From positions 2,054,980 through 2,118,979 of the forward strand of contig NZ_CP013244.1 of the NCBI RefSeq assembly GCF_001679665.1: a stretch of DNA of 64,000 bases. The letters are read 5' to 3'. This DNA is from Candidatus Viadribacter manganicus (GTDB lineage: Bacteria; Pseudomonadota; Alphaproteobacteria; Caulobacterales; Aquidulcibacteraceae). The notes under the pieces are model-generated. The model ran no database searches. It saw nothing but the letters and a program-made list of their open reading frames with translations, and was not told the DNA's origin. Shown piece after piece: positions 1 through 64,000 of this stretch. Positions within the stretch are counted from its first letter, which is position 1; each line of letters starts with the position of its first letter. The position numbers were made by a program, and so were the translations under genes.

Positions 1-2
1 CG

Positions 3-794
3 GGCGCAAGCGTGACGCTGGCCGATGGCCGCAAGCTGCGCGCGCCGCTGCTGGTCGGCACCGATGGGCGCCGTTCGTTCGTCCGCGGCGCTGTTGGTAT
101 CCGCACGATCGGTTGGGATTATCCGGTGACGGCGATCGTCACGACGATCAAGCACGAACGTTCGCATGGCGCGGTGGCGCATGAATTCTTCCTGCCGAAC
201 GGACCGTTCGCGATTCTGCCGCTGAAAGGCGAGCGTTCGAACATCGTGTGGGCCGAACCGCGCGCGGCGGCGGAAGCGCTGCTGAAAATGAACGAAGCTG
301 ATTTCATCGCCGAGTTGCGCAAGCGCTTCGGCGATTTCCTGGGCGAACTTTCGCTGGAAGGGCCGCGCTTTGGCTATCCGCTGTCGCTGCAATTGGCCGA
401 GCGCATGATCGATCAGCGCGTTGTGCTCGCCGGCGATAGCGCGCACGGCATTCATCCGCTCGCCGGGCAAGGCTTGAACCTTGGCTTGAAGGATTGCGCG
501 GCGCTCGCCGAATGCATCGCCGATGGCGTTTCTCTGGGCTTGGACCCTGGTGATGTCTCGATCCTCGAGCGTTATCAGCGCTGGCGGCGCTTCGATAACG
601 TGACGATGGCGCTCGGCATGGAGTTTTTCGACAAGCTGTTCTCGAACGACATCAAGCCGCTTCGCGCGGCGCGCACATTGGGGCTCGCGGCTGTCAACGC
701 CGTCGGCCCGGCCCGGCGTTTCTTCATGAAATACGCCGGCGGCGGCGCCGGCGATTTGCCGAAGCTGCTGCGCGGCGAAAGCTTGGCGGCTTAG
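3..794 (+). CDS. UbiH/UbiF-family FAD-dependent hydroxylase, 5' truncated
   Basis: The frame is open to the left edge of the window, so the N-terminal FAD-binding GxGxxG part lies outside. What remains (about 264 residues) carries the second FAD motif of aromatic-ring hydroxylases, GDSAHGIHPLAGQGLNLGLK, where GD contacts the flavin ribityl and the His-Pro stretch is typical of the UbiH/COQ6/VisC family. The C-terminus, FFMKYAGGGAGDLPKLLRGE, resembles alphaproteobacterial ubiquinone hydroxylases. The expected role is one of the ring hydroxylations of ubiquinone biosynthesis at the inner membrane; which ring carbon (UbiH, UbiF or UbiL type) cannot be told. Its stop overlaps a possible small gene on the other strand. 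Confidence 0.88.
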   Translation, partial: GASVTLADGRKLRAPLLVGTDGRRSFVRGAVGIRTIGWDYPVTAIVTTIKHERSHGAVAHEFFLPNGPFAILPLKGERSNIVWAEPRAAAEALLKMNEADFIAELRKRFGDFLGELSLEGPRFGYPLSLQLAERMIDQRVVLAGDSAHGIHPLAGQGLNLGLKDCAALAECIADGVSLGLDPGDVSILERYQRWRRFDNVTMALGMEFFDKLFSNDIKPLRAARTLGLAAVNAVGPARRFFMKYAGGGAGDLPKLLRGESLAA

Positions 795-895
795 TTTTCG
801 CTCGTCGGTACCGTGTCGGCAGGGATCAGCGCCAGTAACGCCGCAAGCCCGAGGTAGGGCGCGAGTGCGAGTAGCGGTGTGAAAATCTCGCTCAT
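791..895 (-). CDS. possible 34-residue membrane peptide
   Basis: A short ATG frame converging on the preceding gene with a 4-base stop overlap. It begins MSEIFTPLLALAPYLG and continues as a hydrophobic Leu/Ala stretch to about residue 25, then ends in a polar tail ADTVPTSEN, i.e. one predicted membrane span. No clear Shine-Dalgarno is visible (GAGCAG lies about 6 bases before the ATG). No family is recognised. It is listed because the hydrophobic-then-polar pattern looks designed and because the adjacent minus-strand small genes are convincing; it may still be chance. Confidence 0.35.
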   Translation of the reverse strand: MSEIFTPLLALAPYLGLAALLALIPADTVPTSEN

Positions 896-982
896 GGGGT
901 TCTGCTCGGTCGCGAAGCTCGAACAACTTTGCCCATGAGACTGCGTTCCGGGGGAACCTGATGTTCCGCGTTTCAGACATGC

Positions 983-1019
983 GAAGAGCGCGAAGGGGGA
1001 GCAATCCTTCGCGCTCTTC
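983..1019. terminator. 14-bp perfect hairpin, terminator-like
   Basis: Arms at 983-996 and 1006-1019 are exact inverted repeats of 14 bases around a 9-base loop. There is no long T tract on either side, so it may be a transcript-end stabiliser rather than a canonical intrinsic terminator. It lies just downstream of the two 30-residue peptide genes on the minus strand. Upstream of it, at 945-967, three alternating GTTCC/GGAAC half-sites occur. Confidence 0.5.
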
Positions 1020-1074
1020 TGTCGTCCAAGGCCGCGCTATCTGGGGCCAGAAGGATCGTGCTGCTTTTGGGAGC

Positions 1075-1167
1075 TTAAGCGACGATCTGCGCGGCTTGGG
1101 TCATCACGCTGAGGGCGACCGGAGCAAACACGGCGCAGGCAGCGATGAGGGCGAAAAATTTGGTCAT
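1075..1167 (-). CDS. 30-residue hydrophobic peptide, copy A of a tandem pair
   Basis: The peptide begins MTKFFALIAACAVFAPVALS and ends VMTQAAQIVA. It has exactly the length of the next upstream gene on the same strand and shares with it the pattern MTKF, an Ala-rich hydrophobic core, Ala-Pro at residues 15-16, a Met-x-Gln-Ala-Ala segment and a terminal Val-Ala. The core could be a membrane anchor or an uncleaved signal-like helix. No Shine-Dalgarno stands out. Paralogy with the neighbour is the main argument that it is translated. The function is unknown. Confidence 0.6.
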   Translation of the reverse strand: MTKFFALIAACAVFAPVALSVMTQAAQIVA

Positions 1168-1179
1168 TGGATGAGCTTT

Positions 1180-1193
1180 CAAATTCGAATTTG
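1180..1193. promoter_or_regulatory. 14-bp perfect palindrome between the peptide genes
   Basis: CAAATTCGAATTTG reads the same on both strands and lies 13 bases upstream of the start of the first small peptide gene (minus-strand ATG at 1167). Its AT-richness contrasts with the surrounding GC-rich DNA. It could be an operator or part of a processing structure in a bicistronic transcript. Confidence 0.4.
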
Positions 1194-1220
1194 TTTAAGG
1201 ATGAGTGCGGCGGCGATCGC

Positions 1221-1313
1221 TTAGGCGACCATCATCGCGGCTTGGTGCATCGTGGCCCAGGCCATCGGGGCTAACAAAGCCGCCGCCAACATCAGGGAAT
1301 AAAACTTTGTCAT
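1221..1313 (-). CDS. 30-residue hydrophobic peptide, copy B of a tandem pair
   Basis: The peptide begins MTKFYSLMLAAALLAPMAWA and ends TMHQAAMMVA. It is preceded by a good Shine-Dalgarno (AGGAG, about 9 bases before the ATG). It is Met-rich (six Met) and colinear with the next gene downstream. The sequence looks like a signal peptide or small membrane peptide with a possible AxA-type cleavage near Ala20. The 5' region holds a 7-bp hairpin (1345-1361) and a CRP-like palindrome (1391-1406). No known family is recognised; type I toxin, membrane regulator and secreted peptide remain open. Confidence 0.65.
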   Translation of the reverse strand: MTKFYSLMLAAALLAPMAWATMHQAAMMVA

Positions 1314-1390
1314 TGCTCTTGCTCCTCTTGGTGAGACCCGATGGCCTCATCTTCGATGAGGAGAAGGTAGCTGTGCGTTGACCTTATCGC

Positions 1391-1406
1391 TGTGACGGTG
1401 GTCACA
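1391..1406. promoter_or_regulatory. CRP/FNR-family binding-site-like palindrome
   Basis: TGTGA at 1391-1395 and TCACA at 1402-1406 are separated by exactly six bases, which is the core consensus of CRP-type regulators. The centre lies about 85 bases upstream of the ATG of the nearer 30-residue peptide gene, a plausible activator or repressor position. A -35/-10 pair is not obvious. Confidence 0.45.
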
Positions 1407-1553
1407 AGGGGCGCGTGGCACGCTTTCAGTCGCCGGTTTGGCCCACTATTGCCGTTCGATCTCAAGCGGATTGAACAAACTCTGAGTGGCCATTCTGGGC
1501 CGCGCGCCGGATAGTTGATCGCGGCGATGCGGCGCACGATCTCAGGCCCCTCG

Positions 1554-1814
1554 TCACGGCGGCGCCGCAATTGCTTGTGCCGATCGTGTAGTCCTCCGCG
1601 CGCGCCCAGCGGGGTCATCATTCGCAGCGCATTGGGTTTGGAGCGCGATCCGCAAGGTGGCGTAGCCTTCGCCCGCATCCATGCGCGCCCGGATGCCCGC
1701 GTCATCTTGCGGATAATAACGCTCCTGCAGCATTGGAAATTCCGGCAAGGGCGCTGCAGCGGCGGCGGTGCTGAGACCGAGCGCGAGGCAGAGCTGGGCG
1801 ATGATGATGCGCAT
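1554..1814 (-). CDS. small secreted protein, unknown function
   Basis: An 86-residue product that starts with a clear signal peptide (MRIIIAQLCLALGLSTAAAA, cleavage expected after the AAAA/APL region). The mature part has an acidic/aromatic segment, PEFPMLQERYYPQDDAGIRA, and ends in an Arg/Ala-rich tail that could be a frameshifted or degenerate end. It is divergent from the M14 peptidase gene. No family is recognised. The 240 bases further downstream (1314-1553) show no gene that I trust. Confidence 0.5.
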   Translation of the reverse strand: MRIIIAQLCLALGLSTAAAAAPLPEFPMLQERYYPQDDAGIRARMDAGEGYATLRIALQTQCAANDDPAGRARRTTRSAQAIAAPP

Positions 1815-1933
1815 GGGCGAACGTCTGCGTCAGGCGCGCTGCAAACTCAATGCTGTGAGGCTGGTATCGTTGGTGCGGGTAGGCACGAGCGTTTGTTGTT
1901 GTAGAGGCGCTGAGTGTGGACGAAGGAGTGGTG

Positions 1934-2842
1934 ATGGCGAGTGCGTTTCCGATTGGCGTGGCCGGGCGTGCCTGGGGCGAGCGGGAACGCGCGCAATGGC
2001 GCGCCACGCAAAAGAACCGGCGCAGCTATCAAGCTGATGTGGTTTCGCGGATCGAGGCGCTCAGCGATCGGTTTGAGCGGATCGCCTATGGCGAGATCAC
2101 TTACGCCGATGAGGCTTACACACTCTACGCATTGCGCAGCCGGGTGGTTCGTCCGGCGCTGCCGAACGTGTTGGTGACGGGCGGGGTCCACGGTTATGAA
2201 ACCAGCGGCGTCTTTGGCGCGCTTGCGTTTCTCGACGAGGTTGCGGGCGAGTTCAGTGATCGCGTCAATTTGTTGGCGGCGCCGTGTGTCAGTCCCTGGG
2301 CGTACGAGCGCATCAATCGTTGGAACTATGACGCGATAGATCCGAACCGCAATTTTCGCTCCGATGGCCCGCGCGAAGCGACGGCGTTGATTGAGCTGGT
2401 GCGCTCCTTCGCCGGCGACTACCTGCTGCACATCGATCTGCACGAAACAACGGATTCCGATGAAACTGAATTTCGCCCGGCTTTGAGCGCGCGCGACGGC
2501 AACGCTTTTGAGCCCGGCGAGATTCCGGATGGATTTTATGTCGTCGCGGATACGGCTGATCGGCAGCTTGAATTCCAAAAGGCCATCGTCGCAGCCGTCG
2601 AGCAGGTGACGCACATCGCGCCGGCCGATGCGAAAGGTGAGATCATTGGCTCAACCGTGATCGCGCACGGCGTCATCGAATATCCGCTGGCCGAACTTTC
2701 GCTCTGTCCTTCGATCACCAATGCGCGCTTCAAGACGACGACCGAAGTCTATCCTGACAGTCCGCGCGCTACGCCCGAGATCTGCATCCGCGCGCAAGTA
2801 ACGTCCGTCCGCGCCGCGCTCGACTTTGCGTTAGAGGCCTAA
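1934..2842 (+). CDS. M14-family zinc carboxypeptidase/deacylase-like protein
   Basis: The M14 zinc-binding signature is present: GGVHGYETSG supplies the His and Glu ligands and IDLHETTDSDE the downstream His. DPNRNF matches the conserved substrate-binding Asn-Arg. The fold is that of zinc carboxypeptidases and of the succinylglutamate desuccinylase/aspartoacylase branch; the substrate cannot be read from the sequence. The ATG at 1934 is preferred over the GTG at 1916 because AAGGAG (1923-1928) stands five bases before it. No signal peptide is visible, so it is probably cytoplasmic. The stop overlaps that of kup by 4 bases. Confidence 0.8.
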   Translation: MASAFPIGVAGRAWGERERAQWRATQKNRRSYQADVVSRIEALSDRFERIAYGEITYADEAYTLYALRSRVVRPALPNVLVTGGVHGYETSGVFGALAFLDEVAGEFSDRVNLLAAPCVSPWAYERINRWNYDAIDPNRNFRSDGPREATALIELVRSFAGDYLLHIDLHETTDSDETEFRPALSARDGNAFEPGEIPDGFYVVADTADRQLEFQKAIVAAVEQVTHIAPADAKGEIIGSTVIAHGVIEYPLAELSLCPSITNARFKTTTEVYPDSPRATPEICIRAQVTSVRAALDFALEA

Positions 2843-4755
2843 ATTGCGACCTGCGCGCCTAATTCTACGACGCGGCTTGTCGGGATGTGAAAAAACTCGG
2901 TGGCGCTCGAGGAGTTGCGGGCGAGGAAGATGAAGAGGAGGTCTTGCCAGCGTGGCATGCCGCTCTTGTCCGTCGGCACTAGAGCACGGCGGCTGAGGAA
3001 GAACGACGTGGTCATAATGTCGAAGGCGAGGCCGCGCTCGCGGGCGAGGGTAAGTCCGCGAATGACGTTCGGCGTTTCCATGAAGCCGAAGCTCAAGGTC
3101 ACGATCTGGATGTCGGGGCGGATGGTCTCGACGGTGATGCGCTCGCTATCGGCGATGCGCGGCGTCGGTGCAGTGCGGATCGAGAGCAGGATGATCTGCT
3201 CGTGTAGTACCTGGTTGTGCTTCAGATTGTGCAGGAGCGCGGTCGGCGCAGCTTGCGGATCGGCGGTGAGGAAGATGGCCGTCCCGCGCACGCGCTTCGG
3301 CGGCGAGATTTCGAGCGTCGCCAGTATTTGCTGAAGGCTTACATCGCGGCGTGTTTGCTCGTGCAGCAAGGCCGAACCGCGCACCCAGGTCCACATAATG
3401 AGGATGAATCCGGCGGCGATGATCAAGGGCACGATACCGCCGTGGAAGACTTTGAGCAGGTTCGATCCGGCAAAGATGAGCTCAATGACGATGAACGGCG
3501 ACATCAGCAGCACCGCGAACCAAAGCGGCCGCTTCGAGACTTTCCAGATGGCGAGAATAGCGAGCACGGATGAGGTCATCATCGTGCCGATGACAGAGAC
3601 GCCGTAGGCGGCGCCGAGCGCGCTTGAAGAACCGAATGAGAAGGTCATGAACAAGACGCCGAGCATCAGCAGGTAGTTTACTTGCGGCATGTAGATTTGG
3701 CCGAAGTGGCGCTCTGAGGTCTGCAGGATGCGCATGCGTGGCAAGAGGCCGAGCTGGATGGCCTGCTGGGTCAATGAATAGGCGCCGGAGATCACGGCTT
3801 GGCTGGCGATGATGGTTGCGGCGGTGGCGATGAGCACAAGAGCGGGGCGCCAGGCTTCCGGCGCCATCAGGAAGAAGGGATTGCCGATGGTGCTGCGGTC
3901 CGCGATCACCATGGCGCCTTGGCCGAGATAGTTGAGCGCGAGTGCGGGAAAGACAAGCCACGCCCAGGCGACAGAGATTGGCTTGCGGCCGAAATGGCCC
4001 ATGTCGGCGTAAAGCGCTTCGGCCCCGGTGACGGTGAGAAACACTGAGCCCAGCACGATGAAGCCAAGGCCTGTGTGCGAGCTGAGGAAGTTGATCGCGT
4101 AGAGCGGGTTGATGGCGGCGAGGATGCTGAGATCCTGGCTGAGATGCAGCAGACCCAGACCGCCGAGCACTGCAAACCAAAGAATGCAAATCGGGCCGAA
4201 CCAGGCGCCGACAACGCCTGAGCCGCGCCGTTGCACCAAGAAGAGCGCGATGAGAATGCCGAGCGTGATCGGCATCACGAACGGTTCGACGCGGCCGGTG
4301 AGCCCTGGCAGCACGGCCAGACCCTCGATGGCGGAGAGCACCGAGATCGCCGGCGTCAGCATCGCGTCGCCGTAAAAGAGGCCGGCGCCGGCGAGGCCGA
4401 CGATAAGCACTAATGGCGTGCGCTTGCCGAGTGCCCGCTGGACGAGCGCCATCAAGGAGAGCGTGCCGCCCTCGCCACGATTGTCGAGGCGGAGCAGGAT
4501 GGTCGCGTACTTGATGGTGACGATAGCGATGAGCGCCCAAAGCATCAGTGAAATGACGCCGATGATCTCACCGTTGGTCGCGGCGCCGTTTTCGCGCACG
4601 ACATGGCCGATGGACTCGCGGAAGGCGTAAAGCGGCGAGGTGCCGATATCGCCGTAGACGACGCCGATGGCGGCGAGGGTGAGGCCCCAGAAGCCGCGCT
4701 TTGATGCGTCGGGAAGGTTGGCGGCCGCGGTGGGGGCGTGGGTGAGAGTGCTCAT
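2839..4755 (-). CDS. kup: Kup-family potassium uptake protein
   Basis: The product is 638 residues, the usual length for Kup/Trk-D proton-coupled potassium transporters. The N-terminal signature IGVVYGDIGTSPLYAFRE is diagnostic, followed by about twelve membrane spans and a C-terminal cytoplasmic domain of roughly 180 residues (EISPPKRVRGTAIFLTADP). The ATG at 4755 was chosen because a start at 4992 would add an unrelated Arg/Thr-rich extension that overlaps the divergent kinase gene. It is transcribed divergently from a KdpD/KdpE-like pair with only 76 bases between the starts, suggesting that those regulators control it. Confidence 0.96.
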   Translation of the reverse strand: MSTLTHAPTAAANLPDASKRGFWGLTLAAIGVVYGDIGTSPLYAFRESIGHVVRENGAATNGEIIGVISLMLWALIAIVTIKYATILLRLDNRGEGGTLSLMALVQRALGKRTPLVLIVGLAGAGLFYGDAMLTPAISVLSAIEGLAVLPGLTGRVEPFVMPITLGILIALFLVQRRGSGVVGAWFGPICILWFAVLGGLGLLHLSQDLSILAAINPLYAINFLSSHTGLGFIVLGSVFLTVTGAEALYADMGHFGRKPISVAWAWLVFPALALNYLGQGAMVIADRSTIGNPFFLMAPEAWRPALVLIATAATIIASQAVISGAYSLTQQAIQLGLLPRMRILQTSERHFGQIYMPQVNYLLMLGVLFMTFSFGSSSALGAAYGVSVIGTMMTSSVLAILAIWKVSKRPLWFAVLLMSPFIVIELIFAGSNLLKVFHGGIVPLIIAAGFILIMWTWVRGSALLHEQTRRDVSLQQILATLEISPPKRVRGTAIFLTADPQAAPTALLHNLKHNQVLHEQIILLSIRTAPTPRIADSERITVETIRPDIQIVTLSFGFMETPNVIRGLTLARERGLAFDIMTTSFFLSRRALVPTDKSGMPRWQDLLFIFLARNSSSATEFFHIPTSRVVELGAQVAI

Positions 4756-4831
4756 CGCCCGGCTGTGACGCCGAAGCGCATAAAGATTCCATGTGGTTGC
4801 GCGGCGCCGCTTGTAGGGCCAGATTCGGCGG

Positions 4832-5896
4832 GTGAACGAGCGTTCTGCTTCTTGGCCTGCGCGGCTTCCGATCATCGCAGCGACCGCCTCTATGGTCGGC
4901 GTTGCGGCCTTGGTTGCGTATGTGGGCGAGCGTTGGCTCGATCCGCAGAGTCTGTCGCTGTTTTTCGTGGTTCCGATTGTGCTCGCGGCCATGCGCTATG
5001 GCTTGGCGGCTTCGCTGGGCGCGTCGGTGTTGAGTGTGGCGGCGCTGAATTTCTTGTTCGTGGAGCCTCGCTTCACGATGGCGGTAGCGCGGCCGCAAGA
5101 TTTGTGGGCGCTTTTACTTTTGGCCGCAGTGGGCGTACTGGTGAGTTTGATCGCGCAGCGCGCGCGCACCGCAGAGGCGGCCCGCGTTGAGGCGGCGCGT
5201 GAGCGGTTTAAATCGGAGTTGCTTGCCGGCGTGTCGCACGATTTGCGCACGCCCTTGGCGACAATTCTCTTCACGCTGCAAAGCTTGCAGAGATTTGCCG
5301 CTGATCACGATCAGGCGTCGCGCAATGAATTGTTCGATTTGGCCGAGAGCGAAACGCGGCGGTTGGCGGGATTGGTGGAGAGGTTGCTCTCGGCGTCGCG
5401 CATTGAGGCTGGACGAACGCCTGTGCAGCTCGAGCCTGTGAGCGTGAGCGAGATTGTGGCGTCGGCGATGCTGGATGCCGGCGCTGAAATTGCTGAGATT
5501 GAGATTGCGGTGGAAGCGCCCGCGGATTTGCCGCTGGTGTCAGCCGACCCGGCGCTGGCGACGCGAGCGCTTGCGAATGTGCTTTCGAACGCGGGGAAGT
5601 ATGGCGGAGGTTTTCCAATCAGCGTGTCGGTGCGCTGTGAGGATCATAACGTGCTGATCGATGTGCGCGATCGCGGGCCAGGGCTTGGCGAAGATCCGGA
5701 GCGCTTGTTCGAGAAGTTCGTGCGCGGTGTCGATGCGGATGGGCGCGCGCCGGGTTTGGGGCTTGGGCTGGCGCTCGCACGCACGTTTATGGAGTCGCAA
5801 GGGGGCGGGCTAAAGGCCGCCAATTGCGAAGGCGGCGGCGCGCAATTCACTTTGAGTTTGCCGTGTTGGACCAAAGCGACGCGTTATGGTGACTGA
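4832..5896 (+). CDS. KdpD-like sensor histidine kinase, short form
   Basis: This 354-residue protein has three or four membrane spans in its first 108 residues (DUF4118, the membrane domain of KdpD), then a dimerisation/phosphoacceptor helix with SHDLRTPLA (His136) and an ATPase domain with N-box LSNAGKYGG, DRGPGLG and GLGLGLALA. It lacks the N-terminal KdpD sensor and USP domains that make canonical KdpD nearly 900 residues long. The start is GTG. The gene overlaps the response regulator by 11 bases. No kdpFABC is in view, so its target is more likely the divergent kup. Confidence 0.88.
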   Translation: MNERSASWPARLPIIAATASMVGVAALVAYVGERWLDPQSLSLFFVVPIVLAAMRYGLAASLGASVLSVAALNFLFVEPRFTMAVARPQDLWALLLLAAVGVLVSLIAQRARTAEAARVEAARERFKSELLAGVSHDLRTPLATILFTLQSLQRFAADHDQASRNELFDLAESETRRLAGLVERLLSASRIEAGRTPVQLEPVSVSEIVASAMLDAGAEIAEIEIAVEAPADLPLVSADPALATRALANVLSNAGKYGGGFPISVSVRCEDHNVLIDVRDRGPGLGEDPERLFEKFVRGVDADGRAPGLGLGLALARTFMESQGGGLKAANCEGGGAQFTLSLPCWTKATRYGD

Positions 5897-6575
5897 AACG
5901 ATAATCCTGGTGGTTGAAGACGATGCGTCGTTGCAGCGCTCGTTGGTGATGACGTTGAAGACGGCGGGGTATGCGCCAATCGGCGCGGGCTCGCTGGCGG
6001 AGGCGCGGCGGATGCGGTCGCATCACAGACCGCAAGCCATTTTGCTCGATTTGGGTTTGCCGGACGGTGATGGGTTGGACTTTATCGGCACCGTGCGCGC
6101 CGAAGCGTTGACACCTATCGTGGTGCTGACGGCGCGCGATGCCGAGGCGCTGAAGGTGCGCGCGCTCGACGCCGGCGCCGATGACTATGTGACCAAGCCG
6201 TTTGGGCTCGATGAATTGCTGGCGCGGCTGCGCGCGGCGCTGCGTCATGCGGTGCAGGCGGGTGGAAGTGCGCCGAGCGTTCGCACTGGGCCGCTGGAGA
6301 TCGACTTAGCGGCGCGCGTGGTGCGGCGCGAGGGCCGTGAGATTGAGCTATCGCCGAAAGAGTTCGAGATTCTGGCGCTGCTTGCGGCGCAACTCGGCAA
6401 GGTGGTGCGCCATCAGGACTTGCTGAAAGCGGTATGGGGTTCGGAGCGCACGGACATTCAGTATTTGCGCGTCTATGTCGGGCAGTTGCGGACGAAGCTT
6501 GGCTTGGCAGACGCGCCCTTGCTGGTGTCCGATCCTGGCGTCGGCTACAGGCTGATCGCGGCGCCGCCAGTGTGA
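5886..6575 (+). CDS. OmpR/KdpE-family response regulator
   Basis: A receiver domain occupies residues 1-120, with acidic residues EDD at 11-13, phosphoacceptor Asp55 in LLDLGLPDG and Lys104 in YVTKPFG. A winged-helix DNA-binding domain follows (ELSPKEFEILALLA to the GVGYRL hairpin), as in OmpR/PhoB. The closest match in style is KdpE. It is translationally coupled to the kinase and ends two bases before the convergent small gene. The probable output is transcription control of kup or other potassium genes. Confidence 0.92.
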   Translation: MVTETIILVVEDDASLQRSLVMTLKTAGYAPIGAGSLAEARRMRSHHRPQAILLDLGLPDGDGLDFIGTVRAEALTPIVVLTARDAEALKVRALDAGADDYVTKPFGLDELLARLRAALRHAVQAGGSAPSVRTGPLEIDLAARVVRREGREIELSPKEFEILALLAAQLGKVVRHQDLLKAVWGSERTDIQYLRVYVGQLRTKLGLADAPLLVSDPGVGYRLIAAPPV

Positions 6576-6577
6576 GC

Positions 6578-6808
6578 TTACGTTTCGGCTTCGGCGCCTA
6601 GATATTTGACGCCGATCTTTTCCCATTCGTCGCGGCGTTTGGCGGCCATGGTTTCGGCGATGTCTTTTGTCGGCCAGACGAATTTCGAAGGCGTGCGGCC
6701 GGGTCCGCGCATTTCGCCGCCGATCTCCAACTGGCGCTCAAGCCAGTAGAAGTTGCGCCACCGTTGCGCGGGCCGTGTGATCGGACGTTCTTCGAGTTGC
6801 GTGGACAC
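6578..6808 (-). CDS. conserved-looking hypothetical protein, 76 residues
   Basis: A short soluble, charged protein, rich in Trp/Arg/Glu (ITRPAQRWRNFYWLERQLEI), with a terminal Tyr-Leu-Gly segment. The GTG start lies inside the stop of the DUF971 gene (TAGTG), so the two are translationally coupled. No family is recognised. The coupling suggests a role alongside the DUF971 protein. Confidence 0.65.
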   Translation of the reverse strand: MSTQLEERPITRPAQRWRNFYWLERQLEIGGEMRGPGRTPSKFVWPTKDIAETMAAKRRDEWEKIGVKYLGAEAET

Positions 6809-7182
6809 TAGGCTTCGTCCCGCAGCGCGCGCAGGCGGAGCGTGTCGCGATAGATGCGCAGCTTCTCGTCCTTGTCGCGGCCGAGATCGTAGAGCAGGTC
6901 CCACGAATAGAGGCCGCTGTCGTGGCCGTCGTCGAAAACAATGCGCACGGCATAGCGGCCGACGGCTTCAGCGCGCACGACATTGACGTTGGCCTTGCCA
7001 GTGACGGGCGGCGGGACATTGCCGCCGTGGCCCTTGTTTTCGGCGCTCGGGCTTTCGACGCGCAAGAGTTCGAACGGCACCTCGAACAACTCGCCGTCGT
7101 CAAAGGCGATGGTGAGCGCCTTGGTCTCGCGATCGAAAACGAGATCGGTGGGCCAGGGGCGGGAGATTGCTTCTGCAGTCAT
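6808..7182 (-). CDS. DUF971 (GBBH-like N-terminal domain) protein
   Basis: 124 residues covering a complete DUF971/PF06155 domain: the N-terminal half has WPTDLVFD and ELFEVPFELLRVESPSAE, and the C-terminal half the hallmark DGHDSGLYSWDLLYDLG. In gamma-butyrobetaine hydroxylases this domain binds a metal; standalone versions are often found near or fused to Fe-S carrier (Mrp/ApbC) proteins, so a link to iron-sulfur or metal handling is plausible but not shown here. It is the first gene of a two-gene unit. Confidence 0.85.
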   Translation of the reverse strand: MTAEAISRPWPTDLVFDRETKALTIAFDDGELFEVPFELLRVESPSAENKGHGGNVPPPVTGKANVNVVRAEAVGRYAVRIVFDDGHDSGLYSWDLLYDLGRDKDEKLRIYRDTLRLRALRDEA

Positions 7183-7213
7183 GTTGATTCTTTACACCAC
7201 ACGTCTTCCGGAC

Positions 7214-7233
7214 GCACGCGGCGTCCGCCGTGC
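7214..7233 (-). terminator. weak bulged hairpin downstream of the Trm112 gene
   Basis: On the minus strand GCACG/CGTGC and CGG/CCG arms pair with a single bulged G around a 3-base loop. It follows the Trm112 gene by a few bases but lacks a U tract. It may mark the end of the thioredoxin-LON-Trm112 unit. Confidence 0.3.
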
Positions 7234-7245
7234 GCTTGGGCGCCG

Positions 7246-7428
7246 CTATTCATCGGCCCCGAGTTCGCGGGCTTCATCGATCAGCATGATCGGGACGCCG
7301 TCACGAACCGGATAAGCAAGGCGCGCGCTTTCGCTGATCAGTTCTTGGCGCTCGCGATCGTAACGCAGCAGTGTGCGCGATGCGGGGCAGATCAGCACTT
7401 CGAGAAGTTTGGGATCGACGTCGGTCAT
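7246..7428 (-). CDS. Trm112-family protein (UPF0434/YcaR-like)
   Basis: A 60-residue protein starting [20 protein letters not shown] and ending with the family pattern [19 protein letters not shown]. Trm112-like proteins are small partners of methyltransferases; bacterial members usually keep only the first Cys (here Cys15) of the zinc ribbon. The ATG overlaps the stop of the LON-domain gene (ATGA), so it is the third gene of one operon. Confidence 0.88.
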
Positions 7429-8081
7429 TGAATTGGACGCGGATCGTCGCCGGCGGCGCGGTCCCATTCGAGCAGCGCCAGTAGGGCATTGGTGCGATCC
7501 TCGAGCGTAACCGCTTCGAGCATGGCTTGCTTGGCGGCGGGATCGAACGGGCAGATCTGCGCGGCGACATTGACGATCGTTTCCGTCGGCGCCTGTTCGA
7601 CTGAGTCCCAGTCCACGACGAAGCCGTGCAGCGAAGCATAACTTTTCAGCGATTTGATCAGGCCGTCGCGGTCGATGCGTTCGCCGCGGGCTTGTGTGAA
7701 ATCGTCTTCGAACGCGTCGTAAGAAACCAGCGCTTGGCGATAGGGCGTGCCGGGCTCGAGTTCTTGGTTGAGATCGAACCGGCAAATACCGGTGAGCGTG
7801 ATGAGATAGCGGCCATCTTCGGTTTCGGAGAAGGCTGTGATGCGTCCGACGGTGCCGACATCCGAGAGATCGGGGACGGGATTATCTTCCTCGCCCGTGG
7901 CGGGCTGGATCATGCCGATGAGACGATCACCGGCGAGCGCGTCGTCGACCATGTTGAGGTAACGCGGTTCGAACACGTTGAGCGCCAGTACGCCGCGCGG
8001 CATCAGAATGGCGCCGACGAGAGGGAAGAGCGGAATAGTCTGCGGCAAGTCCGCGGGCTTACGATAACCGAAGGCGCTCAC
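7425..8081 (-). CDS. LON substrate-binding-domain protein
   Basis: A 218-residue protein consisting essentially of the Lon N-terminal (LAN/PUA-like) domain: [33 protein letters not shown] and GTVGRITAF are typical. There is no ATPase or protease part. The GTG start at 8081 overlaps the upstream stop (GTGA); longer readings run into the thioredoxin gene. Standalone domains of this kind occur next to the CnoX-like thioredoxin in alphaproteobacteria, suggesting a role in protein quality control. Confidence 0.88.
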
Positions 8082-8980
8082 GAGAACAGAATCGCCGACA
8101 GCTTGCGGCGCCCCTGCTTGGTGACGTCGGACATCGGGCCTGCGGCCTCGAAGATCTTCAGCAGCTGGCTGCGTGCGGCGCCCTCGTTCCAATCGCGGTT
8201 CTTTTCGATGATGGTGAGCAATTGATCGCTCGCGGCTTCAAGATCACCGCGCGCGGAGAGCGCTTCGGCGTATTCGAAGCGTGCTTCGAGATCGTTCGGA
8301 TTGGCGGTGACCTTGGCGCCGAGCTCGTCGTTGTCGCCGACATTGGCGGCGTTGCCCGCGAGCTCGATGGCGGCGCGGACCCCGGCGATATCCGGATCGT
8401 TGATCTTCTCCGGCGGCGCCATGGCGAGAATTTCTTGCGCGTTCTCGATATCCCCGGCGCTGAGCGCGATGCGCGCCATGCCGGCGATGGCTTTGGTGTT
8501 GGTGGGGTCGAGTTGAAGCACGACGGTGAAAGCTTGCGCCGCGCCGCCAATGTCGCCGAGCTGAATTGACTCGGCCGCTTGCGCGAGCAGTGGTTCGATC
8601 TCGGCGGTCATGTCGGCGCCGGCGAGGCGATCGACGAAGAGTTTGATCTGGCTTTCCGGGATCGCGCCCATGAAGCCATCAATGGGGCGGCCTTGATCGA
8701 AGGCGTAAACTGCCGGGATCGAACGCACGCCGAGTTGGCCGGCGACGCCGGGGTTCTCGTCGATATTGATCTTCACCAGGCGCACTTTGCCGCCGGCGCT
8801 GCGCACGGCGCGCTCCAACGGCGGGCCAAGCGTCTTGCAGGGGCCGCACCACGGCGCCCAGAAATCCACGATGACCGGCGTTGAGCGCGATTGCTCGACC
8901 ACTTCGGCCATGAAGCCTTGGTCGGTGCCGTCTTTAACGATGTCGGTTTCAAGCGGCGCTGCGCCGTCGATAAAAGTCAT
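8078..8980 (-). CDS. CnoX/YbbN-like thioredoxin with TPR tail
   Basis: 300 residues: a thioredoxin domain up to about residue 115 with active site WCGPC (Cys45, Cys48) followed by a helical TPR-like region (ESIQLGDIGGAAQAFTVVLQ and successive repeats) to the C-terminus. This is the architecture of CnoX/YbbN, a chaperone-redox holdase that passes substrates to GroEL. Unlike the E. coli protein, which has a degenerate SxxC site, both Cys are present here. It is the first gene of the thioredoxin-LON-Trm112 operon. Confidence 0.92.
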   Translation of the reverse strand: MTFIDGAAPLETDIVKDGTDQGFMAEVVEQSRSTPVIVDFWAPWCGPCKTLGPPLERAVRSAGGKVRLVKINIDENPGVAGQLGVRSIPAVYAFDQGRPIDGFMGAIPESQIKLFVDRLAGADMTAEIEPLLAQAAESIQLGDIGGAAQAFTVVLQLDPTNTKAIAGMARIALSAGDIENAQEILAMAPPEKINDPDIAGVRAAIELAGNAANVGDNDELGAKVTANPNDLEARFEYAEALSARGDLEAASDQLLTIIEKNRDWNEGAARSQLLKIFEAAGPMSDVTKQGRRKLSAILFS

Positions 8981-8997
8981 GCATTCCCTCGTTGGGT

Positions 8998-9540
8998 CTA
9001 AACATGGGCCGGAGTGGTGTCCGGTTCAATTCTTGTGGGTGTGCCTGCGGCATCGAAAGTGAGCCGGATCGGTTCGCGGCCGAGGGAACGCACGAATTTC
9101 AGCATGTCAGCCGGGCTGATCGCGGTGGTCGCGTCGTTCTTCAGCGGATGGAAGTTCACCGGATCGCGTTCGAACAGCGCCTCATCGAGCACCAAAGTGA
9201 CGGTTTGGTTTGGGTCATTGATGACGGCGAACAGCGTCACAGATCCTGGCTCGACGCCCAGATGCTCCTTCAGCCGCTCGGGTGAGCCAAACGAAAACCG
9301 GCCGGAGGCCAGCAATTTCGAGGTGGCGTTGAGATCGATGGCGGTGTCGGAGATGGCGCAGATCAGGAAGATCGCGCCCTTCTTGTCCTTCACGAACAGG
9401 TTTTTGGTGTGCCCGCCCGGCATCGAGGCTTTGAGATCGCGGCCTTCTTCGACCGTGAACACTGGCCGGTGCCGGTGCGTCACGTGCTTGATGCCGAGCG
9501 CATCAAAACGGGCGAAAAGGTCGGCTTCGGTCGCTGGCAT
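8998..9540 (-). CDS. ProXp/YbaK-type prolyl-tRNA deacylase
   Basis: A YbaK/EbsC-fold editing protein of about 180 residues. It has the [26 protein letters not shown] and AISDTAIDL segments of the PrdX/ProXp-ala branch, which clears Ala mischarged onto tRNA-Pro in trans; KNLF contains the conserved Lys. The ATG at 9540 is preferred to that at 9549 because AAGGGG lies nine bases upstream of the former and touches the latter. Standalone enzymes of this type complement alphaproteobacterial ProRS that lack the editing domain. Confidence 0.88.
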
Positions 9541-9590
9541 CGTGTGCATCCCCTTGGCGCAAGCGGCGGCGAGCGTCTAGGAGGGAGAGG

Positions 9591-10346
9591 ATGAAACTCA
9601 CTTGTTATCAAGTCGATCCGCAGCCAGCCGAGATGGTGCCGGGCTCGCCGGATCGCGAATGGATGGATCGATTTTCGGATCGCCACCCTTACCGCTGCTT
9701 GCCGCTGGTGGTCGCCAACACAACTGGCTGGGCGCTGCTCTCGCCGGTTAGCTTCACCGCGACATGGACGGGCGGGCCGCGCATCGAAGACATTCGCCTC
9801 GATCCGGACGGTGACACCACGCGCGCGCAACTTGATCGCTGGGCGGTTTCGCACTTTTCTGGCGGCGTGCTGACGTTTCACACCGGCTGGCTGTTCCGCA
9901 CCGAAGAAGGCTGGGATTTGTGGGCCGGTGGGCCACCCAATCACATCAAGGACGGCATCCAGCCGCTTGCGGGCGTGATCGAGACCTATTGGCTGCCGTT
10001 TCCGTTCACGATGAACTGGCGCTTCACGCGGCCGGGCATGATCTCGTTCCAAAAGGGCGAGCCGTTCTGCTTTGTGTATCCTCTGCCGCACGAGAAGATG
10101 GATGAAGTTCAGCCGATCGTGAAATCGCTCGACTCCGATCCTGAGCTGAAGAGGCAGTATCTGGCGTGGGGCGCGAGTCGCACCAATTTCCTCGACAAGC
10201 TCGCCGACAAGGATTCCGAGGCGGTGAAGAACGGCTGGCAACGCGATTATTTCCGTGGCCGCACGCCAGAGGGGCATCTGGCGCCGGATAGCCACGTCAA
10301 TCGCCGCCGCCTGAAGCCGCCGCGTAAGGCTGAGCCGGGGGAATAA
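9591..10346 (+). CDS. DUF6065-like protein
   Basis: A soluble 251-residue protein with a very strong Shine-Dalgarno (GGAGGGAGAGG just before the ATG). Conserved-looking segments are HPYRCLPLVVANTTGWALL, HFSGGVLTFHTGWLFRT, YWLPFPFTMNWRFTRPG and HVNRRRLKPP. I recognise these as the DUF6065 family, whose members are often found near oxygenase or peptide-modifying genes; the function is unknown. Here the neighbours are ProXp and an M19-like protein, which gives no functional hint. Confidence 0.65.
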   Translation: MKLTCYQVDPQPAEMVPGSPDREWMDRFSDRHPYRCLPLVVANTTGWALLSPVSFTATWTGGPRIEDIRLDPDGDTTRAQLDRWAVSHFSGGVLTFHTGWLFRTEEGWDLWAGGPPNHIKDGIQPLAGVIETYWLPFPFTMNWRFTRPGMISFQKGEPFCFVYPLPHEKMDEVQPIVKSLDSDPELKRQYLAWGASRTNFLDKLADKDSEAVKNGWQRDYFRGRTPEGHLAPDSHVNRRRLKPPRKAEPGE

Positions 10347-10404
10347 CGGCGCATCTAGATGCGGCGTCCGCGGCATCCTTGTGGGACCGATCGGGGAGGA
10401 CAGC

Positions 10405-11520
10405 ATGGATCGTCGTGAGTTTGCGCTGGGCGCGGGTGCGTTGCTGGCGGCGGGAAGCTTTGGCGGCGCGGCTTGGGCCTATGATGGCGCCATCAGTTCG
10501 CGGGCGCGTTCAGTGCACAGGCGCGCGATCATCGTCGACGCCAATCTTGGGCCGCCGATTACCTCCGACCAGTTGCCGCTGCCGCAAGCGACGCTCGATC
10601 TGGCGCGCAATGCCGGTGTTTCCGCGATCAAGACCAGCATGGGCGGCTTCAACGCGCCGTTCGAGGACACGCTTGACGAGATCGCGTTCTACCAGCGTTT
10701 GATCGAAGCGCACCCGGACTATTTCCGTCAGATCCGCACAGCCGCCGATATCACCGCCGCCAAGCGCGCGCGGCAAGTCGGCATCATCTTCTCGTTCGAG
10801 AGCGCGGCGTGTTTGGAGGATAAGGTCGATCGCATCGATCTTTTCCGCAATCTCGGCGTGTGCGTGATGCAACTTTCCTACAATACGCCTTCCCCGTTCG
10901 GCGCAGGCGTGATGTCGCCGCCGGAGTCGACGCTCACCGAGCTTGGCCGCCAAGCCGTTGCCCGCATGAACGAGAAGGGCGTGGCCTTGGATTTGAGTCA
11001 CGCGAACCCTGCAACCACCAGTGCAGCGATCGAGGCTTCGACGAAGCCGGTGCTGATCACGCATGCCGGGTGCGCCGCCGTGCACAACAATCCGCGCAAT
11101 AAGAGCGATGAAGTGATGCGCGCTGTCGCCGAAAAGGGCGGAGTGTTTGGAATTTTCGATCTCTTCTTTACCGCGCCAAGCCCGCGTCAGCCGAATGTCG
11201 ACGATTATATCGCGCACATGACGCACGCGCTGAACGTGTGCGGCGAAGATCATGTCGGCATCGGCAGCGACACCAGTTTCGACACGATGGAAATGTCGGC
11301 TGAGGAGCGCGAAGGCTGGAACGCTGAAACGCAGCGTCGCATCGCGGCTGGCGTCGCTGCACCGGAAGAAGATGGGCGTTTGCCGTTCACGGAAGGGCTC
11401 AACCGTCCAGATCGCGCGCTGGTGATTGCCGATGCGCTGCTCGATCGCGGAATTGCGCCGCGTGTCGTTGAGAAAGTTCTGGGCGGCAATTTCATCCGTG
11501 CGTTTGGCGAGATTTGGTGA
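10405..11520 (+). CDS. M19 (membrane dipeptidase-like) protein with altered metal site, Tat-type leader
   Basis: 371 residues from the ATG at 10405, which follows GGGGAGGA by four bases. The N-terminus DRREFALGAGALLAAGSFGG looks like a twin-arginine signal, so export is expected. M19 landmarks kept are the bridging Glu (FSFESA), LDLSHAN, VLITHAGCAAVHNNPRNKSDE (His and Arg) and HVGIGSD. However, the N-terminal His-x-Asp metal pair (usually D-x-H-N-D) reads VDANLG here, so one metal site is probably lost. Either a divergent hydrolase or a non-catalytic homologue. Confidence 0.82.
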   Translation: MDRREFALGAGALLAAGSFGGAAWAYDGAISSRARSVHRRAIIVDANLGPPITSDQLPLPQATLDLARNAGVSAIKTSMGGFNAPFEDTLDEIAFYQRLIEAHPDYFRQIRTAADITAAKRARQVGIIFSFESAACLEDKVDRIDLFRNLGVCVMQLSYNTPSPFGAGVMSPPESTLTELGRQAVARMNEKGVALDLSHANPATTSAAIEASTKPVLITHAGCAAVHNNPRNKSDEVMRAVAEKGGVFGIFDLFFTAPSPRQPNVDDYIAHMTHALNVCGEDHVGIGSDTSFDTMEMSAEEREGWNAETQRRIAAGVAAPEEDGRLPFTEGLNRPDRALVIADALLDRGIAPRVVEKVLGGNFIRAFGEIW

Positions 11521-11524
11521 CGCG

Positions 11525-11671
11525 ATGAACAAGATCTCCGCTGGCGGGGTTTTTCTGCTCTGCCTGTTTCTCGGGATTGTCTTCAATCAGGTCGCGATCG
11601 GTATTTTCGCCGGGCTGCTTCTTGGCGCCGCCGCCGGCAAAGCGACCGAGAAGAAAGAAACCGCGCAATAG
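11525..11671 (+). CDS. small membrane protein, 48 residues
   Basis: The product starts MNKISAGGVFLLCLFLGIVF and has one or two hydrophobic spans with a Gly/Ala-rich second half (LLLGAAAGKA), ending in a charged tail KATEKKETAQ. It starts four bases after the M19 gene and is probably cotranscribed with it. No family is recognised. Confidence 0.55.
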   Translation: MNKISAGGVFLLCLFLGIVFNQVAIGIFAGLLLGAAAGKATEKKETAQ

Positions 11672-11783
11672 CGCTTGTGGAGAACGCTGGGCGCGTGTGA
11701 CGCAGGTCGCGTTGGCCAAGAATGGCGCGTGCTATTTTTCACTCATCGGAGCAGCACGAAGCTGCATGGTGGAGTGGAAGTAA

Positions 11784-12059
11784 ATGGCACACGCATACGA
11801 AACCCGTCATCGCCGTAACGGTGCGATCGATCTGCGCGACGACGTGAACACGTTGGGCAGGGATTTCACGCAATTGACCGACGATCTCGGCAGCATCTTC
11901 ACGCAGAAGTGGAACGGTGTAGGTGAGCGCTTGAATGGTGGCTTCAAGCGGGCCGCCAAAGAAGTCCGGGCCCGCCCATTCGTCGCTATTGGCGCAGCTG
12001 CCGGCGCAGGCATGCTGGCAGGGGTGCTGGTCACCGCCCTGGCCCGCCGCCGCAAGTAA
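11784..12059 (+). CDS. DUF883/ElaB-YqjD-like membrane-anchored protein
   Basis: 91 residues: an N-terminal amphipathic helical part (LRDDVNTLGRDFTQLTDDLG), then the family-like ARPFVAIGAAAGAGMLAGVL single membrane span and a basic C-terminus ALARRRK. This is the architecture of the YqjD/ElaB ribosome-associated, inner-membrane, tail-anchored family. The ATG is preceded by GGAG and a small hairpin (GCAGC/GCTGC). Confidence 0.7.
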   Translation: MAHAYETRHRRNGAIDLRDDVNTLGRDFTQLTDDLGSIFTQKWNGVGERLNGGFKRAAKEVRARPFVAIGAAAGAGMLAGVLVTALARRRK

Positions 12060-12151
12060 GCTGGCGCTGGTAATGAAGGCCGTGCCTCGGCGGTAGCCCG
12101 CCTGGGCGCTGGCCTATTGCAGCGTTCATAAAGACAGTTCTAAACCGCCCC

Positions 12152-12180
12152 TTGCTTTGCCCGGGCGGCTCTGCGATATG
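12152..12180 (+). promoter_or_regulatory. probable sigma-70 promoter of tRNA-Gly
   Basis: TTGCTT (12152-12157) and GATATG (12175-12180) are separated by 17 bases. The expected start, near 12187, is about 35 bases ahead of the tRNA, appropriate for a tRNA 5' leader. No gene overlaps the region. Confidence 0.45.
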
Positions 12181-12220
12181 ACCGCCCCTCAGCCCGGAGC
12201 GATCCGGGTTACCCACGGAT

Positions 12221-12295
12221 GCGGGCGTAGCTCAGGGGTAGAGCACAACCTTGCCAAGGTTGGGGTCGTGAGTTCGAATCTCATCGCCCGCTCCA
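12221..12295 (+). tRNA. tRNA-Gly (GCC)
   Basis: A full cloverleaf can be drawn. The acceptor arms GCGGGCG (12221-12227) and CGCCCGC (12285-12291) pair over seven bases; the anticodon stem CAACC/GGTTG encloses the loop TTGCCAA with anticodon GCC at 12253-12255; the T loop reads GTTCGAATC. The discriminator is T and CCA is encoded (12293-12295). A 6-bp hairpin with a 3-base loop (12324-12338) follows and may aid 3' processing or termination, though it has no T tract. Confidence 0.97.
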
Positions 12296-12371
12296 ATTTA
12301 AACACACTTAGCCGCACTTGGGGCTGCCCATTGGGCAGATAGCGCAGCAAAGCTGTGCCTTCCGACGCGCG

Positions 12372-13442
12372 TTATCGCTCCAGTGAGGCCAGTCCTTCTT
12401 CGGCGATTGCGCGGCGTATGCCTTGCGCATTCTGGAGGATGGCTTGGAGGGCTAGGCGATGCGCGCGCTCGAGGGCCTCTTCGGCAGGGACTTCGACATC
12501 CGGCCTGACGCCGACGCCTTCCCAATTGGCGTTGGTGATCGTGTTGTTGACGGTCTGCATGGGGATGAAGGCGGCGAAGCCTTCCGCAAGCGGACGAAAG
12601 CCGCCGGGCGTTGCTGCGCCGTATGTTGTCGTACCCACAAGCGTCGCGCGCCGCATGGCTTGCAGATCATAGGCGAATTCTTCAGCGCCTGAGCCTGTCT
12701 CTCCGTCGATCAGCACGAAGACCGGCTTACCCGTGAAACCCGGGCTTCTTGGCTCAGCGTAATAGGTGCGGCTTAAAGACGGGTCGAACCGATCTGCCGT
12801 GCGCACCGTGGCCGTGCGCTCGGTCACGAGATGACCGATCACGTTGGCGACTCCTGCCGGCTCGCCGCCTGGCGCGCCGCGAACGTCGATAATCAGGGCG
12901 CCGGTATCGGCGAGCATGCCCATCGCGGCAGCGAGCTTATCGATGCTGGGCTCGGCATCGAGGAACATATTGATGCGCAGATAGCCCACATTGCCTGGGA
13001 GCCAGCGCACGTCCGGAATTTCGCCGCCGCGAAGACGGACCTCTTCGTGAAAGCCCGCGATCTCTTCGGCCGAGGGCGGCGCTTCGCTGAACCCGGCGAT
13101 AATCTCAGGGCCCATGTAGCGAACACGAAAATGGCGATCGTTGACGATGGGGGCGATACGAGTGTCGATGAGCGTAAGCAGTTCCGCCGCCGTGCGCGCG
13201 TTGCGGAACTCACCGCGTCTTTCCATGGCGACAATCTGGCGTGCAGCGGCGGCGCCGCGTGCGCGGAAGGCGAAGCGCTCGCGCAACACCTCGGCCAGGG
13301 AAAGCACGACGGCGCTATTCTCTGAGGCGCTCATCGTGACGGATGCCGGATCTGGCGGGGGCGCTTGAGCAAAGGCTGCGGCTGGCGCCAGCGCCAGCGC
13401 GATGACGGCCGCGCAAAGGCGCGCCGGAAAACGTCCAATCAT
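12372..13442 (-). CDS. S41-family (C-terminal processing/IRBP-like) serine peptidase, exported
   Basis: From the ATG at 13442 the protein has 356 residues and begins with a clean signal peptide (MIGRFPARLCAAVIALALAP, cleavage near AFA-QA). The S41 core is seen in VRWLPGNVGYLRINMF, LIIDVRGAPGGEPAGV and the nucleophile region IDGETGSGAEEFAYDL, where the Ser of GSG is the expected catalytic residue. The end (WEGVGVRPDVEVPAEEAL) is typical. No PDZ domain is apparent, placing it nearer the IRBP/tricorn-like branch. It is probably periplasmic; the substrate is unknown. Confidence 0.88.
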   Translation of the reverse strand: MIGRFPARLCAAVIALALAPAAAFAQAPPPDPASVTMSASENSAVVLSLAEVLRERFAFRARGAAAARQIVAMERRGEFRNARTAAELLTLIDTRIAPIVNDRHFRVRYMGPEIIAGFSEAPPSAEEIAGFHEEVRLRGGEIPDVRWLPGNVGYLRINMFLDAEPSIDKLAAAMGMLADTGALIIDVRGAPGGEPAGVANVIGHLVTERTATVRTADRFDPSLSRTYYAEPRSPGFTGKPVFVLIDGETGSGAEEFAYDLQAMRRATLVGTTTYGAATPGGFRPLAEGFAAFIPMQTVNNTITNANWEGVGVRPDVEVPAEEALERAHRLALQAILQNAQGIRRAIAEEGLASLER

Positions 13443-13567
13443 GAAGCCCCCCAATTTCGTCCTGGGAGAGAGATGCAGGCAGCGCGGCAGGTGGATGCAC
13501 TGAGATTGGGGGAGGGCTCCAATCTCATCGCCGCGCGTTGGCCAAGGGCCGTGTGACCACTTGCCGC

Positions 13568-13607
13568 TTGTGCTCATTGTGCTAACGTGTTAAAATGCTA
13601 GCACAAT
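13568..13607 (+). promoter_or_regulatory. promoter plus operator for the histidine operon
   Basis: TTGTGC (13568-13573) and TAAAAT (13591-13596) are spaced by 17 bases, a good sigma-70 pair; the start would fall at about 13602-13604, leaving almost no leader before the ATG at 13606. Overlapping it is a perfect 9-bp inverted repeat, ATTGTGCTA (13576-13584) and TAGCACAAT (13599-13607), centred on the -10 box. A third half-site TTGTGCT (13568-13574) repeats the left arm. Binding there would block RNA polymerase, fitting autoregulation by the TrpR-like first gene. Confidence 0.65.
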
Positions 13608-13887
13608 GGCTAAGTATGATTTGATTGATGCGCTGCTGGCGCTGGAGGGCCGCAAAACGGCCGAGGCGTTCCTTACCGACTTGCTGACGCCCAGCGAGTT
13701 GCGGGCGCTGTCCGAGCGCTGGGCGGTGGCGCAATTGCTGGATCGCGGCGAGCTTTCGTATCGCGAAATCGCTGAGGAGGCGCCGTCGAGCACGGCGACG
13801 GTCGTCCGTGTCGCGCGGTTTTTGAAGGAGATGCCCCACAAGGGCTATCGGCGCGTGCTCGATCGTCTGCAGAGCGCGCGGCCATGA
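13606..13887 (+). CDS. YerC/YecD-type TrpR-like regulator, first gene of the his operon
   Basis: A 93-residue protein with the Trp-repressor fold: LTDLLTPSELRALSERWAVA followed by the helix-turn-helix YREIAEEAPSSTATVVRVAR. YerC-like proteins in Firmicutes have been proposed to be histidine repressors (HisR). Position at the head of the complete his operon, ATGA overlap with hisG, and an inverted repeat over its own promoter support the same role here. There is no Shine-Dalgarno and the predicted transcription start is within a few bases of the ATG, so translation is probably leaderless. Confidence 0.85.
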   Translation: MAKYDLIDALLALEGRKTAEAFLTDLLTPSELRALSERWAVAQLLDRGELSYREIAEEAPSSTATVVRVARFLKEMPHKGYRRVLDRLQSARP

Positions 13888-14750
13888 GCGAGCGTCTGCG
13901 CATCGCGGTGCAGAAGGGCGGCCGGCTGGGGACGAAGAGTCTTGAACTGGTGGAATCTGCCGGCTTTCGCATTCTGCGTGGCGCTAATGAATTGCTCTAT
14001 CGCATCGAGAATGCGCCGATCGATCTTCTTTGCGTGCGCGATGACGACATCCCGACGTTCGTTGACGATGGCGTTGCGGATTTCGGCATTGTTGGGCGCA
14101 ATGTACTGGAAGAACGCGGCGCGGGCGAACTTACCGAAGTGATGCCGCTCGGGTTTGGCCGCTGCACGCTGAAGATCGCGGCGCCGGCGGGGTGGCCCTA
14201 TCGCGGCGTGCAATCTCTGCAAGGCGCGCGCATCGCGACGACGTATCCGCGCACATTGGCGCGGTTCTTGGAACGCAACGGTGTCGAGGCCGAGATCGTG
14301 ACGATGCGCGGGGCTGTGGAAGTGGCGCCACGCTTGAAATTGGCGCAGGTGATCTGCGATCTCGTTTCGACGGGCGCAACATTGGAAGCGAATGGGCTGG
14401 TTGCTGTCGATACGGTGATGAATAGCGAAGCGGTGCTCATTCGCGGCGCGAGCAAAATCAATGCGGCGTTGGCGCATGTCGCTGCGAGTGTCGTGCAGCG
14501 TTTTCGCGGCGTGGCGGCGAGCCAGGGCTCGAAGTATGTGATGATGAACGCGCCGCGTTCGGCGCTGCCCGAGATTTCGCGGATCTTGCCGGGCGCCGGC
14601 GCGCCGACGGTGACGCCGCTTGCCGGCAATGACGACGCGGTCGCGGTGCATGCCGTGTGTCAGGAATCCGTGTTCTGGGAGACGCTCGAGAAGCTGCGGG
14701 GCGCGGGCGCATCGGCGATCTTGGTGTTGCCGATCGAGAAGATGATGTGA
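13884..14750 (+). CDS. hisG: ATP phosphoribosyltransferase HisG, long form
   Basis: 288 residues, the length of the long form that has its own C-terminal ACT-like regulatory domain and needs no HisZ. Recognisable parts are RIAVQKGGRLGTKSLELVES, DIPTFVDDGVADFGIVG, the PRPP-binding VICDLVSTGATLEANGL, and a C-terminal regulatory part from about residue 210. It catalyses the first committed step of histidine synthesis and is expected to be feedback-inhibited by histidine. The start overlaps the yerC-like gene by ATGA. Confidence 0.95.
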   Translation: MSERLRIAVQKGGRLGTKSLELVESAGFRILRGANELLYRIENAPIDLLCVRDDDIPTFVDDGVADFGIVGRNVLEERGAGELTEVMPLGFGRCTLKIAAPAGWPYRGVQSLQGARIATTYPRTLARFLERNGVEAEIVTMRGAVEVAPRLKLAQVICDLVSTGATLEANGLVAVDTVMNSEAVLIRGASKINAALAHVAASVVQRFRGVAASQGSKYVMMNAPRSALPEISRILPGAGAPTVTPLAGNDDAVAVHAVCQESVFWETLEKLRGAGASAILVLPIEKMM

Positions 14751-14757
14751 GCCGCAG

Positions 14758-16650
14758 GTGAAACGTCTGCGTTGGGACACGCTTTCTGTCGAGGAGAAAA
14801 AGCTGGCGCTGGCGCGGCCGGAGCAGCGCCGCGATGCACGTGTGCTCGCTGTGGTGCGCGGCATTTTCGAAGATGTGGAGCGCGAAGGCGCTGCCGCAGT
14901 TGATCGCTGGTCCGAGAAGATCGATGGGCGGCGCGTAGAGCGTTTGGAGCTGACGAGCGCCGCTGTGACTGCCGCGCGCGCGGCGCTTCAAGCAGAGGAC
15001 CTCGCTGCGATCGACGCGGTGATTGAGAATGTGCGCTTCTACCATGAGGCGACGGCGCCGAATCCGATCGCGGTCGAGACGGCGCCTGGTATTTTGTGCC
15101 GCCAGGTTTGGCGGCCGATCGAGACGTGCGGACTCTATGTTCCGGCTGGGAGCGCGCCGTTGGTGTCGACGCTGATCATGTTGGCGGCGCCGGCGGCGGT
15201 GGCCGGTGTGCCGAACCGTGTCTTGGTCAGTCCTGCGAGCAAATCGGGCGAGACACATCCAGCGATCATCGCCGCCGCCGCGGCCTGTGGAATCGAGGCT
15301 ATCTGGCGTGTCGGGGGCGCTCAGGCGATCGCGGCGCTGACGTTCGGCGCGATCTTGCCGAAGGCGGAAAAGATCTTCGGTCCGGGCAACGCCTATGCTG
15401 CGGAGGCCAAGAGGTTCGCAGCGGCGTTGCATGGTGGTCCGGCAGTGGATTTGCCGGCGGGGCCGAGTGAGTTGGCGGTGGTGGCGGATGCGAGCGCGGA
15501 TGCGGCGCTCATCGCGGCGGATTTGCTGAGCCAAGCCGAGCACGATGCCGACGCGCAAGTGCTGCTGATATCGCCGTCTGAAGAACTGCTGAGCGCGGTT
15601 GAGGCGGAGCTTGAGCGGCAGTTGGCAAGCTTACCGCGTGCGGACATTGCGCGCGCATCGTTGGACCAGGCGCGCTTCATAAGAGTTCGTGACGCCGGCG
15701 AAGCGATCGATGTGGCCAATGCGTATGCGCCGGAGCATTTGTCGCTTGTCGTTGCCGACGAGCGCGCCGTGTCACGTGTGCGCAATGCGGGCGCGGTGTT
15801 CGTGGGTCGCAATGGAGCGGAAAGCTATGGCGACTATGTCGCCGGCCCAAGTCATGTGTTGCCGACCGATGGCGCGGCGCGGAGCTGGGCTGGTGTCACC
15901 ACCGCATCGTTCATGAAGAGCTTCACGATCCAGGAGATCGACGCGACGGGCGTGCGGCATGTTACGAATATCGCTGCGCGATTGGCGCGCTTGGAGGGCC
16001 TGGAGGCGCACGCCCGCGCCGCCGAGGCGCGGATCGCTGTGGCGAAGGAAGCAGACGCTGCGGTCGTGGTACGTAGGCGCCGCGCCGAGGTGATGCGAGA
16101 GACGCGGGAAACGCAAGTTACGGTGACCGTGGATTTGGATCGGCGCTCCGCGCCGGTGATCGATACGGGTGTGCCGTTCTACGACCACATGCTTGAGCAA
16201 GTTGCGCAGCACAGTGGCATTGGGCTGAAGCTGCTGTGCAAGGGCGATCTTGAGATCGACGCGCACCACACGATTGAAGATTGCGCGCTGACATTGGGTC
16301 AGGCGCTGAAGCAGGCGTTAGGCGAGCGGCGCGGCATTGCGCGTTATGGCTTCGTGCTGCCGATGGATGAGGCCGAGGCAAAGGTCTCGATCGATCTTGG
16401 CGGGCGGCCCTATCTGGTTTTCGACGGCGCGTTCGCGCAGCCGAGCTTGGGCGCCTATCCGACGGAGATGACGGAGCATGTGTTCCGTTCGCTCGCCCAG
16501 AGCATGGGCGCGGCGATCCACGTGTCGGTGAGCGGCGAGAACGATCACCACATGACGGAGGCTTGTTTCAAAGCGTTTGGCCGCGCGTTGCGTCAGGCGA
16601 TCGCGATCGAGAGCGAGATATTGCCCTCGACCAAAGGCGTGATCGCATGA
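14758..16650 (+). CDS. hisDB: HisD-HisB fusion: histidinol dehydrogenase + imidazoleglycerol-phosphate dehydratase
   Basis: One uninterrupted 630-residue frame. Residues 1 to about 430 are a full HisD: the zinc ligands and catalytic residues are recognisable in LLSQAEHDADAQ, NAYAPEHLSL, GDYVAGPSHVLPT and GLEAHARAAEAR. After a basic linker of some 15 residues (AVVVRRRRAEV) residues 446-630 are a complete HisB dehydratase with DTGVPFYDHMLEQVAQHSG, DAHHTIEDCALTLGQAL and ENDHHMTEACFKAF. There is no phosphatase domain. Steps 7 and the last two of the pathway are thus in one chain. Start GTG. A GAGG two bases before codon 446 is too close to be a good internal ribosome site. Confidence 0.93.
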   Translation: MKRLRWDTLSVEEKKLALARPEQRRDARVLAVVRGIFEDVEREGAAAVDRWSEKIDGRRVERLELTSAAVTAARAALQAEDLAAIDAVIENVRFYHEATAPNPIAVETAPGILCRQVWRPIETCGLYVPAGSAPLVSTLIMLAAPAAVAGVPNRVLVSPASKSGETHPAIIAAAAACGIEAIWRVGGAQAIAALTFGAILPKAEKIFGPGNAYAAEAKRFAAALHGGPAVDLPAGPSELAVVADASADAALIAADLLSQAEHDADAQVLLISPSEELLSAVEAELERQLASLPRADIARASLDQARFIRVRDAGEAIDVANAYAPEHLSLVVADERAVSRVRNAGAVFVGRNGAESYGDYVAGPSHVLPTDGAARSWAGVTTASFMKSFTIQEIDATGVRHVTNIAARLARLEGLEAHARAAEARIAVAKEADAAVVVRRRRAEVMRETRETQVTVTVDLDRRSAPVIDTGVPFYDHMLEQVAQHSGIGLKLLCKGDLEIDAHHTIEDCALTLGQALKQALGERRGIARYGFVLPMDEAEAKVSIDLGGRPYLVFDGAFAQPSLGAYPTEMTEHVFRSLAQSMGAAIHVSVSGENDHHMTEACFKAFGRALRQAIAIESEILPSTKGVIA

Positions 16651-17243
16651 GTGTCGCTGTGGTGAAGATCGGCGTCGGCAACACCGCATCAGTGATGTTT
16701 GCGTTGGAGCGGCTGGGTGCGGCGGCGGTGTTGACCGATGATCCGGCGCGTGTGGCTGAGGCCGAGCGGGTCATTCTGCCCGGTGTTGGCGCGGCCGCGC
16801 ATGCGATGAAGCGGCTCAATGAAAGTGGTGTGGAGGATGTGTTGCGCAACTTTTCACGGCCGTTGCTTGGCATTTGTCTCGGCCAGCAATTGCTGTTCGA
16901 GACCAGTGATGAGGGCGACGCGGAGGGACTGGGGCGCATTCCGGGGCGCGTGACACGCTTTCCCGTCTCGCCCGAGGCGCCTGTGCCGCATATGGGCTGG
17001 TCGAAGATCGAGACGACGCGCGAGAGTGCGTTGCTCGAAGGATTGGTCGAGACGCCATACGCCTACTTTGTTCACTCCTTTATTTGCCCGGCTAGCGACG
17101 CGACCATTGCAACGGCGCGTTACGGCGCGCCGTTTCCGGCGATGGTCGCGTCGGGGAATGTGTTTGGTTGCCAGTTTCACCCGGAAAGGTCCGGCGCCGC
17201 TGGCGCAACAATTCTACGCAACTTCTTGAGTTTGCCATGCTGA
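16647..17243 (+). CDS. hisH: imidazole glycerol phosphate synthase, glutaminase subunit HisH
   Basis: 198 residues of class-I glutamine amidotransferase: the nucleophile is in RPLLGICLGQQLLFE (Cys) and the partner His and Glu in FGCQFHPERSG. VILPGVGAAAHAM and PVPHMGWSK are typical of HisH. It delivers ammonia to HisF. The start overlaps the hisDB stop (ATGA). Confidence 0.95.
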   Translation: MSVAVVKIGVGNTASVMFALERLGAAAVLTDDPARVAEAERVILPGVGAAAHAMKRLNESGVEDVLRNFSRPLLGICLGQQLLFETSDEGDAEGLGRIPGRVTRFPVSPEAPVPHMGWSKIETTRESALLEGLVETPYAYFVHSFICPASDATIATARYGAPFPAMVASGNVFGCQFHPERSGAAGATILRNFLSLPC

Positions 17244-17959
17244 TCTATCCGGCCATCGACATTCTGGGCGGCCGGTGCGTGCGCCTTGCGCTCGGCAAGT
17301 TCGATGACGTGACCACGTACGGCGATCCGGCGGTACAATGCACGGCGTTTGCGTTGCAGGGCGCGACCTGGGTGCATGTGGTCGATCTCGATGGCGCGCG
17401 CGAAGGCACGCCAATGCAGCACCACTTGCTGCGCCAACTCACGCAATGCTCGGATGCGAAGATCCAGTTCGGCGGCGGCGTGCGGCAGTTCGCGCACGTC
17501 CAGGCATTGTTCGATGCTGGCGTCAGCCGCGTGATCGTGGGCTCGGCGGCAGTGCAACGCCCCCAGGAAGTGCGTGAGTGGACGTCGTCGTTCGGGCTGG
17601 AGCGTCTCTGCTGCGCGCTCGATGTGCGGCCGGTAAACGGCGTTTACGAGGTGGTGGTGCGAGGTTGGACGGCGGGCGGCGGTGTCGATCTTAACACCGC
17701 GCTATCGCAATTTCCGGTGGGGACGCTGAAGCATGTTCTGGTCACCGATGTTTCACGTGATGGCGTGCTTGGCGGGCCGAATTTTGCGCTGATGCGTCAG
17801 CTTTGCGCGGAGCGGCCCGATCTGGAGATACAGGCTTCGGGCGGTGTCGCTTCGTTGGATGATCTGCGCGCGCTGCGCGAGACCGGCGTCTCAGGGGCGA
17901 TCGTCGGCCGTGCACTTTATGAGAAGCGCGTGGCCTTGGAGGAAGCCTTTGCCCTCTAA
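17237..17959 (+). CDS. hisA: phosphoribosylformimino-AICAR-P isomerase HisA
   Basis: A 240-residue TIM barrel with MLIYPAIDILGGRCVRLALG, QFGGGVRQFAHV, VTDVSRDGVLGGPN and IQASGGVASLDDLRAL, which contain the two catalytic Asp (near residues 8 and 169) and both phosphate-binding loops. It catalyses the fourth step of the pathway. The start overlaps hisH by 7 bases; the ATG gives the canonical N-terminus. Confidence 0.95.
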   Translation: MLIYPAIDILGGRCVRLALGKFDDVTTYGDPAVQCTAFALQGATWVHVVDLDGAREGTPMQHHLLRQLTQCSDAKIQFGGGVRQFAHVQALFDAGVSRVIVGSAAVQRPQEVREWTSSFGLERLCCALDVRPVNGVYEVVVRGWTAGGGVDLNTALSQFPVGTLKHVLVTDVSRDGVLGGPNFALMRQLCAERPDLEIQASGGVASLDDLRALRETGVSGAIVGRALYEKRVALEEAFAL

Positions 17960-18716
17960 GCGCATCATCGCGTGCCTGGATGTAAAAGGCGGCCGCGTCG
18001 TGAAAGGCGTGCAGTTCGAAGGCCACGTCGATGCAGGCGACCCGCTGGACCTTGCGCTACGCTACCGCGATGAAGGCGCCGATGAGATCGTGATCTACGA
18101 TATCGCGGCGTCGGCTGAGCGGCGCACGATTGATTATGATTGGTTGGCGCGCGTGGCGCGGCGCCTGGATGTGCCGCTCTGTGTTGCGGGCGGTATTCGC
18201 ACGAGCGAGCAGGCGATCGGCTGCCTTGAGCACGGAGCGGATAAGGTCTCGATCAATTCACCGGCGCTTGAGCGACCCGAGTTTATCAATGAGCTTGCCG
18301 ATGTGGCGGGATCGCAATGTGTCGTTGTGGGCGTCGATAGCCGCGCGACCGAAGGCGTGTGGAGCACGTTTCAGTACACGGGCGATGCGGCGACGATCCG
18401 GCGCACGCCGCGTAAGACGATGGAGTGGATCGTTGAGGCGCAGGCGCGCGGCGCAGGCGAGATCGTGCTGAACTGCATGGACCGGGACGGCACACGCGAT
18501 GGCTTTGACATCGAGCAACTCGCGGTGGCGCGGCGATTGCTGACCATTCCATTGGTGGCGTCGGGCGGCGCCGGCGCTGCCCAGCACTTTGCGGACGTGT
18601 TTGCTGGCGCCGACGTGTCGGGCGCTCTGGCGGCGAGCATCTTTCACTTTCGGCGCGTTGGCGTCGGAGAGGTTAAGTCGGCGGTCGCTGCGGCTGGCTA
18701 TGAGGTGCGGCCGTGA
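17949..18716 (+). CDS. hisF: imidazole glycerol phosphate synthase, cyclase subunit HisF (TTG start)
   Basis: A 255-residue TIM barrel beginning [20 protein letters not shown], with [32 protein letters not shown] (catalytic Asp) and [14 protein letters not shown]. The start is a TTG at 17949: it gives the family N-terminus and has GGAGG six bases upstream, whereas no ATG or GTG is in a suitable place. It overlaps hisA by 11 bases. It forms the HisF-HisH synthase. Confidence 0.93.
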
Positions 18717-19324
18717 CTTTGGATGTCGACGCGATCGATTTTGCGAAGAGTGGCGGGTTGGTTCCAGCGATCGTGCAGGATGCGCGGACGCTACAGGTCC
18801 TAATGCTGGGCTACATGGATCGTGCCGCGTTGGTAGAGACCATTGAGAGCGGCGAAGCGACGTTCTTTTCGCGCTCGCGCGGTGGACGTTGGCGCAAGGG
18901 AGAAACTTCGGGAAATCACATGTGCGTGCTCGACGTGAGTACAGATTGCGACCGCGACACTTTGCTTGTGTTGGTCGAGCCGCAGGGACCAGCGTGTCAT
19001 CTCGGAACGCAGAGTTGCTTTGGCGCCGGTGCGCGCGCCGATGTGTTGGCGGATCTAGAGCATATTATCGATGCGCGTGCGAAGGATGGGGGTGAAGCAA
19101 GCTACACGGCGCGCTTGTTCGCAAGCGGTGTAAAGCGCATCGCGCAGAAGGTTGGCGAAGAGGGCGTAGAATGCGCTTTAGCCGGCGCATCGGGCGCTGA
19201 CGATGAGTTGTGCGGCGAGGCCGCGGATTTGCTCTATCACTTGGCGGTGTTGTTGCGCGCACGCGGGCTGTCCTTGCCGGATGTGTATGAAGTGCTGTCG
19301 CAGCGCGCGGGCGCCCGGCCATGA
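18713..19324 (+). CDS. hisIE: bifunctional phosphoribosyl-AMP cyclohydrolase / phosphoribosyl-ATP pyrophosphatase HisIE
   Basis: 203 residues: a HisI domain in the first ~115 ([56 protein letters not shown]) and a HisE domain after that ([44 protein letters not shown]). The two are usually separate genes in alphaproteobacteria and fused in gammaproteobacteria and Bacteroidetes. The GTG start overlaps the hisF stop. Confidence 0.94.
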
Positions 19325-20394
19325 GCGACCCTGTACCGAAGCGCTCGATTCTTGAGATAAAGCCGTACGTTCCTGGCAAAGCTGCCGCGGCCGGTTTCGT
19401 AGCGCCGATCAAGCTGTCGGCGAATGAGAACGTCTTGGGTTGCAGCCCAGCGGCGCGTGCTGCGTTTTTGGCAACGGCTGATGGATTGCATTTTTATCCG
19501 GACTCGAAAGCCTTTGCGTTGAGAGAGGCGTTGGCTGCCAAGCACGATCTCGAGCCGGCGCGGATTGTGCTGGGCGCGGGATCGGATGAGATCTTTTCTC
19601 TCGTTTGCCAGGCGTATCTCTCGCCCGGCGATACGATGGTGCAGCCGCAATTTGCGTTTGCGGCATGGGCGATCGCTGCGCGCGCGGCGGGCGCGGATGT
19701 GATCTCGGTGCCAGAGCGCGATTACCATGTCGATGTGGACGCAACAATTGAGGCGGTCGATGCGCGAACGCGTGTCGTGTTCGTCGCCAATCCGGCAAAC
19801 CCGACCGGGACGGTTGTTCCGTTCTCGGAGATCCGGCGCTTGCACGCGGCGTTACCGGATCACGTCGTTTTGGTGTTGGATGCTGCGTATGCGGAGTTCG
19901 CTGAGGGCGAGGGCGATTATGAAGATGGCTTGCGCCTAGCGCGGTCGTCGCCGAACGTTGTGCTGACGCGAACTTTTTCGAAGTTACATGGCCTGGCGTC
20001 ATTGCGCGTGGGTTGGGGGTATGCGTCTGCGGAGATCGTGGATGTGTTGAACCGCATCCGGCTGCCGTTCAACACCTCGACCATGGGGCAGGCCGCTGCG
20101 ATCGCGGCGTTGAACGACGATGGGTTTGCCGCCCGTTCGTTAGCGTTGGTACGCGAAGGCCGGCCGGTACTGGAGCGGTTGCTGCGCGACGCGGGCTTGG
20201 TGACGTTGCCGTCGGCGGCAAACTTCGTGACCGCGCTGGCGCCGAATGCCGATGCCGCTTCGGCTCTGGATCGTAAGTTGGCGGCGCGCGGCATACTCGT
20301 GCGCACGCTCGCCAATTACGACATGCCCGCCGCCATTCGCGTGACGATCGGTGATGACGCGCAGATGCGGGCGCTTGAAGAGGCTCTCGCCTAG
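19321..20394 (+). CDS. hisC: histidinol-phosphate aminotransferase HisC
   Basis: A 357-residue fold-type I PLP enzyme: [19 protein letters not shown] at the N-terminus, [35 protein letters not shown], and the PLP lysine in [20 protein letters not shown]. It is the last gene of the operon, with ATGA overlap, and its stop overlaps that of ilvE on the other strand by four bases. Confidence 0.94.
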
Positions 20395-21299
20395 GCGCCA
20401 GCGCGTTCGAGCTGGCGAACGGGACTTGGCGGCGCTTGGGTGACGTGGCGCGTGTAAGTTTCCATCAGATCGAAGGTGATCGCACCAGGCTTGTAGGCAT
20501 GCACGCCAATCTCCGCGACGGGCGTCACTTCAGCCGCCGTGCCGGTGACGAAGCATTCCGAGAATGTGTCGAGCTCGTCTGGGCGAATGCGTGTCTCGAT
20601 CACGTCGAGATCTTTTGCGCGCGCGAGTGCGATGACGGTACGTCGGGTGATGCCATCGAGGAAGCTATCGGCTTTTGGCGTGTAGATGGCGCCGTCGCGG
20701 ATGAAGAAGATGTTGGCGCCGGTGGTTTCGGCGACGTTACCGGACGAATCGAGCATTAGGGCGTCGTCGTATCCAGCGCGTTCCGCGGCGTTCTTGGAGA
20801 TCGTGCAAATCATGTAGAGGCCGGCCGCTTTTGCGGAGGTCGGCGCGGCATCCGCGGGTGGGCGTCGATATTTCGCAGAGGTCAAACGGATGCCGCGCCT
20901 GAGCTTGGCGGCGTCGAAATATTTGGGCCACTCCCAAACAGCGATGGCGACGTGAGTCTTGGTGTGAAGCGCCGAAACGCTGAGCTGCTCGGCGCCGCGC
21001 CATGCGATGGGGCGGACGTAACAGTCTTCAAGGTTGTTGCGGCGGCAAGTTTCGATCGAGGCTGTGTTGATCTCTGCCTCCGTGAACGGGATTTCGAAAT
21101 CCAGTGTCTCGGCGGATTGGAACAAGCGGCGCGTATGCGCCTCGAGTTCAAAGATATGGCCGTTGTACATGCGTTCGCCTTCGAACACGGCCGAGCCGTA
21201 GTGAAGGGCGTGCGTGCAGACATGAAGGCGCGCATCGCTCCAGGGCACGAAGGCGCCGTCGAGCCAAATACAGCCTTCGCGATTGTCGAACGGTAACAT
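20391..21299 (-). CDS. ilvE: branched-chain amino acid aminotransferase IlvE
   Basis: 302 residues of fold-type IV PLP enzyme: ALHYGSAVFEGERMYNG, VRPIAWRGAEQL, TSAKAAGLYMICTISKNAA (PLP Lys), DSSGNVAETTGANIFFIRDG and SFLDGITRRTVIALA. The ATG at 21299 lies two bases after the leuB stop. It performs the final transamination for Leu, Val and Ile and closes the nine-gene operon. Confidence 0.93.
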   Translation of the reverse strand: MLPFDNREGCIWLDGAFVPWSDARLHVCTHALHYGSAVFEGERMYNGHIFELEAHTRRLFQSAETLDFEIPFTEAEINTASIETCRRNNLEDCYVRPIAWRGAEQLSVSALHTKTHVAIAVWEWPKYFDAAKLRRGIRLTSAKYRRPPADAAPTSAKAAGLYMICTISKNAAERAGYDDALMLDSSGNVAETTGANIFFIRDGAIYTPKADSFLDGITRRTVIALARAKDLDVIETRIRPDELDTFSECFVTGTAAEVTPVAEIGVHAYKPGAITFDLMETYTRHVTQAPPSPVRQLERAGA

Positions 21300-21301
21300 G
21301 T

Positions 21302-22386
<1,085 letters not shown>

Positions 22387-22390
<4 letters not shown>

Positions 22391-22968
22391 GACGGATGTC
22401 CTCGTTCGAATTCTTCAATTTGCGGCAGACGGTCGGTGAGCCAGCCGAGAGGGTCGACACCTTCGATGAGGCAGCGCCGCGCGAAGGGCTCGATGGTGAA
22501 CCGAATGGGTGGAGTGTTGCCAATGGTAAGTTCTTGGCGCTCAAGATCGATGCCGACGCGGCCGCCGGAATCAGCCAGCAAACGCTGATGCGTCTCGGCA
22601 TCGACGACGATCGGGAGGAGACCATTCTTCAGTGCGTTCGAGCTGAAGATGTCGGCGATCGATGTGGAGATGACGGCGCGAAAGCCATAGTCGAGCAGCG
22701 CCCAAGGGGCGTGCTCACGCGATGAGCCGCAAGCAAAGTTTTCGCCCGCGATCAAGATGCGGGTTTCTTTCGTGTCGAGCACATTGAGCGGGTGGTCGGC
22801 GATGGGCACGCCGGACGCGTCATAGCGCCAATCGTAGAAGACTTTGGCGCCGAGGCCGGTGCGCGTTGTCGTTGTGAGAAAGCGCGCCGGGATGATCTGA
22901 TCTGTGTCGATGCTCTCTTGCGGAAGAACGAAGGTGCGCGAGATCAGTTGGGTGAATTGCTCAGGCAT
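22387..22968 (-). CDS. leuD: 3-isopropylmalate dehydratase, small subunit LeuD
   Basis: 193 residues with [33 protein letters not shown] (swivel-domain signature) and [20 protein letters not shown]. It pairs with LeuC to isomerise isopropylmalate. It overlaps leuC by 8 bases. Confidence 0.95.
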
Positions 22969-24373
22969 AAGCAGTCTCCCTGGCGAACACGCGCGGATCG
23001 GTGAGAACGCCTGCGATGGCGCTTGCGGCTGCGGTTGCGGGACTGGCGAGAATGGTGCGCGCGCCTTTGCCCTGTCGGCCTTCGAAGTTGCGATTGGATG
23101 TTGAGACCGCGAGCTTGCCTGGCGGCACGACGTCGCCGTTCATGGCGATGCACATGGAGCAACCGGGTTGGCGCCATTCGGCGCCGGCGGCTTCAAAGAC
23201 CTGATTGAGGCCTTCGGATTCCGCATCGCGTTTCACGGCTTCCGATCCGGGAACGACGAGCATGCGCACGCCAGCCGCGATTCTTCGGCCGCGCAGAATT
23301 TCTGCGGCGGCGCGGAGGTCGGAGAGGCGGCCATTGGTGCATGAACCGACGAAGACGACGTGCACGGGCTCATGTGTCGTCGGCTCATTCGCGGCGAATT
23401 GCATGTAAGCGAGAGCCTTACGCTCGGACTCGCTGCGCGGCGCCGGCGCAGCTGCGCCGATCGCGATGGCGGCGTCAGGCGTTGTGCCGAATGTCGCCAT
23501 CGGTGTGATAGCGCCGCCGTCGAGATGAAGCTCTTTGTCGAATGTTGCGTCCGGATCTGTCGTGAACGAGAGCCAGCGCTTGGCAGCGGCTTCGAACGTC
23601 TCGCCGTGTGGCGCGTGGCGGCGGCCGCGCAGATAAGCGATCGTCTTTTCGTCCGGCGCTACCATGCCAGCGCGGGCGCCGGCTTCGATCGACATGTTGC
23701 AGAGCGTCATGCGCCCTTCCATGTCGAGCGCGCGGATCGCGTCACCGGCATATTCGATGACGTATCCCGAGCCGCCGCCGAAGCCGATAGCGGCGATGAT
23801 CGCCAACGTCAGATCCTTTGCCGATGTGTCCCGCTGCAATCGGCCATCGACCGTGACACGCATGCGCTTGGGCTTGCGCTGCAGTAGACATTGGGTTGCC
23901 AGCACGTGTCCGACTTCGGAGGTGCCGATGCCGAAGGCGAGTGCGCCAAACGCCCCGTGGGTTGCGGTGTGGCTATCGCCGCAGACCACGACGGCGCCTG
24001 GTTGGGTGAGGCCCAGCTCCGGCGCCATGACGTGGACGACGCCGCGATCACCGCTGTCCCAGCCAGCGAGTGTGACGCTGTGCTTGGCGCAATTTTTTTC
24101 CAGCGTTGAGACTTGCGCCTCGGCTTCCGGCGTCACGTAGGAGCGCTGTCCGTCTGTCGGTGTCGAATGATCGAGCGTCGCGAATGTGCGGTCGGGGCGG
24201 CGTACCTTTAGGCCACGCGCCTCGATGTCGGCGAATGCCTGTGGACTGGTGACCTCGTGAACAAGGTGGAGATCGACATATAGCACGCCTGGCGCATCGG
24301 TGCTTTCCGGAACGACCATGTGGGCGTCCCAGACTTTGTCGAACATCGTGCGCGGAGAGTTAGACGGCGGCAT
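22961..24373 (-). CDS. leuC: 3-isopropylmalate dehydratase, large subunit LeuC
   Basis: 470 residues. The 4Fe-4S cysteines lie in [15 protein letters not shown] and [33 protein letters not shown] and the [20 protein letters not shown] end are aconitase-family hallmarks. The ATG at 24373 gives [18 protein letters not shown], the usual LeuC N-terminus, and has GAGG five bases upstream; it overlaps leuA by 14 bases. A start at the second Met (24346) is possible. Confidence 0.94.
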
Positions 24374-25571
24374 GGATGCCTCGCGTCTCTTCCGTTTCGC
24401 TCCGGATGATGGCGACCAACTCAGCGTCATCGATCTCACCGATCTCGTCGGCGCGTCGCTTGAAGCCGGCGAAGACCGCGCTCAGCGCGTTGCCGCTGAG
24501 TTCGTGGCCGAGCACGGAAGCGCGTTTGGCGACAGCGTGACGCCCGGAGTGCTTGCCTAGAACGAAGCTGGTGCCATCGAAGCCAACATCCTGAGGCAGC
24601 ATGATCTCGTAGGTGCGCGCGTCCGCGAGGACGCCGTGCTGATGGATGCCAGCCTCGTGCGCGAAGGCGTTGATGCCGACGATGGCCTTGTTGCGTGGCA
24701 CCGGGGTTTCGGTGACTTGGCTAAGCAGGCGGCTGACGCCGACCAGCTTGGTGGAATCGACGCCTGTGAAAAGGCCGAATTGGTCAGCGCGCGTACGCAG
24801 CGCCATCACCACTTCTTCCAAGGCGCAATTGCCCGCGCGTTCGCCGATGCCATTGATTGCGACTTCGACCTGGCGTGCGCCGGCTTTGACCGCCGACAGC
24901 GTGTTGGCGACGGCCATGCCGAGGTCATCGTGGCAGTGCGTCGAAAGGATTGTGTGGGGGTATCTCTGGATCACGCGCCGGTTCAGGTACTGAAAGAGAC
25001 CGCCAATCTCTTCCGGTGTGGAATAGCCGACGGTGTCCGGGACGTTGAGTGTCTGTGCGCCGGCCTCCGCGACGGCCTCCAGCACATCGCCCAAATATTC
25101 GGGCTCGGTGCGGATCGCGTCTTCAGCTGAGAATTCGACGTCCTCGAAGAGCGTGCGTGCGAACTGAACCGAGGCCACCGCCTGTGCGAGCACTTCATCG
25201 GCGCTCATGTTGAACTTGGCTCTGCGGTGGATTGGGCTGGTGCCGAGGAAGATGTGCAGACGCCGGCACCGGTTGTGACCCAGCGCGCGATGGGCGGCCA
25301 TGATGTCGCTCTCGGTTGCGCGTGAGAGTGAGCAAAAGATCGGTCCTTCGACCTCTCCGGACACGACGCGCACCGCCTCCTCGTCGCCGGGAGAAGCCGC
25401 TGCGAAGCCGGCTTCGATGACATCGACGTTAAGCGCTGCGAGCGCGCGGGCCATTTCGAGCTTCTGCGCGACGCCCATCGAAAACCCGGGCGCTTGCTCA
25501 CCGTCGCGGAGTGTGGTGTCGAACACCAAGACACGATTTGGATCGCGCGCAACGCCATCTACGCTGGGCAT
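24360..25571 (-). CDS. leuA: 2-isopropylmalate synthase LeuA, short form without regulatory domain
   Basis: 403 residues: the catalytic TIM barrel with [52 protein letters not shown] and the sub-domains [14 protein letters not shown] and [14 protein letters not shown]. The ordinary alphaproteobacterial LeuA exceeds 500 residues and ends in a leucine-binding allosteric domain; this one stops at [15 protein letters not shown]. It belongs with the shorter LeuA types seen in Xanthomonads and Bacteroidetes. Feedback inhibition by leucine is therefore doubtful. Overlaps ilvM by 13 bases. Confidence 0.92.
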
Positions 25572-25825
25572 GGCGCCGCCTCCTCTACGTGCGGTGAGGC
25601 GGCGGGGGCCACACGCCGGGCGCCGATCATGCGGTCGATCTGACGGCCGAGCACTTCGCTGCAGCGTCCGGAATCGCGGCCGCGCACGGCGATGCGCACT
25701 TCGCGATGCGCGCCGGCATCGGCGACGGCGAGCTGGTCAATGTGGAAGCCACGGCGCTCGATGAGTCCGATAAGGCGTTGCAGTGAACCTTCGGCGTGAT
25801 CGAGTTGAATGAGGAAGCTGGTCAT
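25559..25825 (-). CDS. ilvM: IlvM-like acetolactate synthase regulatory subunit (single ACT domain)
   Basis: 88 residues starting MTSFLIQLDHAEGSLQRLIG, a single ACT domain (LIERRGFHIDQLAVADAGAH), far smaller than the usual alphaproteobacterial IlvH/IlvN of about 160-180 residues. Its position directly after the catalytic subunit with ATGA overlap supports a regulatory-subunit role as in gammaproteobacterial AHAS II. The last 20 residues are low complexity. Confidence 0.82.
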   Translation of the reverse strand: MTSFLIQLDHAEGSLQRLIGLIERRGFHIDQLAVADAGAHREVRIAVRGRDSGRCSEVLGRQIDRMIGARRVAPAASPHVEEAAPCPA

Positions 25826-27528
25826 TGGGTTGCTCCGTGGATCATGTCTGAATTGCTTTTGCCGGGCGGCACGAGTGGCCACACATTGCTGCGTGGATCA
25901 ATGACGACGTGCGCGAGGCAGGGGCCGGTGGATGCGAGCAGACGCTCGATGCCGACGCTGACCTCCTCGCGCTTGCTAATTCGGAACGCGTCGATGCCAA
26001 ACGCCCGCGCGACGGCGGCAAAGTCCGGATTATCTGAGAGGTCGATTTCGCTGTAGTTCTGGTCGAAGAAGAGCTCTTGCCACTGGCGCACGAGGCCCAG
26101 CGACGAATTGTCGAGCAGCACGATCTTCAGCGGAATGTCGTAGCGCTTCAGCGTTGCTAATTCTTGGATGTTCATGAAGAACGATCCATCGCCTGTGATG
26201 GTGACGACGTCAGCGTCGGGTCGCGCGAGCTTGGCGCCGATGCCTGCGGGCACGCCGTAGCCCATGGCGCCGAGCCCACCTGAGGTGAGATGCGCCTGCG
26301 GCGCCGGGAAGCGACAATGCTGCGCCACCCACATTTGATGCTGGCCGACGTCACACGTGGCGATGAAGTTGTCGCCGCTGCGCTCGGACAGTTCCTTTAG
26401 GAGCGCGGGCGCATAGATATCGTCGCCCGGCGCATCATAGCGAAAGGCGGACGCGGCTTTCGATTGCGCGCAGGTTTGCCGCCACGCCTCGACGCGCAGT
26501 GGGCGAGGGCTCAGAGCGCGCAAGGCGGGTTTGAGATCGCTGGTGATGGCGATCTGGGCGTCGCGGAGCTTGCTTATCTCGGCGGCGTCGATGTCGATGT
26601 GGATGACGCGGGCATGCGGCGCGAACTTGCTTAGTTGGCCGGTCGCGCGATCGTCGAAGCGGGCGCCGAGCACGATCAGGAGATCGCATTGCTGAACGGC
26701 TTCGTTGGCGGCGCGCAGACCATGCATGCCGATCATGCCGAGATTGGTTGGCCAATCGGGCGGCAACACGCCGAGGCCTTGCAAAGTGCAGACAGCGGGA
26801 ATGCCCGTCGTGCGCGCGAAGGCGCGGACGTCATCTGTCGCGTTAGCAATGCGCGCGCCGCCGCCGATATAGAGCAGCGGACGTTGCGCCGCGCTGATGG
26901 CGGATTCAGCGCGGCGCAGTTGCGCCGGATCCAGTCGTTGCGCTGGCTCTTGGGGGATGGGTGATGAGCTGGCGCGAGCGACGGCGGCGACCTGAACGTC
27001 TTTGGGCAGATCGATCAGCACTGGGCCCGGGCGGCCCGATGTTGCGACGTGGAAGGCTCCGGCGAACACTGCGGGGATGTCGGCGGCGTCGCGTACGATC
27101 CAGGAGTGCTTCACGATCGGCAGAGTGAGACCGAGAATGTCGATCTCTTGGAAGGCGTCCGTGCCCATCAACGCTGAGGCGACGTTGCCGGTGATGGCGA
27201 TGAGTGGCACCGAGTCCATCATTGCGTTTGCGATGCCGGTCACAAGATTAGTGGCGCCGGGGCCTGACGTGGCGAGGCAAACGCCCGGCTTTCCGGTGAC
27301 GCGCGCGTAGGCGTCAGCGGCGAAAGCCGCGCCTTGTTCGTGGCGCACCAAGATGTGTTTAAAGCGCGCCGAGGTCAGCGCGTCGTACACAGGCATGATC
27401 GCGCCGCCAGGATAGCCAAACACAAGCTCAACGCCCTGCCGCTCGAGCGCTTCGACCACAAGTCGAGCGCCGGTCGCGGTGGCGGGCGTTGCGTCTTGCT
27501 TTGGCAGGGTGGAGGCGGCGCTGGTCAT
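25822..27528 (-). CDS. ilvG: acetolactate synthase catalytic subunit
   Basis: 568 residues of thiamine diphosphate enzyme: LVFGYPGGAIMPVYDAL, the catalytic Glu in LVRHEQGAAFAADAYAR, GPGATNLVTGIANAMMDSVP, an FAD-binding middle domain, and the ThDP/Mg motif ITGDGSFFMNIQELATLKRY. It condenses pyruvate with pyruvate or 2-oxobutyrate for Val/Leu and Ile. It is called ilvG rather than ilvB because its partner is IlvM-like. Confidence 0.94.
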   Translation of the reverse strand: MTSAASTLPKQDATPATATGARLVVEALERQGVELVFGYPGGAIMPVYDALTSARFKHILVRHEQGAAFAADAYARVTGKPGVCLATSGPGATNLVTGIANAMMDSVPLIAITGNVASALMGTDAFQEIDILGLTLPIVKHSWIVRDAADIPAVFAGAFHVATSGRPGPVLIDLPKDVQVAAVARASSSPIPQEPAQRLDPAQLRRAESAISAAQRPLLYIGGGARIANATDDVRAFARTTGIPAVCTLQGLGVLPPDWPTNLGMIGMHGLRAANEAVQQCDLLIVLGARFDDRATGQLSKFAPHARVIHIDIDAAEISKLRDAQIAITSDLKPALRALSPRPLRVEAWRQTCAQSKAASAFRYDAPGDDIYAPALLKELSERSGDNFIATCDVGQHQMWVAQHCRFPAPQAHLTSGGLGAMGYGVPAGIGAKLARPDADVVTITGDGSFFMNIQELATLKRYDIPLKIVLLDNSSLGLVRQWQELFFDQNYSEIDLSDNPDFAAVARAFGIDAFRISKREEVSVGIERLLASTGPCLAHVVIDPRSNVWPLVPPGKSNSDMIHGATQ

Positions 27529-27532
27529 CGGC

Positions 27533-28534
27533 TCAGGCGTTGGTTGGTTGCTTCAGCCAGGCCATGCGTGAACGCAGCTCAGCGCCGGTCTTCTCGATCG
27601 GGTGATTGCGGTCAGCGTTCAGCATCGCGGTGTAACGCGGCTTGCCGGCCTGGTTTTCGAGGATCCAATCGCGCGCGAAATTGCCGGACTGGATGTCCTT
27701 CAACACCTCGCGCATGCGGCCGCGCGTTTCCTCGGTGATGATACGCGGCCCTGAGGCGACGGCGCCGTATTTCGCGGTCTCGGAGATGAAGTCATGCATC
27801 TTCGAGATGCCGCCTTCGTAGAAGAGATCGACGATGAGCTTCAGCTCATGCATGCACTCGAAATACGCGACCTCAGGCTGGTAACCGGCGTCGACCAAAG
27901 TTTGATAGCCGGCCATAACGAGCTCTTTGGCGCCGCCGCAAAGCACTGCTTGCTCGCCGAAGAGATCGGTTTCGGTTTCTTCGGCGAATGTCGTCTCGAT
28001 CAGACCCCCTGATGCGCCACCAATGCCTTTGGCGTAGGCCATGGCGCGGCTGCGCGCGGTTTCGGTTGCGTCTTGGTGCACGGCGAACAGTGCGGGCACG
28101 CCGCGCCCTCGAATGAACTCGCGGCGCACCAGATCGCCGGGGCCTTTCGGCGCTACCAGCACTACGTCCATATCGGCGCGAGGCTTCACGCGGCCGTAAT
28201 GAATAGAGAAGCCGTGCGCGAAGAGCAGTGTCGCACTTTTTTTGGCGTTCGGCGCGATGATGTCGTTGAAGATTGCTTCCTGCGCCATGTCGGGCGTCAG
28301 GAAGGCGATGAGATCTGCGCCTTCGATGGCTTCGGCGGGTTCTGCGGTTTCGATCTTGTCGGCGCGAGCGTTGGTCCAGCCTTTGCCGCCCTTGCGCACG
28401 CCGGCGACAACGTCGTGGCCGCTGTCGCGCAGATTTTGCGCGTGGGCGCGACCCTGGCTGCCATACCCGATCACGGCGATACGCCGATCCTCGAGCGCCG
28501 CTGCGCTCACGTCATCTTCGCCATAGACTTTCAT
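27533..28534 (-). CDS. ilvC: ketol-acid reductoisomerase IlvC (class I)
   Basis: 333 residues: the Rossmann motif [60 protein letters not shown] and metal-binding [10 protein letters not shown] plus [19 protein letters not shown]. The length fits the short class I enzyme. The ATG overlaps the ilvD stop by one base. Confidence 0.96.
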
Positions 28535-30264
28535 TACGATGCCTCGCGCATGTGTTCAGGCCGGCGTTGCGCCGGCGATGGATTCGGGATGGTGACGGCG
28601 CCTTGCGACGCGGAAGAAACAAGCGCCGCGTACTTTGCGAACACGCCGGTGGGCGCCTCGCGCTTTGGCGGACTGGCGACGCGGTTGGAGAGATCTGCGC
28701 TTGTCTCGATCCGGCGTGCGGCGACGTCAATGGCGATGATGTCGTCGTCGCGTAGCAATGCGATCGGCCCGCCCGCGGCGGCTTCGGGTGAGACGTGACC
28801 GGCAACGAAGCCGTATGAGGCGCCAGAAAAGCGCCCGTCCGTGATCAGAGCGACGTTCTGCACGCCGCGACCCTTCAGGGCTGCAGTAACTTGCAGCATC
28901 TCGCGCATGCCAGGGCCGCCGCGCGGTCCTTCGTAACGAATGACGATGACATCGCCTTCTCGAATGGCGCCGCGCTGCACGGCATCGAACGCGGTCTCTT
29001 CGGTGTCGAACACCCGCGCGGGGCCCTCGAAGCGCGCCGTATCGTGGCCAACGAGCTTGATTACCGCGCCATCGGGCGCGACGTTGCCGTAAATGACGGC
29101 ATAAGACCCGCGCGTCATCACGGGCGCATCGAAATCGCGGATCACCTTTTGGTTTGGCGTTTCGATTGCTTCGCGCGCTTCATCGAACAATGAGCGACCT
29201 GAGACGGTGGTTGCGTCTTCGATTTTGCCGGCTTGCATCATCCGCTGCAGCACCAAGCGTGTGCCGCCGGCCTGGAAGAGGTGACTTGCGAGAAATTGGC
29301 CGCCTGGTTTCAGGTCGCAGATGACGGGCGCCGCCTCGCAAGCATCGTTGCAATCTTCTATGCCGAAATCGACGCCAGCCTCGGCGCCGATCGCAACCAA
29401 ATGCAGGACTGCATTGGTTGAGCCACCACTGGCGGAGACGGCGGCTGCAGCATTGCGCAACGATTGCGCTGTGATGAAGCGCCGTGCGTTGAGGCGGCGC
29501 TTTGTGAGTTCAACAGCGAGGCGGCCACAGCGTTCGGCTTCGACGGGCTTGTCAGGATGCGTTGCCGGAACGTCGTTCGCGCCGACGGGTGAGATGCCCA
29601 TGGCGGTGAGCGCCATCGCCATTGTGTTCGCCGTGAACTGACCGCCGCAGGCGCCCGCGCCGGGACAAGCGGCGCTTTCGACTTGCCGCAGCCCCGCATC
29701 GTCCAATGAACCGGCGCCGTGCGCGCCGATGGCTTCGAAGACTTCCTGGATTGAAATTTCTTTGCCCGCATGAAGGCCAGGCATGATCGTGCCGCCATAA
29801 AGAACACATCCCGGCAGATCCATGCGCGCGAGCGCCATAGCGGCGGCAGGAATGGTCTTGTCGCAACCGACGATGCAGACGACGCCGTCGAGCTGATGGC
29901 CTTGCACGGCGAGTTCGATGGAATCGGCGATGGTTTCGCGTGAAATCAGCGACGCCTTCATGCCAGGCGTGCCCATCGAAATCCCGTCGGTGACGACGAT
30001 CGTATTGAAGTCGATCGGTACGCCGCCGGAGTCCCGAACGCCGCGGCGCACGTGCTCGGCGAGATCGCCGAGATGCATGTTGCAGGGTGTTACCGATGAC
30101 CATGTGTTCACGACACCAATCAACGGCCGGCTGAAATCCGCATCATCAAGACCCGCGGCGCGCAAATACGAGCGCGCGGCGGCGCGATTTGCGCCCTGCG
30201 TGACAGCAGCGCTGCGCAGGTTTTTCGGCCTTGATGGCGGCGTATAGGGCGGGTCTTCGTTCAT
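28534..30264 (-). CDS. ilvD: dihydroxy-acid dehydratase IlvD
   Basis: 576 residues from the ATG at 30264. Fe-S cysteines lie in [36 protein letters not shown] and [37 protein letters not shown] is the conserved C-terminal element. First gene of the ilv-leu operon. The start codon sits directly downstream of a 7-bp hairpin (30267-30287), and a terminator lies 34 bases upstream, so expression is conditional on the leader. Confidence 0.95.
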
Positions 30265-30266
30265 AT

Positions 30267-30341
30267 CGGTCCGGCTAATGCGGACCGCAGGCAACAGAAA
30301 ACCCCGCTACCTTTCGGGAGCGGGGTGGAAGCTTGCGGTCC
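30267..30341 (-). promoter_or_regulatory. ilv leader RNA with mutually exclusive pairings
   Basis: Reading the minus strand, segment L (30341-30334, GGACCGCA) can pair over 8 bases with segment A (30289-30282, TGCGGTCC), enclosing the terminator. Segment A can alternatively pair over 7 bases with segment B (CGGTCCG, 30287-30281, with CGGACCG, 30273-30267) just before the ilvD ATG. Segments L and B therefore compete for A. A short hairpin CCTGA/TCAGG also overlaps the leader-peptide stop. The arrangement suggests that ribosome position controls both termination and ilvD initiation. Confidence 0.55.
30298..30325 (-). terminator. intrinsic terminator/attenuator upstream of ilvD
   Basis: On the minus strand CCCCGCT pairs with AGCGGGG (7 bp), continues after one mismatch with two G-C pairs closed by a GAAA tetraloop, and is followed by TTTTC. 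It lies between the leader peptide stop (30354) and ilvD, so full read-through is required to express the operon. Confidence 0.85.
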
Positions 30342-30353
30342 TGAGTTTGTTCG

Positions 30354-30509
30354 TCAGGTCACATGCAACAACGCCGCCCCGGGCTTAAGAATAAGCACGA
30401 GCGAGTTGATAAGGAGCGATACTACGACGAGCGCGAATGAAAGCACGCGTACGTCCGCGATCGCCTCAACAGCGAATTCAGCGGAGGTAATGTCGCGCGC
30501 GTTGGTCAC
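30354..30509 (-). CDS. ilvL: ilv operon leader peptide
   Basis: A 51-codon GTG frame whose last 31 codons contain 17 for Leu, Val or Ile, including runs such as ALVVVSLLINSLVLIL. A GGGAG lies ten bases before the start. It ends 29 bases before an intrinsic terminator that stands in front of ilvD, the classical arrangement for translation-coupled attenuation of branched-chain synthesis, described also for ilvBN in Caulobacter. The same stretch could form one membrane span, so a small membrane protein cannot be excluded, but position argues for a leader peptide. Confidence 0.8.
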   Translation of the reverse strand: MTNARDITSAEFAVEAIADVRVLSFALVVVSLLINSLVLILKPGAALLHVT

Positions 30510-30683
30510 GTCGTTAAAGCTCCCACAGCATTGAATGCACGACTTGTGGATACGCGCAACGAAAAATCTCGCAACCGCAGCAATGAGCGAACGATTTCGT
30601 GCGCACGCGCAACACAGAGCACGATGCGACGATGAATGTGCTCAATAATTGCGCGACCATCTGGTCAGTTCTAGAAGCGCGCC

Positions 30684-32270
30684 GTGTTGAACGAGCCTGA
30701 TCCCGAGACTGAGCGACTGCTTTACGCGGGTTCACGTGCGTATGCCGGCGGCGACAAAGCCGGCGCTGCGTCATTCGCACGCCAGGCCTTGTTGCGTGGG
30801 CCAGGAAATCCGGCGGCGCTCCAGATTCTTGGCGTCGTCGCGCTTGACGCGGGTGACCTTGAGGCGGCGCGGCGTCATCTCGAAGCTTCAAACGCCGCGA
30901 AGCCTAATGCGGTGACATTTAATTTGATCGGTGTCGCGGCAAGCCGTGCTGGCGACGTGGCGGCGGCGCGGGCGGCGTTTGCGAGGGCCGGTGAACTCGG
31001 GCTCGTCGATGGCTGGCGCAATCTGGCGGTCAGCGAGAAGGGCGAAGCGCAGGTCGGGGCCTATCAACGCGCGCTCAAGCTGGTCCCTAACGATGCAGCG
31101 TCTCACGCCGGGTTGGCGCAGGCGTTGGAGGCTCGCCATGAACTCCGCCGCGCGAGGGAACATGCCCAGGCGGCGCTGCGGCTTGATCCGGCGAATGCAA
31201 CCGGGCGGTTGGCCCTGGGGCGTGTACTGATCCGAGAAAAAGATTTTGCTGCGGCGGAAGCAGCCCTTGGGCCGATCCTTCAATCGCCTAAGGCGACGAT
31301 TGAACTGCGTATCCAGGCGCTCGGGCTGATTGGCGATGCACGTGACCATCGCGACGATGCGCGGGGCGCCTTCGAGGCGTTCACCGCCGCCAACCAGATG
31401 ACGCTGCAGCAGCAGCGCGCGTGGCTCGATGCGCGAGAGCGGCTCTATCATCCCGACAGCGTGCGCCGGATGGCCGATGTGGTGGCGGGCCTGGATGTTC
31501 CCACTTGGGTGGCGGCGCGAGCGGAGCGCTCGCCAGTCTTTCTCGTTGGCTTTCCCCGCTCAGGTACGACGCTGTTGGATCAGATCCTCTCCTCTCACCC
31601 TGGCATCGTGTGTTTGGAAGAGAGTGAGCACTTCGGCGACGCGCTCAGTGAGACGCTGGCCGATCCGTCGCGCGCATTCCTGCCTGAGTCGTTCACGGCG
31701 GATGAGATCACGCGAATTCGCGAGAGCTATTGGCGACGCGTCGGCGCGCCGGCGGAGAGTATCGTCGTCGATAAGTTTCCGCTGAACATTGTGGTGCTGC
31801 CATTGATCAAGCGCGTCTTTCCGGATGCCAAGATCATCTTCGCCATGCGCGATCCGCGCGATGTGGTGCTATCCTGCTATCAGCAGCGCTTCGTTATTAA
31901 CGCGGCGATGGTGCAATTTCTCGAGCTTGCGCGTGCCGGCGCTTACTATGGACTAGTGATGTCTCTGCTGGAGCTTTGCCGTGAGCGGCTGGCGCTGGAC
32001 TTCTATCAAGTGCGTTACGAGGACGTGGTTGGGGATCTAGAGTCTGCGGCGCGGGCGCTCTGCGGGTTTCTTGGCGTCGCCTACGATTCCAACATGCTCA
32101 ACTTTAGCGAGACAGCGCGGAAGCGAGAGATCGCCACACCCAGCGCGCGCCAGGTCATCCAGCCGATTTACAATCGCTCAATGGGACGTTGGCGCCGTTA
32201 TGAGCGTGAGTTGGCGCCGGTGCTGCCAGTGCTCGCGCTCTGGGCGGCGCGATATGGTTACGCGCCTTAG
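30684..32270 (+). CDS. TPR-repeat sulfotransferase
   Basis: 528 residues. The first ~270 form TPR-like helical repeats (pattern ALQILGVVALDAGDLEAARR, AQAALRLDPANATGRLALGR). The rest is a sulfotransferase domain with the PAPS 5'-phosphosulfate loop VFLVGFPRSGTTLLDQILSS, the 3'-phosphate region FAMRDPRDVVLSCYQQRF and the end QPIYNRSMGRWRRYERELAP. No signal peptide, so cytosolic. The acceptor is unknown; such fusions are common in alphaproteobacteria and resemble protein-tyrosine or glycan sulfotransferases. It is divergent from the ilv leader. Confidence 0.88.
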   Translation: MLNEPDPETERLLYAGSRAYAGGDKAGAASFARQALLRGPGNPAALQILGVVALDAGDLEAARRHLEASNAAKPNAVTFNLIGVAASRAGDVAAARAAFARAGELGLVDGWRNLAVSEKGEAQVGAYQRALKLVPNDAASHAGLAQALEARHELRRAREHAQAALRLDPANATGRLALGRVLIREKDFAAAEAALGPILQSPKATIELRIQALGLIGDARDHRDDARGAFEAFTAANQMTLQQQRAWLDARERLYHPDSVRRMADVVAGLDVPTWVAARAERSPVFLVGFPRSGTTLLDQILSSHPGIVCLEESEHFGDALSETLADPSRAFLPESFTADEITRIRESYWRRVGAPAESIVVDKFPLNIVVLPLIKRVFPDAKIIFAMRDPRDVVLSCYQQRFVINAAMVQFLELARAGAYYGLVMSLLELCRERLALDFYQVRYEDVVGDLESAARALCGFLGVAYDSNMLNFSETARKREIATPSARQVIQPIYNRSMGRWRRYERELAPVLPVLALWAARYGYAP

Positions 32271-32617
32271 CGCGGGCCGTTAAAGGCGGCCTGAGCTTGA
32301 AGCACCGAGCTGTCGGCTGCCGTGAAATCACCGGCGGCGATTGAAGTCAGCACGTTGCGAAGATGATCGGCGCAAGTCGTCAGGTGTTGGCGCTCGGCCT
32401 CGGAAGCGGCGAAGCGCGCAAGTTCGTAGACGCGGCGGCGGTCATCGGCGGTGAATGTGCTATTCAGCTGTACGCGGAGGCGGCGCATGACGGCGCCGAG
32501 GGGCGGTGGTTCAGCGGCGTCGTTGTAGGAGCGCCGGTCACCCCAGCGCTTTCCCAGACCGCCCTTGCGGCGGTCTGGTCCAAAATAGACCTCGTTATCA
32601 ACCCACTTACGGTTCAT
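32267..32617 (-). CDS. conserved-looking hypothetical protein, 116 residues
   Basis: The N-terminus holds a repeated DRR motif in FGPDRRKGGLGKRWGDRRSY, a pattern seen in several small alphaproteobacterial proteins and in PilZ-associated sequences. The C-terminal half is helical (RRVYELARFAASEAERQHLT). GTG at 32620 and ATG at 32617 are both possible starts; there is no Shine-Dalgarno. It is preceded by a palindrome-bearing promoter-like stretch. The stop overlaps the sulfotransferase stop. No function can be assigned. Confidence 0.65.
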   Translation of the reverse strand: MNRKWVDNEVYFGPDRRKGGLGKRWGDRRSYNDAAEPPPLGAVMRRLRVQLNSTFTADDRRRVYELARFAASEAERQHLTTCADHLRNVLTSIAAGDFTAADSSVLQAQAAFNGPR

Positions 32618-32648
32618 CACGGGGAAAAGTTACGTGTGGACTGACTAA

Positions 32649-32682
32649 CGCTAAATTAGCGAAACTGAAGTCACACGCCCAA
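32649..32682 (-). promoter_or_regulatory. promoter-like stretch with overlapping palindrome
   Basis: On the minus strand TTGGGC (32682-32677) and TAATTT (32658-32653) are 18 bases apart. The 13-base palindrome with arms CGCTAA and TTAGCG (32649-32661) covers the -10 box, which would suit a repressor. It lies about 32 bases ahead of the hypothetical gene's start. Confidence 0.4.
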
Positions 32683-32706
32683 GTTGCGGTAGCGATTGCA
32701 GTAAAG

Positions 32707-33549
32707 TTAGCCGCGCTTGCGGATGAGGCCTTCTTGCGCCGTCGACGCCACCAAAGTTCCGTCGTTGCGGTAGATTGCGCCACGATTGAAACCGCGCGCG
32801 CCGGACGCGCTCGGGCTGTCTTGCACGTAGAGGTGCCACTCGGAGAAATTCGTCGGGCGGTGAAACCAGATGATGTGATCGAGGCTAGCGGTCTGAACGC
32901 CCGACTGCCAACTCACACCGTGAGGCCGCATGGCGGTGCCGAGCAGCGAATAGTCGGAAGAGTAGGCGAGGAACGCTTGGTTCAGAGCGATGTCGTCTCC
33001 GGCATTTGAGCGAGCGCGGAGCCAGACGCTTTGGTATGGCGGCTTCGGCTTTGGATTGACGACGTCGACAGGATCGATGGCGCGCATCTCGATCGGCGCG
33101 TTGCGCAACCAGCGTGTGTTTTCTTCCGGCTGGCTCTTGATCCAAGCTTCGACGAACTTGCCGACTTCATCGGCGGAATAGGCGGGCGTCGGCATTTCGC
33201 TTTGGTGCTCGTAGCCGTCCTCCGGCGTCTGAAACGAGCAGGCCATGTTGAAAATCTGTTCGCCCTTTTGAATGGCGATGACCCGCCGGGTGGCGAAGCT
33301 CTTGCCATCGCGTGAGCGCTCAACCTGGTAGAGCACCGGAATTGATGGATCGCCTGGGCGGATGAAATAACTTTGCAGCGAATGGCAGATGTGACCGCCC
33401 ACTGTTTTGTAGGCGGCCATCAGCGCCTGGGCGACGACTTGGCCGCCGAAGATGCGCTGCCGCTCTTCGGGCGGGGAGACGCCGCGAAACAAGTTCACCT
33501 CGATCGGTTCGAGGGTGAGGATGTCGATGAGTTCGTCCATTGCGGACAT
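32707..33549 (-). CDS. tesB: acyl-CoA thioesterase II (TesB)
   Basis: 280 residues with the double hot-dog fold: RIFGGQVVAQALMAAYKTVG, HSLQSYFIRPGDPSIPVLYQ, SLDHIIWFHRP (catalytic Asp) and STAQEGLIR (catalytic Gln) match TesB. Hydrolyses medium/long-chain acyl-CoA. The ATG at 33549 gives MSAMDELIDILTLEPIEVNL; the next Met (33540) is an alternative, and the frame also extends further upstream without a better start. Confidence 0.92.
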   Translation of the reverse strand: MSAMDELIDILTLEPIEVNLFRGVSPPEERQRIFGGQVVAQALMAAYKTVGGHICHSLQSYFIRPGDPSIPVLYQVERSRDGKSFATRRVIAIQKGEQIFNMACSFQTPEDGYEHQSEMPTPAYSADEVGKFVEAWIKSQPEENTRWLRNAPIEMRAIDPVDVVNPKPKPPYQSVWLRARSNAGDDIALNQAFLAYSSDYSLLGTAMRPHGVSWQSGVQTASLDHIIWFHRPTNFSEWHLYVQDSPSASGARGFNRGAIYRNDGTLVASTAQEGLIRKRG

Positions 33550-33630
33550 GAGCGCATTCCAGCTTGAGGGAGGTGCGTCCGGCTTATGGGTCGCGCACGC
33601 CGCTGACAAGCGCTGCGCCGCAAGGCAGCC

Positions 33631-34149
33631 CTACGGAATAAGGTTGCCGTTGGTGTCACACCAGGGTTCGCGGCGGCCGCGCCAGGGCCGAGCCAAGCCG
33701 GCGGCGATCAGCATCTCGCCCATGTCGCGGCCATCGAGAACGACGTAGGCGATTGTGCGGCCGTAGCGATCGATCCGGCCGGTCGGGCGCAGATCGACGC
33801 GGCGGGTTTCAGCGATAAGGGTGCGAACCGTCGCGGTGGCGCGATTGCCGAGTTCGCGCTCAGCAGCGCAACGCGCGCGTGAACCGGTCTCGGGCGTATC
33901 GATGTTGACGACGCGATAGGTAATCTCGTCGCGCGTGTCTTCGAGCGTGTCGCCATCGATGACCCGCATGCGCTCTGCGGCGTTAGCCGCACGATGCCGG
34001 GGCGTTCGCGGCGCATCGGCGCTGGCGAACTGTGAGGTCTGTGCGCTCGCCTGCGGGGCAGGGTCAGAGATGAAAATGACGCTCACCGCTGCGGCGAGCA
34101 TGAGTGCGCTGGCGGCGAGGCCCGCGCTGAAAATGTTTGAATGCGCCAT
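33631..34149 (-). CDS. SNase-like (thermonuclease family) protein, exported or membrane-anchored
   Basis: 172 residues with an N-terminal hydrophobic segment (residues 8-28) followed by a staphylococcal nuclease-like domain: RVIDGDTLED, YRVVNIDTPETGSRARCAAE (active-site Glu region), RIDRYGRTIAYVVLDGRD and MLIAAGLARPW. The catalytic Arg/Glu/Arg set appears conserved. It is probably periplasmic. Confidence 0.85.
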   Translation of the reverse strand: MAHSNIFSAGLAASALMLAAAVSVIFISDPAPQASAQTSQFASADAPRTPRHRAANAAERMRVIDGDTLEDTRDEITYRVVNIDTPETGSRARCAAERELGNRATATVRTLIAETRRVDLRPTGRIDRYGRTIAYVVLDGRDMGEMLIAAGLARPWRGRREPWCDTNGNLIP

Positions 34150-34260
34150 GGCGCGAGCTAGGCGTCGAAACTCTTACCGAGAGGTGAATGAACGGCGCCG
34201 TTACAGTGGCGAGTACCGGTAATTACAGTCGTTTTAGAAGTTCCCAAACCACGATCATGT

Positions 34261-34572
34261 TTGCGTTGTCGCGTGATCGACTCCGCTTACCCGCTGTTGG
34301 CGCCGCATGAATTGGCGCAAACCGGCCAGGCGCTCTTTGGAGCAGGCTGGCGCGCTGCGCTCGCGCATGCGATCGGTGTCAAGGAAGCCGAGATCGTGTC
34401 GGTCGAGAGCGGCAACGCTGCCGCGCCTTCGGAATGGCGCGCTCAGCTCATTGCCTTGGCGCAAGACATGGCGCTGCGTTCGCTGGAAGTCGCGAACAAT
34501 CTCTTGTGGCGTGATCTGCCCGAGGAAGCGCCGCAGGAGCTCTACGCGCCGCAAGCGCCGCGTTACGCTTAA
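34261..34572 (+). CDS. small helix-turn-helix-like protein
   Basis: About 100 residues. The segment LAQTGQALFGAGWRAALAHA followed by IGVKEAEIVSVESGNAAAP resembles the short DNA-binding proteins of alphaproteobacteria with pattern LGxALYGxxWQxALAxxLGVxxRTVRRW, though the recognition helix is atypical. The start is uncertain: TTG at 34261 or GTG at 34273, neither with a Shine-Dalgarno. The stop overlaps that of the coiled-coil gene by 4 bases. Confidence 0.6.
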   Translation: MRCRVIDSAYPLLAPHELAQTGQALFGAGWRAALAHAIGVKEAEIVSVESGNAAAPSEWRAQLIALAQDMALRSLEVANNLLWRDLPEEAPQELYAPQAPRYA

Positions 34573-37043
34573 GCGGTTTGCCGCTCGCCTTCGCCCTGAT
34601 TGGTGAGGCGCTCTTCCAGCATCTGAACCGTGTCAGCGACTTGCTCAAGCGTGCGGACGCTGCGGAGTTCGATGCCGAGGATTCGCTCTTCGACGCGGCG
34701 GCGCAGACCGTCAAACTCGGCGGCGAGGTTGTAGTCCATTTCCGTGTGCTCAAGGCTCGCAAGACGGCGATCATTGTCGCTGACGAAGCGCACGATATCG
34801 GCGCGCAGCGTTTCCAGTGCTTCCGTCTGACGGACTTCCATGGCGCGAATGCGTTGCTCGAATTCAGCGATGCTTGGCGCTTGAACCGGGGGCGGCGCAG
34901 CGGCGTGAGCGCGCTCCATGGCGCTCAGGCGATTCTTCAGTGCAATGATATCTTCGCCGGTGGCCGAGGCTTGCAGGCGCTCGACGACGGCGACGCGGCT
35001 TTCCAGGGCCGCCACATCGTCAGGCGAAGTCATCGCCTGCAGGCGCTCCACAGAGCTGAGACGCCCTTCAAGCGAGAGGATATCGTTCGGGTTGGCGACC
35101 GGCATTTCGCGAATGGCGATGGTGTCGAGCCGCAGATCTGCGAGCGCGACTTCTACTTTGTGGAGACGATCGTCCGACTGCGAATTGGCCTCGGTGTAGT
35201 TCGTGGTGAGGCGGCCCAACATGCGGACGAGGTCTTCGGTCTTGTCGGCGGCGATAAGAGCGGCGTTATCTTGTGCGTTGATCCGCGCGCTCATGGCTTC
35301 GATGCGCTGCAGCAGATGCGGATCGTCCGCGCGCGCTACGGCCTGGCGCAGCACGTTCAGTTGCGTTTCGATGTCGGCGAAGCGATTGGCGCTGGCCTCT
35401 TCGATGTTGCGGACGAGATTGGCGTCTTCACCGCTTCTGCCCATCGCTTGGCGCAGCAGATTCACTTGCGCTTCAACATCAGCGAGTTTGCCGCGCGAGG
35501 CGGCGTCGCAGAGGGCGGCTTCCGCTTTCTCAACGCGCTCGCTGAGCGCCGGCAGCGTGCGGAGTGCAAGATCGATGACGGTGAGGCGGGCGCTGGCGCC
35601 TGCTTGCAGATCGCGCAAAGCGGCGATTTCGTCCTGAAGCGCTGTGCGGGTCAGTTCGGTCGCTTGATGTGCGTTGGCGCGGCCGATGGCGATGTCGCCG
35701 GCTAGCTTTTCCAGCGCTGCGATCGTTGAAGCTTCGACGCGTTCATTGTCGGCGCGGAGTTGGAAGTGAGCTTCGAGCACTTCCGCTTCGTGACGCGTCA
35801 GGCGCGCGGCGAGGGCATTGGCTTGTTCGCTGGTGTGGCCAAGAACCTGAGAAATGCGATCGACGCTGGCTTTCTCGGACTCGTCAACGCGTTGGAGCAA
35901 CTGGGTCCGCAACGCGGCAATTTCATTGGCCCCGTTGGTGAGATTGGCGTCGAGCATTTTGAGGCGCGCGAGAGCGCCTTGCTGACGTTCTCGCAGATCG
36001 GCGATTTCGTTTGAGAGGTCGCTATGGGCACTTTCGAGCGCTGCGCGGTGAGCCTGTGCCTCGCGCTGGACGTCGGCCGCCAGCGCCGCGCCGGCTTGGC
36101 GGAGGCTTTCGGCGGTTTCTTCAAGCGCGATTTGGGAGGCGTCTTCCATGTCGGCCATGCGCACCTGCAGGTGCTGCGCGGTCAGGGCGCTTTGACGCTC
36201 CATCTGATCGACACGGTCTGACAGGCCTTCCATGCGCTGGGCGGCGTCGGTGAACGCGGCGTGCACGCGGCGGCGGGTTTCATCAACGCCGTCGGCGACG
36301 CTCTGCTCGAGCGATTCCCGAACGCCGCGAAGCTCGATGATGAGCTGGGCGACGGCGGCGTCGGCTTGAGCGGCCGCTTCGTCAGCGGCGGACGCGACCT
36401 CACGGAGGCCGCTCTTGAGTCGGGCGCTGATTTCTTCGGCGAAGGCGCTGAAATCGCCAGCGACGGCGTATTTTAGGGTTTCGTGCGCGTCGGCCAGAAC
36501 GGCGGTGTTGGTTTCGGCGCGGCGGGCGCTCGCATCTACATCTTGGACATGATGGCTGAGCGCTGCGATGGCGCTGGCGAGGCCCTCATGCGCGGCGGTA
36601 TTTTCACTGACGCGGGCAGCAGCACTCTCGGTAGTGTGTTGCTCAAGCTCGATCAGCTTTTGGGCGGTATCCCGCAGGCCATCCTGCAGCGCCTGGGCGG
36701 TGTCGCCCGCAAAGCATTCGAGCTCGCTGACGCGGTCTGCGATGTCGACTACCGCCGTATCGAGTGTGCGCACCGAGGCGTCGACGCTTTTGGCTGTGCT
36801 CTCAAGGCGGCGCTCAAGTGCGCGAAAGCGCGCGCGCGCGCCGAACTCACCTAATTCCGGAGCGGAGGACTCTTCTTCCACGGGTTCCACGGATGTGACG
36901 ACCGCTTGGTCGAGGATTGCGGCCTGAAGAACTCTGTTCGTCAGGTAATCGGACAAGCTGACGCCCAGGCGCTGGGCCTCTTCCACGGCGTGTTGCCGTG
37001 TTTCAGGGTCAACACCCTTCAGCACCCATGCACTGTCACTCAT
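34569..37043 (-). CDS. large coiled-coil protein with PodJ-like N-terminal motif
   Basis: 824 residues. Residues 5-40 read WVLKGVDPETRQHAVEEAQR followed by LGVSLSDYL, matching the short N-terminal motif (WxxKGvdPexRexAxxxArrxGxxlxxWL) of PodJ and related Caulobacterales polarity proteins. The remaining ~780 residues are almost continuous heptad-rich coiled coil (many Ala/Glu/Leu/Arg, few Pro) without membrane span, SEL1 repeats or peptidoglycan domain. It is probably a cytoplasmic scaffold; a direct polarity role is inferred from the N-terminus only. Its upstream region has a CtrA-box-like TTAA-N7-TAAA at 37091-37105. Confidence 0.75.
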   Translation of the reverse strand: MSDSAWVLKGVDPETRQHAVEEAQRLGVSLSDYLTNRVLQAAILDQAVVTSVEPVEEESSAPELGEFGARARFRALERRLESTAKSVDASVRTLDTAVVDIADRVSELECFAGDTAQALQDGLRDTAQKLIELEQHTTESAAARVSENTAAHEGLASAIAALSHHVQDVDASARRAETNTAVLADAHETLKYAVAGDFSAFAEEISARLKSGLREVASAADEAAAQADAAVAQLIIELRGVRESLEQSVADGVDETRRRVHAAFTDAAQRMEGLSDRVDQMERQSALTAQHLQVRMADMEDASQIALEETAESLRQAGAALAADVQREAQAHRAALESAHSDLSNEIADLRERQQGALARLKMLDANLTNGANEIAALRTQLLQRVDESEKASVDRISQVLGHTSEQANALAARLTRHEAEVLEAHFQLRADNERVEASTIAALEKLAGDIAIGRANAHQATELTRTALQDEIAALRDLQAGASARLTVIDLALRTLPALSERVEKAEAALCDAASRGKLADVEAQVNLLRQAMGRSGEDANLVRNIEEASANRFADIETQLNVLRQAVARADDPHLLQRIEAMSARINAQDNAALIAADKTEDLVRMLGRLTTNYTEANSQSDDRLHKVEVALADLRLDTIAIREMPVANPNDILSLEGRLSSVERLQAMTSPDDVAALESRVAVVERLQASATGEDIIALKNRLSAMERAHAAAPPPVQAPSIAEFEQRIRAMEVRQTEALETLRADIVRFVSDNDRRLASLEHTEMDYNLAAEFDGLRRRVEERILGIELRSVRTLEQVADTVQMLEERLTNQGEGERQTA

Positions 37044-37379
37044 TGGTCAGCCTTTTGCGGTCCCCAGCCCCAAGGGATGCCGCATCGTGCTTAAGGCCAC
37101 GTAAAATCGAAGGTTTTCGCTTCGTTAAAGTGGCGCACCAAATTTCCGCGCCACAATTCGTTCAGCTTTCGCTCACCTTTGTGACGCGCTGAGTTTTTCC
37201 AGCGTTTTGCCAATCCACCCGGCGCAAATCATGTCATCCTTTGCACGTTGTTTGGGCGGATCGTGAGCGGCGCCACAAACCTCACCTTATCGCCGCCAGA
37301 TTCGCATGGCATTTTTGTAAGCGTCGTCTCGGAACCGGAGTTCTGTTCTTATGTAGGTTGGTGAGACGCGGACGGAGAC
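37044..37379. other. divergent intergenic region
   Basis: No gene seen. It must contain the promoters of the coiled-coil gene and of prkA. A TTAA-N7-TAAA element (37091-37105) resembles a CtrA site with one mismatch. No clear sigma-70 pair ahead of prkA; a GGAAC (near 37331) lacks a correctly spaced partner for the EcfG stress sigma factor. Confidence 0.5.
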
Positions 37380-37382
37380 ATG

Positions 37383-39323
37383 ATGTCTGAAGATCTTTTT
37401 CGCAGTTACGCCCGCTCGTTCGAGCAGCGTCGAGAAGCGGAAATGTCGTTGCAGGACTTTCTAAGCCTCTGCCGCGACGATCCCATGGCCTACGCGAGCG
37501 CGCATGAGCGTCTGCTCGCGGCGATCGGTGAGCCTAAGATGGTCGATACGTCGAAAGACGCACGGCTCGGGCGCGTGTTCATGAACCGCACTATGCGGGT
37601 CTATCCTGCCTTCGCTGAATTCTACGGCATGGAAGAGACGATCGAGCGTATCGTCGCGTTCTTCCGTCACGCCGCGCAGGGTTTGGAAGAGCGCAAGCAG
37701 ATCATCTATCTGTTGGGCCCTGTCGGAGGCGGCAAGTCCTCGCTGGCGGAGCGCTTGAAGGCGCTGATGGAAGATCAACCGATCTATGTGTTGAAATCGG
37801 GCGATGAGCTTTCTCCTGTGTTCGAGCACCCGTTAGGCTTGTTCGATCCAGCGGTGTGGGGCCAACGCCTCGAAAACGATTACGGCATTCCGCAACGCCG
37901 CTTGAATGGCTTGATGAGTCCGTGGTGCGTGAAGCGCCTCGACGAGTTCGGTGGCGACATCGCCAAATTCCGGGTTGCTAAGATGAACCCGTCGCGCTTG
38001 CGGCAAGTCGCAATCGCCAAGACCGAACCAGGGGACGACAACAATCAGGACGTCAGCTCGCTCGTCGGCAAGGTCGATATTCGCAAACTCGAAATGCACG
38101 CGCAGAACGATCCTGATGCATATTCCTACTCAGGCGGTTTGAACCGCGCCAATCAGGGCATGCTCGAATTTGTCGAGATGTTCAAAGCGCCGATCAAGAT
38201 GCTGCATCCGTTGCTGACCGCGACACAGGAAGGCAATTACGTCGGCACCGAGAATATCGGCGCCATTCCGTTCACCGGGATCATCATGGCGCACTCGAAC
38301 GAGGCCGAATGGCAATCGTTCAAGAATAACAAGAACAACGAGGCCTTCATTGACCGCATCTACGTGATCAAGGTCCCGTACGTGCTGCGTGTTCAGGAGG
38401 AGCAGCGCATTTACGAGAAGCTGATCCGCGGTTCGGAATTGTCGGAGGCGCCGTGCGCGCCGGGCACACTTGAAATGCTGGCGCGTTTCTCGGTGCTCTC
38501 TCGCCTGAAGGAGCATGAAAACTCCAACGCGTTCGCGAAGATGCGCGTCTATAACGGTGAGAGCCTGAAGGAAGTCGATCCGAAGGCGCGCACGCTGCAA
38601 GAATACAAGGACGCAGCCGGCGTCGATGAAGGCATGGAAGGCATCTCGACGCGCTTTGCGTTCAAGGTGCTGGCCGCGACCTACAATCACGACACGACTG
38701 AAGTCGCTGCCGATCCCGTGCACTTGATGTACGTGCTCGAACAGCAAGTTCGCCGCGAGCAATACCCGCAAGAGCAAGAGGCGCGCCTGCTCGAATTCGT
38801 GAAGGCGGATCTGGCGCCGCGCTACGCCGAGTTCATCGGCAACGAGATCCAGAAGGCGTACCTCGAATCCTATCACGACTTCGGTCAGAACCTGTTTGAT
38901 CGCTACGTGGACTTCGCAGACGCTTGGATCGAGGATATCGATTACAAAGATCCCGACACCGGCCAACTGCTCAATCGCGAATTGCTCAACCAGGAGCTCT
39001 CAAAGATCGAAAAGCCTGCCGGCATCGCCAATCCGAAGGATTTCCGCAACGAAGTCGTTAAGTTCACGCTTCGCGCGCGCGCGGGGCATGGCGGCAAGAA
39101 CCCGTCGTGGACGTCGTACGAGAAGATCCGCGAAGTCATCGAGCGGCGGATGTTCTCGCAAGTTGAAGATTTGCTGCCGATCATCTCCTTCGGCTCGAAG
39201 AAAGACGGCGACAGCGAAAAGAAGCACGAGGAGTTTGTGTTGCGCATGGTCGAGCGCGGCTACACCGAGCGGCAGGTCCGCCGGTTGGTCGAGTGGTACA
39301 TGCGCGTTAAGCAAGCGGGGTAG
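37383..39323 (+). CDS. prkA: PrkA/YeaG-family serine protein kinase (AAA-like)
   Basis: 646 residues. Walker A GPVGGGKSS is near residue 115, within the AAA-like PrkA N-domain, and FTGIIMAHSNEAEWQSFKNN and NNEAFIDRIYVIKVPYVLRV are strongly conserved in YeaG. The C-terminal PrkA domain is complete. The ATG at 37383 has GGAG five bases ahead; that at 37380 is only two bases away. It heads the prkA-DUF444-spoVR module, which in enterobacteria (YeaG, YeaH, YcgB) works in stationary-phase and starvation adaptation. Confidence 0.95.
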   Translation: MSEDLFRSYARSFEQRREAEMSLQDFLSLCRDDPMAYASAHERLLAAIGEPKMVDTSKDARLGRVFMNRTMRVYPAFAEFYGMEETIERIVAFFRHAAQGLEERKQIIYLLGPVGGGKSSLAERLKALMEDQPIYVLKSGDELSPVFEHPLGLFDPAVWGQRLENDYGIPQRRLNGLMSPWCVKRLDEFGGDIAKFRVAKMNPSRLRQVAIAKTEPGDDNNQDVSSLVGKVDIRKLEMHAQNDPDAYSYSGGLNRANQGMLEFVEMFKAPIKMLHPLLTATQEGNYVGTENIGAIPFTGIIMAHSNEAEWQSFKNNKNNEAFIDRIYVIKVPYVLRVQEEQRIYEKLIRGSELSEAPCAPGTLEMLARFSVLSRLKEHENSNAFAKMRVYNGESLKEVDPKARTLQEYKDAAGVDEGMEGISTRFAFKVLAATYNHDTTEVAADPVHLMYVLEQQVRREQYPQEQEARLLEFVKADLAPRYAEFIGNEIQKAYLESYHDFGQNLFDRYVDFADAWIEDIDYKDPDTGQLLNRELLNQELSKIEKPAGIANPKDFRNEVVKFTLRARAGHGGKNPSWTSYEKIREVIERRMFSQVEDLLPIISFGSKKDGDSEKKHEEFVLRMVERGYTERQVRRLVEWYMRVKQAG

Positions 39324-39333
39324 GCGGCCGGCC

Positions 39334-40641
39334 ATGAACATCATCGACCGGCGCTTGAACCCTGGCGGGAAGAGTTTCGCCAATCGTCAGCGCTTTCTGC
39401 GCCGCGCGCGTGCTCATGTACGCAAGGCGGTGCGGGAAGCCTCGTCGAGCCGCTCGATCAAAGATGCGGGCAAGGGCGGCGAAGTTTCGATCCCCGCGGG
39501 CGGCGTGCACGAGCCACATCTGCGCCGCTCGGGGCAGGGCGGCGTGCGCGACTACGTGCTCCCCGGCAACAAGAAGTACATTGAGGGCGATAGCATCGCG
39601 CGCCCCCCGCAAGGTGGCGGACAGGGCTCAAAGGCCAGCGATAGCGGCGATGGAGAAGACGAATTTCGGTTCGCTCTTTCGGACGAAGAGTATCTTGATC
39701 TCTATCTAGAAGATCTCGAATTGCCGGATCTCGCCAAGCGGCAGGTGACGGGCGCAAAATCGGTGCAATGGCGCCAGGCGGGCTATTCGGTGTCTGGGCC
39801 GCCGTCGCGGATTTCGGTGCCGCGCACGTTGCGTCACTCGATGTCGCGCCGCATCGCGCTGAAGCGGCCGAAGCAGGACGAGATCAACGCGCTGCGTGAA
39901 GAGATCGAAAAGCTCGAGCGGGAAGGCGGCCAGTTCGAAGCCTTGGTGGCGAAGCGCAAAGAGCTTGAGCACATCATCCAGCGTTCGAAGCGCATTCCGT
40001 ACATCGACCCGGTCGACGTGCGTTATCGTCGCCTGGAGTCCAATCCAAAGCCGATCGCCAAGGCGGTGATGTTCTGCCTGATGGATGTCTCCGGCTCGAT
40101 GAACGAGCACATGAAGGATTTGGCGAAGCGGTTCTATTCGCTGCTCTATCTCTTCTTGAACCGCCGCTACGAACATGTGGACGTGGTGTTCATCCGCCAC
40201 ACCCACGAAGCTTCGGAAGTGGACGAGCAAACCTTTTTCTATTCGCGTGAAACCGGCGGCACTGTTGTTTCGACGGCGCTCTTTAAAATGGCGGACATCA
40301 TCCGCGAGCGCTATCCGGTCGATCAGTGGAATATCTACGCCGCGCAAGCCAGTGACGGCGACAATACCTCCAGCGACAACGCCGTGGTGCTTGGCCAATT
40401 GCGCGACGTGATCCTGCCGATCTGCCAATACTATGCATATGTCGAAGTCGGTATGGACGACGAGGAAGAGCAACCGGGCGCTGGTGAGCCGAGCACGAAC
40501 CTTTGGCGCGCTTATCGCCGTGTGTCTGTCGATGCGCCGTTCGCGATGCGCAAAGTCAGACATCGCCGCGATATCTATCCTGTGTTTCGCGAATTGTTCG
40601 CCCGCCGCCCGGAAGGCGTTGCAGCGGATGGCGCCCAATGA
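39334..40641 (+). CDS. yeaH: DUF444/YeaH-like protein with VWA domain
   Basis: 435 residues: the N-terminus MNIIDRRLNPGGKSFANRQR and GGVHEPHLRR are DUF444 hallmarks, a coiled-coil stretch lies near 190-220, and the C-terminal von Willebrand A domain has the MIDAS motif MDVSGSMNEHMKDLA and the later TGGTVVST. It starts ten bases after prkA. It is expected to act with PrkA; the MIDAS suggests metal-dependent protein contact. Confidence 0.93.
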   Translation: MNIIDRRLNPGGKSFANRQRFLRRARAHVRKAVREASSSRSIKDAGKGGEVSIPAGGVHEPHLRRSGQGGVRDYVLPGNKKYIEGDSIARPPQGGGQGSKASDSGDGEDEFRFALSDEEYLDLYLEDLELPDLAKRQVTGAKSVQWRQAGYSVSGPPSRISVPRTLRHSMSRRIALKRPKQDEINALREEIEKLEREGGQFEALVAKRKELEHIIQRSKRIPYIDPVDVRYRRLESNPKPIAKAVMFCLMDVSGSMNEHMKDLAKRFYSLLYLFLNRRYEHVDVVFIRHTHEASEVDEQTFFYSRETGGTVVSTALFKMADIIRERYPVDQWNIYAAQASDGDNTSSDNAVVLGQLRDVILPICQYYAYVEVGMDDEEEQPGAGEPSTNLWRAYRRVSVDAPFAMRKVRHRRDIYPVFRELFARRPEGVAADGAQ

Positions 40642-42179
40642 CTTTGCTCGCACCCGGCAACAAGTTGCTCTTCCAGGGCCCGGATTGGAATTTCGACCTT
40701 ATTCGCCGCGTCCATGACGCATGCGGGGAGATCGCGATCAACGAGATGGGGCTCGATCCTTATCCAAATCAGATTGAAGTGATTACGACCGAGCAAATGC
40801 TGGATGCGTACGCATCGACCGGCATGCCGCTGTTTTATCGCCACTGGTCGTTCGGTAAGGAGTTCGCGCGCAACGAGGCGCTTTATCGCAAAGGCTATCA
40901 GGGTCTCGCCTATGAGATCGTGATCAATTCCAATCCGTGCCTTGTCTACATCATGGAGGAGAACTCCGCGATGATGCAGACTTTGGTGATTGCGCACGCC
41001 GGTTACGGCCACAGCCACTTCTTTAAGAACAATTATGTGTTCAAGCAGTGGACCGATGCGGACGGCATTCTCGACTATCTGGAATTTGCGCGTGGTCTGA
41101 TTGCGAAGTTCGAAGATCGTTATGGCCATGAGGAAGTGGAACGGGTGCTCGATGCCGCGCACGCTCTGCAAAGCCACGGTATCCATCGCTTCCCGCGCAA
41201 GCGCATGCCCGACCTGCGTTCCGAGCAGCGCCGGGAGGAGGAGCGCCGCTTGCACGGCGAGCAGCTCTTCAACGATCTTTGGCGCACGGTGCCAGTCGGC
41301 AAACGCAAGTCTGGCAAGGACGATGACGCGCGCCGCAAGGCTCTGCTCGGTTTGCCGGAAGAGAATTTGCTCTACTTCCTGGAAAAGACCGCGCCGCGGC
41401 TTGCGCCATGGCAACGCGAGATCCTCCGCATGGTGCGGATGATCAACCAGTATTTCTATCCGCAGCGGCAAACGAAGGTGATGAACGAGGGTTGCGCGAC
41501 TTACGTGCACCATCGCGTCATGACGCGGCTGCATGAAAAGGGGCAGATCGACGACGGCGCGTTTCTTGAATTCCTGCACTCGCATACGAGCGTCGTGATG
41601 CAGCCGGATTTCGACGATCGCCGCTATTTAGGCATCAATCCGTACGCGCTGGGCTTTGCGATGTGCTGCGATATCGACCGCATCTGCACCAACCCCACCG
41701 ATGAGGATCGCGAATGGATGCCCGACATTGCCGGGAATGGCGATGCCTACGGCACGCTGCGCAATATCTGGGCGAACTTCCGTGATGAGAGCTTTGTCTC
41801 GCAATACCTCTCGCCGCAATGCATTCGCGACTTCGGCTTGTTCAATGTCCACGACGATGAAGCGGTCGAGGATATGAACGTGTCGGCGATCCATGATGAA
41901 CGTGGGTACCGGAAAATCCGCCGGGCGCTGTCGAAGCGTTACGATGTGGCTTACAGCGATCCGGATATTCAGATCGTGGATGTCGATCTCGCCGGCGACC
42001 GCAAACTCATCCTCTCGCACCGCGTCCTCGATGGCATGACCCTGGAAGGGGGCGATGCCGACAAGGTGTTGCAACACGTCGCGGACCTTTGGGGCTACGA
42101 TGTGAAACTGGTGGAAGCGGACGATTCAGGTGTTGTGCGGGCCGAATACAGTGCGAGCCCGCGCCGGCCGTTTATGTGA
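40638..42179 (+). CDS. spoVR: SpoVR/YcgB-family protein
   Basis: 513 residues: FQGPDWNFDLIRRVHDACGE, YEIVINSNPCLVYIMEENSA, GHSHFFKNNYVFKQW and ETAPRLAPWQREILRMVR-type segments, then MNEGCATYVHHRVMTRLHEK, all SpoVR signatures; the His/Glu/Cys-rich middle suggests a metal site. ATGA overlap with the DUF444 gene makes it the third gene of the module. The function is unknown beyond the genetic link. Confidence 0.94.
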   Translation: MTLLAPGNKLLFQGPDWNFDLIRRVHDACGEIAINEMGLDPYPNQIEVITTEQMLDAYASTGMPLFYRHWSFGKEFARNEALYRKGYQGLAYEIVINSNPCLVYIMEENSAMMQTLVIAHAGYGHSHFFKNNYVFKQWTDADGILDYLEFARGLIAKFEDRYGHEEVERVLDAAHALQSHGIHRFPRKRMPDLRSEQRREEERRLHGEQLFNDLWRTVPVGKRKSGKDDDARRKALLGLPEENLLYFLEKTAPRLAPWQREILRMVRMINQYFYPQRQTKVMNEGCATYVHHRVMTRLHEKGQIDDGAFLEFLHSHTSVVMQPDFDDRRYLGINPYALGFAMCCDIDRICTNPTDEDREWMPDIAGNGDAYGTLRNIWANFRDESFVSQYLSPQCIRDFGLFNVHDDEAVEDMNVSAIHDERGYRKIRRALSKRYDVAYSDPDIQIVDVDLAGDRKLILSHRVLDGMTLEGGDADKVLQHVADLWGYDVKLVEADDSGVVRAEYSASPRRPFM

Positions 42180-42198
42180 GCAGTCTGAACGCTGCTCA
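42177..42198. terminator. 7-bp hairpin between convergent ends
   Basis: TGAGCAG (42177-42183) and CTGCTCA (42192-42198) pair around an 8-base loop; the arms contain the spoVR stop on one strand and the pseudogene stop on the other. No T tract. A weak shared terminator is possible. Confidence 0.35.
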
Positions 42199-42677
42199 GT
42201 GGTGCTGTTCCATGCAGACGATGCCTATGTTCTCGTCATCCATGGCGATGTAAGCCCAATCAAGATCGGCCTTGGTGATCGGATTTCCGCCGGAGACGAT
42301 TGTCCCGGCTTTTGGACGCTTGGAGAGCCTGTTCATCAGGCGCGCAATTTAAGTCGAACATCCCGTAGAAATCACCAGCAATTTGCCGCGCCACTTCGAC
42401 GGTGAACCAGGGACGGTTGTCTGTAGAATCGATTCTACGCTGCAGGCGCGCAGCGAGGTGATCGTCAGGATCGCCGCAATGCGGGTCCAAGTGATGGCGA
42501 ATGTCCCACTGAGGATCAATCCAGCGCTCGCCTAGCGCGGACATGTGTAGCGACCACACGAAGCTATTGGCGGCGGCCTTTGGGTGGATGATCATCGCGT
42601 GACGCGAACGCGATGGTGACGCCACCATCTTGGCCAAGCTTGCTTTCATCCGTCGCCATGAACTCGTCGAAGGCCAT
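42196..42677 (-). pseudogene. frameshifted remnant of an unknown ~160-residue protein
   Basis: Three consecutive minus-strand frames read like one protein. Frame 1, from the ATG at 42677, begins MAFDEFMATDESKLGQDGG and runs to IAFASR; frame 2 continues MIIHPKAAANSFVWSLHMS, ERWIDPQWDIRHHLDPHCGD, TVEVARQIAGDFYGMFDLN; frame 3 finishes ARLMNRLSKRPKAGTIVSGG then DWAYIAMDDENIGIVCMEQ. Joins would fall near 42595-42610 and 42335-42355. Each frame ends or becomes nonsense beyond those points. It is either a decayed gene or two sequencing errors; the family is not recognised. Confidence 0.55.
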
Positions 42678-42685
42678 GCGTGTCC

Positions 42686-43972
42686 CTAAAATCCGATCCG
42701 CTGCAAACCTTCGGCGATGGCCGGATCAACTTGCACGTCACGCGCACTGATGGGGCGGGTTAGCCGCAGTGTCTCCATGCTGCGGGCGCGGGAAAGCGCG
42801 ACGTAGGTCTGGCCTGGCGCGAAGGCGCCGCGGCCAAGATCAATCTCTACGCTATCGAGCGTCATGCCTTGCGCTTTATGGATGGTGAGCGCCCAGGCGG
42901 GCGCGAGCGGGAATTGCACGTATTTGAATTCCTCTTTCACCTCCATGCGGTTTTCCTTAGCGTTCCAGCTCCAGCGCGCTTGCGGCCAGACGGCGCGGCC
43001 AACATCGACTTCTTCGCCAGCGTCGAGCAGCACTTGGACGATGTCTTCGTCGAATGCTTTCACGGTTCCGAGTGAGCCGTTCACCCAGCGCCCCTCGGGA
43101 TCGTTCTGCGTGAAAATCACACGTGCGCCGCGTTTCAGCACCAATTCCATAGGCGCCGGAAAACGATCGCTTTGCGCTTTGGGCGCTTCGCCTTCGAAGC
43201 CGCCAGTGTAGCGCGCCGCCGTGCCTTCAAGCGATGACAGGCCGCGCGCGTTGTAGCCATCGGCGACGGCATTGGTGGCGCAGAGCAGAACCGGACGCTT
43301 CGGAAGCGAGCGGTCAAGGCAAACTGTGTTGAGGATTGTCACCGCTTCTTCGATGCCGCGCCGTTCGCGGATCGAGGAAAGAATTGAGATGAAGTCCTGA
43401 TTGGTTTGCCGATGCACTTCGGTGAGTTCGACACCCGCGATTGGCGCATCGCGCAGGCAGTGGGCTGAGAACGCGTAGGGACTGTTATAGCCTGCGTCCT
43501 CTAGCAGCTGGCCTTCATCGCCGCGCACGACCGGTGGCAATTGATAAAAATCACCGACGAGCAGCATCTGCACACCGCCGAAAGGCCGCGAGCTTTTGCG
43601 CGCCACTTGCAAGTGCGTGTTCATGGCGTCGAGCACATCGGCGCGCAGCATCGAGACTTCGTCGATGATTAAACGTGAGATCGCGCGCGCGGTGCGGGTG
43701 AAGAAGTAGCTCGGTTTTTCGGCGTTGCCGATGAGCGGACGTGGCGGAAAGCCGAAGAACGAGTGCACGGTTTGGCCGCCGATATTCATGGCGGCAAGCC
43801 CAGTCGGCGCCAGCAGCGCCTGTGGATAGCCCGGATTGCTTTCAACCAAGCTGCGGATGAAGTGGCTTTTTCCTGTGCCCGCGCGTCCAACGAGCATCAC
43901 CACCGGCGTGCGGTCATTGATCGCGGCGTAGGCTTCGGCAATCGCAGGATCTGGAAGGGCGGGAATCGACAT
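42686..43972 (-). CDS. PIF1-like SF1B DNA helicase
   Basis: 428 residues: Walker A GRAGTGKSH (29-37), Walker B RLIIDEVSMLRADV, motif III LLVGDFYQLPPV, ELTEVHRQ, RGARVIFTQNDP, and the C-terminal TIHKAQGMTLD and YVALSRARSMETLRL. This is the PIF1/RecD-like fold without accessory domains. Probably a 5'-3' helicase in replication or repair of structured DNA. It begins nine bases before the end of a frameshifted remnant on the same strand. Confidence 0.9.
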   Translation of the reverse strand: MSIPALPDPAIAEAYAAINDRTPVVMLVGRAGTGKSHFIRSLVESNPGYPQALLAPTGLAAMNIGGQTVHSFFGFPPRPLIGNAEKPSYFFTRTARAISRLIIDEVSMLRADVLDAMNTHLQVARKSSRPFGGVQMLLVGDFYQLPPVVRGDEGQLLEDAGYNSPYAFSAHCLRDAPIAGVELTEVHRQTNQDFISILSSIRERRGIEEAVTILNTVCLDRSLPKRPVLLCATNAVADGYNARGLSSLEGTAARYTGGFEGEAPKAQSDRFPAPMELVLKRGARVIFTQNDPEGRWVNGSLGTVKAFDEDIVQVLLDAGEEVDVGRAVWPQARWSWNAKENRMEVKEEFKYVQFPLAPAWALTIHKAQGMTLDSVEIDLGRGAFAPGQTYVALSRARSMETLRLTRPISARDVQVDPAIAEGLQRIGF

Positions 43973-44034
43973 GCGATTTGTATATAGAGGCAGATCGGGC
44001 TGCGCTAAGCTCCGAAGCTGAGGAGTGAGCGAAC

Positions 44035-44406
44035 ATGCGCATAATGTTGATTGCCGCGGCCTTGTTGGTTTCGGCTTGTGCTCAAACCGAAACGCCTGCG
44101 CCGGATCCTGCGGCCGTCAGCGTTGGCGCGGAGCTTGAGGCGATGGCGGCTGATGGGCGCGAGATCGCTACCGCACAGTGCGCGGCTTGCCATTCGGTTG
44201 GTGAGTATGGCGAGAGCCCGAATCCGCAGGCGCCGGTCTTCCGCACGATCTTTCAACGATATGATCCGGCGGTGCTCGAGGACGAATTGATCGCCGGCAT
44301 TCGCGTATCGCACCCGATGCCGGATTTTCAGCTCAACCCGCAAGGCGTGGATGAGCTGATCGTCTATCTACGCAGCATTCAGGAGCCGCCGCCCGTGACG
44401 CATTAA
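44035..44406 (+). CDS. c-type cytochrome lipoprotein
   Basis: 123 residues with a lipoprotein signal (MRIMLIAAALLVSAC, lipidated Cys15), a single haem-binding CAACH at 49-53 and a probable axial Met in SHPMPDF. GAGGAG lies about eight bases before the ATG. Class I cytochrome c size after maturation. Membrane-tethered periplasmic electron carrier; no oxidase or dehydrogenase partner is adjacent. Confidence 0.88.
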   Translation: MRIMLIAAALLVSACAQTETPAPDPAAVSVGAELEAMAADGREIATAQCAACHSVGEYGESPNPQAPVFRTIFQRYDPAVLEDELIAGIRVSHPMPDFQLNPQGVDELIVYLRSIQEPPPVTH

Positions 44407-44407
44407 G

Positions 44408-45052
44408 TCAGAGCGACCAGCGCAAGTGCGCGGAGAAGGGCGCCGGCAAACCATCGAAGTTGAGCTCGACGGGCTCAGTGATGGATGTCGTTTCCGCCGT
44501 GATGAAACTGCGGCGGGCTTGCGCGCGCGGCGTGCGTGAGGCGTGTCCCTGCGCGGGCGCAAAGCGCGTCCACGGCGTGATGGCGACGGCCTCGGTTTGC
44601 GGGGCGGCGGCAATTTGTGAGGCGTCTTGCGGCACAACAAGCTTGGGCACGCGCGGCGCGACGAGAATGGTCTCGTCCGTCAATCCCGCAATGGCGGCGA
44701 ATTCCTCTGCGCCGATCATTTGCGGCACGCGTCCGCTGATGCGGAGCTGCATGTCGAGTTCGTAGGTCGCGCCCGACGGTTCGATGACGCGCAGTTTCAC
44801 GGCGTGGATGGTGTTGCGCTCACTGTGCAGAATATCGTCAGCGGCGACGGTAACAACGCCCATGGCGCGATCCACCACGAAACGGCCATTGGCGTCATCG
44901 AGCAAATAAAAGCCCGGCGCGGTCTCCGGCTGCAGCATGTACGGCGAGACATGCGCCACAGCGCTTTCGATCGCGGTGCGTGCGGGCGTGCGCGAGGGGT
45001 CGATCTCGATCGAGTCAAACTTTTGCGCAAAGGGGTCGAGTGGCGGAATCAT
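44408..45052 (-). CDS. hypothetical protein with cadherin-like segment
   Basis: 214 residues without signal peptide or membrane span. GFYLLDDANGRFVVDRAMGV followed by VTVAADD and a beta-rich run to LRVIEPSG resembles a single cadherin-type repeat found in Caulobacterales proteins. The C-terminal third is Ala/Thr/Arg-rich. No enzymatic motif. It converges on the cytochrome gene with one base between stops. Confidence 0.6.
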   Translation of the reverse strand: MIPPLDPFAQKFDSIEIDPSRTPARTAIESAVAHVSPYMLQPETAPGFYLLDDANGRFVVDRAMGVVTVAADDILHSERNTIHAVKLRVIEPSGATYELDMQLRISGRVPQMIGAEEFAAIAGLTDETILVAPRVPKLVVPQDASQIAAAPQTEAVAITPWTRFAPAQGHASRTPRAQARRSFITAETTSITEPVELNFDGLPAPFSAHLRWSL

Positions 45053-45112
45053 GATCCCGCCACTCTGCCTGCTTATGACTAACGCGCCGTGAAATGCGCG
45101 TTGGTGTTGTGT

Positions 45113-46552
45113 TTACGCTTGGTCGCCCCAGCCGTACGCGCCCTTAACTTCCAGGAAGTCTTCGAGGCCGAACGGACCGCCTTCGCGGCCAATGCCCGAT
45201 TGTTTGTAGCCGCCGAATGGTGAGCCGAGGCCGCCTTGCGCGCCGTTGATATGCACCATGCCGGCGCGCAATTGGCGCGCGACTTTGCGCGTGCGCTCTT
45301 GCGAGCTGCCCTGCACGTAGGCGGCTAGGCCGTACGGCGTGTCGTTGGCGATTTGCACCGCTTCTTCTTCGGTTTCGTACGGAATCACGACCAGAACCGG
45401 CCCGAAGATTTCCTCGCGCGCGATTGTCATCTGATTGTTCACGTCGGCGAAGACGGTCGGCTTCACATAATAGCCGCGATTGAATCCGTCCGGACGTCCC
45501 ACGCCACCCGCTGCGAGGCGTGCGCCTTCGTCGATGCCTTTCTGAATGAGGCCCTGAACCTTTTGGAATTGGTTGGCGTTCGCCAGCGGGCCGATGGCGC
45601 CGGCTTCGGCGGACTCAGGCGCTTGCACCTTGATCGAGTTCGCAGTGGCGGCGGCAATCTGCACAACCTCTTCGTACTTGGCTTTCGGCGCCAGCATGCG
45701 TGACGGTGCGTTGCACGATTGGCCGGTGTTCATCGCCATGTGCATCATGCCGCGCGCGACTGAGGTTTTGAGATCCGCGTCGTCGAGGATGATGTTCGGG
45801 CTCTTGCCGCCGAGTTCAAGCGCGACTTTTTTGATACCCTTGGCGGCGTTTTCCATGACTGATTGGCCGGCGCGCGTTGAGCCGGTGAAGCTCAGCATGT
45901 CGACATCCGGGTGAGCTGAGAGCACCGCACCGACGCCAGGGCCGTCGCCATTGACGAGATTGAAAACGCCAGGCGGTACGCCGGCCTCATCGAGGATTTC
46001 CGCGAACAAAATGCCGTTGAGCGGCGCAAGTTCTGACGGCTTCAGCACCATGGTGCAGCCCGCTGCGAGCGCGGCGCCGACTTTGGCGCAGATTTGATTC
46101 TGCGGCCAATTCCATGGCGTGATCATGCCGACGACGCCGATCGGCTCCTTCAGGATGCGGCGGCCCTTGCCGTAATCGTATTCGAAATCGAAGGTATCGA
46201 GCTGCTTGCGCGCATCGATCAGATAACCAAGGCCTGCCGGCGCTTGCGCGGCGTTCGCGAGCGGCATCGGCGCGCCCATTTCCGAAGAGATGGCGGCGGC
46301 CATTTCAGGCAAACGGCGCTGATAGACGGCGACGACTTTGTCGAGGATCGCTTTGCGCTCTTCGACCGAGGTTTGTGACCAGGTCTCGAACGCCTTCTTC
46401 GCGGCAGCGACGGCCTTGTTCACGTCCTCCGCCGAACCCAGAGAGATGCGGCCGATCGGTTCTTCGTTGGCCGGGTTGATGACGTCATGCGCACGGGCTT
46501 TGGCCGGGGCGACCCACTTGCCGTCGATGTAGAAGTTCAGGTGTTCGCGCAT
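45113..46552 (-). CDS. NAD(P)-dependent aldehyde dehydrogenase
   Basis: 479 residues of the ALDH superfamily: TPWNWPQNQ (Asn147), KPSELAP, FTGSTRAGQSV, catalytic Glu246 in ALELGGKSP and Cys280 in NTGQSCNAP, EEIFGPVLVV and SPFGGYKQSGIGRE. The substrate cannot be fixed; the 'GQSCNAPSR' variant is common among broad-specificity aldehyde dehydrogenases. Single-gene unit. Confidence 0.93.
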   Translation of the reverse strand: MREHLNFYIDGKWVAPAKARAHDVINPANEEPIGRISLGSAEDVNKAVAAAKKAFETWSQTSVEERKAILDKVVAVYQRRLPEMAAAISSEMGAPMPLANAAQAPAGLGYLIDARKQLDTFDFEYDYGKGRRILKEPIGVVGMITPWNWPQNQICAKVGAALAAGCTMVLKPSELAPLNGILFAEILDEAGVPPGVFNLVNGDGPGVGAVLSAHPDVDMLSFTGSTRAGQSVMENAAKGIKKVALELGGKSPNIILDDADLKTSVARGMMHMAMNTGQSCNAPSRMLAPKAKYEEVVQIAAATANSIKVQAPESAEAGAIGPLANANQFQKVQGLIQKGIDEGARLAAGGVGRPDGFNRGYYVKPTVFADVNNQMTIAREEIFGPVLVVIPYETEEEAVQIANDTPYGLAAYVQGSSQERTRKVARQLRAGMVHINGAQGGLGSPFGGYKQSGIGREGGPFGLEDFLEVKGAYGWGDQA

Positions 46553-46644
46553 GTCGTTCCTCCGCGGATTTTCGGTGTCACTAGCAGATATAGGGAGGGG
46601 CGGCGAGTTCGCGCGGCGGCAATGTTGCGCTATGCCCCGCGGCG

Positions 46645-47397
46645 ATGGATGAGCACCGCCCCTTACGCACCTTTGGCCGAATCAAAGCGCGGACGCTAAA
46701 GCCGCGCCAAGCCGGGTTGATGGAAAGCCTGCTGCCGCATTTGGCTGTGCCGGAAGAGGGCGCGATCGATGTCGCGCAACTTTTCTCTGGAAGTCCGCCC
46801 CCTGGCGGGCCGGGGGGTGGAGCCCCCCCGATCGCGCATTCGGGCGATACCTCCGTAAGTAGGGAGGCGCTCGTTTTGGAAATTGGCTTTGGCGGCGGCG
46901 AGCACCTAGTCGCTCAAGCCAGCGCACGCCGCTGGACGCGCTTCATCGGCGTAGAGCCGTTTCTCAATGGCGTGGCTTCGTGCCTGCGGCACATCGAGGA
47001 AGCCAACGCGCAGAACATTCGGCTCCATAGTGGTGATGCCCGTGACGTTATCGCCCGCCTGCCGGACGCTTCGCTCGACGGCGTTTATATTCTCTTCCCC
47101 GATCCTTGGCCGAAAGTGCGCCACCATAAACGCCGCTTGATTCAGCCTGAATTCCTGGACGAACTGGCGCGGGTGATGAAGCCCGGCGCCGAGCTGCGCT
47201 TCGCCACCGATTGGGCGAACTACGCGAGCTGGACCCTGGAGAAGGTAACGCGTGATGCGCGCTTCATGTGGCTGGCCGAGAGCGCCGAGGATTGGCGGGC
47301 GCCTTGGCCTGGGCATGTGACGACGCGTTACGAAGCCAAGAAGCTTGGTGATTGTGCGCCGATCTGGCTCCGCTTCATGCGTGCGCCGATTGTGTGA
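46645..47397 (+). CDS. trmB: tRNA (guanine46-N7)-methyltransferase TrmB with in-frame insertion
   Basis: 250 residues. LRTFGRIKARTLKPRQAGLM, the SAM-binding VLEIGFGGGEHLV, FIGVEPFLNGVASCL, YILFPDPWPKVRHHKRRLIQ and FATDWANYASW are TrmB landmarks. Between DVAQLF and EALVLEIG, where related proteins have only a few residues, there are about 25 extra (SGSPPPGGPGGGAPPIAHSG and on). The DNA for this part is a run of short hairpins (46795-46867). The insertion lies before the Rossmann core and probably forms a tolerated loop. Confidence 0.93.
   Translation: MDEHRPLRTFGRIKARTLKPRQAGLMESLLPHLAVPEEGAIDVAQLFSGSPPPGGPGGGAPPIAHSGDTSVSREALVLEIGFGGGEHLVAQASARRWTRFIGVEPFLNGVASCLRHIEEANAQNIRLHSGDARDVIARLPDASLDGVYILFPDPWPKVRHHKRRLIQPEFLDELARVMKPGAELRFATDWANYASWTLEKVTRDARFMWLAESAEDWRAPWPGHVTTRYEAKKLGDCAPIWLRFMRAPIV
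46795..46867. repeat. multi-hairpin palindromic insertion inside trmB
   Basis: Four consecutive inverted repeats without overlap: CCGCC/GGCGG (46795-46808), CGGGGGG/CCCCCCG (46811-46830), ATCGC/GCGAT (46831-46848) and CCTCC/GGAGG (46850-46867). About 73 bases, read through in frame by trmB. The composition (runs of G and C) differs from the flanking gene. It resembles in principle the Rickettsia palindromic elements that insert in frame into genes. Confidence 0.6.
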
Positions 47398-47627
47398 AAA
47401 ACACGTAGGCACACCCGCTTGCGAGGTTGCCGCCACCGGCGCCAACCGCGATTTCGCGCCGAACCCGCTGATTGTCACGCTGATGCCGGTCGCCGGTGTG
47501 GCGTCGGCGGAGCCCTTGTCGGCGCCGGCCGAGGCCGCTCCGGCAGAGCCCGCGCCTCAGCAATAAGTAGTGTGGTGAAGGCGGCGTTCGCCTGGTGTGA
47601 GCGTCGCCGGCCGCTTCGAGGGGGCTT

Positions 47628-47722
47628 GGCGTAGCGGCAAAGAACCGCTATACGCCGACCCAATACATCGCTGATGTCTCCGATGGAGACGCAGCGGCGG
47701 GCCGAAAGCCCGCCGCTTTTTT
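47628..47722 (+). ncRNA. structured rimP leader (premature-termination type)
   Basis: Three successive hairpins: GGCG-TAGCGG with CCGCTA-(TA)-CGCC (47628-47656, ten pairs with a 2-base bulge), GTCTCC/GGAGAC with a 3-base loop (47676-47690), and a strong terminator (47694-47722). The next feature is the rimP start 19 bases on. Rfam has a rimP-leader class predicted from premature terminators ahead of this operon in proteobacteria; whether this matches it I cannot check. Between trmB and here (47398-47627) no convincing gene was seen. Confidence 0.55.
47694..47722 (+). terminator. strong intrinsic terminator upstream of rimP
   Basis: GCGGCGGGC and GCCCGCCGC form nine GC-rich pairs around CGAAA, directly followed by six T. 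It could end the trmB-side transcript or attenuate the rimP-nusA-infB operon. Confidence 0.9.
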
Positions 47723-47740
47723 AATGCTCGGGAGCCGCCT

Positions 47741-48280
47741 CTGCGCGCGACAAACCCAGTTGAAGCGCGCGTCATCGCGCAGATTGAGCCGACGGCTGCT
47801 GGCCTTGGCTACCGGGTCGTGCGTGTGCGCCTGTCGGGCAATCGCCGCAAGCGCCTTCAGATCATGGCTGAGCGCGTAAGCGACGGCGAAATGGGCATCG
47901 ACGATTGCACGAAGCTGTCGCGCGCCTTGGCGCCGGTGTTTGATCTCGAAGATCCGGTGCAGGGCGAATACGACCTGGAAATCAGCTCGCCGGGCATCGA
48001 TCGGCCGCTGATGCGGGTCGAAGATTTCGAACGCTTCTTGGGTTTCGACGTGAAGGTCGAAACGGCTGTGCCGGTCAACAATCAGCGCCGCTGGAAGGGT
48101 GTGATCGCCGCCGTGAACGGCGATGACATCACGCTGACGACAGATCAGGGCGAAGCCAAACTAAAGTTTTCCGCGCTGTCGGACGCGCGCCTCGTGCTGA
48201 CCGACAGGCTGATCGAAGACGATTTAAGACGTGCGAAGGCGGCTGAAGCCGTCACTGAACAGAACGCTGACGAAGGGTAA
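47741..48280 (+). CDS. rimP: ribosome maturation factor RimP, apparent CTG start
   Basis: From the CTG at 47741 the product is 179 residues beginning (M)RATNPVEARVIAQIEPTAA then GLGYRVVRVRLSG, the canonical RimP N-terminus. The first ATG/GTG-type start in frame (GTG 47819) would remove the conserved first helix and GYxxVRVR strand. No ATG, GTG or TTG exists in frame between the terminator and 47819, while GGGAG (47730-47734) stands six bases before the CTG. LEISSPGIDRPL and the C-terminal Sm-like domain follow. RimP assists 30S assembly; it opens the nusA-infB operon. Confidence 0.85.
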   Translation: MRATNPVEARVIAQIEPTAAGLGYRVVRVRLSGNRRKRLQIMAERVSDGEMGIDDCTKLSRALAPVFDLEDPVQGEYDLEISSPGIDRPLMRVEDFERFLGFDVKVETAVPVNNQRRWKGVIAAVNGDDITLTTDQGEAKLKFSALSDARLVLTDRLIEDDLRRAKAAEAVTEQNADEG

Positions 48281-48285
48281 TACAA

Positions 48286-49938
48286 ATGAGCACCGGCATT
48301 TCAGCAAACCGGATGGAAATTCTGCAGATCGCTGACGCGGTCGCGCGGGAAAAATCGATCGACAAAGAGATCGTCATCCAGGCGATGGAGCATGCGCTGC
48401 AGAAAGCCGCTCGCTCGCGTTATGGCGCAGAGCACGACATTCGCGCCACCATCGATCCCAAGACGGGTGAGATGGAACTGAAGCGCGTGATGACGGTGGT
48501 GGACGAGTCGATGCTCGATCCCGAGACCCGCCCGTTCAATCCGTCGACCGACATCATGCTGAATGTTGCGCAAAAGACCGATCCGGAAGCGGTGATTGGC
48601 AAGGAATACAGCGAAGGTCTGCCGCCGATCGAATTCGGCCGCGTTGCCGCGCAAACCGCCAAACAGGTCATCAATCACGAAGTTCGCGAAGCTGAGCGCG
48701 AGCGCCAGTTTGGCGAGTACAAGGATCGCATTGGTGAGATCATCAACGGCGTCGTGAAGCGCGTTGAATTTTACAACGTCATAGTCGATCTCGGCCGCGC
48801 CGAAGGCGTGATCCGCAAGTCGGAGAGCATTCCGCGCGAAAATCTGCGCGTCGGCGATCGCACCCGCGCTTACGTTTATGACGTCCGCCGTGAAACCAAA
48901 GGTCCGCAAATCTTCCTGTCGCGCGCCAAGCCGGAATTCATGGCCCGCTTGTTCGCGCAGGAAGTGCCGGAAGTGTACGAAGGCGTGATCGAGATTAAGG
49001 CTGCGGCCCGCGATCCGGGATCGCGCGCCAAGATCGCCGTCATCAGCCACGACAGCTCGATCGATCCGGTCGGCGCTTGCGTTGGTATGCGTGGCGCGCG
49101 CGTGCAAGCCGTTGTCGGCGAGTTGCAGGGCGAGAAGATCGACATCATTCCGTGGTCTTCGGATCCGGCGACCTTTATCGTGAACGCGCTGCAGCCGGCG
49201 GAAGTCTCGAAGGTCGTGCTCGATCCCGAAGACGCCCGGGTCGAAGTCGTGGTCGGCGAAGCGCAGCTCTCGCTCGCCATCGGCCGCCGTGGCCAGAACG
49301 TTCGTCTTGCCTCGCAGCTCACCGGTTGGTCGATCGACATTCTGACGGAAGCCGAGGAATCGGAGCGCCGTCAAAAGGAATTCGCGACCCGCACCGATCT
49401 CTTCATCAAGGCGCTTGAAGTGGACGAAATGTTCGCTCAGTTGCTCGCCTCGGAAGGTTTCGAGACAGTCGAGGAAATCGCCTACGTCGACGCGATTGAG
49501 CTGGCGTCGATCGAGGGCCTCAACGATGAGATTGCCGAGGAACTCCAGGCGCGTGCGCAGGAATACCTCGAAAAGCTCGCCGCTGAGCTCGAAAACAAGC
49601 GCGTTTCGCTTGGCGTCGCCGACGATCTGAAGGCCGTCACCGGCCTCACGGCGCCGATGCTGGTCGCGCTGGGCGAGAAGGGCGTGAAAACGCTTGAAGA
49701 CTTCGCCGGCCTCGTTGGCGATGACATCCGCGGTTACTTCGAGACCAAGAATGGTGAGCGCGTGCGTGAGCCGGGCATTCTGGAAGAGTTCCAACTCACT
49801 TCGGAGCAAGCCGACCAGCTGGTGTTGAACGCGCGCGTTGCCGCTGGCTGGATCGAGGCGCCGCCGGAGCCTGAAGAAGAACCTCAAGCTGAAGGAGACG
49901 CCGACGATGTCGCCCGCGTCTTCCCAGATAGAGGCTGA
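48286..49938 (+). CDS. nusA: transcription termination/antitermination factor NusA
   Basis: 550 residues: an N-terminal RNA-polymerase-binding domain (to ~130), S1 domain ([20 protein letters not shown]), KH1 with [22 protein letters not shown]2 with [18 protein letters not shown], then two acidic helix-hairpin-helix repeats ([20 protein letters not shown] and further) and an acidic tail. Typical alphaproteobacterial length. Five bases after rimP. Confidence 0.97.
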
Positions 49939-50629
49939 GGGGCCGCGCCGCGAACGCGAGCGGCGCTGCATCGTTAGTGGCGATCACGACAGCGGCGCGA
50001 ACCTTGTGAGGTTCGCGCTCTCGCCCGATGGCGTCGTAACGCCAGATGTTGCGGCCAAGCTTCCTGGTCGCGGCGCCTGGGTTCGGGCCGATCGCGCCAT
50101 CATCGAGCAAGCCTCGAAGAAGGGCGCGTTCGCGCGCGCCTTCAAGACGCAAGTGACGGTTCCCGATGGGCTGGCCGATAGCGTTGAAGCGTTATTGTCA
50201 CGCCGTTGTCTCGATCAACTCGGGCTTGCTCAACGCGCCGCCGCAATCGCTGTTGGTGCGACACAAGTAGCGGCCGCTATCCGTTCAAAACCGGCGCTTT
50301 TGCTGATCGAAGCAGAAGATGGCGCCGAAGAGGGTCGCGAAAAGCTGATGAGCCTCCATATAGGGCTCTGGGGCCGGCCACCTGCCGCCGTTGGCTGCTT
50401 TAAAGCGGCGGATTTGGGCGTGGCGTTGGGGCGGGAACGTGTGATACACGCTTGCCTGCTTCAAGAGCGCTTGGCTTCGGTTTGGGCGGCTGAAATCGGC
50501 CGCCTTTCGGGTTTTCGCCCCGTCGTTCCAAGCTCTTGGCCCACACCCTGGCGCTCTGGTCTGGGACTGGGCGGCGCGGACACTGAACCTGAGAAGGGGC
50601 AGAACCGCGGCGAGCCCCAGGACGTTTGA
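49907..50629 (+). CDS. YlxR-L7Ae type RNA-binding protein (DUF448)
   Basis: 240 residues. The YlxR/DUF448 part (ERRCIVSGDHDSGANLVRFA, LPGRGAWVRADRAIIEQA) covers the first ~95, and an L7Ae-like part follows (LGLAQRAAAIAVGATQVAAA, KPALLLIEAEDG). It lies between nusA and infB as usual in alphaproteobacteria. The ATG at 49907 has GAAGGAG nine bases upstream and overlaps the nusA end by 32 bases. Role: probable RNA or ribosome binding; not well defined. Confidence 0.88.
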   Translation: MSPASSQIEAEGPRRERERRCIVSGDHDSGANLVRFALSPDGVVTPDVAAKLPGRGAWVRADRAIIEQASKKGAFARAFKTQVTVPDGLADSVEALLSRRCLDQLGLAQRAAAIAVGATQVAAAIRSKPALLLIEAEDGAEEGREKLMSLHIGLWGRPPAAVGCFKAADLGVALGRERVIHACLLQERLASVWAAEIGRLSGFRPVVPSSWPTPWRSGLGLGGADTEPEKGQNRGEPQDV

Positions 50630-50688
50630 GAGTGCACGTTTGTGAATACCACGCGTGACCACGAATTTAGGATTGGCAATACCACTGC

Positions 50689-53265
50689 ATGTCTGACGGC
50701 AACGAACAGAAAGACTCTCCTTCCGGCCGCAAGCCGCTGACGCTGACGCGCACCACCGCCACGGGCACGGTGCGTCAGAGCTTCAGCCATGGCCGTACGA
50801 AGCAAGTGGCCGTCGAGGTGCGTGAGAAGCGCTCCATCAACCGCCCTGGCGCCGGCGCTGCAGCACCCGCTGCTGGCCCTGGCGTTCCGCCGCCGCTGAA
50901 GACGCGCGCCGCACCTGCGCCTGAGCCGCTGCAACCAGCGCCGCGTGCGCCGACGGCGCCGGGCGCGATCTCGGACGAAGAAGCGCGCCGCCGTGACGAA
51001 GCCGTTCGCCGCGCGATGGCTGATCGTGAAGCGCGCGAAGAAAAGCTCCGCGCCGAGGAAGATCAACGCCGCGCCCTGGATGACGCGCAGCGCCGCAAGG
51101 CAGCCGAAGTCGCCGCCATCGAGGCGGAAGCCGAAGCGCGCCGTCGCGCCGAGCAGGCAGAACAAGAACTGGCGCAAGTTGCAGCTGAACGCGCTGCCGC
51201 GCGCGCTGCTGCTCAAGCTGCGCAGCAACAAGGTGGTGGCGCAGCTCCGACGCCGTCGCTGCTCGACGAGCTGGGCGGCCGGGTGAAATCGACGCGCAAG
51301 CCTGCGCCGGTTGCGCCTGTGAAGCCCGCGAAGAAGGGCGAACCGAAGCGCCGCGAAGGCAAACTGACGCTCGACATGGTTGAGCGCGAAGTGGCCGGCG
51401 ACGATGACCGCGTCCGTTCGCTCGCGGCGTACCGCCGTGCACAGCAGAAAGAAAAAGAACGCCGCGCCAAACTCATGGGCGGCGGTGAGCGCGATCAGAT
51501 CAAGCGCGAAGTGATCATCCCGGAATCGATCACGGTTCAAGAACTCTCGAACCGCATGGCTGTCCGTGTGGCTGACATCATCAAGTACATGATGCGCCAG
51601 GGCCAGATGATGAAGCAAAGCGATGAGCTTGACGCCGATACGGCGGAGCTGATCGCGACTGAGTTCGGCCACAGCGTGAAGCGCGTCGCGGAATCGGACG
51701 TCGAAGAGGGTCTCTCTGGCGCCGAAGACGTTGATGATCACCTGCTGCCGCGTCCGCCGGTCGTGACCATTATGGGCCACGTCGACCACGGCAAGACCTC
51801 GTTGCTCGATGCGCTTCGCCAGACCGACGTTGTGTCAGGCGAGCATGGCGGCATCACCCAGCACATCGGCGCCTATCAGGTGCGTTTGCCGGACGGCCAG
51901 CGCGTCACGTTCCTCGATACCCCAGGCCACGCCGCGTTCAGCGCGATGCGTGCGCGCGGTGCGCAAGTCACCGACATCGTCGTGCTCGTTGTCGCGGCCG
52001 ATGACGGCGTCATGCCGCAAACGGTTGAAGCTATTCACCACGCCCGGGCTTCCGGCGCGCCGATCATCATCGCGATCAATAAGATCGATAAGCCCGACGC
52101 TAATCCGACGCGCGCGCTGACCGATTTGTTGCAGCATGAGATCGTTACCGAAGCGCACGGCGGCGACACGCTCGCGGTTGAGGTTTCGGCGTTGAAGAAG
52201 ATCGGCCTCGAGAAGTTGGTCGAGACCATTCTGTTGCAAGCCGAGGTCATGGACCTGAAGGCGAACCCGGATCGTCCTGCCGAAGCGACGGTGGTTGAAT
52301 CCAAGCTCGATAAGGGCCGCGGCACGGTCGCGACCGTTCTGGTGCAGAAGGGCACGCTAAAGCGTGGCGATATCGTTGTCGTCGGCGCCCAAGTTGGCCG
52401 CGTTCGCGCGATCACCAACGAGCGTGGACAGCAATTGCAATCTGCAGGCCCTTCAGAGCCGGTCGAGATCATGGGTCTCGAAGGCGTGCCGGAGCCGGGC
52501 GATGTTTTGAACGTCGTCGAGAACGAGCCGCGTGCGCGCGAAGTTGCGAACTATCGTGCTCGCGCCAAGAAGCTGAAGACCACCTCTGGTCCGACGCGTA
52601 CCGGCACGTCGCTCGAAAGCATGATGGCGAAGTTCAAGGATTCGACGGCGAAAGAACTGCCGATCCTGATCAAAGCTGACGTGCAAGGTTCGGCTGAAGC
52701 GATCGTTGGCTCACTCGATAAGCTGGCGCACGAAGAAGTTCGGGCGCGCGTTGTGCTTTCGGGCGTCGGCGCGATCAACGAATCCGACGTCCAGCTCGCC
52801 AAGGGCTCGGGCGCGCCTGTCATTGGCTTCAACGTCCGTGCCTCGAAAGAAGCGCGCGATCTGGCCGAGCGTGAAGGCGTTGAGATCCGCTATTACGCGA
52901 TCATTTACGATCTGATCGACGACATTAAGGGCGTGATGTCGGGCATGCTTGCGCCGCATACGCGCGAGACTTTCCTCGGCAACGCCGAGATTTTGGAAGT
53001 GTTCAACATCTCCAAGGTCGGCAAGGTCGCGGGCGTGAAGGTCACCGAAGGCGTCGTCCGCAAGGGCGCGAAAGTCCGTATTCTGCGCGACAACGTCGTT
53101 ATTCAGGAAATGGGCACGCTCACCACCTTGAAGCGCTTCAAGGAAGAAGTGGACCAAGTGCAGATGGGCCAGGAATGCGGCATGAGCTTCGGCCAATTCC
53201 AGGACATCAAGCAGGGCGATGTCATCGAGTGCTTCAACGTTGAAGTGGTGCAGCGCTCGCTCTGA
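50689..53265 (+). CDS. infB: translation initiation factor IF-2
   Basis: 858 residues. A long Ala/Pro/Arg/Glu-rich N-terminal region (1-~260) precedes the IF2 N domain ([20 protein letters not shown]). The GTPase has GHVDHGKTS (363-371), DTPGH and [10 protein letters not shown]; domains II, III and the C-terminal fMet-tRNA-binding domain ([18 protein letters not shown]) are complete. Confidence 0.98.
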
Positions 53266-53273
53266 GGCGTGAC

Positions 53274-53867
53274 ATGCGGCGGATAATCCTCACAGCCATT
53301 GCAGCTATGACGCTGAGCGTTGGTGCGTGCGAGCGCAACAGCGACAAATCCAACGTTCCCGGCGAGCGGCCGCAGACCGTCGTCGAGCCGGAGACGCGCG
53401 TCGACACGGTGCCGCAAGAAGAGCCGGCGATCGCGCGTTCGCAATGGCGCGCCGCCAATGAAGACGCACGTTCCGTCACCGGCAATCTGCGTGTCAGCTT
53501 GCAGGGGCGCCGCGGTGGCCCGCTGGTGTTTGCGTTCGCCACCGGCGTCACGGTCGTTGGCCAACCGTACAATGTCGTTCCCGCGGACTCGCGCTCGGGC
53601 GTCGGCGGTCAAAGCTTCGCCGCCGTGCTTGGCGGCGATCCGCGCGTCGAGACCTATCTCTACCGGGTCGAGTCCGAGAACGTGACGCCGAGCGCGCCTC
53701 ATGGCGGCCTCTGCGGTGAAGCGGTGACGCGCCACCTGGCGGTCAGCGAGTTCGTCGATGGCGCGGGCCGTTGGGTGTTCAAGATCGCCGCGTTCAGCGG
53801 CGACGCCCGCCCGCCATCGAGCTCGGATCCGCAGCTCTGCAACGCCTACGCGTACACGGCGCAGTGA
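53274..53867 (+). CDS. lipoprotein of unknown function, inserted between infB and rbfA
   Basis: 197 residues with a lipoprotein signal (MRRIILTAIAAMTLSVGAC, Cys19). The mature part is beta-rich with Gly/Val segments such as RGGPLVFAFATGVTVVGQPY, and has a Cys in GGLCGEAVTRHLA and another in DPQLCNAYAY that could pair. It begins eight bases after the infB stop and ends one base before rbfA, so it is cotranscribed with translation factors. No family recognised. Confidence 0.75.
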   Translation: MRRIILTAIAAMTLSVGACERNSDKSNVPGERPQTVVEPETRVDTVPQEEPAIARSQWRAANEDARSVTGNLRVSLQGRRGGPLVFAFATGVTVVGQPYNVVPADSRSGVGGQSFAAVLGGDPRVETYLYRVESENVTPSAPHGGLCGEAVTRHLAVSEFVDGAGRWVFKIAAFSGDARPPSSSDPQLCNAYAYTAQ

Positions 53868-53868
53868 A

Positions 53869-54294
53869 ATGAAACGCAAGTCTCGTGGTCATGAGGGCGC
53901 AGGTCCCTCGCAGCGCCAATTGCGCGCGGCTGAACTCGTGCGCCACGCTCTGGTCGATATCGTCGCGCGCGAAGAGCTTCGTGATGCGGACCTCAAAGGC
54001 GCCTACGTCACCATTGGCGAAGTGCGCGCCTCGCCGGATCTGAAGCACATGACGGCGTTTGTCTCTTCTCTTGGACCAGGCGATCCGCAACGCATCGCCA
54101 ATGGGCTGACGCGCATCTCTTCATTCTTGCGTGGCCGTCTGGCGCGCAGGATCGATCTGAAATTCACGCCCGAACTGCACTTCCAGCCTGACATTTCCTA
54201 CGACGAAGCGCGCCACATCGAGGAGCTTCTCGCCAGCCCTGAAGTCGCGCGCGATTTGAAGCACGACGACGAGGAAGAAGAGGGCGAGCGCTAA
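53869..54294 (+). CDS. rbfA: ribosome-binding factor A
   Basis: 141 residues with the KH-like RbfA fold: [59 protein letters not shown]. Acts in 30S maturation. The acidic tail DDEEEEGER is family-like. TAATG overlap with truB. Confidence 0.95.
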
Positions 54295-55247
54295 TGGGCC
54301 GCCGGAAGAAAGGCGACGATGTTTCCGGCTGGGTCGTGCTCGACAAGCCGGACGACATGACCTCGACTCACGCGGTTTCTGCCGTCCGCCGCATCTTCAA
54401 TGCGCAGAAGGCCGGCCACGCCGGTACACTCGATCCGCTGGCTTCCGGCATCTTGCCGATCGCGTTGGGCGAGGCGACGAAGACTGTGCCGTGGCTAATG
54501 GAGGCGCGGAAAACGTACCTCTTCACGATCAAATGGGGTGTCTCGACCGATACCCAGGATCGCGAAGGCAAAGAGGTTGCGTCCTCGCCGGTTCGGCCAA
54601 CGCCGGAGGCCATTGGCGCGGCGCTGCTCGCGTTCATCGGCGACATCCAACAGGTGCCGCCGCAGTTCAGCGCCGTAAAGGTCGACGGCGAACGCGCTTA
54701 CGATCTTGCCCGCTCGGGCGAGACCGTTGAGCTCGAGCCGCGCCAGGTCACGGTCTACGAGGCCGAGCTCGTCGAGACCGATGGCGACCTCGCCACCTTC
54801 CGGTTTCGCTCCGGAAAAGGCTTTTATATCAGAGCTTTGGTTCGCGATCTTGCGGCCAAATTGGGTGCGGAGGGGCACGTTTGGCGCCTCCGCCGCACCG
54901 CCGTCGGCCCCTTCACCGAGGCCGATTCTGTCACCCTCGACGCGCTTGTGGATTTAGGTCATAAGGGCGCCGCGTCAGAACGCCTTAAACCCGTTGAGAC
55001 CGCGCTGGACGACATCCCGGCACTGGCCATCAATGGAGAGGACGCGTTCAAGCTCAGACAGGGACGGCCGATCGTCCTCCTCCCGCATGTGGTGGAGACG
55101 TTGAAGCCGCAGTTTCGAGATCGCCTTATCGGCGGTGTCGATGCGTCCCGGGCGGCATTGGCTCTCTATGAGGGCAAGGCCGTGGCTCTGGGTGACGTGC
55201 GAGCCGGGCGCTTTGAGCCTAGCCGCGTGTTCAACATCTCTGACTAA
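54294..55247 (+). CDS. truB: tRNA pseudouridine55 synthase TruB
   Basis: 317 residues with the catalytic Asp47 in [40 protein letters not shown] and [16 protein letters not shown]. Its first residues ([20 protein letters not shown]) match alphaproteobacterial TruB. It shares one base with rbfA. Confidence 0.96.
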
Positions 55248-55258
55248 GAGGAGTCCCG

Positions 55259-55528
55259 ATGTCGGTAACTGCAGAGCGCAAAGCTGCGCTCATTAAAGAT
55301 AATGCGAAGAGCAAAGGCGACACTGGTTCGCCGGAAGTTCAAGTTGCGATCCTCTCTGAGCGCATCGCCAACCTGACCGAACACTTCAAGACCCACAAGA
55401 AAGACAACCACTCGCGCCAAGGCCTTCTGAAGATGGTCAGCCAGCGCCGCCGGTTGCTCGACTATTTGAAGAATCGCGATGCCGCCCGTTACCAGGCGAT
55501 CATCGAGAAGCTGGGCCTGCGCCGCTAA
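55259..55528 (+). CDS. rpsO: 30S ribosomal protein S15
   Basis: 89 residues, the full S15 length: [58 protein letters not shown] lies a few bases before the ATG. Confidence 0.98.
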
Positions 55529-55620
55529 GCGCTCACCCGGTGAAGGGTGCTGGCGCAAACGCTTCAGACCTTCCGCGATCACTCTTCACGAACAACTTCC
55601 TGCGTTCGCGCAGGCACGAA

Positions 55621-55643
55621 CCTCCGGCCATTCGGGCCGGAGG
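55621..55643 (+). promoter_or_regulatory. rpsO-pnp intergenic hairpin, RNase III/PNPase control candidate
   Basis: CCTCCGGCC (55621-55629) and GGCCGGAGG (55635-55643) form nine perfect pairs around ATTCG, about 78 bases before pnp. Smaller hairpins flank it (CACCC/GGGTG near 55534 and GGAAGC/GCTTCC near 55689). In E. coli an RNase III-cleaved hairpin in the same place mediates PNPase autoregulation; a similar role here is inference. No T tract, so not a terminator. Confidence 0.5.
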
Positions 55644-55721
55644 CAATTCGCGCAACAGAATCCGCTGTTGCGTACCGACAAGGCCTGAGGAAGCACCGGC
55701 TTCCGGCCTGGAGTTAGATGT

Positions 55722-57956
55722 ATGTTTGATACCAAATCCGTTTCCATCGATTGGGCCGGGCGCAAGCTCACGCTCGAAACCGGCCGCGTTGCGCGCCAAG
55801 CTGACGGCGCCGTGTTCGCCAGCTGGGGTGAAACCGCGCTGCTCGCGACCGTCGTCTACGCGAAGGAAGCAAAGCCGGGACAAGACTTCTTCCCGCTGAC
55901 CGTGAACTACCAAGAAAAGTACTTCGCCTCGGGCCGCATTCCTGGCGGCTTTTTTAAGCGCGAAGGCCGTCCGACCGAACGCGAAACGTTGTTGTCGCGC
56001 CTGATCGACCGTCCGATCCGTCCGCTGTTCGTCGAGGGCTTCAAGAACGAAGTCCAAGTCATCATCACGGTGCTGAGCTGGGATAACGAAAACGAATCCG
56101 ATCTGCTCGCCATGGTTGCGGCCTCTGCCGCGCTGACGATTTCGGGCGTTCCGTTCATGGGCCCGATCGCCGCCAGCCGCGTCGGCTGGATCGACGGCAA
56201 GGCCGTTCTCAACCCGACCATCGAAGCGATGAAGACTTCGGATCTCGATCTCGTCGTCGCTGGCACCGCCAACGCGATCATGATGGTCGAGTCGGAAGTG
56301 AAGGAACTCAGTGAAGCGCAGATGCTTGAAGCGCTTTCGCTCGCACACAAGGGCATGCAGCCGGTGATCGATGCAATCATCGATCTTGCCGAACAAGCCG
56401 GCAAAGAGCCGTTCGCGTTCGACCCGCCGGATCACTCGGCGCTGCAAAAGAAAATCTTCGACCTCGTCGGCGGCGATCTCGCCTCGGCCTACAAGATCAC
56501 CAAGAAGGACGAGCGCTACGCCGCCGTCGGCGCGCAACGCGACAAAGCCAAGGCTGCGCTGGTGAAGTCTGATGCGAACCCGGATGGCGTCGACGCCAAT
56601 GTGTTCAAAGAGGTCTTCAAGGCTGTCGAAAGCGACATCGTCCGCACCCGCATCGTCAAGGAAAAGGGCCGCATCGACGGCCGTCCGGTCGATAAGGTTC
56701 GTCCGATTGAATCGATGGTTGGATTCTTGCCGCGTACGCACGGCTCGGCGCTGTTCACCCGCGGTGAAACGCAGTCGATCGTCGTCGCCACGCTCGGCAC
56801 CGGCGAAGATGAGCAATTCATCGACGCGCTCTCGGGCACGACCAAAGAGCGCTTCATGCTCCATTACAACTTCCCTCCCTACAGCGTCGGTGAAACCGGT
56901 CGAATGGGTGGCGCCGGCCGTCGCGAAATCGGCCACGGCAAGTTGGCTTGGCGCGCAATGAAGGCGGTGCTGCCGTCAGCTGAGCAATTCCCGTACACGG
57001 TCCGCATTGTGTCGGAGATCACCGAGTCGAACGGCTCGTCGTCGATGGCCACGGTTTGCGGTTCGTCGCTGGCGCTGATGGATGCGGGCGTTCCGATTTC
57101 GGCGCCGGTCGCCGGCGTCGCGATGGGTCTCATCCTCGAAGACTACGGCTTCGAAGTTTTGACCGACATCCTGGGTGACGAAGATCACCTCGGCGACATG
57201 GACTTCAAAGTCGCCGGCACCGCGAAGGGCATCACCTCGCTGCAGATGGACATCAAGGTTGCGGGCATCACGCAAGAGATCATGCAAGTCGCGCTCGACC
57301 GTGCCCATGGCGCGCGCCTGCACATCCTTGGCGAGATGAACAAGGCCATGGACGCCCCGCGCGGCGAAGTGGGCAAGAACGCCCCGCGTATCGAGCAGAT
57401 CAAAATCCCGACCGACAAGATCCGCGACGTGATCGGCACCGGCGGCAAGGTGATCCGCGAGATCGTGGAAAAGACCGGCGCAAAGGTGAACGTCGAAGAC
57501 GACGGTACGGTGAAGGTGGCTTCGGCCAACGCCGAGTCGATCGAAGCGGCGATCAAGTGGATCAAGTCGCTGACCTCCGAACCGGAAGTCGGCCAGATCT
57601 ACGAAGGCAAGGTCGTGAAGGTCATGGAATTTGGCGCCTTCGTGAACTTCTTCGGCGCTAAGGACGGCCTTGTCCACGTTTCCCAATTGGCGCGTGAGCG
57701 CGTTGAGAAGCCGGGCGATGTTGTGAAGGAAGGCGACACCGTGAAGGTGAAGCTCCTCGGCTTTGATGATCGCGGCAAGGTTCGCCTCTCGATGAAGGTT
57801 GTCGATCAAGCCACAGGCGCTGATCTGACCGCTGAACTTGGCGAGGAAGCGGTCGACGAAGGTCCGCGCCGTGAACGCAGCGACCGCGGTGATCGCGGCC
57901 CGCGTCGTGGCGGTGGCGGCCGTGATCGACCGCGTCGCGAGAGCTCGGGCGACTAA
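55722..57956 (+). CDS. pnp: polyribonucleotide nucleotidyltransferase (PNPase)
   Basis: 744 residues: two RNase PH domains (first from residue 10, second from about 310 with [20 protein letters not shown] and [20 protein letters not shown]), a KH domain ([20 protein letters not shown]) and an S1 domain ([20 protein letters not shown]), then an Arg/Gly-rich tail ([18 protein letters not shown]) that may bind RNA. Phosphorolytic 3'-5' exoribonuclease of the degradosome. Confidence 0.97.
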
Positions 57957-57978
57957 GCTCTAGCGTTAACGCAATCGG

Positions 57979-58014
57979 AAAAGCCCGCTTCGCAAGAGGC
58001 GGGCTTTTGTTTTA
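57979..58014 (+). terminator. intrinsic terminator after pnp
   Basis: AAAAGCCCGC (57979-57988) and GCGGGCTTTT (57999-58008) pair over ten bases; GTTTT follows. It ends the rimP-pnp operon. Confidence 0.92.
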
Positions 58015-58162
58015 ATAGGGCGATGGGATTGCAATCTTTTACCTCGCTCAAATGGCGCTCGTCGGCCTCTTTCTATGGGTTCCCATGCGCTCCTGCAGAT
58101 GGACGCAGCGCGCCGCATAGGCTTGTCTCTTTTTTGCCGCTTCCGGTGCTAGGCTCGGCGCC

Positions 58163-58387
58163 ATGTCGGATCTTGTGATCGTCGCCCGCTTTGCGTCGCG
58201 CCCAGAGGCGACTGTTGCGCAATCTCTCCTACGCAGTGAAGGCATCGAGACCCTCATGCCGGAGTTCAACGCGCTTCTCGCCGACTACGATCCATCGATG
58301 ATGGAACACGGCTGGCGCTTGCTCGCGCACAAAGATGATGCGGAAGAGGCGCAAGCTGTCCTTCGCGACGCGCAGATGGAAATTTAA
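58163..58387 (+). CDS. DUF2007 domain protein
   Basis: 74 residues: VIVARFASRPEATVAQSLLR, SEGIETLMPEFN and HGWRLLAHKDDAEEAQAVL form one DUF2007 domain, annotated elsewhere as a putative signal-transducing protein (a PII-like ferredoxin-fold). The stop overlaps that of the opposite-strand gene by 3 bases. Confidence 0.82.
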   Translation: MSDLVIVARFASRPEATVAQSLLRSEGIETLMPEFNALLADYDPSMMEHGWRLLAHKDDAEEAQAVLRDAQMEI

Positions 58388-58770
58388 GCTTCCTTTGTCG
58401 GCGTCGCGGCCCACGCGGCTAGCAACGCCGGCACGATCACAAGCCAAGCATCGACGCTGGCATTGCCAGTGCGCTGCATCGCGATATCCAGCACATGAAT
58501 CATAGCGTGCCCGCACATGAACGCAGCCCCCGCGATAGCGGCGGGCCAATAGCGCGGTCGGCACGCCCGCGCGAGCAGTGCGAGATTTGCTACAAGATAC
58601 GCAACGCCGATGTCGGAAACGAAGTGCGCGTTGAATGGTCCGGTGTGCGCCAGCCCCGGAACGCTGTCGTACCAAAGCGCCGGCGCAGCCAGCATGAACA
58701 CGCCGTTCGCCGCGCCGCCTAAACCGAGCAGCCCAGCGGCAACGCGTTTTATCGGCTCCAGCTTATTCAC
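58384..58770 (-). CDS. small integral membrane protein
   Basis: 128 residues from the GTG at 58770, which overlaps the fabI end by 8 bases. About four membrane spans: near 9-30 (AAGLLGLGGAANGVFMLAAP), 44-64, 68-90 and 100-122. His/Tyr residues (HFVSDIGVAYLVANL, CGHAMIHVLDIAM) are scattered as in several unnamed alphaproteobacterial membrane families. Function unknown; it could be cotranscribed with fabI. Confidence 0.7.
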   Translation of the reverse strand: MNKLEPIKRVAAGLLGLGGAANGVFMLAAPALWYDSVPGLAHTGPFNAHFVSDIGVAYLVANLALLARACRPRYWPAAIAGAAFMCGHAMIHVLDIAMQRTGNASVDAWLVIVPALLAAWAATPTKEA

Positions 58771-59578
58771 CGTCCGGCGATGGCACGCCGACGATGTGGA
58801 AGCCGGCGTCGACGTGGATGACTTCACCGGTGGTCGAGCGGCCGAGGTCTGAGCATAGCCAGAGCGCGCAACCGGCAATGCCTTCCATCGACGTGTCTTC
58901 TTTCATTACCGACCATTCGCGGCCGGTTTGGATGAGCCCGCGGCCACCTTGGATGCCGGCGATGGCGAGCGTGCGCATCGCGCCCGCGCTGATCGCATTG
59001 ACCCGAATACCGGCCGGGCCGAGGTCGCGCGCCATGTAGCGCATCGATGCTTCGAGCGCCGCTTTGGCAACGCCCATGACGTTGTAGCTTGGCAGCACGC
59101 GTTCGGCGCCGAGATAGGTGAGCGTGATCATCGAGCCGCCGCGCTCCATCATTTTTGAGGCGCGTCTGCCGGCTGCGACGAACGAGAAGGCGGAGATATC
59201 CATCGAGCGCAGGAAGTTCTCGCGTGTCGTATTCTCGACGAAGGAGCCCTTGAGTTCGTTTTTGTCGGAGAAGGCGATGGAGTGGACGAGGAAGTCGAGC
59301 TTGCCCCACTTTTGCTTCAGCGCGTCAAAGACGGAATCGAGCTGCGCATCGTTGGTCGCGTCGCACTCGAGCATGGTGTCGGCGCCGATGCTTTGGACCA
59401 ACGGGCGCACGCGCTTTTCGAGTGCGTCGCCTTGGTAAGTGAAGGCGAGTTCCGCGCCCTGGGCTGCGAGCTGTGAAGCAATGCCCCACGCAATCGACTT
59501 GTCATTGGCGACGCCCATGATCAGGCCGCGCTTGCCGCGCATCAACTCGCCCTTCGGAAACACCCACTCGTCGGCCAT
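58763..59578 (-). CDS. fabI: enoyl-ACP reductase FabI
   Basis: 271 residues, SDR fold: GLIMGVANDKSIAWGIASQL binds NADH and the catalytic pair is in LTYLGAERVLPSYNVMGVAK (Tyr155, Tyr165, Lys172 by alignment with E. coli FabI). AGGAGC lies upstream of the ATG. It performs the last step of each fatty-acid elongation cycle; a target of triclosan in other bacteria. Confidence 0.96.
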   Translation of the reverse strand: MADEWVFPKGELMRGKRGLIMGVANDKSIAWGIASQLAAQGAELAFTYQGDALEKRVRPLVQSIGADTMLECDATNDAQLDSVFDALKQKWGKLDFLVHSIAFSDKNELKGSFVENTTRENFLRSMDISAFSFVAAGRRASKMMERGGSMITLTYLGAERVLPSYNVMGVAKAALEASMRYMARDLGPAGIRVNAISAGAMRTLAIAGIQGGRGLIQTGREWSVMKEDTSMEGIAGCALWLCSDLGRSTTGEVIHVDAGFHIVGVPSPDGE

Positions 59579-59682
59579 AGCTCAAAGCTCCTCTTTGTCG
59601 GGAGCCATAGCCGCTTTGCAGTCAAATCGGAACCCTGAAGGGTTGGCGGCGTTCAGCAGCACGAAGATTTCAGGACGCCCGA

Positions 59683-59910
59683 ATGGCCAAAATCTATGAA
59701 ACCCGCATCGACCATGACGCATTGGACCTCATCGAGGTCGATCCACCGTCATCGCGGTGGCGCTGGCTCTGGGGCGCGGTGTTCGTCGCGTTCTTGATGA
59801 TTGGCGCAGTCACCGGCCTGACATTGGCCACAGGTTCGTTCTCTGATGCAGCTGAGGTGGCGCAGAACGGCTTCGCCGCCAACCAAACGGGCGAACTCGC
59901 GACGAACTAA
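59683..59910 (+). CDS. small single-span membrane protein
   Basis: 75 residues: a charged N-terminus (MAKIYETRIDHDALDLIEVD), one membrane span at about 26-51 (WLWGAVFVAFLMIGAVTGLT) and a polar C-terminal tail. No family recognised. It sits alone between fabI and fabB on the opposite strand, breaking the fab group. Confidence 0.6.
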   Translation: MAKIYETRIDHDALDLIEVDPPSSRWRWLWGAVFVAFLMIGAVTGLTLATGSFSDAAEVAQNGFAANQTGELATN

Positions 59911-59987
59911 CCCCTCGTCTCAACGGGATCGCTTAGAGCGCCGGCCTTTAGGGGCTGGCGCTCGCCATTTGTGATGTCAGTTGCGTA

Positions 59988-61202
59988 TCAGGCCGCGATG
60001 CGCGTGAACGCCAACGACGCGTTGGTGCCGCCAAATCCGAACGAATTGCTCAGCACGCAGTTCAGCTCACGATCGACGCGCTGACGCAGGATCGGCAGAT
60101 CTTCGAACGCCGGATCGAGGTCTTCGATGTGCGCGCTCTCGCAGGCAAAACCGTTGTTGAGCATCAGAATCGAATAGATTGCTTCCTGCGCACCGGCCGC
60201 GCCAAGCGAGTGGCCGGTCAGAGACTTTGTGCTCGAAATCAGCGGCAACTTCGAACCGAACACCGCGCGCACCGCTTCCATCTCTTTAAGATCACCCACC
60301 GGCGTCGAAGTGCCGTGCGGATTGAGATAATCGACGGGGCGATCGACGTATTTCAGCGCCATCTTCATGCAGCGCGCTGCGCCCTCGCCGGAGGGCGCGA
60401 CCATGTCGTGTCCATCGCTGTTGGCGCCATAGCCCGCGACCTCAGCGTAGATCTTTGCGCCGCGCTTGCGGGCCCGCTGGTATTCTTCCAACACCAGCAC
60501 GCCAGCGCCGCCGGCGATGACGAAGCCGTCGCGGTTCCTATCGTAGGCGCGCGAGGCCTTCTCCGGCGTGTCGTTATATTTCGAGCTCATCGCGCCCATG
60601 GCGTCGAACAGCACGGAGAGTGTCCAGTCGAGCTCTTCGGAGCCCCCGGCGAACATGATGTCCTGACGCCCCGCGGCGATGTGTTCGTAGGAATCGCCGA
60701 TGCAATGCGCGCTCGTCGCGCAGGCTGAGCTGATCGAATAATTGATGCCGCGGATTTCGAACGGCGTCGCCAATGTGGCGCTTGCCGTCGAACTCATCGC
60801 CTTCGGCACCGCGAACGGCCCGACGCGTTTGGCGCCTTTCTCACGCGCCGTGTCGGCAGCGGTAACGATGGCGCGCGCGGACGGGCCGCCCGAGCCCATG
60901 ATGATGCCGGTGCGCTCGTGCGAGATTTCGTCCTTCTGCAGGCCGCTATCGGTGATCGCCTGTTCCATGGCGATGTAGTTCCAGCCCGAGCCTTCGCCCA
61001 TGAACCGCATCACGCGTTTATCGACGACGTCTTCCGGATTGAGCTGCGGCTGTCCCGATACTTGCGAACGGAAGCCGCGCTCAGCGTAATCGGGCGCCGC
61101 GCGAATGCCGCTCTTGGCTTCGCGCAAACTGGCGAGCACTTCTTGCGTATTGTTTCCGATCGAGGAGACGATCCCCATGCCGGTGACGACGACGCGACGC
61201 AT
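59988..61202 (-). CDS. fabB: 3-oxoacyl-ACP synthase I FabB
   Basis: 404 residues with thiolase fold: nucleophile Cys161 in [15 protein letters not shown] and the two His in [11 protein letters not shown] and [17 protein letters not shown]. The fabA-fabB pairing indicates anaerobic-type unsaturated fatty acid synthesis. It begins 12 bases after fabA. Confidence 0.95.
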
Positions 61203-61214
61203 AAACTGCTCCCG

Positions 61215-61748
61215 TTATTTCATCTGGGCTTCGAGCTGTTCTGGTGAGAACAGGCCGACTTTGAGGTCCTTGGCCGTATAGATAGGAACGCCGTCTGCTT
61301 TCACGATGCCGTCGGCCACGCCCATGTGCAGCGAGCGGCGAATGACGCGCGTCATATCGATTTCGTAGGTCACGAGCTTGGTCTTCGGCGTGATCTGCCC
61401 GCGAAATGCAACTTCGCCCACGCCGAGCGCGCGGCCGCGTCCCGGCGAGCCCGACCAGCACATGAAGAAGCCCACCAGCTGCCACATGGCGTCGAGGCCG
61501 AGGCAACCCGGCATGACGGGGTCGCCGCGGAAGTGGCATTCGAAGAACCAACGTTCTGGATTGATGTCGTACTCGGCGATGATGTGGCCCTTGCCGGCCG
61601 AGCCGCCATCGATCGAAATCTGCGGGATGCGATCGAACATCAGCATTGGCGGCAGCGGCAGCTGCGCATTGCCGGGACCGAACATCTTGCCCTCGCCGGC
61701 GGCGATCAGGTCTTCATAGGAAAGGCTGGAGGGACCTGCGGTGGTCAT
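61215..61748 (-). CDS. fabA: 3-hydroxydecanoyl-ACP dehydratase/isomerase FabA
   Basis: 177 residues from the ATG at 61748, with the active site [20 protein letters not shown] (His72, Asp86). [12 protein letters not shown] is characteristic of FabA as opposed to FabZ. It introduces the cis double bond for unsaturated fatty acids. A CCCGGC/GCCGGG hairpin lies upstream. Confidence 0.95.
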
Positions 61749-61896
61749 GCTGCGTCTCTGCCGGAAAAGGGGGAAAATCCCGCCCGGCTTACAGGCCGGG
61801 GGAGGCAGGGGCAAGGCAAGGACGATGGCCTGACGCCACGGATCTAGGGTCGGCGGGCGGTTCGGGGGCCCTCGGGCCACCGCATCGCGCTTTGCG

Positions 61897-62382
61897 TCAG
61901 GGTCGCGTTGCTTGATCGAGGCCGGCGCATTCGCCGCCCCAAAGTGAGGCGTTCTGGACCCAGCCGATGCGTCCGCCGACGGCGACCCGCCGCCAATCCC
62001 CATCACAGCGCGTCACCGCGCCAATGACCCCGGGCATCAGATAGGCGACGACTTGTCCATTGGCCCGCGCCGTCCGGCGCAACGTCGCTTGTTCGCGCAC
62101 ATAGACGGTGCGCCGTGCTTCCAAATCTTCGCTCCGCATCCAGACTTCATCGCCGTCAGGATCGCGCACGCGTTTCCAGCCTTCGCGCTCGGCCAGCACC
62201 ATCACCGGCAACCCGGCGCGCTGATAGAGCCACGCGACGCGCTGATCGGCGCCCGGGCCTTGGCGACCTTCGACGCCGTCCATCCGGACGCTCATGAAGT
62301 GCGCCGGCTGGTCGGCCGTCGCCGAGCTCAGGGAAAACAGGGCGGTCGCCGCGACGATCGCGGCACAAATCCCACTGCGCAT
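61897..62382 (-). CDS. exported SH3-domain protein
   Basis: 161 residues: a signal peptide ([20 protein letters not shown], cleavage near ATA-DQ), then two SH3-like (DUF1058 type) units: [20 protein letters not shown] with [20 protein letters not shown], and [20 protein letters not shown] with [20 protein letters not shown]. An ATG ten codons upstream (62412) is possible but would bury the signal peptide. Probably periplasmic, perhaps cell-wall binding. Confidence 0.82.
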
Positions 62383-62533
62383 GACCCAACTCTTGATCTG
62401 GCCCCTCGCCATTGCCGGCAGGGAAGGCGGAGATCATGCAGAGGCGCCGTGAAAGCGGGCTTAATACTCGGGTTAAACTGGCGCCATTATGCCCTCGCTT
62501 GGAGCCCGGCGCGGCGTGGTTTATGGAAGTTAA

Positions 62534-63520
62534 ATGTCGTCGAAGAAGCTCAAGGTCGTCGTAACGCGCCGTCTCCCGGATCCGGTCGAGACGCGCCTCA
62601 AAGAATTGTTCGACGCGGAGCTCAACGTCGAAGACAAGCCTTTCACGGCCGAGGAACTCGCCGCGGCGGTGCAGCGCGCCGATGTGCTGGTGCCGACCGT
62701 GACCGATCGCATCGATAGCCGCATTCTTTCGCGCGCCGGCGATCAGCTTCGCTTGATCGCCCAATTTGGCGCCGGCGTTGACAACATCGACGTCGCCACC
62801 GCCGTTCAACGCGGCATCACCGTCACCAACACCCCGGGTGTGCTCACCGAAGACACCGCCGACATGACGATGGCGCTAATTCTCGCTGTCCCGCGCCGCA
62901 TCGTCGAAGGCGTGAAGATCATCGAGCAGGATAAGTTCACCGGCTGGTCGCCGACCTGGATGATGGGCCGCCGCATCACAGGCAAGCGTCTCGGGATTAT
63001 CGGCATGGGCCGCATTGGTCAGGCCGTCGCGCGTCGCGCCAAGGCGTTCGGCTTGCAGATCCACTATCACAACCGCCGCAAGGTGGCGCCGCACATCGAA
63101 GCCGAACTCGATGCAACCTATTGGGACAGCCTCGATCAGATGCTGTCGCGCATGGATATTGTCTCGGTGAACTGCCCACACACGCCGGCGACGTATCATT
63201 TGCTTTCGTCGCGCCGACTCGCGCTGCTGAAGCCACACGCCTACATCGTCAACACCGCCCGCGGCGAAGTGATCGATGAAGGCTCGCTCGCACGTATGCT
63301 CGAAAAGGGCGAACTCGCCGGGGCTGGTCTTGACGTGTTCGAGAACGAACCCGCGATCAATCCGAAGCTCAAGAAGCTCACCAATGTCGTGCTGTTGCCG
63401 CATATGGGGTCCGGCACCATCGAAGGTCGCATCGACATGGGCGAGAAGGTCATCATCAACATAAAGACCTTCGCTGACGGCCATAAGCCGCCGGATCGTG
63501 TCATCCCAGCGATGCTGTGA
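62534..63520 (+). CDS. D-2-hydroxyacid dehydrogenase (glyoxylate/hydroxypyruvate reductase-like)
   Basis: 328 residues: NAD-binding LGIIGMGRIGQAVARRAKAF and the catalytic Arg (VNTARGEVIDE), Glu (LDVFENEP) and His (LLPHMGSGT). The QFGAGVDNIDVATAVQRGI and NTPGVLTEDTADMTMALILA segments match the GyaR/glyoxylate reductase branch. Substrate specificity is not certain. Confidence 0.9.
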   Translation: MSSKKLKVVVTRRLPDPVETRLKELFDAELNVEDKPFTAEELAAAVQRADVLVPTVTDRIDSRILSRAGDQLRLIAQFGAGVDNIDVATAVQRGITVTNTPGVLTEDTADMTMALILAVPRRIVEGVKIIEQDKFTGWSPTWMMGRRITGKRLGIIGMGRIGQAVARRAKAFGLQIHYHNRRKVAPHIEAELDATYWDSLDQMLSRMDIVSVNCPHTPATYHLLSSRRLALLKPHAYIVNTARGEVIDEGSLARMLEKGELAGAGLDVFENEPAINPKLKKLTNVVLLPHMGSGTIEGRIDMGEKVIINIKTFADGHKPPDRVIPAML

Positions 63521-63543
63521 CGTAACGCAAAACGCTTGCGCTT

Positions 63544-63581
63544 CCCTGCCCAGCCATCAAGGTGAGCGGCAGGGGATGGCT
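63544..63581 (+). promoter_or_regulatory. interleaved inverted repeats in the 5' UTR of the DUF885 gene
   Basis: CCCTGCC (63544-63550) pairs with GGCAGGG (63568-63574), and AGCCATC (63552-63558) with GATGGCT (63575-63581); the order a-b-a'-b' makes the two stems mutually exclusive or pseudoknotted. The ATG begins two bases later, and the likely Shine-Dalgarno (AGGGG) lies inside the second arms. Confidence 0.45.
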
Positions 63582-63582
63582 C

Positions 63583-64000
63583 ATGAAACGTTCGATCCGG
63601 GCAGTTGTCGCATCATGCACGATTGCAGCGCTCGCGGCGTGTACGCCGACGCAGCAGGCCTCGCACGATATTGCGGCCAACAGCGAAACGGCTGCGTTAA
63701 GCGCTCTCGCCGATCGCATGATCGATCTCGAGATCCGCATCGATCCCTTGCTCGGATACTCCGCCGATGTGGGGAGGGTGGACAATCAGCATTGGGGCGA
63801 TGTGAGTCCTGCGGCTTTGCGCGCTGCCGAAGCAGACGGCGAAGTTATCCTGCGCGATCTGCGTGCCCTGAGGCTGACAGAGCTCAGCGCATCCGATCGC
63901 GCCATCGTCGCCGGGATGCGTGAGCGTCTGGAATCTGGGCTGCAAATGCGCGTGTGCCGCCGTGAATTGTGGTCTGTGAGCCATATGTCAAGCTCATGCC
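63583..64000 (+). CDS. DUF885-family lipoprotein, 3' truncated
   Basis: The first 139 residues only; the frame runs off the window. A lipoprotein signal (MKRSIRAVVASCTIAALAAC, lipidated Cys20) is followed by ADRMIDLEIRIDPLLGYSAD and, near the edge, VCRRELWSVSHMS, a segment typical of DUF885 proteins (long exported putative hydrolases, ~600 residues). The function of the family is not established. Confidence 0.78.
   Translation, partial: MKRSIRAVVASCTIAALAACTPTQQASHDIAANSETAALSALADRMIDLEIRIDPLLGYSADVGRVDNQHWGDVSPAALRAAEADGEVILRDLRALRLTELSASDRAIVAGMRERLESGLQMRVCRRELWSVSHMSSSC

Follow-up and report, generated by a model that had tools for sequence, protein, structure and literature searches.

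A predicted HisR repressor, its putative tandem operator and a probable leaderless start at the his operon of Candidatus Viadribacter manganicus

HisR (YerC/YecD) has been predicted in Firmicutes, in some Actinobacteria, in Synergistetes and in 62 Proteobacteria (PMC9413887). The HisR of Ruminococcus gnavus binds its own operator and this binding is stimulated by histidine, while attenuators and T-boxes are also described in Firmicutes in place of HisR (PMC9413887). An earlier note on the DNA analysed here knew of no histidine-linked regulator of the TrpR family established in alphaproteobacteria. HisR is, however, not new to this class: in 2022 it was predicted in 11 alphaproteobacterial genomes (Rhodobacterales and Caulobacterales), at the head of the his operon and accompanied by a TrpR-like 20-bp motif (PMC9413887). 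We found in the literature no experiments on any alphaproteobacterial HisR.

The window, i.e. the whole stretch of 64,000 nucleotides that was analysed, belongs to the single-contig genome (3.73 Mb) of Candidatus Viadribacter manganicus; all the features described below are on its forward strand. Judged by its sequence, the 93-aa product of the frame 13606–13887 is HisR (YerC), a TrpR-family repressor, and hisR opens the his operon, as the earlier note had proposed. The protein scores 74.4 bits with the Pfam Trp_repressor family (PF01371) and passes the NCBI YerC/YecD model TIGR02531 (54.7 bits, cut-off 42.2), while it stays below the cut-off of the TrpR equivalog model TIGR01321 (35.5 bits, cut-off 67.25). 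The nearest solved structures, 3KOR, 3G1C and 3FRW, are all YerC-like (8.5e-18, 3.5e-17 and 2.3e-16 respectively), with the TrpR chain far behind (1.6e-5). At the pocket positions 85 and 88, where wild-type TrpR has G85 and S88, the alignment places V and F in the window HisR. The HisR structure examined in PMC9413887 is 3G1C, and the DNA-contact residues described there as retained in HisR (Ala80, Thr81 and Arg84) are all present in the window protein (STATVVR, aligned with GIATITR of TrpR).

The hisR stop codon overlaps the hisG ATG at 13884 (ATGA overlap) and a complete his operon follows, in the order hisR-G-DB-H-A-F-IE-C. hisG (13884–14750; PF01634 and PF08029) is of the long form with a HisG_C domain. 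Next come a hisD-hisB fusion of histidinol dehydrogenase and IGP dehydratase in a 630-aa frame (14758–16650; PF00815 and PF00475), hisH (16653–17243; PF00117), hisA (17237–17959; PF00977), hisF (17955–18716; PF00977), a hisIE fusion (18713–19324; PF01502 and PF01503) and an aminotransferase (19321–20394; PF00155) presumed, also from its position, to be hisC. The starts of hisH and hisF are uncertain. The one-frame hisD-hisB fusion was also seen in two close relatives (L023 and L025).

At the start of hisR, ATTGTGCTA (13576–13584) and TAGCACAAT (13599–13607) are perfect 9-bp inverted repeats of each other, 14 nt apart, and TAGCACAAT ends with the first two bases (A and T) of the ATG. The earlier note had seen this repeat over the promoter, and had proposed footprinting it in relatives. 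The arms are as it described them, but nine pairs out of nine occur in the window only, for 2–7 of 9 in relatives, and the exact N14 repeat was therefore rejected as the conserved operator. Its arms (13576–13607) correspond to the outer half-sites of two overlapping 20-bp palindromes, each with an N4 centre, that lie 8 bp apart. Predicted register A, TGTGCTAA-CGTG-TTAAAATG (13578–13597), occupies the promoter spacer and the -10, and is the most conserved dyad in relatives. Predicted register B, CGTGTTAA-AATG-CTAGCACA (13586–13605), covers the -10 and the start region, matches the consensus YGTGNTARNNNNYTANCACR and has its last base directly before the hisR ATG. Within the window B is more perfectly palindromic than A, of which the right half (TTAAAATG) is a poor fit to a half-site. 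The third half-site listed in the earlier note, TGTGCTCA, is present at 13569–13576, but it falls on the CTTG of the -35, the sole part that relatives keep there. It was set aside as an operator element, and is probably the -35.

HisR homologues were gathered from 19 of the 60 genomes of the family, from 80 named contigs and from 191 of the 398 genomes of the order, and 83 upstream regions were left after removal of duplicates. In the 25 of these loci that do not belong to Brevundimonas and kin, the conserved block consists of CTTGc followed by gTGTtTTAaCGTgnTAgCACGCTAncAC; in the 58 Brevundimonas-type loci it is CTTGACCGTTCCACTGTTACAGCATAGTGGAACG. In both sets the operator is nearly always between the -35 CTTG and the ATG. 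A motif search with coding sequence included converged on N-terminal codons and was discarded. In 22 well-aligned non-Brevundimonas loci, dyad symmetry is centred at 0, +4 and +8 bp (means of 5.3, 4.4 and 4.4 of 8 pairs respectively), for 0.9–3.2 of 8 pairs at the other offsets and 2.1 (sd 0.26) in shuffles. Three centres spaced by 4 bp are what two 20-bp palindromes shifted by 8 bp would produce, and we predict that the conserved operator is such a tandem of N4 palindromes.

Alternatively, a single dimer could bind register A only, the symmetry downstream of it in the window being incidental. Register A does show the strongest conservation (on average 5.3 complementary pairs out of 8 in relatives, for 4.4 in register B), and in several relatives B falls to 2–3 of 8. 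But the dyad centres at +4 and +8 are far above every other offset, and the palindrome that is weaker in the window is precisely A. In Brevundimonas, moreover, the operator is again a dyad of 28 bp, in which GTTnCAn is repeated directly at a distance of 8 bp. We thus regard the single-dimer arrangement as unlikely and keep the tandem as the predicted operator; because of the low pairing of register B in some relatives, the second dimer may nevertheless not bind at every locus.

The operator of Brevundimonas and kin (L035–L092 and L126) differs in sequence from that of the window (CGTTCCACTGTTACAGCATAGTGGAACG, a 28-bp dyad). Residues 79–80 of the recognition helix are PT in the Brevundimonas-type HisR (ASPTTVVR) versus TA or TT elsewhere (ASTATVVR or ASTTTV). 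This is suggestive of a co-variation of these residues with the operator sequence, between two clades that do not make up an independent series. In Asticcacaulis (L093 and L094), half-site-like units recur every 8 bp past the two registers (TGTATTAG CACGCTAA CACACTAC CACAGTGA TACAG), which makes a third dimer site possible there.

The promoter is composed of a -35 element TTGTGC (13568–13573) and a -10 element TAAAAT (13591–13596) separated by 17 nt, exactly where the earlier note had placed them. The aligned CTTG is kept in nearly all relatives, and TAAAAC or TAGCAC is found at the position of the -10. The hisR ATG, at 13606, has no Shine-Dalgarno. Taken with the position of the -10 and the operator–ATG distance, this points to a transcription start in the region 13601–13606 and a leader of 0–5 nt. 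In 74 of the 83 loci the ATG is 0–5 nt past the conserved operator block (0–3 nt from the operator end in nearly all loci of the window's genus), and none of these 74 has a Shine-Dalgarno of at least 4 bases, versus 3 of the 9 loci with a longer distance. L015 and L016, from another genus of the same family, combine a long distance with a 5-base Shine-Dalgarno. The short distance without Shine-Dalgarno supports a leaderless hisR start, which promoter geometry makes probable; of the leaderless start claimed in the earlier note, the missing Shine-Dalgarno and the close ATG are confirmed, and the start site itself is deduced from the -10. Caulobacter crescentus has 375 leaderless mRNAs, which account for 9.6% of its CDSs and are translated no less efficiently than the others (PMC4117421), so that such a start would be ordinary in Caulobacterales. 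In L011 (G053) the hisR ATG directly follows the aligned block, which may be misaligned there.

A promoter match is by itself weak evidence, and the transcript could carry a leader from a promoter further upstream, the one near the ATG being an artefact of consensus matching. However, the -35 CTTG, the -10, their spacing and the ATG distance are all kept while the upstream sequence diverges, and a Shine-Dalgarno is absent from every short-distance locus but present in some of the long-distance ones. This makes an upstream promoter in place of the proximal one quite improbable. We retain the proximal, probably leaderless promoter, to which an additional promoter further upstream may be added.

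Across the order, HisR is inherited together with the long HisG. Of the 398 Caulobacterales genomes, 191 contain HisR, 211 contain long HisG (E of 1e-60 or below) and 190 contain both (Fisher p ~5e-88, a value that ignores the tree and is inflated by shared ancestry). No His leader was recognised in 13 long-HisG genomes of another family that lack HisR (one of them, L187, is without upstream sequence). Control by HisR or a leader is thus not universal.

Of 30 genomes in the genus of the window, 17 have HisR and its operator and 8 have an orthologous long HisG without HisR; the remaining five comprise one with a distant short-type HisG (G033) and four without detectable HisG. The latter (G041, G057, G058 and G059) are 92–99% complete, and may be histidine auxotrophs or have a very divergent enzyme. 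All 8 congeners without HisR (L129–L136) lack the HisR operator and have, about 90–230 nt upstream of hisG, a His-rich leader frame that ends in a histidine-rich stretch (e.g. HHHHGHAAHHAPRH, 6–9 His), with its stop 88–119 nt before hisG. Further upstream of the frame, each of the 8 has a TTGAC box. Directly past the leader stop, again in all 8, segments 1 and 2 can pair at -8 to -15 kcal/mol and segments 2 and 3 at -15 to -24 kcal/mol. The stems were compared sequence by sequence, since the leader alignment had too many gaps to give a convincing score for covariation. A leader peptide followed by mutually exclusive stems is the anatomy of a ribosome-mediated attenuator, for which these leaders are candidates; they might act by termination or by occluding the start of hisG. 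They are unmatched by Rfam, RF00514 included, even at E 0.5, and a search of the window and these leaders with Rfam returned tRNAs only. Our open-access literature search found no description of an alphaproteobacterial his attenuator, which is not proof of absence.

Conversely, none of the 83 HisR loci, including those of the 17 HisR congeners, has a His-rich leader. The HisR-type rows form one group in the HisG tree (support 69/100, modest) that adjoins the leader-type rows. In the genomes examined of this genus the his operon is headed either by HisR, autoregulated and leaderless as predicted (17 species), or by a His-rich leader (8), never by both, and one has probably replaced the other recently.

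The specificity of the operator was also assessed. A 28-bp matrix was built from 21 relatives, excluding the genome of the window, and scanned over the 64 kb: it gives 30.1 bits at the operator and 4.4 at the best non-overlapping site. The whole genome was searched with the consensus pattern. The sole match of the 20-bp YGTGNTARNNNNYTANCACR without mismatch is at 13586–13605; every other match listed has 2 mismatches, and the total is 57 versus 128 for the reversed control. The exact pair of arms, with a gap of 10–18 nt, also occurs once in the 3.73 Mb. With a single perfect match, HisR seems to target its own operon alone, in a local, autoregulatory control, in line with the operator over its own promoter and the autoregulation put forward in the earlier note.

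Sequence and comparison give the family, the operon position, the conserved operator, its overlap with the promoter, the single genome site and the fixed operator–ATG distance. They suggest an autorepression model in which we have high confidence, and in which we infer the corepressor, the two dimers, the repression and the transcription start. When histidine is plentiful, histidine-loaded HisR dimers would occupy the two overlapping 20-bp sites (13578–13605), covering the spacer, the -10 and the start region, and would block RNA polymerase; repressor and all his enzymes would be shut off together. When histidine falls, HisR would leave and transcription would start 0–5 nt before the ATG. The repressor would then be translated from an essentially leaderless mRNA, and hisG would be coupled to it through the ATGA overlap.

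HisR might act on this operator with another effector, e.g. another metabolite of the pathway or tryptophan, since PMC9413887 left the histidine pocket of HisR unresolved. Yet the only operator of the genome is on the his operon, the congeners that lack HisR carry a leader with histidine codons at this very gene, histidine performed best as effector with the R. gnavus HisR (PMC9413887), and the G85 and S88 of the TrpR pocket are replaced by V and F. An effector other than histidine is very doubtful, and histidine is kept as the probable corepressor. Lastly, that the inverted repeat is a functionless product of chance is hardly credible: perfect 9-bp inverted repeats with loops of 0–20 nt are common in the window (35, of which 4 with N14), so that the repeat by itself is unremarkable, but the operator is kept in relatives and reaches its 30.1 bits with a matrix made from relatives alone.

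The presence of HisR in about half of the 398 Caulobacterales genomes turns a sparse prediction (11 genomes) into a broadly footprinted regulon, now with a defined operator, a promoter that is probably leaderless in design and, in Brevundimonas, a suggested protein–operator co-variation. The putative swap of repressor and attenuator within one genus offers a close natural pair in which to ask how an operon passes from one type of regulation to another.

The his leader of gammaproteobacteria (RF00514) resembles the 8 congeners in its anatomy, a His-rich leader and alternative stems before hisG, and would do the same job as HisR by another mechanism; RF00514 itself is absent from the window and does not match the leaders of the congeners. 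With TrpR of Escherichia coli, the window HisR shares the fold family and A80, T81 and R84 of the helix-turn-helix. TrpR binds tandem overlapping dimer sites 8 bp apart, which the two predicted registers of the window operator would resemble. Unlike TrpR, the window HisR is below the TrpR cut-off, has both residues 85 and 88 of the Trp pocket replaced, and is associated with his, not with trp or aroH. The closest likeness is to the published HisR (YerC/YecD): a TIGR02531/PF01371 protein whose gene heads the his operon in Proteobacteria, with a 20-bp palindromic TrpR-like operator and predicted autoregulation. The window differs from it by its operator, [TC]GTGnTAg in a putative tandem with an 8-bp offset, and by a start codon that abuts this operator and is predicted to be leaderless. 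To the known HisR family the present comparison would thus add a tandem operator, an operator-to-ATG geometry and a replacement within a genus.
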